Assembly (NCBI GenBank): GCA_016234115.1
Contig: JACRHD010000052.1
Location: forward strand, 1 to 51,959
DNA length: 51,959 nt
From: Nitrospirota bacterium
Lineage (GTDB): Bacteria > Nitrospirota > Thermodesulfovibrionia > UBA6902
Reading direction: 5' to 3'
A program made the position numbers and the translations under genes. This document shows, piece by piece, positions 1-51,959 of the stretch; positions within the stretch are counted from its first letter, which is position 1, and every line of letters starts with the position of its first letter. The notes below the pieces were generated by a model, which did not search any database, had not been told where the DNA came from, and was given only the letters and a program-made list of their open reading frames with translations.

Positions 1-171
1 AAGGCTGATGGAACGTTCACAGCCGGAAGCCTGAAACCGGGAACATACACGGTACACCTGAAGAAGTACCTGTACGACTTCGGTTCAGGAGTCGGCGTTC
101 AGCATCAGGTAGCTGCGAAAACAGTCGGACCGAGCAGTTCCAGCAACAGCTACAACGCAGTAACTCCATAA
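1..171 (+). CDS. C-terminal end of a surface/adhesin-like protein (partial)
   Basis: An open frame enters from the left edge and ends with TAA at 169-171, encoding 56 residues. The segment ADGTFTAGSLKPGTYTVHLK resembles the repeated beta-sandwich of carboxypeptidase-regulatory-like or transthyretin-like domains, in which a Gly-x-Tyr-x-Val/Leu strand pairs with a preceding Gly-rich turn. The tail is Ser/Asn-rich and shows no membrane or sorting motif. A strong terminator follows 20 bp later, so the gene ends its transcription unit here. Only the tail is visible, so the protein's size and role cannot be judged; an extracellular or periplasmic location is inference from the domain type. Confidence 0.6.
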   Translation, partial: KADGTFTAGSLKPGTYTVHLKKYLYDFGSGVGVQHQVAAKTVGPSSSSNSYNAVTP

Positions 172-190
172 CCCTTTGACCGGGTTATAC

Positions 191-225
191 AAAAGGCAGG
201 CGGGCAACCGCCTGCCTTTTTCTTT
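191..225. terminator. Rho-independent terminator
   Basis: A perfect 13-bp stem (191-203 with 208-220) with a 4-nt GCAA loop is flanked by A4 on the left and T5 on the right. It therefore works for the upstream gene and could work in either direction. Confidence 0.9.
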
Positions 226-368
226 GGGAGTAATTCGGTCGTGGAATTATTAGCCGGACGGCAAGGGGTTCATCGTGAGATGGAATCCGGACCACGGTCT
301 CGTTCAATAAATGAAAAATTAAGCCCATTATTATAATATATGTTTTCACGTACTTTCCTCTCTCAGCA

Positions 369-541
369 GGCATTGGGGTCTGCGACATAAAAGTTGGTGC
401 AGCATAGCCCCCTCTTTGAAACAGAGGGGTAAGGGGAGATTCTTTAAAAGAGATTATTCCAAAAAATCCCCCTTCATCCCCCTTTGCCAAAGGGGGAATA
501 TGGCTTTACCAACAAATTTGTCATACACCCCAGGCATTGGA
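369..541. repeat. C-rich/G-rich palindromic repeat, copy 1
   Basis: This fills most of the 390-bp gap before the first ketosynthase. The core at 408-496 has CCCCTCTTTG...CAGAGGGG followed by AATCCCCC...CCCCCTTTG...CAAAGGGGG. The flanks (about 369-407 and 497-541) are imperfect reverse complements of each other, so the whole unit could fold into one long hairpin. Similar cores lie at 4038, 9033, 27222, 32074 and 50311. I see no gene in 172-561. Confidence 0.75.
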
Positions 542-561
542 AGCGGAGTCCGACATGCTGA

Positions 562-1866
562 ATGCAGTCAGAATTTATGAAAGATAAGGTTGTCATCACA
601 GGGTATGGTCTCGTCTCCTCGCTGGGGCCCAATGCGTCGGATACATGGGATGCGCTGCTGTCCGGCAGGCATGGGGTCCGGCCGATTGAGAATTTTGACG
701 CGCGGGGCTTCGCATGCAAAGCGGCTGCCCAGACGGAGGGCATTGATATCGCCGGCCTCGGCATCCATCCGAGAGACGCGCGTATTATGGACAAGCATTC
801 TCACATGCTATTGAAGGCTGCGCAGGATGCATTCAAAGAAGCAGGGGCGGATCTGAACCCCGCCCTTGCCGGCGATGGAGTATTGTCCGCTGATAAAATC
901 GGTTTCTTCGCGGGGATGGGTATGGTCGATTACAATATCGGGGACCTTATGTCCGCGACGGTCGAATCGCTGAATGCGGAAGGCAATCTCGACTATGACG
1001 CGTTTTATTCCGGCGCGTATCAGGACATTTATCCCCTGTGGCCCCTTTCGATGCTCAATAACATCAGCTTTTGCCAGGTCGCGATCAATCTCGGCATAAA
1101 AGGCGAAAATACGGTCTTCTCCCCTCACGCGGATTCAGGCGCGTGTGCGATCATAGAAGGTTTCAATGCCGTCAGGGAAGGACGGGCGCAGGCCGCGCTT
1201 GCCGGGGGCGTCAGTGAAAAAGTCTCCCCTCTCAGTCTTCAGCGGGCCTCGTGGTTTGAAATTTTGAACAATGAAGACATGCTGTGCCGTCCATTTGGTT
1301 CGGAGAGGGCCGGAACTGTCCTGGGCGAAGGATGCGGAATGATCGTTCTCGAATCACTCTCTTCCGCAAAGAGAAGGCAGGTCCCGTATTTCGCGGCTGT
1401 TACGGGATACGCGTGCGCTTACGGGAAGAGGGCTGATTTTAATTGTCCGACCTCGGGGGCCGTTTCTCAGGCAATGGAACAGGCGCTCGGCAAAGCCGGT
1501 CTCAAACCGTCCGACATCGATTTGGTCATTGCTCACGGAGACGGCACTCACGCGGGAGATAAAAATGAGATGGAGGCAATACATAACTCTTTTTCGGACT
1601 GCGCGGAAAGGCTGATCGTCTATTCATCAAAAGGCGCGCTGGGGCATATGCTCGCAGGCTCTCCGGCAGTCGACGTCATCCTCGGAATTTACATGCTCAG
1701 GGATGGTATAATCCCGGCAGTCTGCGGCGCATTGCCGCCGGATAAAGACGTCAGGTTTAATGTCGCAGGCACGGGACCGGTGAAAAAGGATTTGAAACGT
1801 GTCCTGATAAATGCAACAAGCTATGAAGGACAGTGCGCGAGTATGGTAATAGAGAAAGTGGATTAG
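562..1866 (+). CDS. Ketosynthase-fold protein lacking the catalytic Cys (chain-length-factor-like)
   Basis: 434-residue thiolase-fold protein of the FabF/KAS II family. It starts with the typical KVVITGYG strand and has the LVIAHGDGT motif (His325) and SSKGALGHMLAG (Lys357, His362). At the nucleophile position the usual T-A-C-A-S-G reads P-H-A-D-S-G, so Ala190 replaces Cys. Loss of this Cys with retention of the two His is known for chain-length factors and decarboxylating KS partners, so it is probably a non-condensing partner of the intact ketosynthase at 2646, in an aryl-polyene- or flexirubin-like pathway (inference). An ATG at 577 (MKDKVVITG) fits the family start better; 562 has a weak distant GGAAGCGGAG. 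The first gene of the cluster, 21 bp before the dehydratase. Confidence 0.85.
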   Translation: MQSEFMKDKVVITGYGLVSSLGPNASDTWDALLSGRHGVRPIENFDARGFACKAAAQTEGIDIAGLGIHPRDARIMDKHSHMLLKAAQDAFKEAGADLNPALAGDGVLSADKIGFFAGMGMVDYNIGDLMSATVESLNAEGNLDYDAFYSGAYQDIYPLWPLSMLNNISFCQVAINLGIKGENTVFSPHADSGACAIIEGFNAVREGRAQAALAGGVSEKVSPLSLQRASWFEILNNEDMLCRPFGSERAGTVLGEGCGMIVLESLSSAKRRQVPYFAAVTGYACAYGKRADFNCPTSGAVSQAMEQALGKAGLKPSDIDLVIAHGDGTHAGDKNEMEAIHNSFSDCAERLIVYSSKGALGHMLAGSPAVDVILGIYMLRDGIIPAVCGALPPDKDVRFNVAGTGPVKKDLKRVLINATSYEGQCASMVIEKVD

Positions 1867-1887
1867 CCGCGAATGGACAGCTAAATA

Positions 1888-2328
1888 ATGCGTTTTCTAT
1901 ACTACGACAAAATAACGGACATCGACAAAGGCAAAACGATAACCGGAGTCAAGACGTTTACTCTTTCGGAGGAGTTCCTGAAGAAGCATTTCAGGAAGAA
2001 GGCCCTGGTGCCGGGAATAATATATATCGAAGCCATGGCGCAGCTTCTGGGCTGGCTGGTCATTTATTCGCACGATTTTAAACTTTCAGCCGTAATGTCC
2101 CTCGTTGAAGGCGCGAATGTCGCTCCTGATTTGAGGCCGGGGTTCAAAGCGGAAATACACGGGGAGATCATTTCCACGTCGCGCAGGGATTCCCTCGGAA
2201 AGGCATGGATTACCGTTGAAGGGGAAACAATCGCCTCGATGGACCGCATTATCTACAGCCATGTTCAAAAGGTCGATTCAGGGGCGTTGAAGGATTTGTT
2301 TTACTATTACAGCGGCATTAAAGTCTGA
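1888..2328 (+). CDS. FabZ-like hot-dog 3-hydroxyacyl-ACP dehydratase 1
   Basis: 146 residues with the single hot-dog fold pattern of FabZ: residues 30-53 read LKKHFRKKALVPG followed by IEAMAQ, supplying the catalytic His (in KKHF) and Glu (in IEAMAQ) of the FabZ motif H-F-P-G-x-P-x-x-P-G...E. The proline of HFPG is changed to Arg. It starts with a family-like MRFLYYDKIT and lies 21 bp after the first ketosynthase, so the two are likely co-transcribed and act on the same ACP-bound chain. A second, better conserved homologue sits at 8724. Substrate (saturated or polyene intermediate) cannot be read from the sequence. Confidence 0.85.
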   Translation: MRFLYYDKITDIDKGKTITGVKTFTLSEEFLKKHFRKKALVPGIIYIEAMAQLLGWLVIYSHDFKLSAVMSLVEGANVAPDLRPGFKAEIHGEIISTSRRDSLGKAWITVEGETIASMDRIIYSHVQKVDSGALKDLFYYYSGIKV

Positions 2329-2390
2329 AGAGAAGTATCTGCTATGCTATTAATTTTCAAACATCTTAAAGGCCGGTTAACATCTTTACA

Positions 2391-2557
2391 GGCGCAAAGG
2401 GGAGCCATCTGCGGAATTTCTATAATCGACAAACACCATTTCACATATTTGCTTCTGCGCGCTTTCGTATCTCTAATAGTTAAATTCTTTCTGTCGTGTA
2501 AAGGGTTTATTGAAAAGGTGTCGTATAGAAATTCCTCCGCGGTCTCCCCTTTGCGCC
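2391..2557 (+). repeat. Bulged-stem repeat element, copy 1 (MITE-like or structured RNA)
   Basis: About 33-nt inverted termini (2391-2423 against 2525-2557, a few mismatches) enclose a core shared with the minus strand of 11611-11768. The inner stem is TTCTATA (2418-2424) with TATAGAA (2524-2530), then an unpaired AT, then CGACA (2427-2431) with TGTCG (2519-2523). The shared core continues as AACACCATTT...TTTGCTTCTGCGC. It occupies the gap between dehydratase 1 and ketosynthase 2. The 2329-2645 interval has no convincing gene. Confidence 0.7.
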
Positions 2558-2585
2558 CGGTGTATGTCTTATCTGAACATTGTAC

Positions 2586-2606
2586 GGGCGACCCGGCGGG
2601 TCGCCC
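2586..2606. repeat. GGGCGA-type short palindrome
   Basis: Perfect 9-bp arms (GGGCGACCC / GGGTCGCCC) with a 3-nt spacer. Related palindromes occur at 31045 (inside cimA), 47291 and 51741. Confidence 0.6.
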
Positions 2607-2645
2607 CTATGCCTTGCCCCGTTTGACATGGGAACAGTGTTCGTC

Positions 2646-4013
2646 ATGAACAAACGAAGGGTCGTCATCACAGGTCTCGGCATGGCAACGTCGCTTGGTC
2701 TCGAGGTCGGGGAAAACTGGCGGAAGGCGCTTGCCGGGGTCTCGGGCATCGGCAGGCTGACGTATGCGCAGGCCGGGAAGTCCGCCGTGCAGGCGGTGGG
2801 ACAGGTGAAGGAAGCTGACCGGAAGAGGATACAGGACGCGTTTCCGGAAGAAGCTGCAAACGAGGGCGAAAGCAGGACGTTGTTTGCGCTGTGGGCGGCG
2901 AATGAGGCGTTGAAGGACGCGGGACTTGTAAATACTGAGTCAAGAGTCAAGAGTCAAGAGTTAAGAGTCGGAACTGAATATTTAAATTTCAAATTGCCGA
3001 ACTCCGAACTCCGAACTCCGAACTCTAAACTCTCCTTTTCCCGCTGTGGGGTTGTTCTTGCGGCGGGGCTTGGGATAGACAGGATAGAAGATATACAGAG
3101 ATGGACCGGCAGGGACGGGAAATTCGATTATCAGAGATTTGGAATGGAATACAGAGAGGTCCACAGGGAATCCCTTGTGAGAAACAATTCAAACAGGCCG
3201 TCCGCGCTTATCGCTGAAAAATTCGGCCTGAACGGTCTCAACGGCGCTATAACGACCGCGTGCGCCTCAGCCTCACAGGCGATAGGCACGGCTTTTCGGG
3301 CAATCCGGCGGGGTGACGCCGATATGATGGTCGCCGGTGGAGCGGATTCGATGATCAATCCCGTGGGACTCGTTTTCTTCGTCCTTCTCGGGGCGGCAAA
3401 CACATCGACCGACAACCCGGAAGAAGTATGCAGGCCTTTTGACAGAAAGCGGGGAGGGCTTGTAATGGGAGAAGGCGCGGGGATCGTTGTCCTTGAGGAA
3501 GAATCACACGCCCTGAAGAGGGGGGCGAACATATATGCAGAGGTCGCGGGATATGGCACAACCATGGATGCTTACCAGGTGACTGCTCCTGATCCGAAAG
3601 GCGAAGGCGCTGAAAAGTCGATGCGCTCGGCGCTTCTGGATGCGAACATACCTCCGGAGGAAATTGATTATATCAACGCTCACGGCACCGGCACAAAGTT
3701 GAATGACGCAGCCGAGACCCTGGCGATAAAGAGTGTATTTAAAGAACATGCGCGCAAGCTCTGCGTCAATTCGAGCAAGTCGGTAATCGGGCATTTGATA
3801 GCCGCCTCGGGCGGCCCGGAGTTCGTGTTTACGGCGCTGAGCGTTAACAGGGATGAGATACACCCGACGCTTAACCTGAAGACCCCTGATCCCAAATGCG
3901 ACCTCGATTACGTCCCGGATGTCAAGAGGGCAAGGACCGTGCGGGCCGCGATATCGAATTCCTTCGGCTTCGGCGGGCAGAATGCGTCGCTTGTGGTAAA
4001 AAAGTATAGATAA
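2646..4013 (+). CDS. Beta-ketoacyl-ACP synthase (FabF-like), catalytically complete, with repeat insertion
   Basis: 455 residues from the ATG at 2646 (MNKRRVVITG), chosen because the family begins there; an upstream in-frame extension is repeat sequence. All three active-site elements are present: ITTACASASQ (Cys206), NAHGTGT (His346) and NSSKSVIGH (Lys378, His383). It should catalyse decarboxylative Claisen condensation of malonyl-ACP with an acyl-ACP in the cytoplasm. It is the only ketosynthase in the cluster with a full triad, so the Cys-less partners at 562 and 9282 probably work with it. Residues about 97-130 are an in-frame insertion encoded by heptamer repeats (SRVKSQELRV...TPNSELRTPNSK), absent from normal FabF proteins (family knowledge), replacing a surface loop before the conserved GVVLAAGLG strand. 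Confidence 0.9.
   Translation: MNKRRVVITGLGMATSLGLEVGENWRKALAGVSGIGRLTYAQAGKSAVQAVGQVKEADRKRIQDAFPEEAANEGESRTLFALWAANEALKDAGLVNTESRVKSQELRVGTEYLNFKLPNSELRTPNSKLSFSRCGVVLAAGLGIDRIEDIQRWTGRDGKFDYQRFGMEYREVHRESLVRNNSNRPSALIAEKFGLNGLNGAITTACASASQAIGTAFRAIRRGDADMMVAGGADSMINPVGLVFFVLLGAANTSTDNPEEVCRPFDRKRGGLVMGEGAGIVVLEEESHALKRGANIYAEVAGYGTTMDAYQVTAPDPKGEGAEKSMRSALLDANIPPEEIDYINAHGTGTKLNDAAETLAIKSVFKEHARKLCVNSSKSVIGHLIAASGGPEFVFTALSVNRDEIHPTLNLKTPDPKCDLDYVPDVKRARTVRAAISNSFGFGGQNASLVVKKYR
2936..3035. repeat. In-frame heptamer repeat with inverted arm (inside ketosynthase 2)
   Basis: Left arm: tandem AAGAGTC-type 7-mers (2938-2966). Right arm: tandem GAACTCC/GAACTCT 7-mers (about 2998-3028), roughly complementary to the left. 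No stop codon occurs in the host frame. Confidence 0.85.
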
Positions 4014-4037
4014 GGAGAATGAAAAATTATGATTTGC

Positions 4038-4150
4038 AAAATCCCCCTTTATCCCCCTTTTTCAAAGGGGGAATTCCCTCCCGCTGTTAACTATGTACGG
4101 CCTGGTGTTCCCCTCTTTGGCAAAGAGGGGGCAGGGGAGATTTTTTAAAA
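4038..4150. repeat. C-rich/G-rich palindromic repeat, copy 2
   Basis: AATCCCCC-TTTATCCCCC-TTTTTCAAAGGGGG is followed after a spacer by CCCCTCTTTGGCAAAGAGGGG and a GGGGAGATTTT end. It lies between ketosynthase 2 and fabG, without apparently interrupting either; the fabG ribosome-binding site (GGGAGAG at 4170) lies just outside it. Confidence 0.75.
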
Positions 4151-4179
4151 AATATTTTACAATTATTCCGGGAGAGAAA

Positions 4180-4932
4180 ATGAACATCGATTTGACAGGA
4201 AAGGTCGCCCTTGTCACGGGCGGCTCACGGGGAATAGGGCGGGAGACCTGCGTCCTTCTTGCGCAGGCCGGGGCGAAGGTTGTCATCAATTACAACAGGT
4301 CGGCTGAAAAGGCCGAAGAAGTCAAAAAAGCAATTACGGATTCGGGCGCTGCGGCGGATATTTTCCAGGCCGATATATCGGCGCCGGACGGGGTCAATGC
4401 GCTTTTTGATTTCATAAAAGCCAAATACGGCAGGCTCGACATACTCGTAAACAATGCCGGCGTCATCAAGGACAACTTGCTGCTGTCGATGGAGCTGTCC
4501 GAGTGGGACAGGGTGCACGATACCAATTTGAGGGGGGCCTTCCTGTGCACGAAATACGCAGCCGAGATGATGATGGTAAACCACTCCGGAAAGATCATCA
4601 ATATATCATCCATCGGCGCTATCAAGGGAGGACGCGGGCAGACCAACTATGCTTCGGCAAAGGGCGGGCTGATTTCCTTTACACGTTCATGCGCCGTTGA
4701 ACTGGCCGGGAAAGGGATACAGGTCAATGCCGTTTTACCGGGGATGATCGTCACGGACATGAGCAGCCGCGTGAGAAAAAGAGCTGGAGAAAAAATTCTT
4801 GAGCAGATTCCGCTCAACAGGTTCGGTCAGCCGTCCGATGTGGCAAACATGATTGTGTTCCTTGCTTCCGAAAAGGCCGATTACATCACAGGGCAGGCCA
4901 TATCCGTTGACGGGGGGCTGAGCGTTTCATGA
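4180..4932 (+). CDS. fabG: 3-oxoacyl-ACP reductase, FabG-type short-chain dehydrogenase
   Basis: 250 residues from the ATG at 4180, preceded by GGGAGAG. Classical SDR with a Rossmann TGGSRGIG cofactor loop (residues 13-20), NNAG (91-94) and the catalytic Ser144, Tyr157 and Lys161 (NISSIG...NYASAKGG). The C-terminal GQAISVDGG is the usual FabG ending. It should reduce 3-oxoacyl-ACP to (3R)-hydroxyacyl-ACP with NADPH, feeding the hot-dog dehydratases. Being between a ketosynthase and acpS suggests it serves this cluster rather than housekeeping fatty-acid synthesis, though a dual role is possible. Confidence 0.93.
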   Translation: MNIDLTGKVALVTGGSRGIGRETCVLLAQAGAKVVINYNRSAEKAEEVKKAITDSGAAADIFQADISAPDGVNALFDFIKAKYGRLDILVNNAGVIKDNLLLSMELSEWDRVHDTNLRGAFLCTKYAAEMMMVNHSGKIINISSIGAIKGGRGQTNYASAKGGLISFTRSCAVELAGKGIQVNAVLPGMIVTDMSSRVRKRAGEKILEQIPLNRFGQPSDVANMIVFLASEKADYITGQAISVDGGLSVS

Positions 4933-4968
4933 GCAGCAGTCAGCTATCAGCCATCAGCCATCGGCTTT
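4931..4968. repeat. Short heptamer repeat between fabG and acpS
   Basis: Units of the type ATCAGCC (CAGTCAGCTATCAGCCATCAGCC) with a 7-nt period; no paired arm is seen nearby. Confidence 0.55.
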
Positions 4969-4981
4969 CAGGAAAAGGCAA

Positions 4982-5380
4982 ATGAAGTTATATCAGGGCA
5001 TCGACATTGTGGAGGTCGGGAAGTTCAGGAAGATTTTCCTCAGGAACAAGAATTTTGCGACCGATATTTTTACGGACAAAGAGAGGGAGTATTGTCTTTC
5101 AATGAAAGACCCTCATGTACATTTTGCCGGAAGGTTCGCGGTAAAGGAAGCGAGCCTGAAGGCGTTAGGCATAGGCATGGCGGGAGCTGGCATTGACCAT
5201 GCATTCCAGGAGATAGAGACATTGCCCGGCAAGTCGGGCAAGCCTGTTCTCTCCTTCACCGGCTGGGTGGGCAGGATAAGCAGGAAGAATAAAATAAAGC
5301 AGTTGACCGTCTCCATATCGCATTCTGCGGATTACGCTGTGGCAAGCGTGATACTGGTGGGGGAAGAAAGTAGTTCTTAA
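4982..5380 (+). CDS. acpS: Holo-ACP synthase (4'-phosphopantetheinyl transferase)
   Basis: 132 residues with all AcpS signatures: GIDIVEV (residues 6-12, metal-binding Asp), FTDKEREYC, HFAGRFAVKEASLKAL (Mg-binding Glu) and SISHSADYAVA near the C terminus. It transfers phosphopantetheine from CoA to the serine of an apo-ACP. Its position inside a ketosynthase/dehydratase cluster suggests a dedicated carrier protein, yet no ACP gene is visible in the window. It is preceded by AGGAAAAGGCAA. The left half of the cluster ends here, before a compositional change. Confidence 0.92.
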   Translation: MKLYQGIDIVEVGKFRKIFLRNKNFATDIFTDKEREYCLSMKDPHVHFAGRFAVKEASLKALGIGMAGAGIDHAFQEIETLPGKSGKPVLSFTGWVGRISRKNKIKQLTVSISHSADYAVASVILVGEESSS

Positions 5381-5463
5381 ATAGAAAAGGGACACCATTT
5401 CCGCTATCCCATCTTTTGAAAATATATCGACTTTTGTTATGGTTACATGATATTATTTTGACA

Positions 5464-6330
5464 ATGCTATATCCATATCTCACCTCATTGCATGGAATTC
5501 TTTATGATTCCGATTGCCTCGAAGTAATGGATCAACTGAAATCCGAAACAGTGGATTGTATCTTTGCGGACCCGCCGTTTAACTTGGGAAAAGATTATAA
5601 AAACAAATATAACGACAAAATTTCTCAAGAAGAATATTATGAGTGGTGTTCTAAATGGATTAAAGAGTGTTGTAGAATTTTAAAGCCGGGCGGAGCGTTC
5701 TTTCTTTACGCGCTTCCTGATATCGCCGTTCGTTTTGCGGGTTTCTTACATGATCGTCTGACTTTTCGCCATTGGATTTCTTTGTCTATGAAGGGAACGT
5801 TCCCCAGAGGCAAGAAACTTTATCCGGCTCATTATGCTCTGCTTTATTACACGCGTGGGGAACCAAAAACATTTAACCGGGTTCGTGTCCCTATCCCGAC
5901 ATGCAGGCATTGTGGCAAGGAGATTAAAGATTATGGTGGGCATAGGAATAAATTAAATCCTGAGGGACTTAATTTAACTGATTTTTGGGAAGATACATCT
6001 CCTAATCGTCACAAAAAATATAAGGTCCGCAGTGGTGTCAATGAGTTAAAGCTCATGATTCCGGAAAGAGCTATCCTTATTTCTACTGACCCTGGTGATA
6101 TAGTGTTTGATCCTTTTGGCGGAGGCGGCACGACATATCAAGCAGCAGAAGAACATCAACGCTATTGGATAGGGAGTGAGCTTTATGATTGTCACCATAT
6201 TTATACTCGACTTAAACAGCGTTATCCGTTTTCGGTAACTCGCGACCCTAAATTTAATTACGAAAGTTTATTGAAAGATGAAGATTACTCAGATAAAGTA
6301 TTACGGCGGCTCAAGAGAAAAAGTATGTAG
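5464..6330 (+). CDS. Type II DNA methyltransferase (amino-methylating, beta order)
   Basis: 288 residues from the ATG at 5464 (an in-frame TTG at 5416 would add 16 residues of hydrophobic, unlikely sequence). Motif IV ADPPFNLG precedes motif I FDPFGGGGTT, the beta-class order for N6-adenine or N4-cytosine methyltransferases; DPPF favours N6-adenine. A small CRHCGKEIKDYGGH segment between them could bind zinc. The 3' end overlaps the restriction gene by 53 bp in a different frame, so the pair is translationally linked. The base composition is visibly more A+T-rich than the surrounding cluster, consistent with acquisition. Partner family suggests a GATC-containing target (inference). Confidence 0.9.
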   Translation: MLYPYLTSLHGILYDSDCLEVMDQLKSETVDCIFADPPFNLGKDYKNKYNDKISQEEYYEWCSKWIKECCRILKPGGAFFLYALPDIAVRFAGFLHDRLTFRHWISLSMKGTFPRGKKLYPAHYALLYYTRGEPKTFNRVRVPIPTCRHCGKEIKDYGGHRNKLNPEGLNLTDFWEDTSPNRHKKYKVRSGVNELKLMIPERAILISTDPGDIVFDPFGGGGTTYQAAEEHQRYWIGSELYDCHHIYTRLKQRYPFSVTRDPKFNYESLLKDEDYSDKVLRRLKRKSM

Positions 6331-6835
6331 ATTAGGTCTGTCTCACCTGTTTCTTGAGCTCCAGGAAATATTGATGAATACCGAAGTCCGGGTATTTCCT
6401 GAAAAGCAAAAGAATGGGGCTGGAATAGTTAGAGAGCGCATTGATGCCGGTTTTAAGAAGTACGATGATTGGACGCTGAATAAATCCGGGGGTATCGATT
6501 GGATTAAACGAATGCGATACAACCAAACTATCATTTCACGGTTGGGTGTCGAGATTCAAGTTTCCGGACGCAGTGATCTCCTTGCTCGCGACATAATTCA
6601 TATCAGGAACGGTTTGCAGGATAGCCGGATCGATATTGGAATTATCGTGGTCCCAGCAGATGATTTTGAATATTATCTTACGGACCGTGTCGCCAACATG
6701 AGCTATGCTATCAAATATGTAGAACAGGAATTAAGAGAGGCTCAAACGTACCCTATCATACTCATTGCCATTGAACACGACGGTACTTCAGATACTCCTT
6801 TAGAGAAAAAAAGAACTAATAGAGGCAGGGGATAG
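6278..6835 (+). CDS. Type II restriction endonuclease, BglII/BstYI-like
   Basis: 185 residues. The signature GVEIQVSGRSDLL (Glu92-x-Gln94) followed by IDIGIIVVP and PIILIAIEHDG matches, from memory, the BglII/BstYI group of PD-(D/E)XK nucleases, whose active site ends in Glu-x-Gln. The acidic residue expected nine positions before the Glu is not Asp here; Asp74 may substitute. The start at 6278 is preferred because the N terminus (MKITQIKYYGG...LELQEIL) resembles the start of BstYI; an ATG at 6374 has a better Shine-Dalgarno (AGGAA) but would remove this helix. It cleaves unmodified target DNA; the overlapping upstream methyltransferase should protect the host. Confidence 0.75.
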   Translation: MKITQIKYYGGSREKVCRLGLSHLFLELQEILMNTEVRVFPEKQKNGAGIVRERIDAGFKKYDDWTLNKSGGIDWIKRMRYNQTIISRLGVEIQVSGRSDLLARDIIHIRNGLQDSRIDIGIIVVPADDFEYYLTDRVANMSYAIKYVEQELREAQTYPIILIAIEHDGTSDTPLEKKRTNRGRG

Positions 6836-6864
6836 CCGCGTCAGCGAATTATGCGGGTTAAATC

Positions 6865-7506
6865 ATGGCAGACGAATTCACAGTCCCTTCTCATTACATT
6901 CAGCTTGCAAAAGAGCTGGGACCATTAATCGCGCAAATACAGAGCGCGGTCATCAACAGGCCTGTTCCTTCCGGTCTGCCGCGTGAGAGAAACCTTGGTG
7001 ACATTTGCCCTCTTTTTGATGAAATTGCCGTTGTCGTGGCTGAATTAACCGATGCGCTCAATAATGCAGACAGCAAAGTATTGATTCAATCTTCAGTAAC
7101 AGATAACGAAATACGCGGTGTTGTCGAAACCCTGGCGAAGCCTCTTTCCCACTATATCGGAATCTATCATGCCTTTTGCTCAAGACCGTTTCCGTCAGGA
7201 CTGGAAGAAGGGGTGTATTTGTTTTCAGCCGGACTTGAACGAGTTTTGAAACAGCTTCTTGAAGGTCTGGAACGATTGACCATGATTATTGAACGCCCGG
7301 AAAAAGCAATCGAAAAATTCGGATCTGCCACTGTTCATTTCAATATCATCTTTGATGCAACCGATGAATTCATGCGGGCTGAAGAATGGCTGAAAAGCAA
7401 AACCCAAATCATAGTATGTCCCCCGCTCGGTTCATTATTGGGAATCGGGTCGGTCGTTATAGCTTTCATACTCGGCTTGCTGATAGGCGGAAATGACGAT
7501 AGTTAG
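6865..7506 (+). CDS. Tail-anchored protein of unknown function, paralogue A
   Basis: 213 residues, no family recognised. It shares an architecture with the next gene: an N-terminal NRPVPSGLPRERNLGDICP motif (about 31-49), a mid-protein HAFCSRPFPSGLEEGVYLFSAG motif (about 101-122), an IERPEKAIEKFGS block and a C-terminal hydrophobic segment (VVIAFILGLLIGG) ending in a short acidic tail. A tail-anchored membrane protein with its bulk in the cytoplasm is the likely topology. No signal peptide. It follows the restriction gene by 29 bp, so it may belong to the same imported island; a defence role is only a guess from position. Confidence 0.75.
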   Translation: MADEFTVPSHYIQLAKELGPLIAQIQSAVINRPVPSGLPRERNLGDICPLFDEIAVVVAELTDALNNADSKVLIQSSVTDNEIRGVVETLAKPLSHYIGIYHAFCSRPFPSGLEEGVYLFSAGLERVLKQLLEGLERLTMIIERPEKAIEKFGSATVHFNIIFDATDEFMRAEEWLKSKTQIIVCPPLGSLLGIGSVVIAFILGLLIGGNDDS

Positions 7507-7582
7507 TCTTTCGATGAGTGAACTCGATACGCATATTTGAAATGACGCCAGCATAAAGAGAAGCTGTTTGATAAAATAAACT

Positions 7583-8239
7583 ATGTCTGAAACACCTCTT
7601 GTCCCTGAATACGCAAAACTTTTCGTTGAGAAGCTGAAACCTCTTTCAAACGAAATCCTGGATTCATTCCTCAACAGACCTGTCCCTGACGGAAAACCTT
7701 ATTGCCGTCTTGAAGACATAACGTCTCCTGTGTTTAGCAGGCTTACCACAGTTGCGTTAGAGATGACGTCGACAATAAGCAACATGAAAGGGTTCAGCGG
7801 GGTTGAGGACACCGTATCGGAACAGGACATTAATGAATCTGTTTATAAGTTGCGTCTCCATGTGAGAGAGGCAATCGGTGTTTTTCATTATATATGGAAA
7901 AGACCTTTTCCTGCAGGTCTTTGTGACGGGCAACCTCTGATATCGGCTGTCGCTGAAATGATTCTGAAAGATATCCTGGCTATTTTTGCAAAAATTATCG
8001 ATATCGTGGAGAAACCTGATGAAGCTCTCAGTAAATATGGTAGTTGCAAAATACGTCTGTCCCTGGACTTCAGCGATTCGACAGCAATTCATTTTACTCG
8101 ATGGATGGAAGAAAAGATGCAGTCCGGTTTTCTAACTACCGGAGAGCGGATAGAGCAGGATACAACTGAGAAATACGGAAGTTTCAGCAAAATAGCGGGC
8201 GGCATTATTTTTGGCTGGTGGATAGGCAGTAAAGATTAA
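7583..8239 (+). CDS. Tail-anchored protein of unknown function, paralogue B
   Basis: 218 residues, clearly paralogous to the preceding gene: NRPVPDGKPYCRLEDITSP, FHYIWKRPFPAGLCDGQPL, VEKPDEALSKYGS and a C-terminal hydrophobic stretch (IAGGIIFGWWIG) in the same order and spacing. Both proteins contain two related Arg-Pro-x-Pro-x-Gly motifs, suggesting an internal duplication. The tandem pair may form a heteromer. No catalytic motif is visible. The pair sits between the restriction system and the second half of the lipid cluster. Confidence 0.75.
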   Translation: MSETPLVPEYAKLFVEKLKPLSNEILDSFLNRPVPDGKPYCRLEDITSPVFSRLTTVALEMTSTISNMKGFSGVEDTVSEQDINESVYKLRLHVREAIGVFHYIWKRPFPAGLCDGQPLISAVAEMILKDILAIFAKIIDIVEKPDEALSKYGSCKIRLSLDFSDSTAIHFTRWMEEKMQSGFLTTGERIEQDTTEKYGSFSKIAGGIIFGWWIGSKD

Positions 8240-8250
8240 AGGCCACAGGA

Positions 8251-8619
8251 ATGCATGTAAAGAGATTCATCTTGTATAATCATTTGACCATAAGCATATT
8301 TATTATATTTTTTATCCCGGCAAGTGCTTTCACATGGGACAATCCCTGTTACAGAAAAGCAGTACATTTTAAATTCGTTCCTCACGACAAAGAATTCACA
8401 ATTACCCTTGAAGCTGAAAGGGTCGTCTCTGCTGATGACGCTTCATTTACGTATAATACGGGCAGGGAGTTTATCATTATCACCGCAGACAGTTTCTCAT
8501 CTCAAAGGTTCCTCAAAGATGTTCAGGCCGGAAGATGCTCTGCCCATGAGCGTGTCACGCTCGTGCCTGAGAGGGAAAGTCCTTTTAATAATAAATTTAA
8601 CGCAGAGAGGTCGAGATGA
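8251..8619 (+). CDS. Small secreted protein of unknown function
   Basis: 122 residues beginning with a signal peptide (basic start, hydrophobic core about residues 12-22, cleavage likely after ASA at 24-26). The mature part has two Cys (CYRKAV and AGRCSAH) that could form a disulfide in the periplasm, and a beta-rich pattern. It starts 11 bp after paralogue B, so probably the same transcript. No family recognised. Confidence 0.65.
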   Translation: MHVKRFILYNHLTISIFIIFFIPASAFTWDNPCYRKAVHFKFVPHDKEFTITLEAERVVSADDASFTYNTGREFIIITADSFSSQRFLKDVQAGRCSAHERVTLVPERESPFNNKFNAERSR

Positions 8620-8723
8620 CTTTGATGCCTGAGGGTGGACATATAAACTTCACATTTCACCTTCTGTTTGATTAGAATAATCACACACTAATATTACTTG
8701 AGTATCGGAGACATACAAACGAT

Positions 8724-9236
8724 ATGCGCTATTTATTGATCGACCACATAACGGAATGGAAATCCGGGGCGTCCATCAGGGGCGTCAAGAACGTTGCCAT
8801 GAGCGAGGACTTTCTTGAGTTTCATTTCCCCAAAAACCCCATCATGCCCGGCGTCCTCCTGCTTGAGGCGCTGACGCAACTGACGGGCTGGCTCGAGGCC
8901 GCTTCCTCCGATTTCGCCAACTGGTTTTTGATCGGCAAGGTAAGGAAATCCAATTTCTACAGTTTTGCGCTGCCGGGGGACCAGGTTGAGCTGGAGGTCG
9001 AGCTTATTTCAGATCAAGGGGGGGGGACTGAAATTCCCCCTTTGAAAAAGGGGGATGAAGGGGGATTTTCAGAACGAAATCCCAATACAAGAGTTTACAG
9101 AGGGACCGGCATGGTGAAAGGGAAAAAGAAAATCGTCGCCGAGTTCGAGGGCGTGATTGTGCCGGTCAATGAAATAGAAGACATTGAGGAACAGAGGAAG
9201 TTTTTTAAGGTGCTTACGAGAGAACCGAGATCGTGA
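8724..9236 (+). CDS. FabZ-like dehydratase 2 with in-frame repeat peptide
   Basis: 170 residues. The FabZ active site FHFPKNPIMPGVLLLEAL supplies His34 and Glu48. An in-frame insertion at about residues 98-120 contains IPPLKKGDEGGF, the translation of the C-rich/G-rich palindromic repeat, placed in a loop between two predicted strands of the hot-dog fold; the flanking strands (GDQVELEVELIS and YRGTGMVKGKK) remain collinear with FabZ. It is preceded by CGGAGA. It restarts the lipid cluster after the island and lies 45 bp before ketosynthase 3. Function: dehydration of 3-hydroxyacyl-ACP. Confidence 0.88.
   Translation: MRYLLIDHITEWKSGASIRGVKNVAMSEDFLEFHFPKNPIMPGVLLLEALTQLTGWLEAASSDFANWFLIGKVRKSNFYSFALPGDQVELEVELISDQGGGTEIPPLKKGDEGGFSERNPNTRVYRGTGMVKGKKKIVAEFEGVIVPVNEIEDIEEQRKFFKVLTREPRS
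9033..9072. repeat. C-rich/G-rich palindromic repeat, copy 3 (in-frame in dehydratase 2)
   Basis: CCCCCTTTG AAAA AGGGGG followed by GGGGGATTTTC; only the left half of the longer element seen at 27222 and 50311. No stop in the host frame. Confidence 0.85.
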
Positions 9237-9241
9237 TAGTA

Positions 9242-9273
9242 GATTTCAAATTTCAAATCTCAAATCTCAAATT
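9242..9273. repeat. Heptamer repeat AAATCTC/AAATTTC
   Basis: Four tandem 7-nt units between dehydratase 2 and ketosynthase 3; the same unit recurs at 41148-41172. Confidence 0.7.
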
Positions 9274-9281
9274 ATTCTGCC

Positions 9282-10568
9282 ATGTCTGAAAGAGAAGTAG
9301 TCATAACAGGGATGGGGCTTACAACGCCCTTAGGGAAAAACATCGAAGAAAACCTGGCCGGCGTCAGGGACATGAGGACCGGCATCGCGCATTATCCTCT
9401 TGAGGGCCTGCCGGATTTTTTACAGTATTTCGCACAGGTGAAGGAATATGCCCTGCCGCAGGACATGTCGCCCCGGCAGGAAGGACAGATGAAGTTTCTC
9501 AACCGCGGCGCAATCCTCGGGTTCTGTTCATCCTGTGAGGCGTTGTCGGAGCTGAAGGAGAAGATTTCAGATGTCTCCCCCGCAAGAAGGGCCTTGTATG
9601 TCGCCTCGGGAAATTTCACGAAGGTCGGTTACGACTTCATGTATCCCGCTCTCAAAGACAGCGCCGACGCCGATTGGCAAAGCGTGGACCAGAGGAAGCT
9701 GAACGCCGCCGCGCTTAACAAGGTCAACCCCTTCTTTCTGCTGGAGTCCCTTTCCAATAACCTGTTCAGCTTCCTGTCGGCCCATGTGGAATTCATGGGG
9801 CCCAACACCAGTCTTGCAAGCCTCTCGCCCTACGGGGGGAATGCCCTGGAGCTGGCATACAGGAGCATCAGGCAGAACAAGGCGGACGTCGCGCTGGCAG
9901 TGGGTTACGGCAACTGGATCACCGAGATACCCATGTATGAACTTGAAGGGCTGGGGATACTTTCAAAATGCAAATCAGGCGTTCATTCATACAGGCCCTT
10001 TGACAGACACAGGGACGGTTTTGTCCCCGGCGAGGGCGGCGCGGCAATACTCCTGGCGTCCTCTGACGCCGCAGAGCATCTGGGCATGGAAATATCGGGA
10101 AAGATAAAGGGCGTTGGAAATTGTATTGAATTCCCCTCAAACCAGCGTCTCGGCGTTCCTGATAAAGTCATCAGGGGCAATATCATGTCGTTAATGAAAG
10201 AAACGGGGCTCGGCGTAAATGACCTTGCGTGTATCATCCCCCACGGCAGCGGCACAAGGAAGGGCGACAGGTCGGAGCTGAGGTCGATCATCGATGTCCT
10301 GGGGGACAACAGGGACGTGCCCGTTTGCGGGTTAAAACCCTACACCGGTCACATGGGGGCCGCAAGCGATATAGCGGAGGTCATCGTCGGCATCCATTCG
10401 GTGAAGAACAAAGCTGTTCCCGCGACGCTGAATTTCGAGGAGACCGAAAAAGAATTCTCCGGATTGAGGATATCAAAATCCCCCCAACTGTGCGATAAAA
10501 ACTTCTTCCTCTCGGTCAGCTACGGAGTCGGCGGGCAATCTTCGTCGGTGATTGTGGAAGTTGTTTGA
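9282..10568 (+). CDS. Ketosynthase-fold protein with Ser at the nucleophile position
   Basis: 428 residues, FabF-like (VVITGMGLTTPLG start, HGSGT, GLKPYTGHMGAASD, C-terminal SVSYGVGGQSSSVIVE). At the active-site elbow the T-A-C-A-S-G pattern is replaced by S-L-S-P-Y-G, putting Ser182 where Cys is expected, while the two His and the Lys are kept. Like the Ala version at 562 it is unlikely to condense; a chain-length-factor or decarboxylase role is more likely, or Ser could act as a slow nucleophile. The sequence is divergent from the other two ketosynthases. It has no clear Shine-Dalgarno; the preceding gap is heptamer repeat. Confidence 0.85.
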   Translation: MSEREVVITGMGLTTPLGKNIEENLAGVRDMRTGIAHYPLEGLPDFLQYFAQVKEYALPQDMSPRQEGQMKFLNRGAILGFCSSCEALSELKEKISDVSPARRALYVASGNFTKVGYDFMYPALKDSADADWQSVDQRKLNAAALNKVNPFFLLESLSNNLFSFLSAHVEFMGPNTSLASLSPYGGNALELAYRSIRQNKADVALAVGYGNWITEIPMYELEGLGILSKCKSGVHSYRPFDRHRDGFVPGEGGAAILLASSDAAEHLGMEISGKIKGVGNCIEFPSNQRLGVPDKVIRGNIMSLMKETGLGVNDLACIIPHGSGTRKGDRSELRSIIDVLGDNRDVPVCGLKPYTGHMGAASDIAEVIVGIHSVKNKAVPATLNFEETEKEFSGLRISKSPQLCDKNFFLSVSYGVGGQSSSVIVEVV

Positions 10569-10581
10569 TTATATCAGGGTC

Positions 10582-10609
10582 GCAGTGGCAATTCATGAAT
10601 TGCCACTGC
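10582..10609. repeat. Perfect 28-bp palindrome
   Basis: GCAGTGGCAATTCA joined to its exact reverse complement. No T-tract follows, so a terminator is doubtful; a repeat-family palindrome or a protein-binding site is possible. It lies between ketosynthase 3 and the acyltransferase. Confidence 0.75.
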
Positions 10610-10635
10610 AGAAATAAACGAATATAAATATCAGG

Positions 10636-11586
10636 TTGAAAAAAAAACGCAGAAAAAAAAGCACACCCGTCAAACTTCTTGAATATTCGTTGGCCTATGT
10701 CCTGATTTTCATTGCCCGCGCCTTGCCATTAATTATCGCGCGGATTATCAGCAATGTCCTCGGCGACCTCCTTTATTATCTCAGTAAAAAGAGGCGGACC
10801 ATTGCTGTTGAAAACCTCCGGCACGCGTTCAGGGGAAATAAAACGGAGGGGGAGATCAGGGCGATTGCGCGTCAGAGCTGCCGGTCCTTTTTTTTTACCT
10901 TTCTTGAGATCATCAAGCTTCGTCATCTCTTCACAAAACCTGACGCCATGCAACGCCTCAGGACGACGGCCGAAAACCTCGACGGCCTTTTCAGCAAGGC
11001 CAAAAAGATACACGATGAATCCGGCGGCTGTATATTTGTCACACCCCACATGGGCAACTGGGAGGTACTGCCCCATGTCAGCTCCTTTATCGGCGTCCCG
11101 CTTGCCGTTGTAGCGCGGCCCCTGGACAATGAATACCTCGAAAAGCTCATATTCCGGAGCAGGTCCTCCGGGAGCAATGTAATCATCCCCAAGAAGAACG
11201 CCATGTTCGTCCTCCAGAAGACCCTCTACAAAGGCAATTCCATAGGCCTGCTGCCGGACCAGAGCACCATGAAAGGCGTCCCGACAGATTTCTTCGGAAG
11301 AAAGGCGACGACCACCCCGGTGCCCGCCGTACTCGCTGTAACGTACGGAAGGCCGATTGTGGTGGTGGCCTGCTGCAGAAAAGAGGGGGCCTACCGGTAT
11401 GAGGGCTTTGTGAGCGATCCGATTATGCCGGGAAAATTCACCAGCGAAAAAGAGGAGATCATCAGATTGACTGAAAAGATGACGCGCGAAATGGAGACCA
11501 TCATCCGGAGATACCCGGAGCAATACCTGTGGATACATAACCGGTGGAAGACATATAAAAACAAAAAAGAGCTGATGGCCGATTGA
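10636..11586 (+). CDS. LpxL/HtrB-type lysophospholipid (lipid A) acyltransferase
   Basis: 316 residues with an N-terminal membrane anchor (about 16-48) and the acyltransferase signature HMGNWE (His138...Glu143), followed by a GLLPDQS block and the PEQYLWIHNRWK C-terminal motif typical of LpxL/LpxM. It transfers an acyl chain from acyl-ACP to a lipid A precursor at the inner membrane. Such acyltransferases also occur in aryl-polyene and flexirubin clusters, where they load the polyene chain on a lipid; being last in this cluster favours that role (inference). TTG start at 10636; the first eleven residues are very Lys/Arg-rich. Convergent with the diguanylate cyclase. Confidence 0.85.
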   Translation: MKKKRRKKSTPVKLLEYSLAYVLIFIARALPLIIARIISNVLGDLLYYLSKKRRTIAVENLRHAFRGNKTEGEIRAIARQSCRSFFFTFLEIIKLRHLFTKPDAMQRLRTTAENLDGLFSKAKKIHDESGGCIFVTPHMGNWEVLPHVSSFIGVPLAVVARPLDNEYLEKLIFRSRSSGSNVIIPKKNAMFVLQKTLYKGNSIGLLPDQSTMKGVPTDFFGRKATTTPVPAVLAVTYGRPIVVVACCRKEGAYRYEGFVSDPIMPGKFTSEKEEIIRLTEKMTREMETIIRRYPEQYLWIHNRWKTYKNKKELMAD

Positions 11587-11610
11587 GTAAATTCAGGTCC
11601 AATGGTTAAG

Positions 11611-11768
11611 AGAGAGGGAAGCCTGTGGAAAAAGTTCCATACGACACCGTTAAAGAAGAGTCAAGAGCTAAGAGTCAAGAAAAGAACGAAGATAAGAATT
11701 GCGCAGAAGCAAAAATGTAAAAATGGTGTTTGTCGATTATAGAAAATTTGGAACAGGCTTCCCTCTCT
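11611..11768 (-). repeat. Bulged-stem repeat element, copy 2 (MITE-like or structured RNA)
   Basis: Perfect 16-bp inverted termini (11611-11626 against 11753-11768). On the minus strand the core matches the 2391 copy: TTCTATA (11738-11744), AT, CGACA (11731-11735), AACACCATTTTTACATTTTTGC..., closing with TGTCG-TATGGAA (11635-11646). One pair is G-U on the minus strand. A heptamer array (AAGAGTC type, 11655-11690) sits inside the loop. The outer termini differ in sequence from copy 1 yet are self-complementary. Confidence 0.7.
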
Positions 11769-11779
11769 CGTGAATGATA

Positions 11780-13486
11780 TTAAATGACAGAAGCCACTTC
11801 CACCCTGTTCCTCCCGTTCTGTTTTGCCCGCAGCAGCGCGTCATCGGCTTTGTTTACGACGTCTTCTTTATTCTGCATCCGGTGATCATAGCAGGAGACC
11901 CCGAGGCTGACGGTTACACTTGTTTTGGCCTCCACTTCCGTTCTTATTCTCTCCGCGACGTCGCAGGCCTCAGTCAATGCCGTCTCGGGAAGCAGGACCA
12001 GGAATTCCTCTCCTCCGTACCTGACGCCAAGGTCTATCTGCCTTATCTCAGTTGAAACTATCCTCGCGATATCGACGAGAATGTTGTCGCCGTAGGCGTG
12101 CCCGTATGTGTCGTTGTATTTTTTAAAATAATCCACGTCCAGCATGATGGCCGAAAAAGGGCATTCCGCCCTCCTTGCCCTGGCAAATGAAGTCTCTACC
12201 ACATAATCCATCAACCGCCTGTTGGCAAGACCGGTAAGGGGGTCGTGGAGCGACAGCTCCTTTGTTTTTTCATAAAGGATTACGTTGTCGATTGCGGCGC
12301 CTATACGGCTCCCGATGGTATAGAAGAGCGCCATCTCGCGCTCGCCTGGTTTAAAACCTGCCGCTGAACAAAAGCACAGGATCCCCAGTGTCCTGCTTCT
12401 CGCTATGAGGGGCACGCTGATATGCCCGAGGGGAGACGCCCAGTGATATTTGATTATATGCCTGTTGTCGGTCTCAGGGTTTTCGCACACGGTGATCCTG
12501 CCTGTTCTGGCGGCAAGCCCGCAGATGCATTCTCCGACTTTAAGTCCCTTATGCGCATCTTCAAAGTCCTCAGTAAAGCCCGTCTGCGAAACAAGGTTGA
12601 GTCTCTCGCCGTCGATCATAAAGATAGCGCCTTTTTGCGCGACCTTCAGTATATCGTAATTTACGAGCGCGTCCAGGACCTCGGTGAAAATATCTTCGAG
12701 CTTCATAGTGCCGGATACCGTCGCCGAGATTACCTGAAGGACCGTCAGTTCCTCGTTTATCCTTCTAAGCTCATCCGTCCTTTTCTTCAGCTCATTTGTC
12801 ATTTTATTGAAAGAACCGGAAAGCTGACCGATCTCATCATTTGTCCTTACACTGACAATGTGCCCAAGGTCGCCGCTTCCGGCGGCCTTTACGGCATCAG
12901 TGAGGCGCAAGATCGGTTTTGTTATCGCCCCTGAAAGGACAACGGCCATAATGATCCCTGCCGACATTATCGAGGTAATTATCAGGACCATAAAGCCGGT
13001 AATCTCGTTAATATCTTTGTTTATGTAATCTTCCGAGACACCCACATGTATGACTCCGGCCTCGCCCTTTAAAACAGGCACTGCAATGTCGAGGATATTT
13101 CCCCCCCCGGCCTTCAGCGGCTGAATGCGGTATGCCTGTCCTGTCGCCGCGGTGTTGGCAGTCTTGAGATCAACGGGGAAGCCTCCATTAAAAGTGTGAG
13201 CGAGGATATCGCCGTGCTGGTCGAGCGCAAATATGTATACGATGTCTTTCTCGGAACTCTTCAGGTCATTGATTATCATTTGAAGTTCGTAAAACCTCTC
13301 CGTCAATATCGGGTTTACGCTCATTTCCGCCGTATGTCTGGCCATAAAGATGCCCCGGTCCTGGAGTTTATTGAAGAGCTTTTGATAAGTAGCGGTATAG
13401 ATGAAAATCGTTATGAAGACGCCCATCACAACCACGATGCCCGTCGTCACTGCAAATATTTTTGTCCTCAGATTTAAGGTTTTCAT
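11780..13486 (-). CDS. Membrane sensor diguanylate cyclase (sensor-HAMP-GAF-GGDEF)
   Basis: 568 residues from the ATG at 13486 (MKTLNLRTKIF); an in-frame ATG at 13546 would overlap the upstream gene. Order: TM1 (about 10-30), periplasmic Cache-like sensor, TM2 (about 164-186), HAMP (ITKPILRLTDAV...), a coiled linker, GAF (about 265-405) and GGDEF. The active site reads RYGGEEF, and an inhibitory RxxD (RQID) precedes it by five residues, so it should make c-di-GMP with product feedback. It follows the PhnD-like lipoprotein by 37 bp; periplasmic ligand capture by that protein could be passed to this sensor. Confidence 0.88.
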   Translation of the reverse strand: MKTLNLRTKIFAVTTGIVVVMGVFITIFIYTATYQKLFNKLQDRGIFMARHTAEMSVNPILTERFYELQMIINDLKSSEKDIVYIFALDQHGDILAHTFNGGFPVDLKTANTAATGQAYRIQPLKAGGGNILDIAVPVLKGEAGVIHVGVSEDYINKDINEITGFMVLIITSIMSAGIIMAVVLSGAITKPILRLTDAVKAAGSGDLGHIVSVRTNDEIGQLSGSFNKMTNELKKRTDELRRINEELTVLQVISATVSGTMKLEDIFTEVLDALVNYDILKVAQKGAIFMIDGERLNLVSQTGFTEDFEDAHKGLKVGECICGLAARTGRITVCENPETDNRHIIKYHWASPLGHISVPLIARSRTLGILCFCSAAGFKPGEREMALFYTIGSRIGAAIDNVILYEKTKELSLHDPLTGLANRRLMDYVVETSFARARRAECPFSAIMLDVDYFKKYNDTYGHAYGDNILVDIARIVSTEIRQIDLGVRYGGEEFLVLLPETALTEACDVAERIRTEVEAKTSVTVSLGVSCYDHRMQNKEDVVNKADDALLRAKQNGRNRVEVASVI

Positions 13487-13523
13487 TGGCGGTTCAAATA
13501 ATGGCCTGCCCTGTCCCGGCGTC

Positions 13524-14474
13524 TTACGGCTTCTCCCCGGACGCATGCTTCTCGATCCACGCCTTCATTTCCCTTATGGAATCATATGCGCTGTTGTCTA
13601 TCGGAACAAATCTGTCTATCATCATATTTTTCAGAATTTCTCTGCCTCTTATATCATCATGTGCTTCCAGAAATATCTTCCTCATGGCTTCCTTCAGCGC
13701 CGGGTCCAGCCCCGGACGGACCACAACGGGCGGGATGCCGTAAGGCGGCGATTTGCGAATGATCTTCGTCTTTGAAGTGTGAACAGGGTTTGTGCGGGCG
13801 TCATACTCCCATATAAGGCTGTCCACTGCCGCCCCATCCACGATCCCCTGCGCCACTGCCTTGATTGAATTATCATGAGTGCGGGTGTAGATATACGTCC
13901 TGAAAAACGAGTCAGGCGATTCATTCATCATGGCCAGCATATACGTAGGCGCCAGTTTTCCGCTGTTGGACAGGGGATCGGTAAAGGCGAAGCTTTTTCC
14001 GCGCAACTGCCGGAAACTGCTAATGGGACTGTCTTTTGCCACGATTATATAGGAATAATATACTGTTCCGCCGTAAGCAACGGGAGCGGCCAGGAGCTCC
14101 ATCCCGAATTCCCTGTGGCCGTTGACATAGGGTCCCCCGCACACAAAGGCTGCTTCGATGTCGCCCCGTTTCAAAAGGTTATTTACCTCGGAGTAACTTT
14201 CCCTGTCTACCAATTCCACGTGCCTCTTCAATTTTTCGCCGACGTAATCCAGGAAGTTTCGATAGTAGGCAAAGCCTTCCTTCGGTGTGATCATTCCGCC
14301 GATAGCGATCCTGACCGGTTTCTCCTGCCGGCGTCTTTCGACGAATCCGGAAGGTTCTTTCTTTTCAAGATTGATTTCGAGGGGTTTATCTTCCTGACTG
14401 CAGTTTGCGAGCAGCGTGAGCCCGATGATAATAAATATTAAAGCAGATAACTTGCCCCCCCGAACAGATTTCAT
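13524..14474 (-). CDS. PhnD-like periplasmic binding lipoprotein
   Basis: 316 residues. Lipoprotein signal peptide with lipobox LLANC. The mature part carries the phosphate/phosphonate-binding (PhnD/SsuA, type 2 periplasmic-binding) fold: IAIGGMITPKEGFAYYRNF, GDIEAAFVCGGPYV, GKSFAFTDPLSNSGKLAPTYML and a conserved DGAAVDSL block. No ABC permease or ATPase is nearby; the only partner is the diguanylate cyclase downstream, so signalling rather than transport is more likely. Ligand unknown (an oxyanion or a small organic ligand). Confidence 0.85.
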   Translation of the reverse strand: MKSVRGGKLSALIFIIIGLTLLANCSQEDKPLEINLEKKEPSGFVERRRQEKPVRIAIGGMITPKEGFAYYRNFLDYVGEKLKRHVELVDRESYSEVNNLLKRGDIEAAFVCGGPYVNGHREFGMELLAAPVAYGGTVYYSYIIVAKDSPISSFRQLRGKSFAFTDPLSNSGKLAPTYMLAMMNESPDSFFRTYIYTRTHDNSIKAVAQGIVDGAAVDSLIWEYDARTNPVHTSKTKIIRKSPPYGIPPVVVRPGLDPALKEAMRKIFLEAHDDIRGREILKNMMIDRFVPIDNSAYDSIREMKAWIEKHASGEKP

Positions 14475-14548
14475 ATATCCATTTTAAGGCATATTCACTC
14501 TGACGTAAACCCATTTATAAGGGTATAAAAATATTGTTGAGGAACATA

Positions 14549-14630
14549 GATGTGGGTCCGGGGTCCAGGGTCAAGGGTCCGGTTTATTCTTGCCCTGGCC
14601 CCCTGACCCTTGCCCCTGGACCCTCAAATT
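14549..14630. repeat. Heptamer repeat GGGTCCA with inverted arm
   Basis: Left arm of GGGTCCA/GGGTCAA units (14551-14581), right arm TGGCCCC/TGACCCT/TGCCCCT/GGACCCTC (14597-14626). It occupies the divergent intergenic region between the PhnD-like gene and lpxB; related arrays are at 40576 and 45546. Confidence 0.8.
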
Positions 14631-14648
14631 GCATTAACCTTTTCATTA

Positions 14649-15794
14649 ATGATATGTTATCAGGTGTCAAGGAAACTGATGATCAGCGCCGGCGAGGCCT
14701 CGGGGGAATTATACGGCGCGCTGTTAGGCAGGGAGGTCAAAAAACTCTGGCCGGACGCCGAGATTTTCGGCATAGGCGGCGCCCGGATGGAGAAGGAAGG
14801 TATTTCGTTGATCGCCCCCATTTCACAGGTTGTCGGAATTATAGAAGCGCTCCGGCATATAGGAGAAGTGAGAGGCGTTTTAAAAAAGGCGTCTGAGGCG
14901 CTTAAAACCGAAAAACCCGATGTCCTCGTCCTCATAGATTATCCCGATTTCAACCTCGCGCTCGCAAAAAGGGCAAAGGCCGCAGGCGTCCCGGTGCTGT
15001 ATTACGTCAGCCCGCAGGTCTGGGCGTGGCGAAGGGGCAGGGTAAAAAAGATCGCGGCCCTCGCCGACAGGATGGCCGTCCTCTTCCCTTTTGAAGTGGA
15101 ATATTATAAAGACACGGGAATGCCCTGTGAATTTGTCGGCCACCCGATTACCGAGACGATGAATATCCGGGGAACGAAAGAAGAACTGAAGAAGGCCCTC
15201 GGACTTGAACCGGACAAAAGGGTAGTTACCCTGCTTCCCGGCAGCAGGCCTGATGAAATTGAAAGACACCAGGCGGTCCTTGAAAAGGTAGCTGAAAAAA
15301 TCCACATGGAATTTCCGGACGTGCAGACAGTCGTCCCCGTCACTGCCGAATCCCGGCTGAAGGGGCGGTTGCCGGATTTTATCAGGGTAATCCGGGGACG
15401 CACAAGCGAGGCCGTTGCCTGCTCGGACGCTTCGGCCGTGGCCTCAGGCACCGCGACGCTGGAGACCGCCCTTTCCGGCACGCCGATGGTTGTCTTTTAC
15501 AAGGTGTCTCCATTGTCTTTTCGTATTGCAAAGATGGTGATCAAAGTCAAATTCATCTCCCTTGTCAATATTCTTTCCGGGCGTGAAGTCGTCCGGGAGC
15601 TGATACAGGAAGAAGCGAGCCCCGACAAGATATTTTCGGAGCTGAGAAAAATCCTGAAGGATATGCAATACAGAAATGACATGATTTCAGGCCTGAATAA
15701 AATCAGAGAACTTATGTCCGGGAAAGAACCGTCCCGGAGGGTGGCCCGGATGGTCGGGGAAACAGCCGGGTGGGACAATGCTGTTACTGTATGA
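14649..15794 (+). CDS. lpxB: Lipid-A-disaccharide synthase
   Basis: 381 residues from the ATG at 14649; a GTG at 14664 giving (M)SRKLMISAGEASGE is an equally good family-type start. GT19 glycosyltransferase: AGEASGELYGA N terminus, IGGARMEKEG, DYPDFNLALAKRAK, YVSPQVWAWRRGR, LLPGSRPDEIERH and the SGTATLETAL nucleotide-sugar site. It joins UDP-2,3-diacylglucosamine and lipid X into the lipid A disaccharide at the cytoplasmic face of the inner membrane. It overlaps waaA by 17 bp, the first of three overlapping lipid A/Kdo genes. Confidence 0.95.
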   Translation: MICYQVSRKLMISAGEASGELYGALLGREVKKLWPDAEIFGIGGARMEKEGISLIAPISQVVGIIEALRHIGEVRGVLKKASEALKTEKPDVLVLIDYPDFNLALAKRAKAAGVPVLYYVSPQVWAWRRGRVKKIAALADRMAVLFPFEVEYYKDTGMPCEFVGHPITETMNIRGTKEELKKALGLEPDKRVVTLLPGSRPDEIERHQAVLEKVAEKIHMEFPDVQTVVPVTAESRLKGRLPDFIRVIRGRTSEAVACSDASAVASGTATLETALSGTPMVVFYKVSPLSFRIAKMVIKVKFISLVNILSGREVVRELIQEEASPDKIFSELRKILKDMQYRNDMISGLNKIRELMSGKEPSRRVARMVGETAGWDNAVTV

Positions 15795-17064
15795 TTTTCT
15801 TTCGGCCCTGGCCGTCCTGATATATTCACCTCTGCTTTGTCTGAAGAAGGGGCCGGAAAACAGGACCGTCTTTGTTGCTGAGCGCCTCGGACTCTCCGGG
15901 TATGACAAAACCGATGTATGGGTGCACGCGGTCTCCGTAGGCGAAGTAATGGCGTGCGTCCCCTTTTTAAAGGCGTTAAAAAAAGAATTCCCGGAAAAAC
16001 GCATTACTCTTTCCACAACGACCTATACCGGGCAGAAAGTGGCAAGGGACAGTTTCCATGAGGCCGACAGGATAATGTATATGCCGCTGGACGCGGGGTT
16101 GATCATGAGAAGGGTCGTCGGCCTGCTGAGACCGGAAATCTTCATAACCGTAGAGACCGAGCTCTGGCCGGCCCTCTTCAGGGCGCTGAAACAGCGCGGC
16201 TGCAGGATCGTCGTTCTGAACGGCAGGATATCAATCAGGTCTTTCACCGGCTACAAGCGCTTTGATTTCTTTATGAAGAAAGTATTGTCATACGTCGACT
16301 TTTTTTATATGCAGGGCAGGGGCGACGCCGAAAGGGTCACGGAAATCGGCGCGGACAGACACAAGGTGGGTGTTATGGGGAACTTTAAATTCGATATAAC
16401 GTTTGCCTCCGCGAAACGTCAGGACTGGGTCGAGCTTATCAGCAGCAGGGTCCTTCTTGCCGCGAGCACCCACAGGGGCGAAGAAGATATAATACTCGAG
16501 GCCTTTGAGTCCGTAAGACGCTTCTGTCCGGATATCAGACTCATTATCGCGCCCAGACATCCGGAAAGATTTGATGAGGTCGCGGAGATGCTGAAGAAGA
16601 GGGGCCTGAAATTTATCAGGCGGACTGAAATACGCAGCAAAGAGCAAAGAGCAAAGGGCAAAGGGCACGGATTACAGATCACGGATCACGGGGTTTATGA
16701 CGTCATCCTTCTTGACACCATCGGTGAATTATCACAGGTTTTCTCCATCGCAACCATCGCATTCATCGGAGGGAGTCTTGTGCCGGTGGGCGGGCATAAT
16801 ATCCTGGAACCGGCGTACTGGGGCAGACCGATAATCTTCGGACCGCATATGGACAATTTTCCGTTCGCGGCGGATTTCCTCGAGGGCCGCGCCGCTGTCC
16901 GTGTTGCGGACGCAAAGGATGTGGAAGCGGCGGTCAAAGGCCTGCTTATGGATGGCGACGAGGCGGCGCGGATGGGGCAGAGGGCCAGAGCGATGGTAGA
17001 AAAGAACACCGGCGCCGTGAAAAAAGCAATCGAGCTCGTTCGAGGTTTCATTGGGACTGCTTAG
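15778..17064 (+). CDS. waaA: 3-deoxy-D-manno-octulosonic acid (Kdo) transferase
   Basis: 428 residues, GT30 family, with an N-terminal membrane-associated segment, the catalytic Glu in AERLG (residue 35), WVHAVSVGEV, TTTYTGQ, VETELWP and the C-terminal GGSLVPVGGHNILEPAYW motif. It transfers Kdo from CMP-Kdo to lipid IVA. Residues about 287-305 (RSKEQRAKGKGHGLQITDHG) are an in-frame heptamer insertion lying between two conserved segments, in a part of the C-terminal Rossmann domain where the family normally has a shorter loop. Starts inside lpxB and ends inside lpxK: tight translational coupling. Confidence 0.94.
   Translation: MLLLYDFLSALAVLIYSPLLCLKKGPENRTVFVAERLGLSGYDKTDVWVHAVSVGEVMACVPFLKALKKEFPEKRITLSTTTYTGQKVARDSFHEADRIMYMPLDAGLIMRRVVGLLRPEIFITVETELWPALFRALKQRGCRIVVLNGRISIRSFTGYKRFDFFMKKVLSYVDFFYMQGRGDAERVTEIGADRHKVGVMGNFKFDITFASAKRQDWVELISSRVLLAASTHRGEEDIILEAFESVRRFCPDIRLIIAPRHPERFDEVAEMLKKRGLKFIRRTEIRSKEQRAKGKGHGLQITDHGVYDVILLDTIGELSQVFSIATIAFIGGSLVPVGGHNILEPAYWGRPIIFGPHMDNFPFAADFLEGRAAVRVADAKDVEAAVKGLLMDGDEAARMGQRARAMVEKNTGAVKKAIELVRGFIGTA
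16639..16692. repeat. In-frame heptamer repeats inside waaA
   Basis: GCAAAGA/GCAAAGG units (16639-16666) followed by ATCACGG-type units (about 16672-16692). No inverted arm is visible in this copy. Confidence 0.8.
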
Positions 17065-18097
17065 CGTAATTTACGGCCTGGGACTGAAGGGCAAGAGGTC
17101 ATTGGCAAGGCCGCGTAGGCTCCCTGTCAAAGTCATAAGCGTCGGCAATATCACTCTTGGCGGGACCGGAAAAACGCCGGCGGTCATCGCGATTGCGGAA
17201 GAAGCTGTAAAGAGGGGATTGAGTCCGTGTATTCTTACAAGGGGGTACAGGGGGAAAGCTAAAGGACCTTGCCTCATCGGTAAGAGTCAAGAGTCAAGAG
17301 TCAAGAGTCAGGAGGCGGAAACCGGATATGACGCGGGTGAGTCCCGGGCAATTGATCCTTTTATTTTCGGCGACGAGCCGGCATTAATGGCGGAAAGATT
17401 AAGAGATGTGCCTGTTATAAAATGCTCGGACAGATACGAAGGAGGGATGTTCGCTCTTAACTCCAAACTCTTAACTCTTGACTCTTCTTCCGTCTTCATT
17501 CTCGATGACGGGTTTCAGCATTGGCGGCTTCACAGAGATATTGATATATTACTTATTGACGCGACCGACCCGTTCGGAAATGAAAAACTCATACCGGAGG
17601 GCAGACTGAGAGAACCTCTGGTCTGCATGAAAAGGGCGGGTATTATTCTAATTACAAAAGCCGATGCGGCCGGAGGCAGACCGGCGGAGGCGCTGGTGCG
17701 GAAGGTAAGGCAATATAATCGTGAAGCGCCTGTATTCAGGGCGTCACACAGGCCCGCGTTTCTTGTTAACGCCGCGGGGGAGACGGTATCCGCCGATACG
17801 GTAAAGAACGGGAAGGTTTACGCCTTTGCCGGCATCGCAAATCCGAATTCTTTTAGAGACGGGCTGATCTCTTTCGGCTTCGGCATTTCCGCCCTGAAAT
17901 CATTCAGGGACCATTACAGATACGGACAGAAGGACATTGATGGAATAATAAAAGAAGCCGGCGGAGCGGACATCATCACCACTGAAAAAGACATGGTGAA
18001 GCTGAAGTATCTGCAACTGCCGGGGAATTTGTTTGCCTTAAGGGTCGAATTTGATATTGAGGACTCCTTTTATGATATCCTTTTCAAGGATATCTGA
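17051..18097 (+). CDS. lpxK: Tetraacyldisaccharide 4'-kinase
   Basis: 348 residues from a TTG at 17051 overlapping waaA by 14 bp. Walker A GNITLGGTGKTP (residues 32-43), TRGYRGK, the ILDDGFQHWRLHRDIDILLID block and TTEKDMVKL are diagnostic. It phosphorylates the 4' position of lipid A disaccharide with ATP at the inner membrane. Two in-frame heptamer arms are inserted: KSQESRVKSQEAE (about 77-90) and NSKLLTLDSSS (about 136-147), reverse-complementary at DNA level but separated by about 140 bp of conserved kinase sequence including the GDEPALMA segment. Confidence 0.94.
   Translation: MGLLSVIYGLGLKGKRSLARPRRLPVKVISVGNITLGGTGKTPAVIAIAEEAVKRGLSPCILTRGYRGKAKGPCLIGKSQESRVKSQEAETGYDAGESRAIDPFIFGDEPALMAERLRDVPVIKCSDRYEGGMFALNSKLLTLDSSSVFILDDGFQHWRLHRDIDILLIDATDPFGNEKLIPEGRLREPLVCMKRAGIILITKADAAGGRPAEALVRKVRQYNREAPVFRASHRPAFLVNAAGETVSADTVKNGKVYAFAGIANPNSFRDGLISFGFGISALKSFRDHYRYGQKDIDGIIKEAGGADIITTEKDMVKLKYLQLPGNLFALRVEFDIEDSFYDILFKDI
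17281..17490. repeat. Split heptamer palindrome inside lpxK
   Basis: Left arm AAGAGTC units at 17281-17312, right arm AACTCTT/GACTCTT units at 17456-17488. The enclosed 140 bp is conserved lpxK coding sequence, so the arms were not gained as one contiguous block, or one copy moved. Confidence 0.8.
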
Positions 18098-18362
18098 TTA
18101 CACGGATGAACAGCATGATTACACAGATAAAAAAGCCGGCTTTTCCATCAGCAGAGTTGATAAGACGACCACCGTCATTCCCGTGCCTAAAGCACCTACT
18201 GTTGGCAGTCGGTAAGCTGGAATCCAGGCAGTTGAAGAACATGGATGCCCGATTAAAGACCCCCGATTACAACATTCGAGGGCAGGCTTCGGGCATGGCG
18301 ATTGATTTAATTTGATAGCATTAGTAATATCTGTGTAATCTGTCTTTAAATCGGTGTAATCA
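18096..18362. repeat. Composite intergenic repeat between lpxK and yjbQ
   Basis: Outer arms: GATTACACGGAT...GATTACACAGAT (18096-18129) and CTGTGTAATCTG...CGGTGTAATC (about 18331-18361), complementary. Inner part (about 18165-18302) is, on the minus strand, a CATGCCCGAAGCCTGCCCTCGAATGT...AATCGGG...GGAATGAC repeat that recurs at 38136. No gene is supported in 18098-18379. Confidence 0.7.
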
Positions 18363-18379
18363 ATTTTCCGGAGGAAAAT

Positions 18380-18778
18380 ATGTTGAAAAATATTACCGTC
18401 AGGACCAAATCACGAAACGAGTTCATTGACCTGACAGCCGATATCCAGTCGGTCGTTGACGAGTCGGGGACCAGGAGCGGCATATGCTGTATCTATGTGC
18501 CTCACACAACTGCGGGCGTGACCGTCAACGAAGGCGCCGACCCTTCGGTGACAAGAGACATTCAGCACGCCCTGAGCAGGCTTGTCCCCCACAGCGGCGA
18601 TTACCTGCATACGGAAGGTAATTCCGACGCGCACATCAAATCCACTATTGTCGGCTCTTCGCAGGTCATAGTCATCGACGCAGGGAAGCTGCTCCTTGGG
18701 ACCTGGCAGTCCGTGTTCTTCTGCGAGTTCGACGGCCCCCGCCACAGGAGGGTCACGGTGAAGATTGTCGGCGATTAG
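18380..18778 (+). CDS. yjbQ: YjbQ family protein (secondary thiamine-phosphate synthase family, UPF0047)
   Basis: 132 residues, full length for the family. Signatures: YVPHTTAGVTVNEGADP (metal-binding His and catalytic region), GDYLHTEGNSDAHIKS, GSSQVIVIDAGKLLLGTWQ and FCEFDGPRHRRV. The family has weak thiamine-phosphate synthase activity in vitro, but its physiological role is unclear. A good Shine-Dalgarno (GGAGG at 18371) sets the start. Monocistronic or with the lipoprotein 94 bp downstream. Confidence 0.92.
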   Translation: MLKNITVRTKSRNEFIDLTADIQSVVDESGTRSGICCIYVPHTTAGVTVNEGADPSVTRDIQHALSRLVPHSGDYLHTEGNSDAHIKSTIVGSSQVIVIDAGKLLLGTWQSVFFCEFDGPRHRRVTVKIVGD

Positions 18779-18871
18779 GGCGCGTGAGGCCGGCTAAGCA
18801 GGACTCTTTTAGTGTCGCTTCCGGGGGGCGACTAAACTGAAAAGCCGACAAAAACATTAAAGGAGGCTCGA

Positions 18872-19327
18872 ATGAGCAGATTCAACGCTCCATCATTATT
18901 CCTTTCCGCTGTCTTATCCTGTATTCTCGTCGCATTTATTTTCTCGGGTTGCGCGACCCTTCCGGTAACGAAGGACCATCTGAAGTCCGTAGTCCTCTCA
19001 GGGAAGGTAGTGCAGTATGCCGGGAATGAAGAGTGGGGCCCCGGGGACATCAGGGACACGTTCGGCCCTGAAGATAACATATATGTATTCGCAACGTTTG
19101 CCTGGCCTCACGCCGGAAGGGGCCGGGGCGTTCATGAGCACACTGTGCGCTGGTATACGGGAAATGACCTCGTCAGCGAGACCAAGACAAAGACTGATTT
19201 TTCCAAGGCGCCGTTTGAGGTATTGTCCTGGCTCCCGGCGGCCGCTCTGGGGTATGGCCCACACTCCATTGAGATACTCATCGACGGCGAGTCAGTCGCC
19301 AGAAAGAGTTTTACTGTAGAGGAATAA
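18872..19327 (+). CDS. Putative lipoprotein of unknown function
   Basis: 151 residues with a signal peptide and lipobox (IFSGC, Cys about residue 27). The mature part is rich in aromatic beta-strand motifs (YVFATFAWPHAGRGRGVHEHTVRWY, HSIEILIDGESVARKSF), like a small Ig-like/beta-sandwich domain. Strong AGGAGG ribosome-binding site. No family recognised; periplasmic, membrane-anchored. Confidence 0.75.
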   Translation: MSRFNAPSLFLSAVLSCILVAFIFSGCATLPVTKDHLKSVVLSGKVVQYAGNEEWGPGDIRDTFGPEDNIYVFATFAWPHAGRGRGVHEHTVRWYTGNDLVSETKTKTDFSKAPFEVLSWLPAAALGYGPHSIEILIDGESVARKSFTVEE

Positions 19328-19399
19328 TCGATTCCCAGAGAGGGGGATAACCCGGTCCCCACCCTTCATTGAAGGGTTACGGCAGCTTAGAAATATTTC

Positions 19400-19428
19400 T
19401 TGACTAAGCGTTGTCGATGAGTTATTGT
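19400..19428 (+). promoter_or_regulatory. Candidate sigma-70 type promoter upstream of the PEP-CTERM gene
   Basis: TTGACT (19400-19405), 17-nt spacer, TATTGT (19423-19428). It lies 136 bp upstream of the start codon, leaving a leader that contains a hairpin (19483-19494 with 19507-19518, one mismatch). Confidence 0.4.
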
Positions 19429-19563
19429 AAAAAAGCTCTCAGGGAATTCCAATAATTGCAGTTTGAATAGCTCATTTTTTAAGCCCGCGTTATTTTGAAG
19501 GCTCAGAATAATGCGGGCCGGCAAAGTATCTTTTTCAGTTAAATGAAAGGGAGGGCGCATCAT

Positions 19564-20271
19564 ATGAAAAAACAGACTGGTCCCCGGAAAAGAAAGCAGA
19601 TCAACGAGAAACGTCTTGCGGCCTATACGGCGGCAGCCGGCGCGGCGCTTTTGGCGGCAGCGCCCGCGGACGCGGCGATCCAGTATACATCTGCCGATAT
19701 AACGGTTGGTAATGGTTCTGCGTACATTGATCTTGATGGAAATTCAACCAATGATCTGGGCTTTATGCATAATTATAGTGTCCTTAGTTGCTTCCCAAGA
19801 GCAGGCGAGTTCGGTTGCAAGTATAGAGTTGACGGAAATTTCAGTAATCTTAACGGGGTATCTTTTGCCGGGGTATTGGGTCAGCCATCAAACCTGGACC
19901 AGGGAGCGGCAATCGGTGTGTCTAACAACTGGGTCAATGGAAACGGCGCTCTTTTTGGCGGATACCGTACGGTTTTTCATTCTTCCTTTGGTTTTTATTC
20001 CAGTCGGCTCAATATGAATTTGCGCAATGACCCGTTCATTACGCCCGGATATATGGGTATACGGTTTGACCCCGGTGACGGGACCAAATACGGCTGGATA
20101 CATATTTCGTCGGTTGAACTCATTTATTACACAATAGACGGCTGGGCGTATGATGATTCAGGACAGGCTATTGCAGCGGGCCAAACCATTGTGCCTGAGC
20201 CGACAGGCATAGCGCTTTTTGCTGCGGGTGCCGCGACCATCATGGCAAAGAGACGTTGGAAGAAAAAGTAA
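19564..20271 (+). CDS. PEP-CTERM sorting-domain protein
   Basis: 235 residues from the ATG at 19564, eight bases after a strong GGGAGG; an earlier in-frame ATG at 19543 is less well placed. The N terminus has a basic stretch then an Ala-rich signal segment (RLAAYTAAAGAALLAAAPADAA). The C terminus is a textbook PEP-CTERM signal: VPEPTGIALFAAGAATIMA followed by KRRWKKK. Such proteins are handled by exosortase and are exported to the cell surface or matrix (family knowledge); no exosortase is in the window. Its stop lies inside the next gene's start region, giving a 16-bp overlap and translational coupling. Confidence 0.88.
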   Translation: MKKQTGPRKRKQINEKRLAAYTAAAGAALLAAAPADAAIQYTSADITVGNGSAYIDLDGNSTNDLGFMHNYSVLSCFPRAGEFGCKYRVDGNFSNLNGVSFAGVLGQPSNLDQGAAIGVSNNWVNGNGALFGGYRTVFHSSFGFYSSRLNMNLRNDPFITPGYMGIRFDPGDGTKYGWIHISSVELIYYTIDGWAYDDSGQAIAAGQTIVPEPTGIALFAAGAATIMAKRRWKKK

Positions 20272-23105
20272 TCGGGAACAAGAAGAAAGTCCTTCTCATC
20301 GGCTGGGACGGGGCTGACTGGAAGGTCATCAATCCCCTGCTGGATGCCGGCAAGATGCCTAATCTCGAAGGGTTCATTAACGGCGGGGTAATGGGCAACC
20401 TCGCCACCCTCTATCCTTCGCTCTCACCAATGTTGTGGACGTCTATCGCTACAGGAAAGCGGCCTTTCAAGCACGGCGTACTTGGATTCACCGAGCCTGA
20501 TCCGCAGGGCAAGGGCATCAGACCGGTCTCTAACCTCTCCCGCAAGACCCGCGCGATCTGGAACATCCTGCACCTCAAAGATATGAAGTCCAACGTTGTG
20601 GGCTGGTGGCCGTCACACCCGGCTGAACCGATTAACGGTGTAATGGTCTCCGATCTTTACCATAAGGTCCGCGCGCCCATAAGCGAGCCGTGGCCCATGC
20701 AGCCCGGCACAGTCCATCCCCGGCGACTAACAAAGGACCTCGCTGAATTGCGTGTGCACCCGCAGGAGCTGACGTCGGACATAATCGGTCCCTTTGTTCC
20801 CGACTTTGCAAAGGTCGATCAGGACAAGGACCAGAGGCTTGAGGCAGTGGCAAAGATATTTGCCGAGTGTGCTTCCATTCATGCCGCTGCCACTGCCCTG
20901 ATCCAGCTTGAGCCCTGGGACTTTATGGGGGTCTACTACAACGCGATCGACCATTTCTGCCACGGCTTTATGCGATATCATCCTCCGCGTATGGAAGGTG
21001 TTTCCGAAGATGAGTTTGAGTTGTACAAAGGCGTTGTTGAAGGGGGCTATCGTTTCCATGATATGATGTTAGGGGTATTGCTGGCGCTCGCGGGGGAAGA
21101 CACCACGGTGCTCCTCATCTCGGACCACGGCTTTCATCACGACCGCCTGAGGCCGAAACATATTCCGCTTGAGCCGGCAGGGCCTGCTGCACAGCATCGC
21201 GAACATGGAATCTTTGCCATGAAGGGCCCCGGTGTAAAGAAGGACGAGATCATACACGGCGCCGGCCTCCTTGATATCACACCGACAATACTTCATATAT
21301 ATGGCCTGCCTGCAGGAGAGGACATGGATGGGGTACCGCTTGTCAATGCCTTTGAGAAACCCGGTAAGGTGGAAACCATTGCTTCCTGGGACAATGTGCA
21401 GGGGGAAGACGGGGCACACCCTGAAGACGTGGCTGTAGACCCTCTTGAATCGAGTGAAGCGATCAGGCAATTAGTGGCCCTGGGGTATATTGAGAAACCT
21501 GACGATGATATAGAAAAGGCAACGGCCAATACAGTCAGGGAGCTGAAATACAACCTGGCCCGCTCTTATATGGACGCGGACCTTCACTTTAACGCGGTCC
21601 CTGTCCTTGAAAAGCTCGTGGAGGAATGGCCTGATGAATACCGGTTCGGCATTCAACTGATCGTCTGTTACCAGTCGCTTGAGCGTAATGCTGATGCCAG
21701 GCGTGTTCTGGACGGGATATTTCAGCACAAGGCAGGGGCATCTGTTCTTGCAATGGAAAAACTGAAAGAATTGCAGGAAAAGTATAAGGATACAAAACCG
21801 GACGATATCAGTGATGATGAGAAAGACAAAATTATCAGATTACGGAGTAAGGCGGGCCATAATCCCTTCGGCATGGAGTATCTTATGGCATCGCAGCTTA
21901 TTGCCGAAGGAAAAGCAGAGGAGGCGCTTAAGCATCTGCGCAAGGCAGAGGAACACAACCCTGCTGCCGCGCCCCTGTATATCAAAAAAGGCGAGGCATA
22001 CATAAAGCTGAAAGAATGGAACAAGGCAGGGGAGAGTTTCCATCGCGCGCTCGAAATCGACCCGGAAAGTCCGGCTTCACATATCGGCCTCTGCAGGACT
22101 TTGCTGGGCCGCAGGCGCAATGCAATGGCCGCGGAGGAGGCGTTGAATGCTATCGGGCTTGCCTATTTCAACCCCGTCGCGCATTACCTGCTTGGAGTTG
22201 CCCTGATTCGCATGGGTCGTCCGCTTCAGGCTGTGGAGGCGCTAAAAGTAGCGGCGGTTCAGAACCCCAATTTCCAGGCGGCGCTTGACAGGCTTGCATT
22301 TTTATTTGAAAAGAGGCTGAATGACCCTGAAAAAGCCGGGGATTATCGCAAGAGGGCCGGGGAGGCCAAAGAACGTGTTCGCGATATTAAATCAGGCAGG
22401 ATCAAATCGCATGATCATGAAGGACGGAGAAAGACCGCGCTTACGTCAGATATTAATGTCCTTGAATTTGAGTGGGACAGGCCGGGAGAGCTGACAACTC
22501 CGCTTGCGGAGACGATTATTATTGTTTCCGGCCTGCCCAGGTCCGGCACGTCAATGATGATGCAGATGCTGGCTGCCGGCGGCATTTCCCCTCTTATGGA
22601 TGACAATCGTCCCGCTGACCCTGATAACGTGAAGGGATATTATGAAGATGTCCGCTGCAGGGCGCTGCAACGTGACGCCTCATGGATCCATGAGGCAAGA
22701 GGCAAGGCAGTCAAGATAGTGGCCCAGCTGCTTTCCAGCTTGCCCTCCGGCGGGGGGATTAATTACGGAATAATATTTATGGTCCGCGACCTGAATGAAG
22801 TTACGGCTTCGCAGCGGGACATGCTTGCAGCCCGGCTCAAGACGGGGGCAAAGGTCCCTGATGATATCCTGAAGCATACTTATATTACGCAATTGAAACA
22901 GATAAGGAAATTTCTTGCCCTGAGGCAGATACCGACCCTTTATGTGCGATATAAGGGATGCATTGAGGGCCCTGGGGAGGAGGCAGCCCGCCTGAATAAA
23001 TTCCTCGGCGGCGCGCTCAACGAGAAGGCCATGATTGCCGCTGTCGACGTAAAACTGTACCGGCATAAGGGCATGATCGAAGGGCGGGCGACTCTCAAAT
23101 CATGA
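20256..23105 (+). CDS. Phosphodiesterase/alkaline-phosphatase-fold protein fused to TPRs and a sulfotransferase-like domain
   Basis: 949 residues from a TTG at 20256. Residues 10-370: type I phosphodiesterase/nucleotide pyrophosphatase fold with metal ligands in LIGWDGADW (Asp18), a Ser/Thr nucleophile region SPMLWTSIATG (about 57-67), ISDHGFHH (Asp290, His291) and REHG (His317). Residues about 425-700: TPR-like helical repeats (EEALKHLRKAEEHNP, AGESFHRALEIDPES). Residues about 750-949: P-loop IVSGLPRSGTSMMM (758-766) typical of PAPS-dependent sulfotransferases. No signal peptide, so cytoplasmic. Possibly acts on surface glycan or glycolipid precursors with its PEP-CTERM neighbour (inference). 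Confidence 0.85.
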   Translation: MEEKVIGNKKKVLLIGWDGADWKVINPLLDAGKMPNLEGFINGGVMGNLATLYPSLSPMLWTSIATGKRPFKHGVLGFTEPDPQGKGIRPVSNLSRKTRAIWNILHLKDMKSNVVGWWPSHPAEPINGVMVSDLYHKVRAPISEPWPMQPGTVHPRRLTKDLAELRVHPQELTSDIIGPFVPDFAKVDQDKDQRLEAVAKIFAECASIHAAATALIQLEPWDFMGVYYNAIDHFCHGFMRYHPPRMEGVSEDEFELYKGVVEGGYRFHDMMLGVLLALAGEDTTVLLISDHGFHHDRLRPKHIPLEPAGPAAQHREHGIFAMKGPGVKKDEIIHGAGLLDITPTILHIYGLPAGEDMDGVPLVNAFEKPGKVETIASWDNVQGEDGAHPEDVAVDPLESSEAIRQLVALGYIEKPDDDIEKATANTVRELKYNLARSYMDADLHFNAVPVLEKLVEEWPDEYRFGIQLIVCYQSLERNADARRVLDGIFQHKAGASVLAMEKLKELQEKYKDTKPDDISDDEKDKIIRLRSKAGHNPFGMEYLMASQLIAEGKAEEALKHLRKAEEHNPAAAPLYIKKGEAYIKLKEWNKAGESFHRALEIDPESPASHIGLCRTLLGRRRNAMAAEEALNAIGLAYFNPVAHYLLGVALIRMGRPLQAVEALKVAAVQNPNFQAALDRLAFLFEKRLNDPEKAGDYRKRAGEAKERVRDIKSGRIKSHDHEGRRKTALTSDINVLEFEWDRPGELTTPLAETIIIVSGLPRSGTSMMMQMLAAGGISPLMDDNRPADPDNVKGYYEDVRCRALQRDASWIHEARGKAVKIVAQLLSSLPSGGGINYGIIFMVRDLNEVTASQRDMLAARLKTGAKVPDDILKHTYITQLKQIRKFLALRQIPTLYVRYKGCIEGPGEEAARLNKFLGGALNEKAMIAAVDVKLYRHKGMIEGRATLKS

Positions 23106-23245
23106 TATAACGATAATTAAATTGCATTTTTTTTGTTCGATTGCTAATATAGCACAAGCATCAGGGCCCCGGCTTGTAATCCGTCACTCCAGGCGACGGA
23201 CGCCGGCGAATTATTCAGCATTCAATAACAGCAGAGGAGGGAATC

Positions 23246-24046
23246 ATGAAAAGGACTCTTATTATAATGTTCTTCGTACTTATCGCGGCCGCTGTAGCAT
23301 TCGCCCAGACGGGGGTCAAGAAGAAGAGGCCGCTTCCATATGATTACGGCAAGGTGGTGATCAATAATTATTCCGAGAAGGCCGGCCTCGCGCCGGTCGT
23401 ATTCAACCACTGGCTCCACAGGGCCAAGTTTACGTGCAGGCTCTGTCATGTAGACGTCGGTTTTGCCATGAAGGCGGGGACGACCGGCATTAAGGCGTCC
23501 GACAATATCAGCGGTTACTACTGCGGCTCCTGCCATAACGGCAAGCCGGACGCTGAAGGGAACAAGGTATTTGAGTCGTGCTCAAAGACGGTGCCACCGG
23601 ATGAAAAGAACAGGTGCCAGCGGTGCCACTCTCTTGGAAAGAATGTCAAGCCGGCATACGACTTCGGCGCTTTTACTGAGCGGTTTCCAAAGGGACGCTT
23701 TGGAAACGGCATTGATTGGGAAAAGACCGAAGCTGAAGGGCTCGTCAAACCGGTCGATTTCCTGGAAGGGGTCTCGATAAAGAGGCAGGCGATCACAGCG
23801 CAGAAGGATTTCGCCCTCTCTCCGAAACTTGAAGGGATGCCGGACATCATATTCTCCCACAAGAAGCATACGGTATGGAACGGGTGCGAGCTCTGCCATC
23901 CTGAAATATTCGTAGGAGTGAAAAAGGGCTCGACGAAATATTCCATGATCGAGATATTTGACGGGAAATACTGCGGCGTTTGCCACACGTCAGTCGCTTT
24001 CCCGCTGACCGACTGTCAAAGATGTCATACAAAGTCGGTCCAATAG
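23246..24046 (+). CDS. Periplasmic hexaheme c-type cytochrome (two c7-like triheme repeats)
   Basis: 266 residues with a cleavable signal peptide (cut after AFA, about residue 20) and six CXXCH sites: CRLCH, CGSCH, CQRCH, CELCH, CGVCH, CQRCH. The first and second halves each have three, with the spaced distal His (FNHWLHRAKF, FSHKKHTVW) expected for bis-His c7-type hemes; the family is the triheme cytochrome group implicated in extracellular or periplasmic electron wires. A conserved RFGNGIDW segment between the halves is shared with the paralogue at 24410. GAGGAGGG ribosome-binding site upstream. It should carry electrons in the periplasm. Confidence 0.93.
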   Translation: MKRTLIIMFFVLIAAAVAFAQTGVKKKRPLPYDYGKVVINNYSEKAGLAPVVFNHWLHRAKFTCRLCHVDVGFAMKAGTTGIKASDNISGYYCGSCHNGKPDAEGNKVFESCSKTVPPDEKNRCQRCHSLGKNVKPAYDFGAFTERFPKGRFGNGIDWEKTEAEGLVKPVDFLEGVSIKRQAITAQKDFALSPKLEGMPDIIFSHKKHTVWNGCELCHPEIFVGVKKGSTKYSMIEIFDGKYCGVCHTSVAFPLTDCQRCHTKSVQ

Positions 24047-24069
24047 GGGAATTTTCAGGGAGATAATAA

Positions 24070-24393
24070 ATGAAGAAACCGGGAACAATATTTCTCTTGC
24101 TTGCGGCAGCGGTTGTTTTTTCATTTCCCGTGACGGGAATAAATTCGCTGACGGGGGGCTCTGTCGTCTTTGCGCAGGAGGCCTGGAAGGGCGAATTCGA
24201 GGCCATCTGCTCAAAGACTCAGGATGCAATGACCTTCAGCCCGGAGGAACTGAAAGACCTAATCACGAGGTGTGATAACCTCAAGCCGGCCATTGAGAAG
24301 CTCGACGAGACGCAGAGGAAGGTCTATCTGAAAAGACTTCAGTTGTGCAGGGAGCTGTTTGTGTTTGTATTGGGATCGAAGGAAAACCGGTAA
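24070..24393 (+). CDS. Small secreted protein linked to cytochromes
   Basis: 107 residues with a signal peptide (cleavage about after VFAQ, residue 36). The mature part is helical, with a pair of conserved-looking Cys (EAICSK, LITRCDNLKP, LQLCREL: three Cys in all) and no heme motif. It starts 23 bp after the hexaheme cytochrome stop, with GGGAGATAATAA upstream, so it is almost certainly co-transcribed. A helper or partner of the cytochrome is inference; I know of no named family. Confidence 0.75.
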   Translation: MKKPGTIFLLLAAAVVFSFPVTGINSLTGGSVVFAQEAWKGEFEAICSKTQDAMTFSPEELKDLITRCDNLKPAIEKLDETQRKVYLKRLQLCRELFVFVLGSKENR

Positions 24394-24409
24394 GAAAAGC
24401 CGCGGCGGG

Positions 24410-25186
24410 CTAATATCCTCCCCAGTTCCTCATCTTGGGGTGGCATTTTTTGCAATCATCCAGTGGAAAGGCCACACGCAGGTGGCAGACGCCGCAGGAG
24501 TCGCCCCTGATCATGTTGATCATCCTTAAGCTTTCCGTCGACTTTTTCTTTATATTGAAGAGCTCGGGATGACAACTGGAGCAGTCCAGCCACTGCTCAT
24601 GCGTTCTATGAGGAAAGACAGCGTAGGAAATCCCGCGCATTTCCGCCTCGAGCACAAGGTTCCGGACATTGACAAGCTCCCTGACTTCGCCGGAAAGACT
24701 GTCCGCCGGTTTTATCAGTCCGTCATTCAGCGCCCTGGACCAGTCTATTCCGTTTCCGAACCTGCTTTTGGGAAGTCTGTTCTGAAGCTCGTTGAACTTC
24801 CTGCCGCCGGAGGACGAATCGGCGTCGTGGCACCGCGAGCAGGTCTCTCCGTCCTCATCCTTCGGCCCGAAGGAAACCTTTCCATTATGGCAGGCCGCGC
24901 AATATCTGCCCTTCATAGTTCCGTTATCACAAACGATGGGGGTTTCATTTGACTGCATCGAGAATTCGAGCTCATAGTGGCATACCCTGCAGGTGTATTT
25001 GACGCGGTGGACCCAGTGTGAGAAATATACGGGGGTCCCTTTAGTCGCCTTTGCCGTTCTGTCGATCACGATGTCGCCGTAATTTTCCGAAGGCGGCAGG
25101 GGAGGGAGGTCGAAAGGACTTTGAGCAGACAAACGTCCTTCGTACAAAAACATACTCATCAGGAGAAGAAGATAAAGAATTTTCAT
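24410..25186 (-). CDS. Periplasmic hexaheme c-type cytochrome, paralogue of the upstream one
   Basis: 258 residues from the ATG at 25186 (MKILYLLLLMSMF...), which gives a clean signal peptide; an ATG at 25228 would add 14 residues. Six CXXCH: CRVCH, CAACH, CSRCH, CSSCH, CGVCH, CKKCH, in the same order as the gene at 23246, with the same RFGNGIDW linker and FSHWVHR/FPHRTHE distal His segments. It points toward the other cytochrome, so the pair is convergent with only 16 bp between the small secreted gene and this one: a duplication with inversion, probably under separate control. Confidence 0.92.
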   Translation of the reverse strand: MKILYLLLLMSMFLYEGRLSAQSPFDLPPLPPSENYGDIVIDRTAKATKGTPVYFSHWVHRVKYTCRVCHYELEFSMQSNETPIVCDNGTMKGRYCAACHNGKVSFGPKDEDGETCSRCHDADSSSGGRKFNELQNRLPKSRFGNGIDWSRALNDGLIKPADSLSGEVRELVNVRNLVLEAEMRGISYAVFPHRTHEQWLDCSSCHPELFNIKKKSTESLRMINMIRGDSCGVCHLRVAFPLDDCKKCHPKMRNWGGY

Positions 25187-25342
25187 TATTTCAATCCGCC
25201 GCCGTATGAAAGCACTGAAGGTCCCCATTATAAGTCCGACCGGGAAACGACCCGACCATGCCGATAAATCCGGGTGCAGCGGGGGCCCGGTCCTTCGACG
25301 GGCCCAGGATGACGCACGGTCTGTAATCAGTCCGAATAAGCC

Positions 25343-27082
25343 TTAGTCCGTGACTTTCAATATCTGTCCTTCGTAAAGAAGGGAAGACGTCAAATGATTG
25401 AGCCTCTTGAGCCGAGTCGTGTCCGAATTGAATTTGAGGGCGATGGTCTTCAGTGTTTCGCCCTTCTTCGTGCGATATTTCCCGTCCTGCATCGTATCGT
25501 CTTTATACGAAAGGAGGTCTCCCCCTTTCCCGCCTCTGAGGGGGATCTTCAGCTTCTGCCCGATCTGGATGCTGCGTCTGCGGCTGATCTTGTTTGCCTT
25601 GACGATGAGGTCCACATTTGTGCGGTACTTGGCCGCTATGCGCGATAACGTCTCGCCCTTTCTGACGGTGTGATAAATATAATCGGTATATTCATTCTTC
25701 TGGGGCGTCCAGTTCGGAAGGTCGTCAAGTTTGGCAAGAAGGACGGCCCCTTGTCCCGACGGCACGTTAAGGGAATATTTAGTAGGGGGGGTCGCCTGTC
25801 TTCTCAGCTCGGGATTCAGCAGCGCAAGCTCACCTGCGGATACCCCGAGACTTTCCGCAACCGCCTTCAACTGGATCTGTTTTTCAATGTTAATGCTTTC
25901 ATAAGTTAGCGGGATGTCTATCTGGTCCAGATTAAATCCATACTTTGCGGGGTCCTTCATAATATACAATGTTGCAAGAAATCTCGGAACGTAACGCGCC
26001 GTCTCGCGGGGCAGTTTTTCGTAGAGGTCCCAGAAGTTGTCCAGGTAATTGATTTTCTGGCTGCGTATTACCCTGAGGATGTTGCCTTCTCCGCAGTTAT
26101 AGGCGGCAAGCACCGTGGTCCAGTCGCCGAACATCTTGTGAAGCTCTTTAAGATATGAAATCGCGGCGCCGGTCGCCTTCCGGGGGTCCATCCTCTCATC
26201 GATCCAGGTGTCTCTCTTCAAACCGAATTTATAGCCTGTAGACGGGATGAATTGCCAGATACCGAGAGCGCGTGCCGGAGACAGGGCCGTTACCTTGAAC
26301 CAGCTTTCTATGAAAGGGAGCCATGAGAGCTCCTCGGGCAGGCCGGCCTCTTTCAGGGACTTCACGATTTCTTCCCGGTATTTGCCCGAGCGCTTATAGC
26401 CTTCAATAAACAATTCGCGCTCATATCCCTGAAAAGACCTGATCTCCTTTTCCACATGTTCGTTCATTACCAGGGGGATCTCTTTGTGGTTGCCGTTGAC
26501 GGTGGTATATCTTGAGGAATAAATCTCCAATATCCTTTTTGAAATAGTGAACCTCAGGTCTTCCTTCTGCCGTGTCAATTCGGGATACTTGTCCGTATCC
26601 ACCTTCACCACGAGCTGATACGCCTCATCGAGGGATTCTATGGCCTTTTCAGGGTTGCTTCCACTCCACATCTCCTGGGCCGTTTCACAGTAGTCCAGGG
26701 CCGCGTCGAGCATGGACTGCTCTTTGCTTTCATTATTTTCATTTTCTTCCTCGGCAGCAACGGCTGCGTCTTCCAGGGGGTTTTTGACTGCATCGGCATA
26801 TATACCCGCGGGCTTTTCCTCTACTGCCTTGTTCTCCGGCTTCTCGCTGAATGCAATAAGCGGCTCCTCTTCCGCCGGGGAGGACGGGACCTTCTCATCG
26901 CTCACAACCGGAGGGAAGGTAGGGTCTGCAAGCTCCTCCCTGCCGTCCGTCGCATACGGCTCGTACGCGGGGATGTCGCTGAAATTATTGATGTCGGCCG
27001 CGACCTGTGAATTTGACAGGGAGCAGCCGGCAGACAGGACACAAAGAAATAAAACTATATATCTGCAAAGTGATGCCTTCAT
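25343..27082 (-). CDS. mltD: MltD-like membrane-bound lytic murein transglycosylase with LysM domains
   Basis: 579 residues from the ATG at 27082, with GAGGAGG seven bases upstream. Lipoprotein signal (LSAGC, Cys20), a low-complexity acidic Glu/Ala linker to about residue 120, a helical region, then the SLT domain: LSWLPFIESWFKVTALSPARALGIWQFIPSTG (catalytic Glu in FIESWF) and AAYNCGEGN. Two C-terminal LysM modules follow (HTVRKGETLSRIAAKY... and YRTKKGETLKTIALKF...). It cleaves peptidoglycan glycan strands, forming 1,6-anhydro-MurNAc ends, anchored in the outer membrane. Confidence 0.93.
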   Translation of the reverse strand: MKASLCRYIVLFLCVLSAGCSLSNSQVAADINNFSDIPAYEPYATDGREELADPTFPPVVSDEKVPSSPAEEEPLIAFSEKPENKAVEEKPAGIYADAVKNPLEDAAVAAEEENENNESKEQSMLDAALDYCETAQEMWSGSNPEKAIESLDEAYQLVVKVDTDKYPELTRQKEDLRFTISKRILEIYSSRYTTVNGNHKEIPLVMNEHVEKEIRSFQGYERELFIEGYKRSGKYREEIVKSLKEAGLPEELSWLPFIESWFKVTALSPARALGIWQFIPSTGYKFGLKRDTWIDERMDPRKATGAAISYLKELHKMFGDWTTVLAAYNCGEGNILRVIRSQKINYLDNFWDLYEKLPRETARYVPRFLATLYIMKDPAKYGFNLDQIDIPLTYESINIEKQIQLKAVAESLGVSAGELALLNPELRRQATPPTKYSLNVPSGQGAVLLAKLDDLPNWTPQKNEYTDYIYHTVRKGETLSRIAAKYRTNVDLIVKANKISRRRSIQIGQKLKIPLRGGKGGDLLSYKDDTMQDGKYRTKKGETLKTIALKFNSDTTRLKRLNHLTSSLLYEGQILKVTD

Positions 27083-27195
27083 AATCAACCTCCTCTATAA
27101 AACCGGCCCATTCCCGGGACCGGGCTTTGAAAAATTCATTTACTATAGCAGAATTACTCCTTTTCCACAATAAAAAAACGTCAATCCCGTATCCA

Positions 27196-27338
27196 TTCAG
27201 TTACAGGTGATATTACCAATGTCTCCCCCTTTGAAAAAGGGGGGGCGAGGGGGGATTTTGAAATAAAAACGTTCATCTAAAAATCTCCCCTAAACCCCTC
27301 TTTTCCAAAGAGGGGGATAACCTGCACCTGTAACTGAA
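27196..27338. repeat. C-rich/G-rich palindromic repeat, copy 4, with outer 13-bp arms
   Basis: Perfect outer arms TTCAGTTACAGGT (27196-27208) and ACCTGTAACTGAA (27326-27338). Inside are CCCCCTTTGAAAAAGGGGG, GGGGGATTTT, AAAATCTCCCC and CCCCTCTTTTCCAAAGAGGGGG. The best-preserved full-length example of this family in the window. Confidence 0.8.
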
Positions 27339-27785
27339 GGGTCTCTTACTCCCCTCTTGAGGGGTGCAGGGGTGTGTTAAAACCATAACTGAGGGTTTCC
27401 TGATCCCGGTATAGAGGTTTGCAATTTTCATTCCACTATTGTCTCCATAGATTGTATTATGACTTTTGACACTGCTTTATTCTGTGATCTAACGCGGCAG
27501 AGCTCCAGGTTAAATAAAGGGATTTGATTCCCCGCCGCATACCCGCAGCGGTCCCGGACGCGGGACAATTCCGTCGCCTGAAAGAGGAGCGTGAGCGTCA
27601 TGGGACAGGCAAAAATGTCATTGAGTTGACAAATCCGTATCAGAAGCGGTCTGGAAATCTTCACTTTTATAATTCAGAAGAGTTAATATACTCTTCAGTT
27701 CTTCTGAAAATAGTATGGGTAAGACGCCTTTTCGTATCGCGCGTTACCCGCTTTCTTATCGATGTACTGCGCAGGTTGAATGTAG
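27339..27785. other. Gene-free interval upstream of apgM
   Basis: No convincing gene. It holds a further fragment of the C-rich/G-rich repeat (CCCCTCTTGAGGGG, about 27352-27365), and an 8-bp hairpin (TTCAGAAG / CTTCTGAA, about 27676-27712) nesting a second GAAGAG/CTCTTC stem. A promoter for apgM is expected here, but no good -35/-10 pair stands out. Confidence 0.4.
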
Positions 27786-29003
27786 ATGAAATACATTGTG
27801 CTCATAGGCGACGGGATGACAGGCAGGCCAATAGAGGAGCTTGGCGGAAAGACCTGCCTGCAGAAGGCAAATACGCCCAATATGGACAGGCTTGCCGGCG
27901 GGAGCATTATCGGCACGGCCCGCACCATTCCTTACGGATTTCACCCCGGCTCTGATGTCGCCAACCTGAGCATACTTGGCTATGACCCCGCAAAATATTA
28001 CACCGGCAGGGCCCCGCTTGAGGCCGCAAGCATCGGCGTTAAACTCGGGGAGGGCGATGTCGCCTACAGGTGCAATCTCGTTACCATCGGCCCCGGCGAA
28101 AACGGCGCGGTAATGGATGACTACAGCAGCGGACATATAACCACTGATGAGGCGCGGGAGCTCATAAAATCAGTAAGCGACAAGCTCGGCAGCTCTCAGA
28201 TAATATTTTATCCCGGAGTGAGTTACAGACACCTGATGGTCTGGAAGAACGGACGGTCTGATATCCGGTGCTTCCCTCCTCATGACATCCTTGGAAAGGA
28301 GATTGCCGGCCATTTGCCTTCCGGGGAAGGTGAAGACGTCCTGAGGAATTTAATGAGCGGCTCAGTGGAGATACTCGAGGACCATCCGGTCAACCGGAAG
28401 CGGGTCAGTGAAGGCAAGAAACCGGCCGGCAGTATCTGGCTATGGGGACAGGGAAGGAAACCCCAGCTCCCCACTTATCAGGAAAGATACGGATTAAAAG
28501 GCGCCCTTATCTCGGCGGTCGACCTGACAAAGGGACTTGGGATATACGCCGGGTTTGAGATACTCAGTGTGCCGGGCGTTACGGGCTGGCTCGATACAAA
28601 TTATAAGGGCAAATCCGAGAATGCATTGAAGGCGCTCGACAGGGTGGATTTTATTTATGTGCACGTGGAGTCTCCGGATGAGGCAGGCCATTCGGGAAGT
28701 TATGAGAACAAGCTGAAGGCGATTGAGGATTTTGATTCGCTGGTGGTCGGTCCGGTGATGAGGGGACTGGAGGAGAGGTCCGGGGATTACCGTGTGCTGC
28801 TTATGCCGGACCACGCTACGCCTGTTAAAATAAGGACCCATACCGCCGAACCGGTGCCGTTTGCAATTTTCGACAGCCGGGACCGCAAAAATGCCGGTGA
28901 AGTTGCATTCGATGAGTCCATTGCGGAAAGAAAAGACATCATTGTTTTTGATGAAGGCTATACATTGATGGACTACTTTATAAATCCGGAAGTTAGTAGT
29001 TAG
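27786..29003 (+). CDS. apgM: ApgM-family cofactor-independent phosphoglycerate mutase or alternative homoserine kinase
   Basis: 405 residues of the archaeal-type iPGM family in the alkaline phosphatase superfamily: MKYIVLIGDGMTGRP (metal-binding Asp), GFHPGSDVANLSILGYDP (nucleophile Ser), HVESPDEAGHSG and MPDHATP metal sites. It either interconverts 2- and 3-phosphoglycerate, or belongs to the subgroup proposed to act as homoserine kinase in bacteria without ThrB. The immediate neighbours lysC (aspartate kinase) and cimA favour the second. Intergenic DNA to lysC is a heptamer repeat. No Shine-Dalgarno is obvious. Confidence 0.85.
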   Translation: MKYIVLIGDGMTGRPIEELGGKTCLQKANTPNMDRLAGGSIIGTARTIPYGFHPGSDVANLSILGYDPAKYYTGRAPLEAASIGVKLGEGDVAYRCNLVTIGPGENGAVMDDYSSGHITTDEARELIKSVSDKLGSSQIIFYPGVSYRHLMVWKNGRSDIRCFPPHDILGKEIAGHLPSGEGEDVLRNLMSGSVEILEDHPVNRKRVSEGKKPAGSIWLWGQGRKPQLPTYQERYGLKGALISAVDLTKGLGIYAGFEILSVPGVTGWLDTNYKGKSENALKALDRVDFIYVHVESPDEAGHSGSYENKLKAIEDFDSLVVGPVMRGLEERSGDYRVLLMPDHATPVKIRTHTAEPVPFAIFDSRDRKNAGEVAFDESIAERKDIIVFDEGYTLMDYFINPEVSS

Positions 29004-29069
29004 CAGCAAGTAGTTAAGGGGAAAAATTCCAGAATGAATCCCTTAACTACTAACTACTAACTGCTTGCT
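29002..29069. repeat. Heptamer palindrome AGTAGTT between apgM and lysC
   Basis: Left arm AGTTAGTAGTTAG...AAGTAGTTAAGGGG, right arm CCCTTAACTACTAACTACTAACTGCTTGC. The apgM stop (TAG at 29001-29003) is adjacent to the left arm. A near-identical unit lies between lysC and cimA. Confidence 0.85.
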
Positions 29070-29105
29070 TCTTAATACTTATTTTTAACAGGGAGGCTTA
29101 AGCCA

Positions 29106-30320
29106 ATGCTGATCGTTCAAAAATACGGCGGCACCTCTGTAGCGAATGTCGAGAGGATAAAGGCGGTTGCAGGGCGTGTCTCGGCGGCGGCGAAAGAAGG
29201 GCACAAGGTCGTAGTAGTTGTCTCGGCCATGTCGGGCGAGACGGACAAGCTCATAGGTCTGGCGCAGCAGATATCGCCGAACCCGGGGGAAAGGGAGATG
29301 GACCTCCTGCTTTCATCAGGTGAACGCGTAACCAGCGCGCTTACCGCGATGGCTGTGGAGGCTTTAGGGCACAGGGCCATGGCGTTTACGGGCAGGCAGA
29401 TGGGCATCATAACCGACACCGTCCACACGAAGGCGAGGATAGAGAGGATCACCGGCGAAAGGGCAAGGAAGGCCCTGCAGGACGGTTACGTTATTGTAGT
29501 GGCCGGGTTTCAGGGAATAACCGAGGATGATGACGTTACTACCCTCGGCAGGGGAGGCTCCGATCTTTCGGCGGTCGCCATAGCGTCCGCGCTGGAGGCC
29601 GATCTGTGCGAAATCTATACGGACGTCGACGGGGTATACACGACCGATCCCAATATCGTGCCCGAGGCCAGAAAGCTGAACAAGATCTCTTATGAAGAAA
29701 TGCTGGAGCTTGCCAGTCTCGGCGCCAAGGTCCTTCAGACGAGGTCCGTGGAATTTGCCATGAAATACGAAGTGCCGGTGGTTGTGAGGTCGAGTTTCAA
29801 CAACAACCCCGGAACGCTTGTGACCAGGGAGGATAAGGATATGGAAAAGGTGGTTGTTTCCGGCGTTGCTTATGACAAGAACCAGTCGAAGATCACCGTA
29901 ATGGCGGTGCCGGACACACCCGGCATAGCCGCGAGGCTTTTTAAGCCGATTGCAGACGCAAATATCGTCGTGGACATGATTGTCCAGAACGTAAGCAGCG
30001 GGGGAAATGCGACTGATATCTCGTTCACTGTGCCGAAGACCGACAGTAAAAAGGCCTTGACCCTTACGGAGAAGATCGCCCGGGAACTCGAGGCAAAAGG
30101 CGTTGATCTGAGGGAGGACATCGCGAAGATATCCGTTGTGGGCGTCGGCATGAGGACCCATTCCGGGGTGGCAGCCCAGATGTTCGATACGCTTGCCGGA
30201 CACGGGATCAATATCATGATGATCGGGACCTCGGAGATAAAGGTCTCGTGCGTTATCGGACTTAAATATACCGAGCTTGCCGTCAGGGTGCTGCACGAGG
30301 CGTTCGGGCTGTCGGGATAG
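29106..30320 (+). CDS. lysC: Aspartate kinase
   Basis: 404 residues, typical of the monofunctional single-chain type. Kinase domain begins [24 protein letters not shown] and [16 protein letters not shown] are the substrate and nucleotide motifs. Two C-terminal ACT domains (about 265-400; [27 protein letters not shown] and [37 protein letters not shown]) suggest feedback control by lysine and/or threonine. It phosphorylates aspartate in the Lys/Thr/Met pathway. GGGAGG ribosome-binding site. Flanked on both sides by heptamer palindromes. Confidence 0.96.
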
Positions 30321-30332
30321 CAGAAAAAAATC

Positions 30333-30420
30333 AAGCAGCAGGTAGTTAGTAGTAAGTAGTTAGGGGGGATTTCCAAAGCGTGTCCCTTAACTACTAACTA
30401 CTTGCTACTAACTACTACCT
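30333..30420. repeat. Heptamer palindrome AGTAGTT between lysC and cimA
   Basis: Left arm CAGGTAGTTAGTAGTAAGTAGTTAGGGG, right arm CCCTTAACTACTAACTACTTGCTACTAACTACTACCTGG. Longer and more regular than the unit at 29002 but with the same repeat sequence, so the two may derive from each other. Confidence 0.85.
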
Positions 30421-30459
30421 GGCCATTCTGAATGGTATGGGTTATGGTAATATATCGCC

Positions 30460-32067
30460 ATGCGAAAAATTGAATTGTACGACACAACCTTAAGGGACGG
30501 CGCCCAGTCGGAAGAGATATCCTTTTCCGTAGAGGACAAATTGAGGATCGCCCGCAAGTTAGACGATTTCGGCATCCATTATATCGAAGGCGGATGGCCG
30601 GGGGCCAATCCCCGCGACGCGGAGTTTTTTGAAAAGGCGAAGAAGCTTAAATTCCAGTCCGCCCGACTTGCGGCCTTCGGGGCCACACACAGGGCCTCGC
30701 TCAAGGTTGGCGAAGACCCCAGCATAAAGGCCCTGTTGGCCTCAAAAACCCCTGTCTTTACTATCGTGGGCAAGACGTGGGATTTTCACGTGAAGGAGGC
30801 GCTGAGGATTTCAAACCAGACGAACCTCGAAATTATATTCAACACAATCGCCTATCTGAAGAAAAGGGCGGAAAAGGTCTTTTTTGACGCCGAGCACTTC
30901 TTTGACGGTTACAGGGCGAATCCCGAATACGCGGTCAAGGCCCTTGAGGCGGCTGTTTCAGGAGGAGCGGACTGTCTCGTGCTCTGTGATTCAAACGGCG
31001 GTACGCTGCCGCATGAGATTGGGAGAATTATTAAGGAGTTGTACGGGCGAGGTCACCTCGCCCCTACAGCACAGGCGAACGGTTGTTCGCCCCTGCAGCG
31101 AACATCATTTGGCATTCATGCCCACAATGATTCCGAATGCGCCGTCGCCAATTCTTTAATAGCGGTGGAGCACGGCGCAATTCAGGTCCAGGGGACGATC
31201 AACGGCCTGGGCGAGAGATGCGGCAATGCAAACCTTATGTCCGTTATCCCGAATCTTAAGATAAAGATGAAGGTGAATTGCATTTCAGACGGCAACCTGA
31301 AAAAATTGAAGGACGTGTCTCGCTTTGTCACCGAGATCGCCAACCTCAGGCATTTCAGGAGGCAGCCTTACGTCGGAGAAAGCGCGTTCGCGCATAAAGG
31401 CGGCATACACGTCAGCGCAATTCTCAGGCACCCCGAGACGTACGAGCATATAAGGCCCGATGTCGTAGGAAATCAGCAGAGGGTGCTTATCTCTGATTTA
31501 GGCGGCAAGGGCAATATCATCAAGAAGGCCAAGGAGTTCAACCTCAGGGTTGACCCGGATTCACCTGAAATAACACATATCGCAAAGCAGATGAAGGAGC
31601 TTGAGAACCAGGGCTTTCAGTTTGAAGGCGCCGAGGCCTCCTTCGAGCTTTTAATGAAGAAGACCTTTAAGCTCCACAGGAAGTTTTTCGAGCTCACCGG
31701 CTTCAGGGTGATCGTGGAAAAAAGGAGCGAAGGCGAGGAATGCCTGAGTGAGGCCACGATCATGCTCAAAGTGGACGGGAAACCGGAGCATACCGCGGCA
31801 ACGGGACACGGCCCGGTCAACGCCCTTGACGCGGCGTTAAGGAAGGCGCTCGAAAAATTCTACCCTCAGCTCAAAAAGGTGAGATTGCTCGATTATAAAG
31901 TGCGGGTGCTTACCGCTGGAACCGGCACGGCGGCAAAGGTAAGGGTCCTGATAGAGTCCGGCGACGACGTCCACAAATGGGGCACGGTCGGCGTTTCAGA
32001 GAACATCATAGAGGCCTCCTGGCAGGCGCTCGTGGACAGTATTGAATATAAATTATTGAGAGGATGA
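30460..32067 (+). CDS. cimA: (R)-citramalate synthase with in-frame repeat insertion
   Basis: 535 residues, the long CimA subgroup of the DRE-TIM/isopropylmalate synthase family: [15 protein letters not shown] start, [21 protein letters not shown], metal-binding GIHAHND (His220, His222), GERCGNANL, and the C-terminal LeuA allosteric dimer domain (about 400-530). It condenses pyruvate with acetyl-CoA to citramalate for threonine-independent isoleucine synthesis. Residues about 196-216 ([18 protein letters not shown]) are translated from two GGGGCGA-type palindromes directly before the metal-binding HxH segment. ATG start with a weak upstream signal. Confidence 0.93.
31043..31098. repeat. Two GGGGCGA-type palindromes in-frame in cimA
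   Basis: GGGCGAGGT-C-ACCTCGCCC (31045-31063) and GGCGAAC-GGTT-GTTCGCC (about 31074-31091), each a separate hairpin. The same family is at 2586 and 47291. Confidence 0.8.
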
Positions 32068-32073
32068 ATTAAC

Positions 32074-32168
32074 TTCCCCTCTTAGAAAAAGAGGGGTCAG
32101 GGGAGATTTTGTAATAAATTCATTTCAATCAAAAAATCCCCCCTCGCCCCCCTTTTTCTAAGGGGGGG
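32074..32168. repeat. C-rich/G-rich palindromic repeat, copy 5
   Basis: CCCCTCTTAGAAAAAGAGGGG...GGGGAGATTTT, spacer, AAAAATCCCCCCTCGCCCCCC-TTTTTCTAAGGGGGGG. Its purine-rich end lies 10 bp before the next start codon and may act as its ribosome-binding site. Confidence 0.8.
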
Positions 32169-32177
32169 CAAAGCAAT

Positions 32178-32606
32178 ATGGAAGAAATCGGCATTGTAAC
32201 AAAAACAGAAGGCCTTACCGCGAAGGTAGCCGTTCAGAAGAAGGGCGGATGCGAAGGGTGCGGCGCAAAAGGGGTATGTGAAACGACCGAGGCGGGGATG
32301 GAGATAGAGGCGCTCAACCCCGTCAATGCGAAAGAGGGACAGACCGTGAAGGTTTCAATCAAGCCCTCCGTCTACCTGAAAGGCACCATGCTGGTTTACG
32401 GATTTCCGCTTATCGCCATGTTTGCCGGGGCGATAAGCGGCAAGAACATCGGTGAAACATATATGAAAGAGACGAGCTCGGACCTGATTGCCGCTATTGC
32501 GGGATTCAGCGCTCTTATAGTATCGTTTCTGGGAGTAAAGCTGTGGTCTCACAAAATGGAGACAAAACCTGAATACAAGCCGGTGATTGAAGAAATAATA
32601 AAATAA
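32178..32606 (+). CDS. RseC/MucC-like SoxR-reducing-system protein
   Basis: 142 residues. N-terminal Cys cluster GGCEGCGAKGVC (Cys24, Cys27, Cys33 plus later residues) is typical of RseC, as is the pair of C-terminal transmembrane helices (about 70-90 and 95-118). RseC-type proteins are associated with Rsx/Rnf complexes, and an Rnf operon lies 13 kb away. The start is set by family length; the upstream GGGGGGG of repeat copy 5 may be the ribosome-binding site. Inner membrane. Confidence 0.85.
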   Translation: MEEIGIVTKTEGLTAKVAVQKKGGCEGCGAKGVCETTEAGMEIEALNPVNAKEGQTVKVSIKPSVYLKGTMLVYGFPLIAMFAGAISGKNIGETYMKETSSDLIAAIAGFSALIVSFLGVKLWSHKMETKPEYKPVIEEIIK

Positions 32607-32697
32607 TTCAAAATTCAATATTCAAGATTCAATATCAAAACAAATGAAATATTTAATTCGAGTCTTGAATTTTGAATTTTAAATCTTGAATTTTTTT
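32606..32697. repeat. AATTCAA-type heptamer palindrome before the EF-G gene
   Basis: Left arm ATTCAAAATTCAATATTCAAGATTCAATAT, right arm TTGAATTTTGAATTTTAAATCTTGAAT. The only gene between is the EF-G paralogue downstream, whose GGGAGG site follows at 32702. Confidence 0.8.
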
Positions 32698-32714
32698 AAA
32701 AGGGAGGATACTGC

Positions 32715-34802
32715 ATGAACTTCGATGTTGCAAAAATCAGGAATGTTGCCGTAATCGCCCACGGCGGGGCTGGAAAGACGTCGCTTGTGGAGGCCGTACT
32801 TTTTGATTCAAAGACAACTGACAGGCTGGGCACGGTGCAGGACGGGACCACAGTGACCGATTATGAGCCGGAAGAAATCAACCGGAAAATCACGTTGTCT
32901 TCCGCAACGGCCTTCTGCGAATGGAACGGCTACAGGTTCAATCTTGTGGACACTCCCGGTTATATTAATTTTATCGAGGACACCAGGGCCTGTCTAAGCG
33001 CGGTCGACGGCGCGGTTGTCATCGTCAGCGCGCTGTCGGGGGTAAAGGCCGAGACTGAAAAGATCTGGTCGTTTGCCTGCAAATATGAGATACCCAGGAT
33101 CGTCTTTATCAACAAATTGGACAGGGAGAACGCCGATTTCCGGATGGCCCTGAGCGACCTGGAGAAATCTTACGGCTCCTCCGCGATCCCCCTGAATATT
33201 CCTATCGGCACGGAGGCCAATTTCGAAGGCGTTATCGACATCGTCAACCTCAAGGCTTATACATACACAAACGGAAACGCTGTAGAAGGGGCAATCCCCG
33301 ACGCGTACAAGAGCGATGTCGAAGAATTCCGCAAACAACTCATCGAGAAAGTGGCGGAAGCCGATGACGCGCTTCTTGAGAGATACCTCGAAGGGGCCGA
33401 GCTCACGACTGAAGAGATAAAAAAGGGCATCAGGTGGGGCTCCATCACCCGGAGGTTCATTCCCGTGGTGTGCGGTTCCGCCACCAGGAACATCGGCATT
33501 CAGCAGATGCTCGATAACCTTATACTCTGCCTCCCTTCTCCCGGAGATAAGGCGAATATCACCCCGATTACCGGGACCGATCCGAAGACGGGAAACGAAA
33601 TCAGGAGGAACCCCGAGCCCACAGACCCGCTCTCGGCAAGGGTATTCAAGACCATTGCCGACCCGTTTGCCGGCAAGCTTACGCTCTTCAGGGTCTATTC
33701 AGGGGTACTGAAGGCGGATGCTCACATATATAACGTCACCCGCGACAGCAAGGAAAAGATAGGGACGCTCTTTTATCTTTTGGGGAAGAAACAGGTCCCT
33801 GTAAAAGAGGCCGGCCCCGGAGAAATCGTTGCCGCCGCGAAACTGAAAGATATACAGACCGGAGATACGATAACGGACAACGGGCATCCCATTGTCTTTG
33901 AGCCCATCAAGTTTTCCGATCCCATGATCTCATACGCTATTGAGCCCAAGACGAGAGGGGATGAAGAGAAAGTCAGCACCGCCCTTCACAGGATGCTCGA
34001 AGAAGACCCGACGCTTAAATTCCACAGGGACGCCGACACAAAGGAAATGATCCTTGCCGGAATGGGACAGGTGCACCTTGAAGTGACTCTCGAGAAGCTG
34101 AGGAGAAAGTTCGGGGCCGAGATCATAATGAAGACCCCCAAGATACCTTACAGGGAAACCATCAAGGCCGCCTCGAGCGCGCAGGGCAGGTATAAGAAGC
34201 AGTCCGGTGGAAGAGGGCAGTACGGCGATTGCTGGGTAAAGATCGAGCCGCTGCCGAGGGGGTCCGGATTTGAATTCGTAGACAATATTGTGGGCGGCGT
34301 CATCCCCAGGCAATATATTCCCGCAGTTGAAAAAGGCATTTTCGACGCGATGAAAGACGGGCTGATCGCCGGGTATCCGGTCGTCGATATGAGGGCCACC
34401 CTCTATGACGGCTCATACCATACCGTCGACTCTTCGGAAATGGCCTTCAAGATAGCGGGTTCCATGGCGCTGAAGAACGCGGCCCAGAACGCAAGGGTCA
34501 TAATCCTTGAGCCGATTGTCAAAGTGGAAGTAATTATCCCCGACGAATCCCTCGGGGCCGTCATCGGCGACCTCAACTCGAAACGCGGGAAGGTGTCGGG
34601 CGTAGAGCCGCAGGCCGGAGGCAACCAGAAGATCAATGCGCAGGTGCCGATGTCCGAGATGCTGACCTACGCAAACCAGCTCAATGCCCTGACCAGCGGC
34701 CGGGGCATCTACACGATGGAGGCCTCTCATTATGAAGAAGTGCCTTCACACCTTATGCAGAAGATCGTCGCGGCGAAGGCGGAGGCGAAAAAGGAAGAGT
34801 AA
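32715..34802 (+). CDS. Elongation factor G paralogue (EF-G2 type)
   Basis: 695 residues with the five EF-G domains. G1 reads AHGGAGKTSL instead of the AHIDAGKTT of canonical EF-G, G3 is DTPGYINF and G4 NKLDRENAD; domain IV has GRGQYGDCWV and the C-terminal LTSGRGIYTMEASHYEEVP. The altered P-loop and absence of ribosomal-protein neighbours mark it as the EF-G2/EF-G-like branch rather than the main translocase. Cytoplasmic GTPase; its role may be ribosome recycling or a stress function. Strong GGGAGG before the ATG. Confidence 0.92.
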   Translation: MNFDVAKIRNVAVIAHGGAGKTSLVEAVLFDSKTTDRLGTVQDGTTVTDYEPEEINRKITLSSATAFCEWNGYRFNLVDTPGYINFIEDTRACLSAVDGAVVIVSALSGVKAETEKIWSFACKYEIPRIVFINKLDRENADFRMALSDLEKSYGSSAIPLNIPIGTEANFEGVIDIVNLKAYTYTNGNAVEGAIPDAYKSDVEEFRKQLIEKVAEADDALLERYLEGAELTTEEIKKGIRWGSITRRFIPVVCGSATRNIGIQQMLDNLILCLPSPGDKANITPITGTDPKTGNEIRRNPEPTDPLSARVFKTIADPFAGKLTLFRVYSGVLKADAHIYNVTRDSKEKIGTLFYLLGKKQVPVKEAGPGEIVAAAKLKDIQTGDTITDNGHPIVFEPIKFSDPMISYAIEPKTRGDEEKVSTALHRMLEEDPTLKFHRDADTKEMILAGMGQVHLEVTLEKLRRKFGAEIIMKTPKIPYRETIKAASSAQGRYKKQSGGRGQYGDCWVKIEPLPRGSGFEFVDNIVGGVIPRQYIPAVEKGIFDAMKDGLIAGYPVVDMRATLYDGSYHTVDSSEMAFKIAGSMALKNAAQNARVIILEPIVKVEVIIPDESLGAVIGDLNSKRGKVSGVEPQAGGNQKINAQVPMSEMLTYANQLNALTSGRGIYTMEASHYEEVPSHLMQKIVAAKAEAKKEE

Positions 34803-34824
34803 GACCGACATGCCAAGTCCATGT

Positions 34825-34865
34825 GCGGGTCCGGCCCTTTATGGGTCTGGGCCCGCTTTTTATTT
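34825..34865 (+). terminator. Rho-independent terminator after the EF-G gene
   Basis: GCGGGTCCGGCCC (34825-34837) pairs with GGGTCTGGGCCCGC (34843-34856), with one mismatch and G-U pairs, followed by TTTTTATTTAT. Well formed for the + strand. Confidence 0.85.
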
Positions 34866-35113
34866 ATGGTTGAAAGAGCGCAAGAGCGTAAGCTCGTAAG
34901 CTCCCCGTATTTCGGGAATCCTTCCCGAAATCTATCCTGTTTGTGCATCGGACGGGTGAGGGAATGACTCTGAAGCACAGGAAAGAGGAACATGTCCATT
35001 CAGAAACCTGCCGGTTGTCTTTTAAACCTTATGCCTTCTGCCTCATGCAAGGCCCGGTGGCTGACCGCGTAAAATATTTTCATATCCGGGTCAACCAGCG
35101 GTATACCCTTTAA

Positions 35114-35959
35114 GGCCGCCTGTACAATGAACGGCGATTCATCTTCGTCGATGTAAGTGCAGTTGATTGGAAAAATATTATTAATAAATCTACTTATAGA
35201 ATCCCACCTTTTCAAAAAGGTGACAGCGAAAAAGGATTCCGTGATGCATTAATTTCAGAATCTTTTATGCAACTTGTCAAGTCATCCCCGAAAACACCAC
35301 AATATTGTCGTGTCGTTTTTGTAACTGGCGATGAGTTACTTTCTACAGATTTAAGTGGAAAAGTACAGGCTGTTTCCAATGTAAAGCTATACAAAGATAT
35401 CGAAGATGTAAAAAGTCTTATTAACACATTGACATCGCAAGTCAAAGAAGAATTAATTGAGAAAATCAAAGATAAAGTATTTAGATACTTTTTTGAAAAG
35501 GATGATAATGACTGCCTTTATACCAAAGAAAAAATATATAAAAAAATAGAAGAACGTTATGCGGATAAGCTTGCCGAGTTACCACCTAACGGAGATAATC
35601 GAAAAAATGGAACCAGATATATCTCTGCTCCTCGTTTCTTCTCAAAGAAAGGTCAGCGTATAACTTGGAAAACAAGAATTGATGTGGTTTCAAAGGCATT
35701 TAAAAAAATAAAACCATCACCAACAATAGGTTTAGGGCTTGCTGAACTTTATGCTATGCAACCGAAATCCGAATCATCGGAAGGCTTAAAGGGGATTGCT
35801 GGATAGTTTCAAGAAAATGATGAATTAATAGCGGACGGCCGAACAACATTTGAAATCACATGGAGTATATTGGTCACGACAAACCATAAGCTCCTGAATC
35901 CAAAGATTGAATCAATAGATTTCATAGAAATTAACTGGGAAGATAAAATCGATAAATAA
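35114..35959 (+). pseudogene. Degraded PIN-like nuclease gene (5'-truncated, with internal stop)
   Basis: The frame is open from 35114 but has no start codon; recognisable sequence begins about 35160 (VDWKNIINKSTYRIPPFQKG, FRDALISESF, VVFVTGDELLS) and resembles a PIN-like (DUF4935-type) domain, where the nuclease motif GD-E is expected. An in-frame TAG at 35804-35806 interrupts the C-terminal part, after which the frame continues (FQENDELIADGRTTFEITWSILV) to TAA at 35957-35959. So both the start and the reading through are lost. A part of the minus strand at 35000-35155 also looks like a PIN tail, suggesting a mixed, rearranged locus. Confidence 0.6.
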
Positions 35960-35971
35960 TAAAGAGGGGAT

Positions 35972-36026
35972 GGGTGTCAGACTTGCCTATTGATATTTGG
36001 AACTGCAATAGTCAAGTCTGACACCC
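35972..36026. repeat. REP-like palindrome
   Basis: GGGTGTCAGACTTG...CTATTG pairs with CAATAG...CAAGTCTGACACCC, with a 1-nt mismatch and a short loop. Such GTCAGACTTG palindromes are often linked with REP-associated transposases (inference); no such gene is in the window. Confidence 0.7.
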
Positions 36027-36218
36027 CACCCAATACCCCACCTCAATTGGAAGAAGATTAATCGTTCTTCGTCATGGATTGAGAATGAACGAGCGAGGTC
36101 GCAGGGGGATCTGAGTCATTATGCATGCAAGAAGTACATCGAAGAGGCGAGAATATACAGTAACGACAATTCCGGAAGAAATGATAATATAGAAGCCATG
36201 GAGAACGGCGACGAATGA
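36012..36218 (+). pseudogene. 3' remnant of a gene upstream of the Schlafen-like gene
   Basis: An open frame with no start ends in TGA at 36216-36218, overlapping the next ATG as ATGA. It reads IENERARSQGDLSHYACKKY... then ENGDE. The coupled overlap suggests it was the C-terminal end of an operon partner whose 5' part was lost at the REP-like palindrome. No family recognised. Confidence 0.35.
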
Positions 36219-38074
36219 CCAAGCTTGTAGACATTATTCTCGGCAAACTTGCCGACCTGATCACTCAGGGTCGGTACGAGAATCTGGAATCTGATACACT
36301 CGAAATCAAACCTGTGCCGGCTGACGGGGGGCAGTGGCGGGATATTCAGAAGAGCGTTAATGCCTTTCTGAACACAAGAGGAGGCATACTCATTTTAGGT
36401 GTGAAGGAGGAGGGGGCAGGGACTGATAAACGTTATACTTTTACGCGCTACCAGGACCACGCGGAACCGAAATTGAAAGAGCTCGCAAAGTTATTTACCG
36501 ATCGCCGGGGGCAGCCCGTTGAGTTGGCCGACTGCTCTCCGAAGATGGAATTGCGTCAGTTCCTGTCCGGGCAGGTTGCCGTGATTTATGTGGACGAACT
36601 TGCCGCCGACAGAAAATATTGTTTTTTAAAAGGTGAGGCCTTCAGGCGAATTCTGACCGGGGACCATAAGATAAAGGAGGCCGAGATCGAGGCCCAGGAG
36701 GAATTTAAGGAAGAGGCACTGAACGCAAGGGAGTTGCAACCCATAGAAGGGGCCACGACGGATGACCTTGACCTGGACCGGCTTAATGAATACATACAAC
36801 AACTAAACCGGACCGTCAGAATTGAAACCATCAAGCCCGACATAGTGAGCGCTATCCCGTTTCTTGAATGCAAGGCATTTATAAGAGAGGGCAAGGTAAC
36901 AACGTTAGGGATGCTTGTTTGCGGCAAACATCCGGGTGACTATTTAGGATTTCGCAGCCAGGTGCATGGATATGTAGATGTCCCGCAGGAAATCGCCCAG
37001 GACAAGCAGGACCTTTGCGATAATATATTGCCGCTGATGGAAAATAGTCTGGCATATATTCTACGGAACATTCAGGTCGGCGTGAGTGTAGCGGGAGGTG
37101 GACGCAGCAAACTTCAGTATCCTGAAGAGGTGCTTCGCGAGACTGTAAATAATGCCCTGGCTCACCGGGACTATTCGATCAATAAGCAGATTATTATCAC
37201 GATTAAACCGGGGGCCAATTTTTCGATTCAAAATCCCGGGACATTCAGGAAACACTTACTGATACAAACCGGGGAGCAACCGAAACTGTTAAGGATAATA
37301 CCGGAGGCCAAACCGCGCAATCCGAAGCTCGCAGATGTCCTCCGCGTTTACCGTAAATGGGAAGGACGGGGAATAGGCATGGCAACACTCGTTAATCTGT
37401 GCCTGCAAAATCTCATTGATTTGCCGTATTACCGTCTGCATCAGGAAGAAGTGCGGCTCTTCGTCTGCGCCGGCAAACTGCTGGATGATCGCATGGAACG
37501 ACTATTTACATCGTTCGATGCCTACCTGTCGAAGAAGCTTAACGGACTTGAGCCTACGGATAATCAGAAACTTGTGCTTTCTTATCTGATCAAGTCGGAG
37601 TGGGCCAACGAGCAGATGCGACACACTATCCTCCTTACGCCGGACAATAACCATTACGAAGAGCTTGTCGGCCTGGAACGGAGCTCTCTCATCCAGAAAC
37701 ACCCCGAGAGCCTTTCGCTCTACCCGATATACACTGTTGACAGAGAACTGCTTAAGCAAAGCTACTTGAATGAACTTAGGTCGCTTTTTGGAGCAACCTT
37801 TGATGCCTTGGCGGACTTTTCCAAAATGGTGCTTGGTGTAGTATACCGGTTTAATAATTATTCAAAAGGCAAGACGGTGAGCGCAAAACAGGCAAGCTTC
37901 TTCCTCTGGGCTCAGGAGGGCGGCCCTGCGGACGACATCAGGGGATTTGACGCCTTTTATCGAAAGGTGAGAATTACGTTTAACAAACTTGAAAAAGCTG
38001 AGTTTGTAATAAAAAAACCTGGTAGCCGGGGTTATTTGCTGAACAGTTCATATAAAGAAAGTCATTTAGGGTGA
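36215..38074 (+). CDS. Schlafen AlbA-type DNA/RNA-binding protein with RecG C-terminal-like domain
   Basis: 619 residues. The AlbA_2/Schlafen module is at about 20-150 (TLEIKPVPADGGQWRD, AFLNTRGGILILGVKEEG), followed by an HATPase-like region (YPEEVLRETVNNALAHRDY, about 305-330) found in the RecG-like C-terminal family, then a winged-helix rich tail. Such proteins are annotated as putative transcriptional regulators or as parts of defence systems; no partner gene remains here. GGAGAACG precedes the ATG, and the overlapping upstream remnant indicates it used to be in an operon. Confidence 0.85.
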   Translation: MTKLVDIILGKLADLITQGRYENLESDTLEIKPVPADGGQWRDIQKSVNAFLNTRGGILILGVKEEGAGTDKRYTFTRYQDHAEPKLKELAKLFTDRRGQPVELADCSPKMELRQFLSGQVAVIYVDELAADRKYCFLKGEAFRRILTGDHKIKEAEIEAQEEFKEEALNARELQPIEGATTDDLDLDRLNEYIQQLNRTVRIETIKPDIVSAIPFLECKAFIREGKVTTLGMLVCGKHPGDYLGFRSQVHGYVDVPQEIAQDKQDLCDNILPLMENSLAYILRNIQVGVSVAGGGRSKLQYPEEVLRETVNNALAHRDYSINKQIIITIKPGANFSIQNPGTFRKHLLIQTGEQPKLLRIIPEAKPRNPKLADVLRVYRKWEGRGIGMATLVNLCLQNLIDLPYYRLHQEEVRLFVCAGKLLDDRMERLFTSFDAYLSKKLNGLEPTDNQKLVLSYLIKSEWANEQMRHTILLTPDNNHYEELVGLERSSLIQKHPESLSLYPIYTVDRELLKQSYLNELRSLFGATFDALADFSKMVLGVVYRFNNYSKGKTVSAKQASFFLWAQEGGPADDIRGFDAFYRKVRITFNKLEKAEFVIKKPGSRGYLLNSSYKESHLG

Positions 38075-38135
38075 CCAGCCCTTTTTGAGGTAGCAGAGTT
38101 ACTAAGGAGTTCAAAAGTAAAGACACATAAATCAG

Positions 38136-38268
38136 CGTCATGCCCGAAGCCTGCCCTCGAATGTCTTAATCGGGCATCCACCCTTCGACAAGCTCAGGGT
38201 GACAAGCTTGTCATGGTGAGCCTGTCGAACAATGGATTCCCGCTTACTGACTGCGGGAATGACAAGTT
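38136..38268 (+). repeat. Dispersed GCCCGAAGCCTGCCCTCGAATG repeat
   Basis: CATGCCCGAAGCCTGCCCTCGAATGT, AATCGGGCATCCA, TTCGACAAGCTCAGGGTGACAAGC and a terminal GGAATGAC block. The same arrangement lies on the minus strand at about 18165-18302; a degenerate fragment (TCCTTCGACGGGCCCAGGATGAC) is at 25292-25314. It fills most of the gap before rsgA. Confidence 0.7.
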
Positions 38269-38372
38269 ACGGGGCCTTACTTATGAACTCATTAGTATAT
38301 GTCTGCGAATCGTCTTTTTGCCTTTGGTTTTCATTCAGTGCCTCTCGTCAATCAGGGCGTTTGGTGAAAAAT

Positions 38373-39434
38373 ATGATGAAATTGAAAGATCTGGGTTTTG
38401 ATCAATGGTTTGAAACACATTTTAATGCCTTGCGTCAGGATGGTTATGATATAGCGCGTGTATCGGCGGTTGATCGTGGTTCATATCTTGTAAGAAATGA
38501 ACTCGGAGAGGTCCCGTCCGGACCGGCGGGGAAATTTCATTTCCGGATCGGATCCTCAGTCGACCTGCCATGTGTGGGTGACTGGGTTACGGTGCGGTAT
38601 CACAATGATAATACCGGGGCGATTATTCATGGAGTTCTTCCGAGAAAAACGTTTTTACGCCGCAAATGCGCCGGCGAGAACGTGGATTTCCAGATGATCG
38701 CGGCCAACATCGATATCGCTTTTATTGTTCAATCGTGTCATTTTGACTTCAATATGAAAAGATTGGACCGATACCTGGTAATGGCAGTTGACGGCCGTGT
38801 TGAGCCGGTTGTTATTCTTACCAAGACGGACTTGATCTCTCACAGTGAACTGGAACAAAAACTTGCGGCTATTAAACAGCTCGGCGTCATATCCGGGGTC
38901 TTTGCCCTCAGCAACGTAACCGGCTCAGGATTTGACGAATTCCAACAGGTATTAGTCTCAGGAAAAACATATTGCCTGCTTGGATCATCAGGAGTCGGCA
39001 AGACGACCCTCATCAACCGCTTGATCGGGCAGGACACTTTTAACACAAATGCCGTCAGCGCAACGGGAGAAGGCACTCACACAACAACGCGCCGGCAGCT
39101 TATCTTCCTTAATCAGGGAGCGATGTTGATTGATACGCCCGGAATGCGGGAACTGGGTCTTCTCGGCGCCGGCGACGGGGTTGATCAGGGCTTTGAAGAT
39201 ATTATTGGACTTTCCGGGAAATGTCGCTTTACAAATTGCAGCCATACACAGGAACCCGGCTGCGCGGTTCTTTCTGCGGTTGCAAATGGCGGGCTGAGTA
39301 AAGAACGTTATTCCAGCTATATGAAGCTTAAGAAGGAATCCGATTACCACGAGATGTCATATTTGGATAAACGGAAAAAGGACAGGGCATTCGGGCGCTT
39401 CATCAAGTCGGTAAAAAAGCAGATGAAAGACTGA
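38373..39434 (+). CDS. rsgA: Ribosome small-subunit GTPase RsgA
   Basis: 353 residues from the ATG at 38373 (MMKLKDLGF), preferred over an earlier frame that runs through the repeat. Circularly permuted GTPase: an N-terminal OB-fold (about 30-100), G4 TKTD (150-153), then G1 GSSGVGKT (204-211), G3 DTPG (254-257), and the Zn-binding C-terminal cluster Cys284, Cys289, His291, Cys297 (CRFTNCSHTQEPGC). It helps late 30S subunit maturation. A weak GGTGAA stands upstream. Confidence 0.94.
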   Translation: MMKLKDLGFDQWFETHFNALRQDGYDIARVSAVDRGSYLVRNELGEVPSGPAGKFHFRIGSSVDLPCVGDWVTVRYHNDNTGAIIHGVLPRKTFLRRKCAGENVDFQMIAANIDIAFIVQSCHFDFNMKRLDRYLVMAVDGRVEPVVILTKTDLISHSELEQKLAAIKQLGVISGVFALSNVTGSGFDEFQQVLVSGKTYCLLGSSGVGKTTLINRLIGQDTFNTNAVSATGEGTHTTTRRQLIFLNQGAMLIDTPGMRELGLLGAGDGVDQGFEDIIGLSGKCRFTNCSHTQEPGCAVLSAVANGGLSKERYSSYMKLKKESDYHEMSYLDKRKKDRAFGRFIKSVKKQMKD

Positions 39435-39608
39435 AAGACAGGGGGACTATCAGGCCCGGGCGGTACTCCCGGAATACAGACTGCTCATACTTTTTTGCAT
39501 TTTTTCATAAATTTTCATTGAAACCCACCCCTTGATTATGTATCATATCCTATGTTTGCAAACCGCCTGATTATGTGATATATCTTTTTATAGCAAAAAG
39601 GAGCGCTT

Positions 39609-40004
39609 ATGGAAAATTTTCTATCTGGCATTATTGCAGGGGTATTGATTGTTCTTGCGGCGTTTCTGGTTCCCGCCATTTTGCAGATAACGAGGACCGC
39701 GAAGGCCGCCGAGGGCTTTCTCAAGACCACGCAGGAATCGCTGAATCCGCTCATCATAAAATTGAACGAAACCGTTGACAGGGCCAATGGGGTGGTGTCG
39801 GAAGTGGAACAGTCCGTGCATAATGTGCAGCAACTGACCAGGGCGGTCGGTGAAACAGGGGCGCTCCTTGGCGAGGTGAATAATTTGATCAGGAAGGCCG
39901 GGCTGGTCCTGTCGTGCACGACCTCGGGATTAGGCGCCGGGATCAAGACGTTCTTCGGCGCTCTGACAAAAGGGGCAATTGAGAAGATAACGTCAGGGAA
40001 GTGA
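39609..40004 (+). CDS. DUF948-family membrane protein
   Basis: 131 residues: one N-terminal transmembrane helix (about 7-26) followed by a long amphipathic helix with a heptad-like pattern, ending in a short hydrophobic segment (SCTTSGLGAGIKTFFGAL). The architecture matches DUF948 (YtxG-like) proteins, often next to YtxH as here. GGAGCG before the ATG. Function unknown; likely an envelope coiled-coil protein. Confidence 0.75.
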   Translation: MENFLSGIIAGVLIVLAAFLVPAILQITRTAKAAEGFLKTTQESLNPLIIKLNETVDRANGVVSEVEQSVHNVQQLTRAVGETGALLGEVNNLIRKAGLVLSCTTSGLGAGIKTFFGALTKGAIEKITSGK

Positions 40005-40019
40005 AGACAATAAATGTAT

Positions 40020-40236
40020 AACCACAGAGACACAGAGGCAAAGAGAAAAAATGAAAAATCCGAAATCCGAATATCGAAATCCGAAACAAATTCAAAATTC
40101 GAATTCTCAAATGATCGAAACCTTACCGTTTGGAACATTTGATTTTTGGTCATTTGATATTGTTTCGAGTTTCGTATTTCGTGCTTCGAATTTAAGTCTT
40201 TCTCTGTGTCTCTGTGCCTCAGTGGTTTTTTAGATA
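40020..40236. repeat. Composite CACAGAG/TCCGAAA repeat with inverted arms
   Basis: Outer arms: ACCACAGAGACACAGAGGCAAAGAG (40020-40045) and CTTTCTCTGTGTCTCTGTGCCTCAGTGG (40199-40226). Inner arms: TCCGAAATCCGAATATCGAAATCCGAAAC and GTTTCGAGTTTCGTATTTCGTGCTTCGAA. A nested double palindrome of about 215 bp with no supported gene. Confidence 0.85.
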
Positions 40237-40262
40237 CGATTAACCTTAATAAGGAGGAGACC

Positions 40263-40574
40263 ATGAACGACGAAAAATGCTGTTCAACAGGGCACGTTAT
40301 TCTTGCGTTTGTTTTTGGAGCCGTTGTAGGGGCGGGAGTGGCGCTGCTTACGGCGCCGCAGTCGGGAAGGGAAACAAGGGAGAAGATCAAAGAGCTTGCC
40401 GATGAGACCAGGAAGAAGGCCGGCGATTACGCATGCCAGGTAAAGGAGAAAGTTTCTTCGGCAGTGGAAAGCGGCAAGCATTTTGTAGAGGAAAAGAAGT
40501 CCCTGATTTCCACGGCAATCGACGCCGGCAAAGAGGCTTTCGAAAAAGAGAAGGAAAAACTGTCTAAAGGATAA
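40263..40574 (+). CDS. YtxH domain-containing protein
   Basis: 103 residues from the ATG at 40263, with AAGGAGGAGA directly upstream. Transmembrane helix (VILAFVFGAVVGAGVALLTAP, about 12-32) followed by a charged amphipathic helix (RETREKIKELADETRKKAGDYACQVKEKVSSAVESGKHF...), the typical YtxH/gas-vesicle-like small stress protein. Adjacent DUF948 gene supports the pairing seen in other bacteria. Confidence 0.8.
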   Translation: MNDEKCCSTGHVILAFVFGAVVGAGVALLTAPQSGRETREKIKELADETRKKAGDYACQVKEKVSSAVESGKHFVEEKKSLISTAIDAGKEAFEKEKEKLSKG

Positions 40575-40575
40575 T

Positions 40576-40617
40576 TAGGGTCCAGGGTCAAGGGTCCGGG
40601 GACCAGGAAGAATCTGG
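40576..40617. repeat. Heptamer repeat GGGTCCA (single arm)
   Basis: AGGGTCCAGGGTCAAGGGTCCGGGGACCAGG, same unit as the array at 14549. Confidence 0.75.
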
Positions 40618-40637
40618 CCCCTTTTTAGGAGGGAGAC

Positions 40638-40943
40638 ATGCTGGTGGAATTCAGTATAATACCCGTCGGCAAGGGTCCCGGTATCGGAGATGAAGTTGCG
40701 AAGGTTTTAAAGTTAGTTGAAGCAAGTAAAATGCCTTATAAAATAAATCCGATGGGCACTGTTGTCGAGGGCAACTGGGACCAGGTGATGAAGTTGATAA
40801 AGAGATGCCACGCCGCAGTTCTCAACAATGGCGAAAGGGTCGTTACTACTATTTCCATCGACGACAGAAAAGGGAAACCCGACAGGATCGAGGAGAAGGT
40901 TAAATCGGTGGAAAAGAGATTAGGGAAGACTTTGAGGAAATAG
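40638..40943 (+). CDS. MTH1187-family thiamine-binding protein
   Basis: 101 residues, full length for the family: MLVEFSIIPVGKGPGIGDEVAKVLK, NPMGTVVEGNWDQVM and a C-terminal helix. Ferredoxin-like fold that binds thiamine-type ligands (family knowledge). Strong AGGAGGGAG ribosome-binding site. It starts 11 bp before the CoA-activase gene and probably shares its transcript. Confidence 0.9.
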   Translation: MLVEFSIIPVGKGPGIGDEVAKVLKLVEASKMPYKINPMGTVVEGNWDQVMKLIKRCHAAVLNNGERVVTTISIDDRKGKPDRIEEKVKSVEKRLGKTLRK

Positions 40944-40954
40944 GGAATGCATGG

Positions 40955-43900
40955 ATGAAGAAATTCATAGGACTTGACGCGGGTTCGGTAAGTGTAAAAC
41001 TTGCAGTTCTGGACGGCGGGGGGAATGTTCTTGAAACAAAATATGTCAGGCATAAAGGCAACCCCCTTCCTGTTGCGTATGAACTTCTGAAGCACATAAC
41101 GCAAAGTGGCGCGATTGCAGATTGCAGATTGCAGGTTGCAGATTCAAAATCTCAAATCTCAAATCTCAAATCCCCAATAAACCTGTCACCTGTCACTCGT
41201 CACTTGTCACTTTCCATCACAGGCTCCGCCGGTAAAATCATCGCCGGGGCGCTGGGTATAAAGCCCGTAAACGAGGTCGTCGCCCTCGGCTACGCGACGA
41301 GGAAGCTCTGCCCTGAAGTCAGGACCGTCATTGAAATGGGCGGAGAGGATTCAAAGCTCATCCTGCTTGAAAACGGGGCGATCAGGGAATTCTCCATGAA
41401 CGCAGTCTGCGCCGCAGGCACGGGTTCCTTCATAGACCAGCAGGCGGAAAGGCTCATTCTCAGCATCGACGAATTCAGCGAACTGTCGCTCAGGTCGCAG
41501 CATCCTCCGCGAATAGCCGGCAGGTGCAGCGTCTTCGCGAAATCCGACATGATCCATCTGCAGCAGATAGCAACGCCTGTAGAGGACATAGTCGCCGGGC
41601 TCTGTTTCGCCGTTGCCAGAAATTTCAGGGGCAGCATCTGCAAGAACATGGAGCTCCCGCCGCCGATCAGTTTTCAGGGCGGAGTGGCCGCCAACAGGGG
41701 CGTAGTCAGGGCCTTCAGGGAGGTGCTGCAGGCGGACGACATAATAATCCCGGAGCATTTCGCTGTAATGAACTCAATCGGAGCGGCCCTTAAGGATATG
41801 GAACAGGGCATTGAAAATCATTTCGATATTGAAAAGTTGAAATTATTTATCGACACCTCGAGAGACGAGGAGACAGGGCTTAAACCGCTGAGGGGGACAA
41901 AGAGTCAAGAGTCAAGAGTTAAGAGTCAAGAAGAAACTGACAGCGAGGCTCCGACCCTTAACTCTGAACTCTTAACTCTTAACTCCAAGAATGCATACCT
42001 CGGAATAGATATCGGCTCGATCAGCACGAACCTTGCAGTTATAGACGAAGACGGAAGGCTGCTCGCGAAGAGATATCTGATGACCGCGGGCAGACCGATT
42101 GAAGCGGTCAAAAAGGGGCTTGAGGAAATAGGCGGAGAGATCGGCGGCAAGGTCGATATCCGCGGAGTGGGAACAACAGGCTCCGGCAGATATATGATAT
42201 CCGACTTCGTCGGAGCGGACATCGTAAAGAACGAGATCACGGCGCAGGCCCGGGCCGCCGTGGAGATAGACCCCGGGGTGGACACTATTTTTGAAATCGG
42301 AGGGCAGGACTCGAAATATATCTCCATAAGAGACGGGATCATCGTCGATTTCGAGATGAACAAGGCCTGCGCCGCGGGCACCGGGTCTTTTATTGAAGAA
42401 CAGGCGGAAAAGTTGGGCATATCGGTGAAAAACGAATTCGCCGAAATCGCGTTCAACTCACAGCGTCCCTGCTCGCTTGGCGAAAGGTGCACGGTCTTCA
42501 TGGAGAATTCTCTACTGTCCAAACAGCAGAGGGGCTCGACAAAGGAAGACCTTACCGCCGGACTCGCGTATTCCATAGTGCAAAACTATATAAACCGCGT
42601 TGTAGGCGACAGGGCGGTCGGCGGGAAGATATTCTTCCAGGGAGGGGTCGCTTTCAACAAGTCCGTTGTCGCCGCCTTCGAAAATTTTCTTGGAAGAACA
42701 ATCACTGTCCCGCCCCATCATGATGTGACCGGAGCGATAGGCATGGCGATCATCGCGAAACAGCATATGAAGAGTCAAGAGTCAAGAGTCAAGAGTCAAG
42801 AGAATGAAGATGAGCTGCTTAACTCTAAACTCCTAACTCTTAACTCTAAATTCAAGGGGTTCGACCTTTCAAAGAGAAGCTATGAAATCAAATCGTTCCC
42901 ATGCAAGGGCTGCGATAATTTATGCGAGATAAATCGTGTACAGGTAGAAGGGGAAAAAGAGCCGCTTTATTATGGAAGCCGTTGCGAGAAGTATGACGTC
43001 AAACGGAAGAAAGATACAAACGCGCAGGACGTGCCCGACCTCTTCGCCGAGCGGGAGGCGCTGCTTGTAAAATCGCACAATGAATATTCTGAACAATTCA
43101 AAATTCAAAATTCCAAACTCCAAACTCCAAACTCTAAACTCCGGACCCGTATCGGTATTCCCCGCATTTTCTTCTTCCACGATTATCTTCCGTTCTGGAG
43201 CACGCTGCTGTGGGAGTTAGGGTTTGAGGTCGAGGTCTCAGGCGGAACAAACAGGCAGATAATAAACAAAGGGGTTGAGAATATCCTCGCTGAAAGCTGT
43301 TTCCCCCACAAGGTCGCGCACGGCCACATAAAGGATTTGATGGACAATAAGGTAGACGCTGTTTTTCTGCCGAGTTTCATTAACTTCAGTTCCGGCAGCG
43401 GGTCGGCGTCCAGTTTCGCATGCCCGTACGCCCAGACGATGCCTTACATAGCGGGCATTGCCTTTGAGGACATCAGGCTCATTAAACCTGTGATAAACTT
43501 TGAGCGCGGAAGGCAGTATCTCGTCGATGAACTGCACAGATGCCTCAAGCCGTTCCATATAACAAAACATGCGATAAAAAAAGCGCTGGAATATGCGGAC
43601 AGGGAGCAGGAGGCGTTCACGTCCGCAATCAGGCAGCGGGGCAATGAGGTCCTCGGAAAAATAAACGACAGGACCATCGTTATTGTAGGCCGTTCGTACA
43701 ATGCCTCCGATTCAGGCATCAATCTCGAAATACCGAAGAAACTCGCCGCTCTTGGGGTGTTTTCCATCCCTATGGACTATCTGTTCCTTGAGTCCGTCGA
43801 CATTTTCGGAAAGTGGTCCAATATGTACTGGAGATCAGGGCAGAATATTCTGAAGGCCGCTGAAATTATCCGGGACAACCGGAAACTGTTTGCCCTTTAC

Positions 43901-45457
43901 ATCGGGAATTTCTCCTGCGGCCCGGACTCCTTCATACAACATTTCTTTGATGAAACCATGTCGGGCAAACCGTATTTGCATATCGAGATCGACGAACACA
44001 GCGCGGATGCCGGGGTCATTACCAGGTGCGAGGCATTTCTTGACAGCATAGAGCAGCAGGCGAGAAGTGCGAAAGTGAAGGATGGCAGAAGTGAAGAAGC
44101 GCAGAAGGGTAGAAGTGCAGAAGTAACTCCTTCACTCCCACACTCCTACACTCCTGCACTCCCTCACTTTCACACTCCCTCACTGAGCAAGCGGGTTGTT
44201 TACATCCCACGCATGTCGGACCATACCATAGGGATTGCCGCCGCTTTTGAGAACTGCGGGCTGAATGCCGAAATCATGGAGATCTCCGATGCCGAAACCG
44301 TAAAGATCGGCAGGAGATATGTTTCAGGCAAGGAATGCTATCCCTGCGCCATAACAACCGGAGATATGGTAAAGAAGGCGATGTCGAAAGACTTTGATCC
44401 CGACAGGGCCGTTTTTTTCATGCCCTCGGGCGCGGGACCGTGCCGTTTCGGGCAATACAATATCTTTCACAGGCTGGTCCTTGACGAGATAGGCTTCAGG
44501 GGCGTCCCCATCCTTTCCCCCAACCAGGATGAATCGTTTTACTCTGCCCTCGGCATGATCGGGAAAGACTTTACGAAGCATGCGTGGAGGGGCATTATCG
44601 CTATTGAATTACTTGTAAAGTGCCTTCACGAGACCCGGCCGTATGAAATCAATAAAGGTGAGACCGATGAGCTTTACAAGGAGTATCTGAAGAAAATAAG
44701 AGAGGCCCTTAAAAGCGCCAACGGGGCGCTGCCGGAGCTCTTTCGGGACATAAGAAGGTCCTTTTCCGGCGTCAGAAAAACAGGGGAGAAGAAACCCCTG
44801 GTAGGGATTATCGGAGAAATATTTGTCAGGCACAATGTCTTTGCCAATGAGAATTTGATCAGGAAGGTTGAAGAGCTGGGCGGCGAGGTGTGGCTTGCCC
44901 CCATAGAAGAATGGATTTATTACGTCAATCTGATGGGGATGCGGAAGTCTCTCGCAAGGCTCCGCAGCGACGGGTTCACGCAGAAGCTGGCGGAGGACCT
45001 CTTAAGGACTGTTCTTACAAGATATGTCCAGAAAAACATTGAACACAACTATTCGAAGCCTTTCAACGGATATTTAAAGACGCTGAAGGAGCCTTCCACA
45101 ACTGAAATACTGAAGAACGCGTCTCCGTACCTCCACGATTCATTTGAAGGCGAGGCCGTCCTGAGCATGGGCAAGGCAGTGGACTTTGTCAAACACGGCG
45201 CCTCCGGAATTATAAGCGCAATGCCCTTCGGCTGCATGCCCGGCACCATCGTAAGCGCCCTGCTGAAAGGTCTTAAACGGGACACCGACATACCGAGCCT
45301 GAGCGTGGCTTATGACGGTGTGGAGACGACCTGCTCCGGTATCCAGCTCGAGGCCTTCATGCACCAAGCGGGGGAGTATAGTGAGCGGACCGTAAACGAC
45401 AGGGTCAAGGGTCACGGGGCAAGGGGCAAAGGGAAGTACGGCTCCGGACTTCTATAA
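40955..45457 (+). CDS. Giant CoA-substrate-specific enzyme activase (2-hydroxyacyl-CoA dehydratase activator type)
   Basis: 1500 residues. Two BadF/BcrA-type ASKHA ATPase domains: about 1-300 (FIGLDAGSVSVKLAV, MGGEDSKLI, CAAGTGSFIDQQ) and about 342-600 (YLGIDIGSISTNLAV, IGGQDSKYI, CAAGTGSFIEEQ). Then a Cys cluster (FPCKGCDNLCEINR, about 648-662), a DUF2229-like domain (RIGIPRIFFFHDYLPFW, about 730-950) and a C-terminal HgdB/CoA-dehydratase-like part with SGKECYPCAI and CMPGTIVSALLKG. It probably uses ATP to inject electrons into an [4Fe-4S]-dependent dehydratase or corrinoid-type partner. About 170 codons are in-frame repeat insertions, mostly at domain borders. The TAA stop comes from a repeat element. 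Confidence 0.88.
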   Translation: MKKFIGLDAGSVSVKLAVLDGGGNVLETKYVRHKGNPLPVAYELLKHITQSGAIADCRLQVADSKSQISNLKSPINLSPVTRHLSLSITGSAGKIIAGALGIKPVNEVVALGYATRKLCPEVRTVIEMGGEDSKLILLENGAIREFSMNAVCAAGTGSFIDQQAERLILSIDEFSELSLRSQHPPRIAGRCSVFAKSDMIHLQQIATPVEDIVAGLCFAVARNFRGSICKNMELPPPISFQGGVAANRGVVRAFREVLQADDIIIPEHFAVMNSIGAALKDMEQGIENHFDIEKLKLFIDTSRDEETGLKPLRGTKSQESRVKSQEETDSEAPTLNSELLTLNSKNAYLGIDIGSISTNLAVIDEDGRLLAKRYLMTAGRPIEAVKKGLEEIGGEIGGKVDIRGVGTTGSGRYMISDFVGADIVKNEITAQARAAVEIDPGVDTIFEIGGQDSKYISIRDGIIVDFEMNKACAAGTGSFIEEQAEKLGISVKNEFAEIAFNSQRPCSLGERCTVFMENSLLSKQQRGSTKEDLTAGLAYSIVQNYINRVVGDRAVGGKIFFQGGVAFNKSVVAAFENFLGRTITVPPHHDVTGAIGMAIIAKQHMKSQESRVKSQENEDELLNSKLLTLNSKFKGFDLSKRSYEIKSFPCKGCDNLCEINRVQVEGEKEPLYYGSRCEKYDVKRKKDTNAQDVPDLFAEREALLVKSHNEYSEQFKIQNSKLQTPNSKLRTRIGIPRIFFFHDYLPFWSTLLWELGFEVEVSGGTNRQIINKGVENILAESCFPHKVAHGHIKDLMDNKVDAVFLPSFINFSSGSGSASSFACPYAQTMPYIAGIAFEDIRLIKPVINFERGRQYLVDELHRCLKPFHITKHAIKKALEYADREQEAFTSAIRQRGNEVLGKINDRTIVIVGRSYNASDSGINLEIPKKLAALGVFSIPMDYLFLESVDIFGKWSNMYWRSGQNILKAAEIIRDNRKLFALYIGNFSCGPDSFIQHFFDETMSGKPYLHIEIDEHSADAGVITRCEAFLDSIEQQARSAKVKDGRSEEAQKGRSAEVTPSLPHSYTPALPHFHTPSLSKRVVYIPRMSDHTIGIAAAFENCGLNAEIMEISDAETVKIGRRYVSGKECYPCAITTGDMVKKAMSKDFDPDRAVFFMPSGAGPCRFGQYNIFHRLVLDEIGFRGVPILSPNQDESFYSALGMIGKDFTKHAWRGIIAIELLVKCLHETRPYEINKGETDELYKEYLKKIREALKSANGALPELFRDIRRSFSGVRKTGEKKPLVGIIGEIFVRHNVFANENLIRKVEELGGEVWLAPIEEWIYYVNLMGMRKSLARLRSDGFTQKLAEDLLRTVLTRYVQKNIEHNYSKPFNGYLKTLKEPSTTEILKNASPYLHDSFEGEAVLSMGKAVDFVKHGASGIISAMPFGCMPGTIVSALLKGLKRDTDIPSLSVAYDGVETTCSGIQLEAFMHQAGEYSERTVNDRVKGHGARGKGKYGSGLL
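41107..41214. repeat. In-frame heptamer arrays inside first ATPase domain of the activase
   Basis: GCAGATT-type units (41116-41140), AAATCTC-type units (41142-41172) and GTCACCT/GTCACTT units (41188-41214), three different 7-nt arrays in tandem. Translated about residues 50-86. Confidence 0.8.
41896..41990. repeat. In-frame heptamer palindrome between the two ATPase domains
   Basis: AAGAGTC units (41899-41933) with arm AACTCTG/AACTCTT (41957-41985); translated about residues 313-345. Confidence 0.85.
42770..42852. repeat. In-frame heptamer palindrome after the second ATPase domain
   Basis: AAGAGTC units (42771-42803) with arm AACTCTA/AACTCCT/AACTCTT (42819-42850); translated about residues 605-632, just before the Cys cluster. 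Confidence 0.85.
43095..43142. repeat. In-frame heptamer array before the DUF2229-like domain
   Basis: AATTCAA and AAACTCC units, one orientation only; translated about residues 713-729. Confidence 0.8.
44061..44187. repeat. In-frame heptamer-like palindrome inside the C-terminal part of the activase
   Basis: Purine arm GAAGTGC/GAAGTGA/GCAGAAG units (44065-44127) and pyrimidine arm CACTCCC/ACTCCTA/ACTCCTG units (44130-44185); translated about residues 1035-1077. The longest insertion in the gene. Confidence 0.8.
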
Positions 45458-45591
45458 TCGACAGGCGCAATTTTACATTCGCCATCAACGGTAGCGATGG
45501 CCTTTATACGTGACGTATAGAAATACTTCGATGTCGTTGCTTTAATTTTTTACCCTTGACCCAGGCCCCCTGACCCTTGCCCCTTGAAAAT
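45403..45591. repeat. Heptamer arrays flanking the activase 3' end
   Basis: AGGGTCAAGGGTCACGGGGC... (45403-45436, in-frame in the last codons) and TTTACCCTTGACCCAGGCCCCCTGACCCTTGCCCC (45549-45588), complementary arms that bracket the bulged-stem element. Confidence 0.75.
45447..45525 (+). repeat. Bulged-stem repeat element, copy 3 (short)
   Basis: TTCTATA (45450-45456), AT, CGACA (45459-45463) on the left and TGACG-TATAGAA (45511-45522) on the right; one pair is lost. The internal part differs: a GCCATC/GATGGC hairpin (45481-45501). Its TATAA supplies the activase stop codon (45455-45457). Confidence 0.6.
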
Positions 45592-45704
45592 TATCCCTAT
45601 GAAATCATTTATGCTATATGGTAAACTGAGTATCGAATTTTTATGAGGTCCTGTTATCTCAGCATTCCGGAAGGGTCCCATAACAAACAAGGAGGTGACT
45701 TTTA

Positions 45705-45797
45705 TTGGGTAGTGTCGTTAAATGGCGCAAGAAAAAGATGAGCAAACACAAGCACAGAAAGCTCTCCAAGAAAATGAAACATCAGAAGAGGAAGTAA
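45705..45797 (+). CDS. AURKAIP1/COX24-domain (bS22-like) 30-residue ribosomal peptide
   Basis: TTG start eight bases after GGAGGTGA; 30 residues (GSVVKWRKKKMSKHKHRKLS, then KKMKHQKRK) dominated by Lys, Arg and His. It matches the short bacterial COX24/bS22 family of small ribosomal-subunit peptides. It is shorter than usual gene-calling limits and easily missed. Located in the gap between the activase and rnfC, apparently with its own ribosome-binding site; TAA stop. Confidence 0.85.
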   Translation: MGSVVKWRKKKMSKHKHRKLSKKMKHQKRK

Positions 45798-45849
45798 GAC
45801 ATCATCTCTTGCGTTTAATAAACAATACATGCAGCGCGGGCAGGCGCCC

Positions 45850-45878
45850 TTGACATTAAGAATTATAAATGTTAATAA
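45850..45878 (+). promoter_or_regulatory. Candidate promoter of the rnf operon
   Basis: TTGACA (45850-45855) with a 17-nt spacer and TAATAA (45873-45878), 106 bp upstream of rnfC. The leader contains an AACTTAAGTT palindrome followed by a T-tract (about 45932-45955), which could attenuate. Confidence 0.55.
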
Positions 45879-45983
45879 TATTCGCTTTGCTTTAATTCTT
45901 GATCAGAAGATTGCTTTATAGAAGTATAAACGAAACTTAAGTTCTTCTTTTTTTATCATCGTCTATATTAACGGGGCAACGGA

Positions 45984-47294
45984 ATGAGTAAAAGTGCGAC
46001 GTTTGAAAGAGGGATCCATCCGGATGATAGTAAGGAGCTAACGGCCCATAAGCCTGTAGAAACGGCGCCTCTTCCTGCGCGTGTAATAATCCCCATGAGC
46101 CAGCACGCGGGAGCGCCTGCCAAGGCCGAAGTGGCCATAGGCGATACCGTAAAGAAGTATCAGCTCATCGGCTCGCCCCAGGGTTTCGTGTCCGCGCCGG
46201 TGCATGCCTCGATTTCCGGCAAGGTCACGGCCATAGCCGAATTCCCCCATCCGTCGGGGAGGCTGATTCCGTCCATAGTAATAGAAAGCGACGGACTCGA
46301 TGAAGCTCTTCCCCTGAAGGATAACGCGGACTACCTGAATCTCGGCGCGGACCAGATCAAGGCGCTCGTAAAAGACGCCGGGATAGTCGGTCTCGGGGGC
46401 GCGGCATTCCCCACGAATGTAAAACTTTCCCCGCCCAAAGAGAAGCCTATCGATACAATAATTATCAACGGCGCTGAATGCGAGCCGTATCTTACGGCCG
46501 ATCACAGGCTGATGGTGGAAAAACCTCAGGAAATAGTGAACGGTCTGAAGCTGCTGATGAAAGCAGTCGGGGTCAACAAGGGATATATAGGTATAGAAAA
46601 GAACAAGCCGGACGCGATTGAGATAATGCGTAAGATTGTGTCCGGCGAACCGAATATCGAGGTAACCGCCCTTACGGTCAAGTATCCGCAGGGGGCGGAG
46701 AAGATGCTGATAAAGGCCATAAAGGGACGCGAGATCCCCAGCCGCGGGCTGCCGATGGACGTAGGGTGCGTTGTGCAGAACGTCGGCACGGCGCTTGCTG
46801 TGTATGAAGCCGTCAGGTACGGCAAGCCGCTGGTCGAAAGGGTCGTGACGGTTACCGGCAATGGAGTGAGGGAGCCCAAGAATATCCTGGCGCGCATCGG
46901 TACGCGTATCAGCGAATTAATCGAATTGAGCGGCGGTCTTGTGGAAGGCGCCGTAAAGGTAATAGCGGGAGGCCCTATGATGGGCTTTGCGCAATGGAGC
47001 CTCGATGTCCCGGTTGTAAAGGGGACTTCCGGGCTTCTGGTTCTGACGGAAAAAGAATACGTTTCATCGGATGAATATTTCGCGTGCATAAGATGCGGCA
47101 GTTGTGTTGATGTATGCCCCATAGGCCTCAACCCCTCGATGCTGAGCATCCTGTCGGAAAAGGGGCATTATGAGGAGGCCAAGGATTACAACCTCTTTGA
47201 CTGCTTTGAATGCGGCTCCTGCGCGTTCGTATGCCCGGCAAAGAGACCGATGGTGCAGTTCATGAGGCTTGCGAAGTCGCAGGTGAAACCGTAG
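45984..47294 (+). CDS. rnfC: Electron transport complex subunit RnfC
   Basis: 436 residues, the NADH/FMN-binding subunit of the Rnf ferredoxin:NAD+ oxidoreductase: GLGGAAFPTNVKLSPP (nucleotide), NGAECEPYLTADHRLM (flavin/NADH region) and two C-terminal 4Fe-4S motifs (CIRCGSCVDVCP, CFECGSCAFVCP). First gene of a canonical rnfCDGEAB order, cytoplasmic, peripherally bound. Start set by a good family match; upstream GGGGCAACGGA. Confidence 0.95.
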   Translation: MSKSATFERGIHPDDSKELTAHKPVETAPLPARVIIPMSQHAGAPAKAEVAIGDTVKKYQLIGSPQGFVSAPVHASISGKVTAIAEFPHPSGRLIPSIVIESDGLDEALPLKDNADYLNLGADQIKALVKDAGIVGLGGAAFPTNVKLSPPKEKPIDTIIINGAECEPYLTADHRLMVEKPQEIVNGLKLLMKAVGVNKGYIGIEKNKPDAIEIMRKIVSGEPNIEVTALTVKYPQGAEKMLIKAIKGREIPSRGLPMDVGCVVQNVGTALAVYEAVRYGKPLVERVVTVTGNGVREPKNILARIGTRISELIELSGGLVEGAVKVIAGGPMMGFAQWSLDVPVVKGTSGLLVLTEKEYVSSDEYFACIRCGSCVDVCPIGLNPSMLSILSEKGHYEEAKDYNLFDCFECGSCAFVCPAKRPMVQFMRLAKSQVKP

Positions 47295-47342
47295 GGGCGG
47301 GGTGACCCCGCCCTTACATATAGGGGCGAGGCAATGCCTTGT
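47291..47342. repeat. GGGGCGA-type palindromes between rnfC and rnfD
   Basis: GGGCGGGGT-G-ACCCCGCCC (47295-47313) and a second AGGCAATGCCT (about 47329-47339). The rnfC stop TAG (47292-47294) forms its left border. Confidence 0.75.
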
Positions 47343-47364
47343 CCTGATTAGAAGAGAGGATTAA

Positions 47365-48378
47365 ATGTCCACTGACGCAAAGACGCACCCGTTGGTTGTA
47401 TCGGTAAGTCCGCATGTGCGGGGCGGGGAATCCATAGCCAAAATCATGTGGACCGTCAATTTCGCCCTTCTCCCGGCTTTTATCATGTCGGTATATTATT
47501 TCGGGCCGAGGGCGGTATATGTTACGGCTTTGTGCATTCTAACAGCGGTTTTCTCGGAGCACATCTTTCAGAAGGCGCTTGACAGGAAGGTCACCTCGAC
47601 CGACGGCAGCGCGTTCCTGACGGGGCTGCTCCTCGGGATGAACCTCCCGCCGGCTGTCCCGTTTTACATCCCGATCGTAGGTTCCTTTGTCGCTATCGTA
47701 ATTACCAAGACGCTCTTCGGGGGACTGGGGTACAATATTTTTAACCCGGCCCTTATCGGCAGGGCGTTCTTATTGATCACATGGCCGAAATTAATGACTA
47801 AATGGGCCATGCCTACGGCGCACTTCATTGAAATGGACGCAAAGACGACCGCCACTCCCCTGGGCATCCTGAAAGAAGAGGGACTGGCCAAACTTATAGA
47901 GCATTTCGGCGACAAGGCCTCGCTTTATAAATCCCTGCTCTTCGGCAGCACAGCGGGCTCATTGGGTGAAACGTCGGCGATAGCCTTGCTCATCGGCGCC
48001 GCGATTCTTCTTTATAAGAAGTACATCACGTGGCATACCCCGCTTTCATTCCTCGGAACGGTCGCCCTCATAGCATGGATATTCGGCGGCAAGGGCGCGC
48101 TCTTTACCGGCGACCCGGTCATACATCTTTTAAGCGGCGGTTTGATATTAGGGGCCTTCTTTATGGCCACTGATTACGTTACCTGCCCGACGGTCAGAAA
48201 AGGGCAGATAATCTTCGGCATCGGGTGCGGCGCGATTACCATGCTGATCAGATTGAAGGGCGGGTTCCCCGAAGGCGTCATGTTTGCGATCCTTTTGATG
48301 AACTGTTTCGCCCCGCTGATCGACAGGGGTGTGAAACCGAAACAGTTTGGAGCGGTCAAAAAAGAGGCGAAGAAATGA
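47365..48378 (+). CDS. rnfD: Electron transport complex subunit RnfD
   Basis: 337 residues, multi-spanning membrane protein (about 9 helices) with the covalent-flavin site: DAKTTATPLG, in which the Thr of TTATPL is expected to carry FMN through a phosphoester. It ends in ATGA, so its stop overlaps the rnfG start. Confidence 0.95.
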   Translation: MSTDAKTHPLVVSVSPHVRGGESIAKIMWTVNFALLPAFIMSVYYFGPRAVYVTALCILTAVFSEHIFQKALDRKVTSTDGSAFLTGLLLGMNLPPAVPFYIPIVGSFVAIVITKTLFGGLGYNIFNPALIGRAFLLITWPKLMTKWAMPTAHFIEMDAKTTATPLGILKEEGLAKLIEHFGDKASLYKSLLFGSTAGSLGETSAIALLIGAAILLYKKYITWHTPLSFLGTVALIAWIFGGKGALFTGDPVIHLLSGGLILGAFFMATDYVTCPTVRKGQIIFGIGCGAITMLIRLKGGFPEGVMFAILLMNCFAPLIDRGVKPKQFGAVKKEAKK

Positions 48379-48980
48379 CGACAAAAGACATGATAAAGAT
48401 AACCATCAATCTTACAGTAATATATCTTGTCGGAGGATTGCTGATCGCCTTTGTATACGCAAAGACGGCCCCCATCATGTTCATCAAGGCAAAAGAAGAA
48501 AAGGAGGCGGCGCTCAAGACCATGATGCCTGCCGCTGACAAGATCGAGAAAATGGGGGACTGGTCACCGCATCATAAGCATGCGGAATATTATACCGCCA
48601 AAAAGGGAGACGAGGATCTCGGTTTCATCGTCGAGGGCTTCGGCAAAGGTTATTCGAGTTACATAAATGTACTCGCCTCTGTTGATAAAAATTTCAATGT
48701 ACAGAAAATAAGCATACTCCATCACGCGGAAACCCCCGGCCTCGGAGATGAGATAGAAAAGGAATATTTTCTCAAGAGGTTTGAAGGCAAGAGCGTCGAT
48801 AACCTTGTCGTTATAAAAGGCGATACGCAGGACAAGGTCGAGGCTATTTCAGGGGCGACCATATCGAGCCGCGCGGTGACGGAAGACGGCGTCAGAAACG
48901 GAGTAAAAATGCTGATGGAGAAACTGTCCGGCGGGGCAAAAGAAGGGCAGGGGGAGGAGCAGCAACATGGCTCACACTGA
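48375..48980 (+). CDS. rnfG: Electron transport complex subunit RnfG
   Basis: 201 residues from the ATG at 48375 (ATGA overlap with rnfD). One N-terminal transmembrane helix (about 6-28), a periplasmic FMN-binding domain and the flavinylation motif ISGATISSRAV, whose Thr should be linked to FMN. Its C-terminal tail is charged and Gln/Glu-rich. It overlaps rnfE by 14 bp. Confidence 0.95.
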   Translation: MTTKDMIKITINLTVIYLVGGLLIAFVYAKTAPIMFIKAKEEKEAALKTMMPAADKIEKMGDWSPHHKHAEYYTAKKGDEDLGFIVEGFGKGYSSYINVLASVDKNFNVQKISILHHAETPGLGDEIEKEYFLKRFEGKSVDNLVVIKGDTQDKVEAISGATISSRAVTEDGVRNGVKMLMEKLSGGAKEGQGEEQQHGSH

Positions 48981-49596
48981 TAAGAGCAACTGGGAATTAA
49001 TCAAAAACGGGATGTTCAGCGAGAACACCATCTTCAGGATGGCGATCAGCCTCTGTCCGTCCATAGCCGTTACCAACAGCCTGAAGAACGGTTTTTCTAT
49101 GGGTATAGCCGTTATTTTCGTCCAGACAATGGTCAACCTGACTGTCTCGCTTATCAGGAATTTCATCAACCCCAAGATCCGCATCCCGATATTCATGCTG
49201 GTTATTGCAGGGTATGTGAGCATCATAGACATGTCGATGGCGGCATGGGCAAGGCCTGTTTACAAACAGATAGGCCTCTACATACAGCTTATCGTCGCGT
49301 TTGCGTCAATCTTTGCGAGGGCTGAGGTCTTCGCCGTAAAAAACAGGGTTGTCCCTTCAATAGCCGACGGCCTCGGCATGGGGATCGGCTTCTTTTTGGC
49401 AATGATAGTTATCAGTTTTTTCAGGGAGCTTTTAGGCAAAGGGTCATTATGGGGGATGCCGATTGTATCGGGGAACCCGCTGCTTATAATGATCCTGCCC
49501 GCGGGAGGCTTCTTTGCCGTAGGTATTTTAATGGGGTTCTTCAACTGGATGGACGCGAGAATCGCCGCGAGGAAGACAGCGGCAGAGACAACTTAA
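48967..49596 (+). CDS. rnfE: Electron transport complex subunit RnfE
   Basis: 209 residues, six predicted transmembrane helices; NWELIKNGMFSENTIFRMAISLCPS at the start, MVNLTVSLIRNFINPKIRIPIFM, then EVFAVKNRVVPSIADGLGMG, all characteristic of RnfE. Its reading frame starts inside rnfG. Proton/sodium channel subunit of the complex. Confidence 0.95.
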   Translation: MAHTDKSNWELIKNGMFSENTIFRMAISLCPSIAVTNSLKNGFSMGIAVIFVQTMVNLTVSLIRNFINPKIRIPIFMLVIAGYVSIIDMSMAAWARPVYKQIGLYIQLIVAFASIFARAEVFAVKNRVVPSIADGLGMGIGFFLAMIVISFFRELLGKGSLWGMPIVSGNPLLIMILPAGGFFAVGILMGFFNWMDARIAARKTAAETT

Positions 49597-49597
49597 A

Positions 49598-49706
49598 GAA
49601 TTTTCCACAGATTACGCAGATGTCGCAGATTTGAAAAAAAAGAAAAAGAATCTGAGTAATCTGCGAAATCTGCGGATAGGATTTATTCTGTGAAATTTGC
49701 GGAGGA
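49598..49706. repeat. GCAGATT-type palindromic repeat between rnfE and rnfA
   Basis: Left arm CACAGATTACGCAGATGTCGCAGATTTG, right arm AATCTGAGTAATCTGCGAAATCTGCGG, with a 9-nt rather than 7-nt period. Followed by GCGGAGG that serves rnfA. Confidence 0.75.
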
Positions 49707-49710
49707 ATAA

Positions 49711-50298
49711 ATGGACTTTGAAAAACTTTTTCAGCTTGTAATTGCCGCCTCACTGATAAATAACTTTGTCTTCACCCGGTTTTTGGGTCTGTGCATCTTC
49801 TTCGGCGTTTCAAAGAAGATGGAGACCGCGGTCGGGATGAGCATAACATTCACCGCGGTCATGGTAATCAGCGCCGCGCTGAGCTGGGTGGTCTTCAAAT
49901 ACATCATGCTGCCGCTCGATATTACTTTCCTCAAGATAATCGTCTTCATCGGCATCATTGCGGCATTCGTCCAGTCTGCCGACACCATTATGAAAAAGGT
50001 GAGCCCCGCGCTCTATTACAAGCTCGGCATATACCTTGCGCTGATTACAACAAACTGCATAATACTTGCGGTGCCCCTTATTAATTCAGGCGAGGGATAC
50101 AGCTTTCTTGAAAGCATGTCATTCGGACTCGGTTCGGGTCTCGGTTTCGCTCTGGCCCTTGTGATCATGGCGAGCATCCGGGAAAAGCTTGAACTCGCCG
50201 ACATACCGGCGCCGTTCAGAGGATTGCCGATTTCATTTATAGTGGCCGGGCTGCTGGCCCTTGCGTTTACCGGTTTTTCAGGGTTGATAACGCTGTAG
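49711..50298 (+). CDS. rnfA: Electron transport complex subunit RnfA
   Basis: 195 residues, six transmembrane helices, with NNFVFTRFLGLCIFFGVS and TTNCIILAVPLINS (paired inverted-topology motifs) that carry the shared intramembrane Fe-S Cys. Inverted-topology partner of RnfE. GCGGAGGAATAA upstream. Confidence 0.96.
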   Translation: MDFEKLFQLVIAASLINNFVFTRFLGLCIFFGVSKKMETAVGMSITFTAVMVISAALSWVVFKYIMLPLDITFLKIIVFIGIIAAFVQSADTIMKKVSPALYYKLGIYLALITTNCIILAVPLINSGEGYSFLESMSFGLGSGLGFALALVIMASIREKLELADIPAPFRGLPISFIVAGLLALAFTGFSGLITL

Positions 50299-50310
50299 AA
50301 GGATGAAAAA

Positions 50311-50410
50311 CATAATTCCCCCTTTGAAAAAGGGGGAGGCAGGGGGATTTTGAAATAAAATCATCCATTCTAAAATCTCCCCTAACCCCTCTTTTACAAA
50401 GAGGGGAATT
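50311..50410. repeat. C-rich/G-rich palindromic repeat, copy 6
   Basis: CCCCCTTTGAAAAAGGGGG, GGGGGATTTT, spacer with ATAAAATCATC, AAAATCTCCCC, CCCCTCTTTTACAAAGAGGGG. Very close to the copy at 27222. It sits between rnfA and rnfB. Confidence 0.85.
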
Positions 50411-50467
50411 CTAAAGACAATGACGTTTTTAAGTAGAAATGTTTATAATAGAAGTCGAGGACACGTT

Positions 50468-51661
50468 ATGTTTAAAATATCAGCAAGAATAAAAGCATCT
50501 ATACTTACGTTCGCGCTCCTGCTCTTCTGCTCTACTGCGCTCTACGCCGGTGTCGGCGGAGGGGTCGAGGCGCGTGAATCCGTCAACCTTTCTGCAGTAA
50601 TCAAGTTCACGGCTGTCTTTCTGGCGGGGTTCAGCGCTGTTTTCGGCATAGGTCTGGCCTTTGCGGCAAAGAGGTTCGCGGTGCAGGAAGACCCCCGGAT
50701 CGACCAGGTATCTGAATCGCTTGCGCACGCGCACTGCGGCGCCTGCGGTTTTGCGGGATGCAGGCAGTATGCGGAGGCTGTGGTTATGAAGCCTGAGATC
50801 GCGCCGAATTTATGTACCCCCGGCGGCAAGGCCTCAGCCGAGGCCGTTGCGAGGATTACAGGCAAGGCAATGACCCAGCTTGAGCCCAAGATTGCGAGGG
50901 TATTCTGCCAGGGCGGATGTTCGAAATCCGTCCGCAGGTTTAAATATGAAGGAATAGCCGACTGCAGGGCCGCAATACTTGCAAACGGAGGCGACAAGGC
51001 GTGTATATACGGGTGTCTCGGATACGGCACATGCTTCCGGGCCTGTCCTTTCGGCGCCATCACCATGAGCGAAGACGGTCTTCCTGTAATTAATCCCGCA
51101 AAATGCACGGCCTGCGGCAAGTGCGCCCAGGCGTGTCCTACAAAGGTCATCGAGATACTGCCGATGGCAAAGGAAGTCCTTGTAAGGTGTCATTCAAAGG
51201 ACAAGGGTCCCGTCACAAAAAAGAACTGCCAGACCGGATGTATCGCGTGCGGCATTTGCGTGAAGGTTTGTCCCTACAATGCGCCCTCGATTACAAATAA
51301 TCTTTCAAGGATCGACCTTGATAAATGCAAGGTCTGCGGTCTCTGCGCGAGCAAGTGCCCGACAGACGCCATCATGGATTATATACCGAGGAGGTCGAAG
51401 GCCTTCATTACGGAGAAGTGTATCGGCTGCCATATGTGCGCGAAGGTATGCCCTGTCAATTCGCCGTCGGGCGAGTTGAAGAAGTTGCACGTCATCAATC
51501 AGGACAAATGCATCGGCTGCGGCATTTGCACATCGAAATGCCCTGTAGCGGCCATTACCGGCACATTCAACTATGCTGAAGTGCTGCAGGCGCACGAAGC
51601 CAAAAAGGCCGCGCGCGAAAAGGCCAGGTCCGCAGAAGCGGAGACCACCGCAAGCGCGTAG
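50468..51661 (+). CDS. rnfB: Electron transport complex subunit RnfB, polyferredoxin type
   Basis: 397 residues from the ATG at 50468; an ATG at 50420 lies in the repeat edge. N-terminal hydrophobic segments (about 12-60), then the RnfB 4Fe-4S domain (CGACGFAGCRQYA...LCTPGG), a Cys-rich linker (CQGGC, CRAAIL, CIYGCLGYGTCFRACP) and five regular C-x2-C-x2-C-x3-C clusters (CTACGKCAQACP, CIACGICVKVCP, CKVCGLCASKCP, CIGCHMCAKVCP, CIGCGICTSKCP). Roughly twice the length of proteobacterial RnfB, comparable to acetogen-type RnfB. Accepts electrons from reduced ferredoxin. No further rnf gene follows. Confidence 0.93.
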   Translation: MFKISARIKASILTFALLLFCSTALYAGVGGGVEARESVNLSAVIKFTAVFLAGFSAVFGIGLAFAAKRFAVQEDPRIDQVSESLAHAHCGACGFAGCRQYAEAVVMKPEIAPNLCTPGGKASAEAVARITGKAMTQLEPKIARVFCQGGCSKSVRRFKYEGIADCRAAILANGGDKACIYGCLGYGTCFRACPFGAITMSEDGLPVINPAKCTACGKCAQACPTKVIEILPMAKEVLVRCHSKDKGPVTKKNCQTGCIACGICVKVCPYNAPSITNNLSRIDLDKCKVCGLCASKCPTDAIMDYIPRRSKAFITEKCIGCHMCAKVCPVNSPSGELKKLHVINQDKCIGCGICTSKCPVAAITGTFNYAEVLQAHEAKKAAREKARSAEAETTASA

Positions 51662-51740
51662 CGCCCTCATTTACTGGGGGCGATTTCTCACTGGGGCGTT
51701 CTCCGGAAATGTCACATTATGATAACCAGCGATAATCAAC

Positions 51741-51759
51741 GTCGGGGATAAACCCCGAC
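51741..51759. repeat. GTCGGGG palindrome
   Basis: GTCGGGG-ATAAA-CCCCGAC followed by GCTACATCCCC, a member of the short palindrome family, in the gap after rnfB; CCACAGAGACCACAGAGG at 51792-51809 is another repeat type seen at 40020. Confidence 0.6.
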
Positions 51760-51819
51760 GCTACATCCCCAGATTCACCATCAAAAGACAAGCCACAGAG
51801 ACCACAGAGGAAAAGAATA

Positions 51820-51959
51820 AATGGCGCATCCGGGTTCTTCATGGGTCTACACAAGATATAGGGGTTGAAGGTATTCTATGAGGTATGGACGAAAAAGCAC
51901 TGTTTACAAGAATATTGAGAATCAAGCTTCCGTGGTTTGTGAAGCAGGTGGTAATGGAC
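51820..51959 (+). mobile_element. Left end of a probable ISL3-type insertion sequence (partial)
   Basis: The gene entering the right edge looks like an ISL3 transposase. GGGTTCTTCATGGGTCTAC (51831-51849) could be the left inverted repeat. The right end is outside the window, so the boundary is approximate. Confidence 0.5.
51885..51959 (+). CDS. ISL3 family transposase (partial, N-terminal 25 residues)
   Basis: ATG at 51885 after TGAGGT. The visible part reads MDEKALFTRILRIKLPWFVK followed by QVVMD, similar to the N terminus of ISL3 transposases (a short helix then I-x-x-P-W-x-V). Truncated by the window edge; no catalytic residue is visible, so intactness is unknown. Confidence 0.6.
   Translation, partial: MDEKALFTRILRIKLPWFVKQVVMD

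Follow-up and report, generated by a model that had tools for sequence, protein, structure and literature searches.

Dispersed heptamer repeat arrays at six recurrent sites of a CoA-activase-type gene in a Nitrospirota bacterium

A 1500-residue protein of the CoA-activase/dehydratase type is interrupted by six repetitive segments in a Nitrospirota bacterium, of which one stretch of 51,959 nucleotides (hereafter the window) was analysed. The segments originate at the DNA level and belong to a population of short tandem arrays that is dispersed through the genome, has a repertoire specific to that genome, reuses the same six sites in orthologous genes and turns over rapidly, and the coding arrays hold fewer stops than the intergenic ones. 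The preferred explanation, to which a probability of about three in four is assigned, is that heptamer hairpin repeats scattered over the genome enter loops that tolerate insertions, slip there and give way to other repeats, with the reading frame and the avoidance of stops acting as the filter.

According to this explanation, the six activase segments would be translated copies of dispersed heptamer arrays (octamer arrays at site S5), and the arrays of the whole genome, mostly intergenic and divided among about nine unit families, would number in the hundreds. Arrays some four units long would continually arise anew at many places, either alone or as a pair with the purine-rich arm first and the pyrimidine-rich arm second. 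The survivors in genes would be those that keep the frame, carry no stop in the register that is read and lie in a loop or linker that the fold tolerates, and the activase would offer six such places. Once an array is in place, its length would change by 21 nt at a time and it could be exchanged as a whole for an array of another family, so that a site persists while its peptide changes. If this is true, a whole bacterial lineage has in effect been scanning its proteome for sites of insertion, and the arrays mark loops accepting foreign peptides in ferrochelatase, HisF, LpxK, FabF and the activase, and the turnover visible between sister species gives a natural record of tolerance for rapidly changing insertions.

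Repeat arrays inside the activase gene

The activase reading frame runs over 1500 aa without a stop. Pfam and NCBIfam profiles matched BcrAD_BadFG/CoA_E_activ in two stretches (best at residues 349-601), DUF2229 at residues 732-942 and, weakly, HGD-D at residues 968-1032; the relatives with solved structures are 2-hydroxyacyl-CoA dehydratase activators. A preliminary description of this DNA had placed six in-frame, stop-free arrays in the gene, and at the same residues all six were found as open DNA arrays of period 7 or 8 (Table 1). The derivation of the heptapeptide SRVKSQE from a 7-nt unit was correct as well, and the proposed array identity proved right for the five sites with period 7 but not for S5, which is octameric. 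With a stricter threshold, the whole window gave 15 arrays of period 7 and the shuffled window none; periods 4-6 and 9-13 gave no array at this threshold, and only periods 7, 8 and 14 gave any. The activase arrays are far above chance.

Table 1. Repeat arrays and host genes in the window (positions are those of the window)
Feature	Position	Strand	Remarks
CoA-activase/dehydratase-type protein, 1500 aa	40955..45457	+	two BcrAD_BadFG activase domains, DUF2229, weak HGD-D match
S1, three period-7 arrays GATTGCA, AAATCTC, TGTCACT	41113..41212	+	residues 53-87, loop of first activase domain
S2, inverted pair, period 7, AAGAGTC / CTTAACT	41900..41985	+	residues 316-344, separating two activase domains
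S3, inverted pair, period 7, AAGAGTC / CTTAACT	42770..42853	+	residues 606-634, past second activase domain
S4, single mixed array, AATTCAA passing into AAACTCC	43095..43141	+	residues 714-730, directly ahead of DUF2229
S5, inverted pair, period 8, AGAAGTGC / ACTCCCAC	44063..44184	+	residues 1037-1077
S6, single array GGGTCAA/GGGGCAA	45401..45433	+	residues 1483-1494, C-terminal tail
Beta-ketoacyl synthase gene (2580-4013), inverted pair GAGTCAA / CCGAACT	2937..3033	+	inside N-terminal domain
KDO-transferase gene (15778-17064), AGCAAAG array	16636..16667	+	residues 287-297
LpxK gene (17051-18097), R-array 17282-17314 and Y-array 17459-17486	17282..17486	+	two loops

In the predicted model of residues 1-642 (mean pLDDT 78), four regions fall below a pLDDT of 50, three of which correspond to S1, S2 and S3 (55-79, 315-340 and 618-642). 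S1 is flanked by a helix (37-50) and a strand (84-89), S2 by a helix (292-301) and a strand (345-353), and S3 follows the helix 589-615. S1 is accordingly assigned to a predicted loop on the surface of activase domain one; S2-S5 lie at domain borders and S6 in the C-terminal tail. The earlier placement of the arrays between domains thus stands for S2-S5 and fails for S1, which lies inside a domain, and for S6. A role as linkers, proposed in the same description, is plausible for S2-S5; the linkers are presumably translated, as the open frames suggest, and the encoded peptides would be neutral and disordered. RNA folding gave z-scores of -4.6 for S2, -3.0 for S3 and -3.1 for S5, which fold well as inverted pairs, and of -0.7 for S1; the single arrays S4 and S6 likewise formed no convincing hairpins. 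No known RNA family was found in the window.

The same six sites in activase orthologues

A search for the activase covered 60 relatives, and 29 orthologues entered the alignment. When the arrays were clustered by position, with the six sites withheld from the input, 67 arrays in 30 orthologues fell into exactly six clusters corresponding to S1-S6 and none elsewhere (genomes with an array: S1, 1; S2, 12; S3, 16; S4, 10; S5, 9; S6, 2). In the orthologue alignment, 63 period-7 and 13 period-8 arrays were located in the 14.5 kb of activase linkers, and no array of either period in the other 112 kb of coding sequence. The S1 array is exclusive to the genome under study among the 29 compared, and that at S6 is common only to this genome and its nearest relative (L002). 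At S2, 18 distinct units were counted across orthologues, including GAGTCAA, GGGGCAA, AAGTCAG, GCAGTCA, GGAGTCA, GCAGAAG, CACAGAC and others; other genera of the family mostly have a conserved non-repetitive linker there with the pattern EF..RH..SYYIH. The presence and absence of arrays on an activase tree built with the linkers left out imply at least 24 changes over the six sites (minimum changes: S1, 1; S2, 4; S3, 8; S4, 7; S5, 3; S6, 1). The view that the segments are insertions in a conserved protein is borne out by the orthologues without arrays or with other repeats there and by the low pLDDT of S1-S3. Identical peptides at matching positions in unrelated genomes would have spoken for ancient coding sequence; the comparison came out in favour of insertion, as the positions agree and the peptides differ.

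Ordinary ancient variable linkers, whose repeats would stem from selection on the protein in favour of hydrophilic peptides of low complexity, would agree with the length of S3, which varies in nearly every orthologue whether arrays are present or absent. Such selection would however yield periods divisible by three, whereas the repeat lies at the DNA level with 7 nt, out of the codon step, and the same families recur between genes; the idea is in the main refuted and is given almost no credence.

Turnover was seen directly in the closest orthologue pair, L005 and L006, whose activase cores are 97.7% identical in amino acids and 94.0% in nucleotides. The two sister species differ at S4 by exactly 21 nt, equal to three AAGTCAG copies, and at S5 by a net 21 nt, in line with the rule of the preliminary description that multiples of 21 nt keep the frame; at S2 they have a wholly different arrangement with other units. 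Changes in length are probably due to slippage or recombination. Furthermore, the linker units were closer to the dispersed repertoire of their own genome than to those of other genomes (permutation p 0.002, across six genomes, some with only eight arrays).

Besides the heptamers, the congeners (L002-L007) carry GTAGGGGC...GCCCCTAC palindromes at activase S1, S2 and S3 and CCCCCTT...AAGGGGG hairpins at S3. The activase linkers are sinks for several dispersed hairpin families sharing insertion sites, and the occurrence of several hairpin kinds in the same linkers suggests that these sites are tolerant rather than specifically targeted.

Array population of the genome and other host genes

The genome was sampled as stretches amounting to 758 kb, in which ORFs were predicted by length only, the gene calls outside the named families likewise resting on ORF length. 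This sample contained 167 arrays, 105 of them outside predicted ORFs though 85% of the sample is predicted coding. Counts by period were 92 for period 7, 7 for period 8 and 10 for period 9, with 41 and 11 for the heptamer multiples of 14 and 21 nt, and no array with a period of 4-6 or 10-13 was found in the sample; 10 was thus the highest count for any period other than a multiple of 7. The arrays group into about nine unit families, with consensus sequences such as GAGTYAA, GGGKCMR, GTAGTTA and TCAGCNN, in which the core positions are fixed and the variable positions are fixed too. Four full units are the mode both in this genome (103/167) and in relatives (67/117), and the recurring part is an array of about 31 nt made of 7- or 8-nt units, often present as a single arm. 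The sequence between arms had no shared similarity on inspection; only the arms recur. The four-unit pattern of one family had 292 matches in this genome, where the control with the pattern reversed had 4; the 60 relatives gave between 0 and 75.

Among 42 neighbouring array pairs of this genome, 36 are complementary; the purine-rich arm leads in 32, and no pair has it in the second place. In relatives, with non-complementary families included, 17 pairs are purine-first and 1 is pyrimidine-first, and in genes of relatives the counts are 13 and 0, a set that overlaps the former in part. The purine-first order was held even between non-complementary families, for which hairpin pairing is no explanation.

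Plain replication slippage, by which random 7-mers in linkers would be duplicated in place with no dispersal between sites, agrees with the whole-unit difference at S4 of L005 and L006, and in many bacteria the heptamer is the most frequent of the long simple repeats, for which polymerase slippage has been proposed (PMC4679880, PMC4692102). It is nevertheless unlikely as the whole explanation: the 160-odd arrays are confined to about nine families with a fixed core and variable positions in place of random units, the copy number peaks sharply at four with no falling-off, neighbouring arrays have a fixed polarity, and period 7 dominates with the above gaps in the range of periods.

Further observations on the wider distribution were made. 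An AAGAGTY array is present in many phyla, including Bacteroidota, Cyanobacteriota, Planctomycetota, Acidobacteriota and others (loci L091-L170), and its inverted partner was found downstream in 11 of 80 cases and upstream in none; a related GAGT pattern is absent from several families of the class under study. Locus L068 contains an exceptionally long array of 181 nt (9710-9890, GCTCTAT/GCTCTGT) with an inverted partner at 9636-9690, and locus L036 (11572-13795) contains four successive inverted pairs ATTCAAG / TTTTGAA about 500 nt apart, each close to where a short ORF starts. The genome also has another dispersed repeat family, CCCCCTTT...AAAGGGGG hairpins, mostly intergenic, at 478-500, 4043-4072, 9036-9060, 27225-27245, 32148-32170 and 50318-50345 of the window.

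At least 17 genes, the activase included, carry in-frame arrays in the 758-kb sample, which is about a fifth of the genome. The 16 others encode a P-type ATPase, aconitase, CbiA, RibD, LarC, ferrochelatase (three arrays), DXS, MqnA, HisF, an ABC ATPase, LpxK, a KDO transferase, a FabF-type synthase, ThiE, archease and an aminotransferase. In the window itself, in-frame heptamer arrays are found in three genes besides the activase, those for the beta-ketoacyl synthase, the KDO transferase and LpxK (Table 1). The arrays of the 16 genes mostly lie within a Pfam domain, in loops inside the domain in the case of single-domain enzymes. In six of these genes, all 62 orthologue arrays were at the loops used in this genome, with differing units. 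The alignment of HisF with HisF-LUCA is gap-free apart from some 30 residues where the array lies, and its predicted model, which is poor (mean pLDDT 64.5), shows a coil at the insertion and lends weak support. Since in-frame arrays are present in 16 other genes, the activase is not special: the suggestion of a preferred target is not upheld, and that of a tolerant host fits, the activase being one such host among many. Of the sense-strand frames, 85% were free of stops in coding arrays and 37% in intergenic ones; coding arrays thus favour units that are stop-free in every register.

The arrays might also be selected binding sites or RNA elements whose presence in coding regions is regulatory, a role proposed for the heptamer and octamer arrays of Geobacter and the GGGAATC arrays of Xanthomonas. 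The conserved core positions with fixed degenerate positions, the four-unit mode, the opposite-strand pairs as in Geobacter (PMC2700814) and the enrichment between co-directional genes (1.34 arrays per kb, against 0.54 in divergent and 0.47 in convergent gaps) are in favour of this proposal. Yet the unit family at one site changes between close species, which leaves no defined binding sequence conserved, there are related genomes with no arrays at all at the sites, and the positions match protein loops and borders rather than gene ends. Selection of this kind is considered quite improbable, and insertion at tolerant loops is retained as the preferred explanation.

Possible origins and known systems

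For the spread of the arrays, copying of hairpin or single-stranded repeat DNA in a REPIN-like manner, together with slippage, is favoured, albeit tentatively. No transposing agent was found for the arrays, nor did they show a recognisable target-site duplication or a conserved sequence in the loop. Six Y1_Tnp matches are present in the genome; heptamers were in two of the six fetched loci, with uninformative flanks, and the correlation of Y1_Tnp with array count (rho 0.39) was not significant once the tree was considered, so mobilisation by Y1/RAYT is unproven. An origin of one arm by fold-back copying of its partner was rejected, as the unit variants do not follow each other in mirror order (p 0.67). 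A source of the RVT_1 reverse-transcriptase or telomerase-like type is unlikely because the genome under study, the richest in arrays, has no RVT_1 match.

Alternatively, the arrays could be scars of DNA ends, each broken 3' end gaining about 31 nt of purine-rich heptamer before the tails are joined. A strand-specific source would supply the heptamer, and the joined tails would form pairs with the purine arm first and the pyrimidine arm second, resembling a fused telomere. This would fit because the polarity is fixed even across families and the arm length is constant, and also because the arms have no mirror order and the ancestral loop sequence is replaced; it is nonetheless regarded as very improbable. 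Nine families, four units, purine-first polarity and the lack of mirror order between arms constrain any model of origin.

Heptamer arrays recurring at the same core-enzyme loops across an order with changing units were not found described in the openly searchable literature, and several known systems share part of these features. The RPE of Rickettsia are elements of 105-146 bp with a family consensus (Ogata 2000, 2002; reviewed in PMC2229807), and RPE as well as GTAG/CGTC repeats are dispersed, hairpin-forming sequences found both between genes and in frame within conserved proteins (PMC2229807, PMC3733652). The present arrays resemble RPE in occupying both kinds of location, in their absence from orthologues and in their presumed neutrality. 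By an RPE-type stem-loop criterion, S2, S3 and S5 fold well and S1, S4 and S6 do not, and the majority of neighbouring pairs are complementary as given above. The arrays differ from RPE in that no consensus of 100-150 bp exists, the sequence between the arms is unique each time, many arms are single and a given loop carries different unit families from one species to another. If the preferred explanation holds, the concept of selfish DNA in proteins extends from the defined elements of Rickettsia to the four-unit heptamer arrays known from several phyla.

The closest parallels in architecture are the degenerate four-unit heptamer arrays GGGAATC of Xanthomonas and GGGGAYT of Nostoc (PMC4692102), with four units in 56% of the X. 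campestris arrays (PMC4692102), and the GGGACCG and octamer classes of Geobacter metallireducens, which form opposite-strand pairs with variable spacing (PMC2700814). These systems share with the present one the period of 7 (some 8), usually four units, a fixed core with degenerate positions and many copies per genome, both intergenic and intragenic. The unit sequences differ, however, and about nine families coexist here in one genome; a G-tract of the quadruplex-forming type seen in Xanthomonas and Nostoc is not a trait of the present units, as only GGGKCMR has a G-tract of three, and GAGTYAA, GTAGTTA, ATTCAAA and others have none. A TAACTGA heptamer is known from Beggiatoaceae (PMC4679880). 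In the P6b stem of the cyanobacterial tRNA-Leu intron (Nostoc), degenerate heptanucleotide repeats of the two sides pair to form a hairpin, with a copy number that differs from strain to strain (PMC3488679). This is likewise a case of heptamer repeats lodged where a functional molecule tolerates them, although there it is an RNA intron stem at a single locus and here a protein.

REP/REPIN sequences have GTAG ends and are associated with RAYT transposases (PMC3733652, PMC3116915), and GTAG-tagged palindromes form the REP super-family. The heptamer arrays differ from them in having no GTAG or CGTC end, judging from inspection of the unit consensus and linker DNA, and in having arms that are tandem repeats instead of palindromes. 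They are alike in being dispersed, short inverted pairs with variable spacers, and in the congeners GTAGGGGC palindromes with the look of REP are present in several of these activase linkers.
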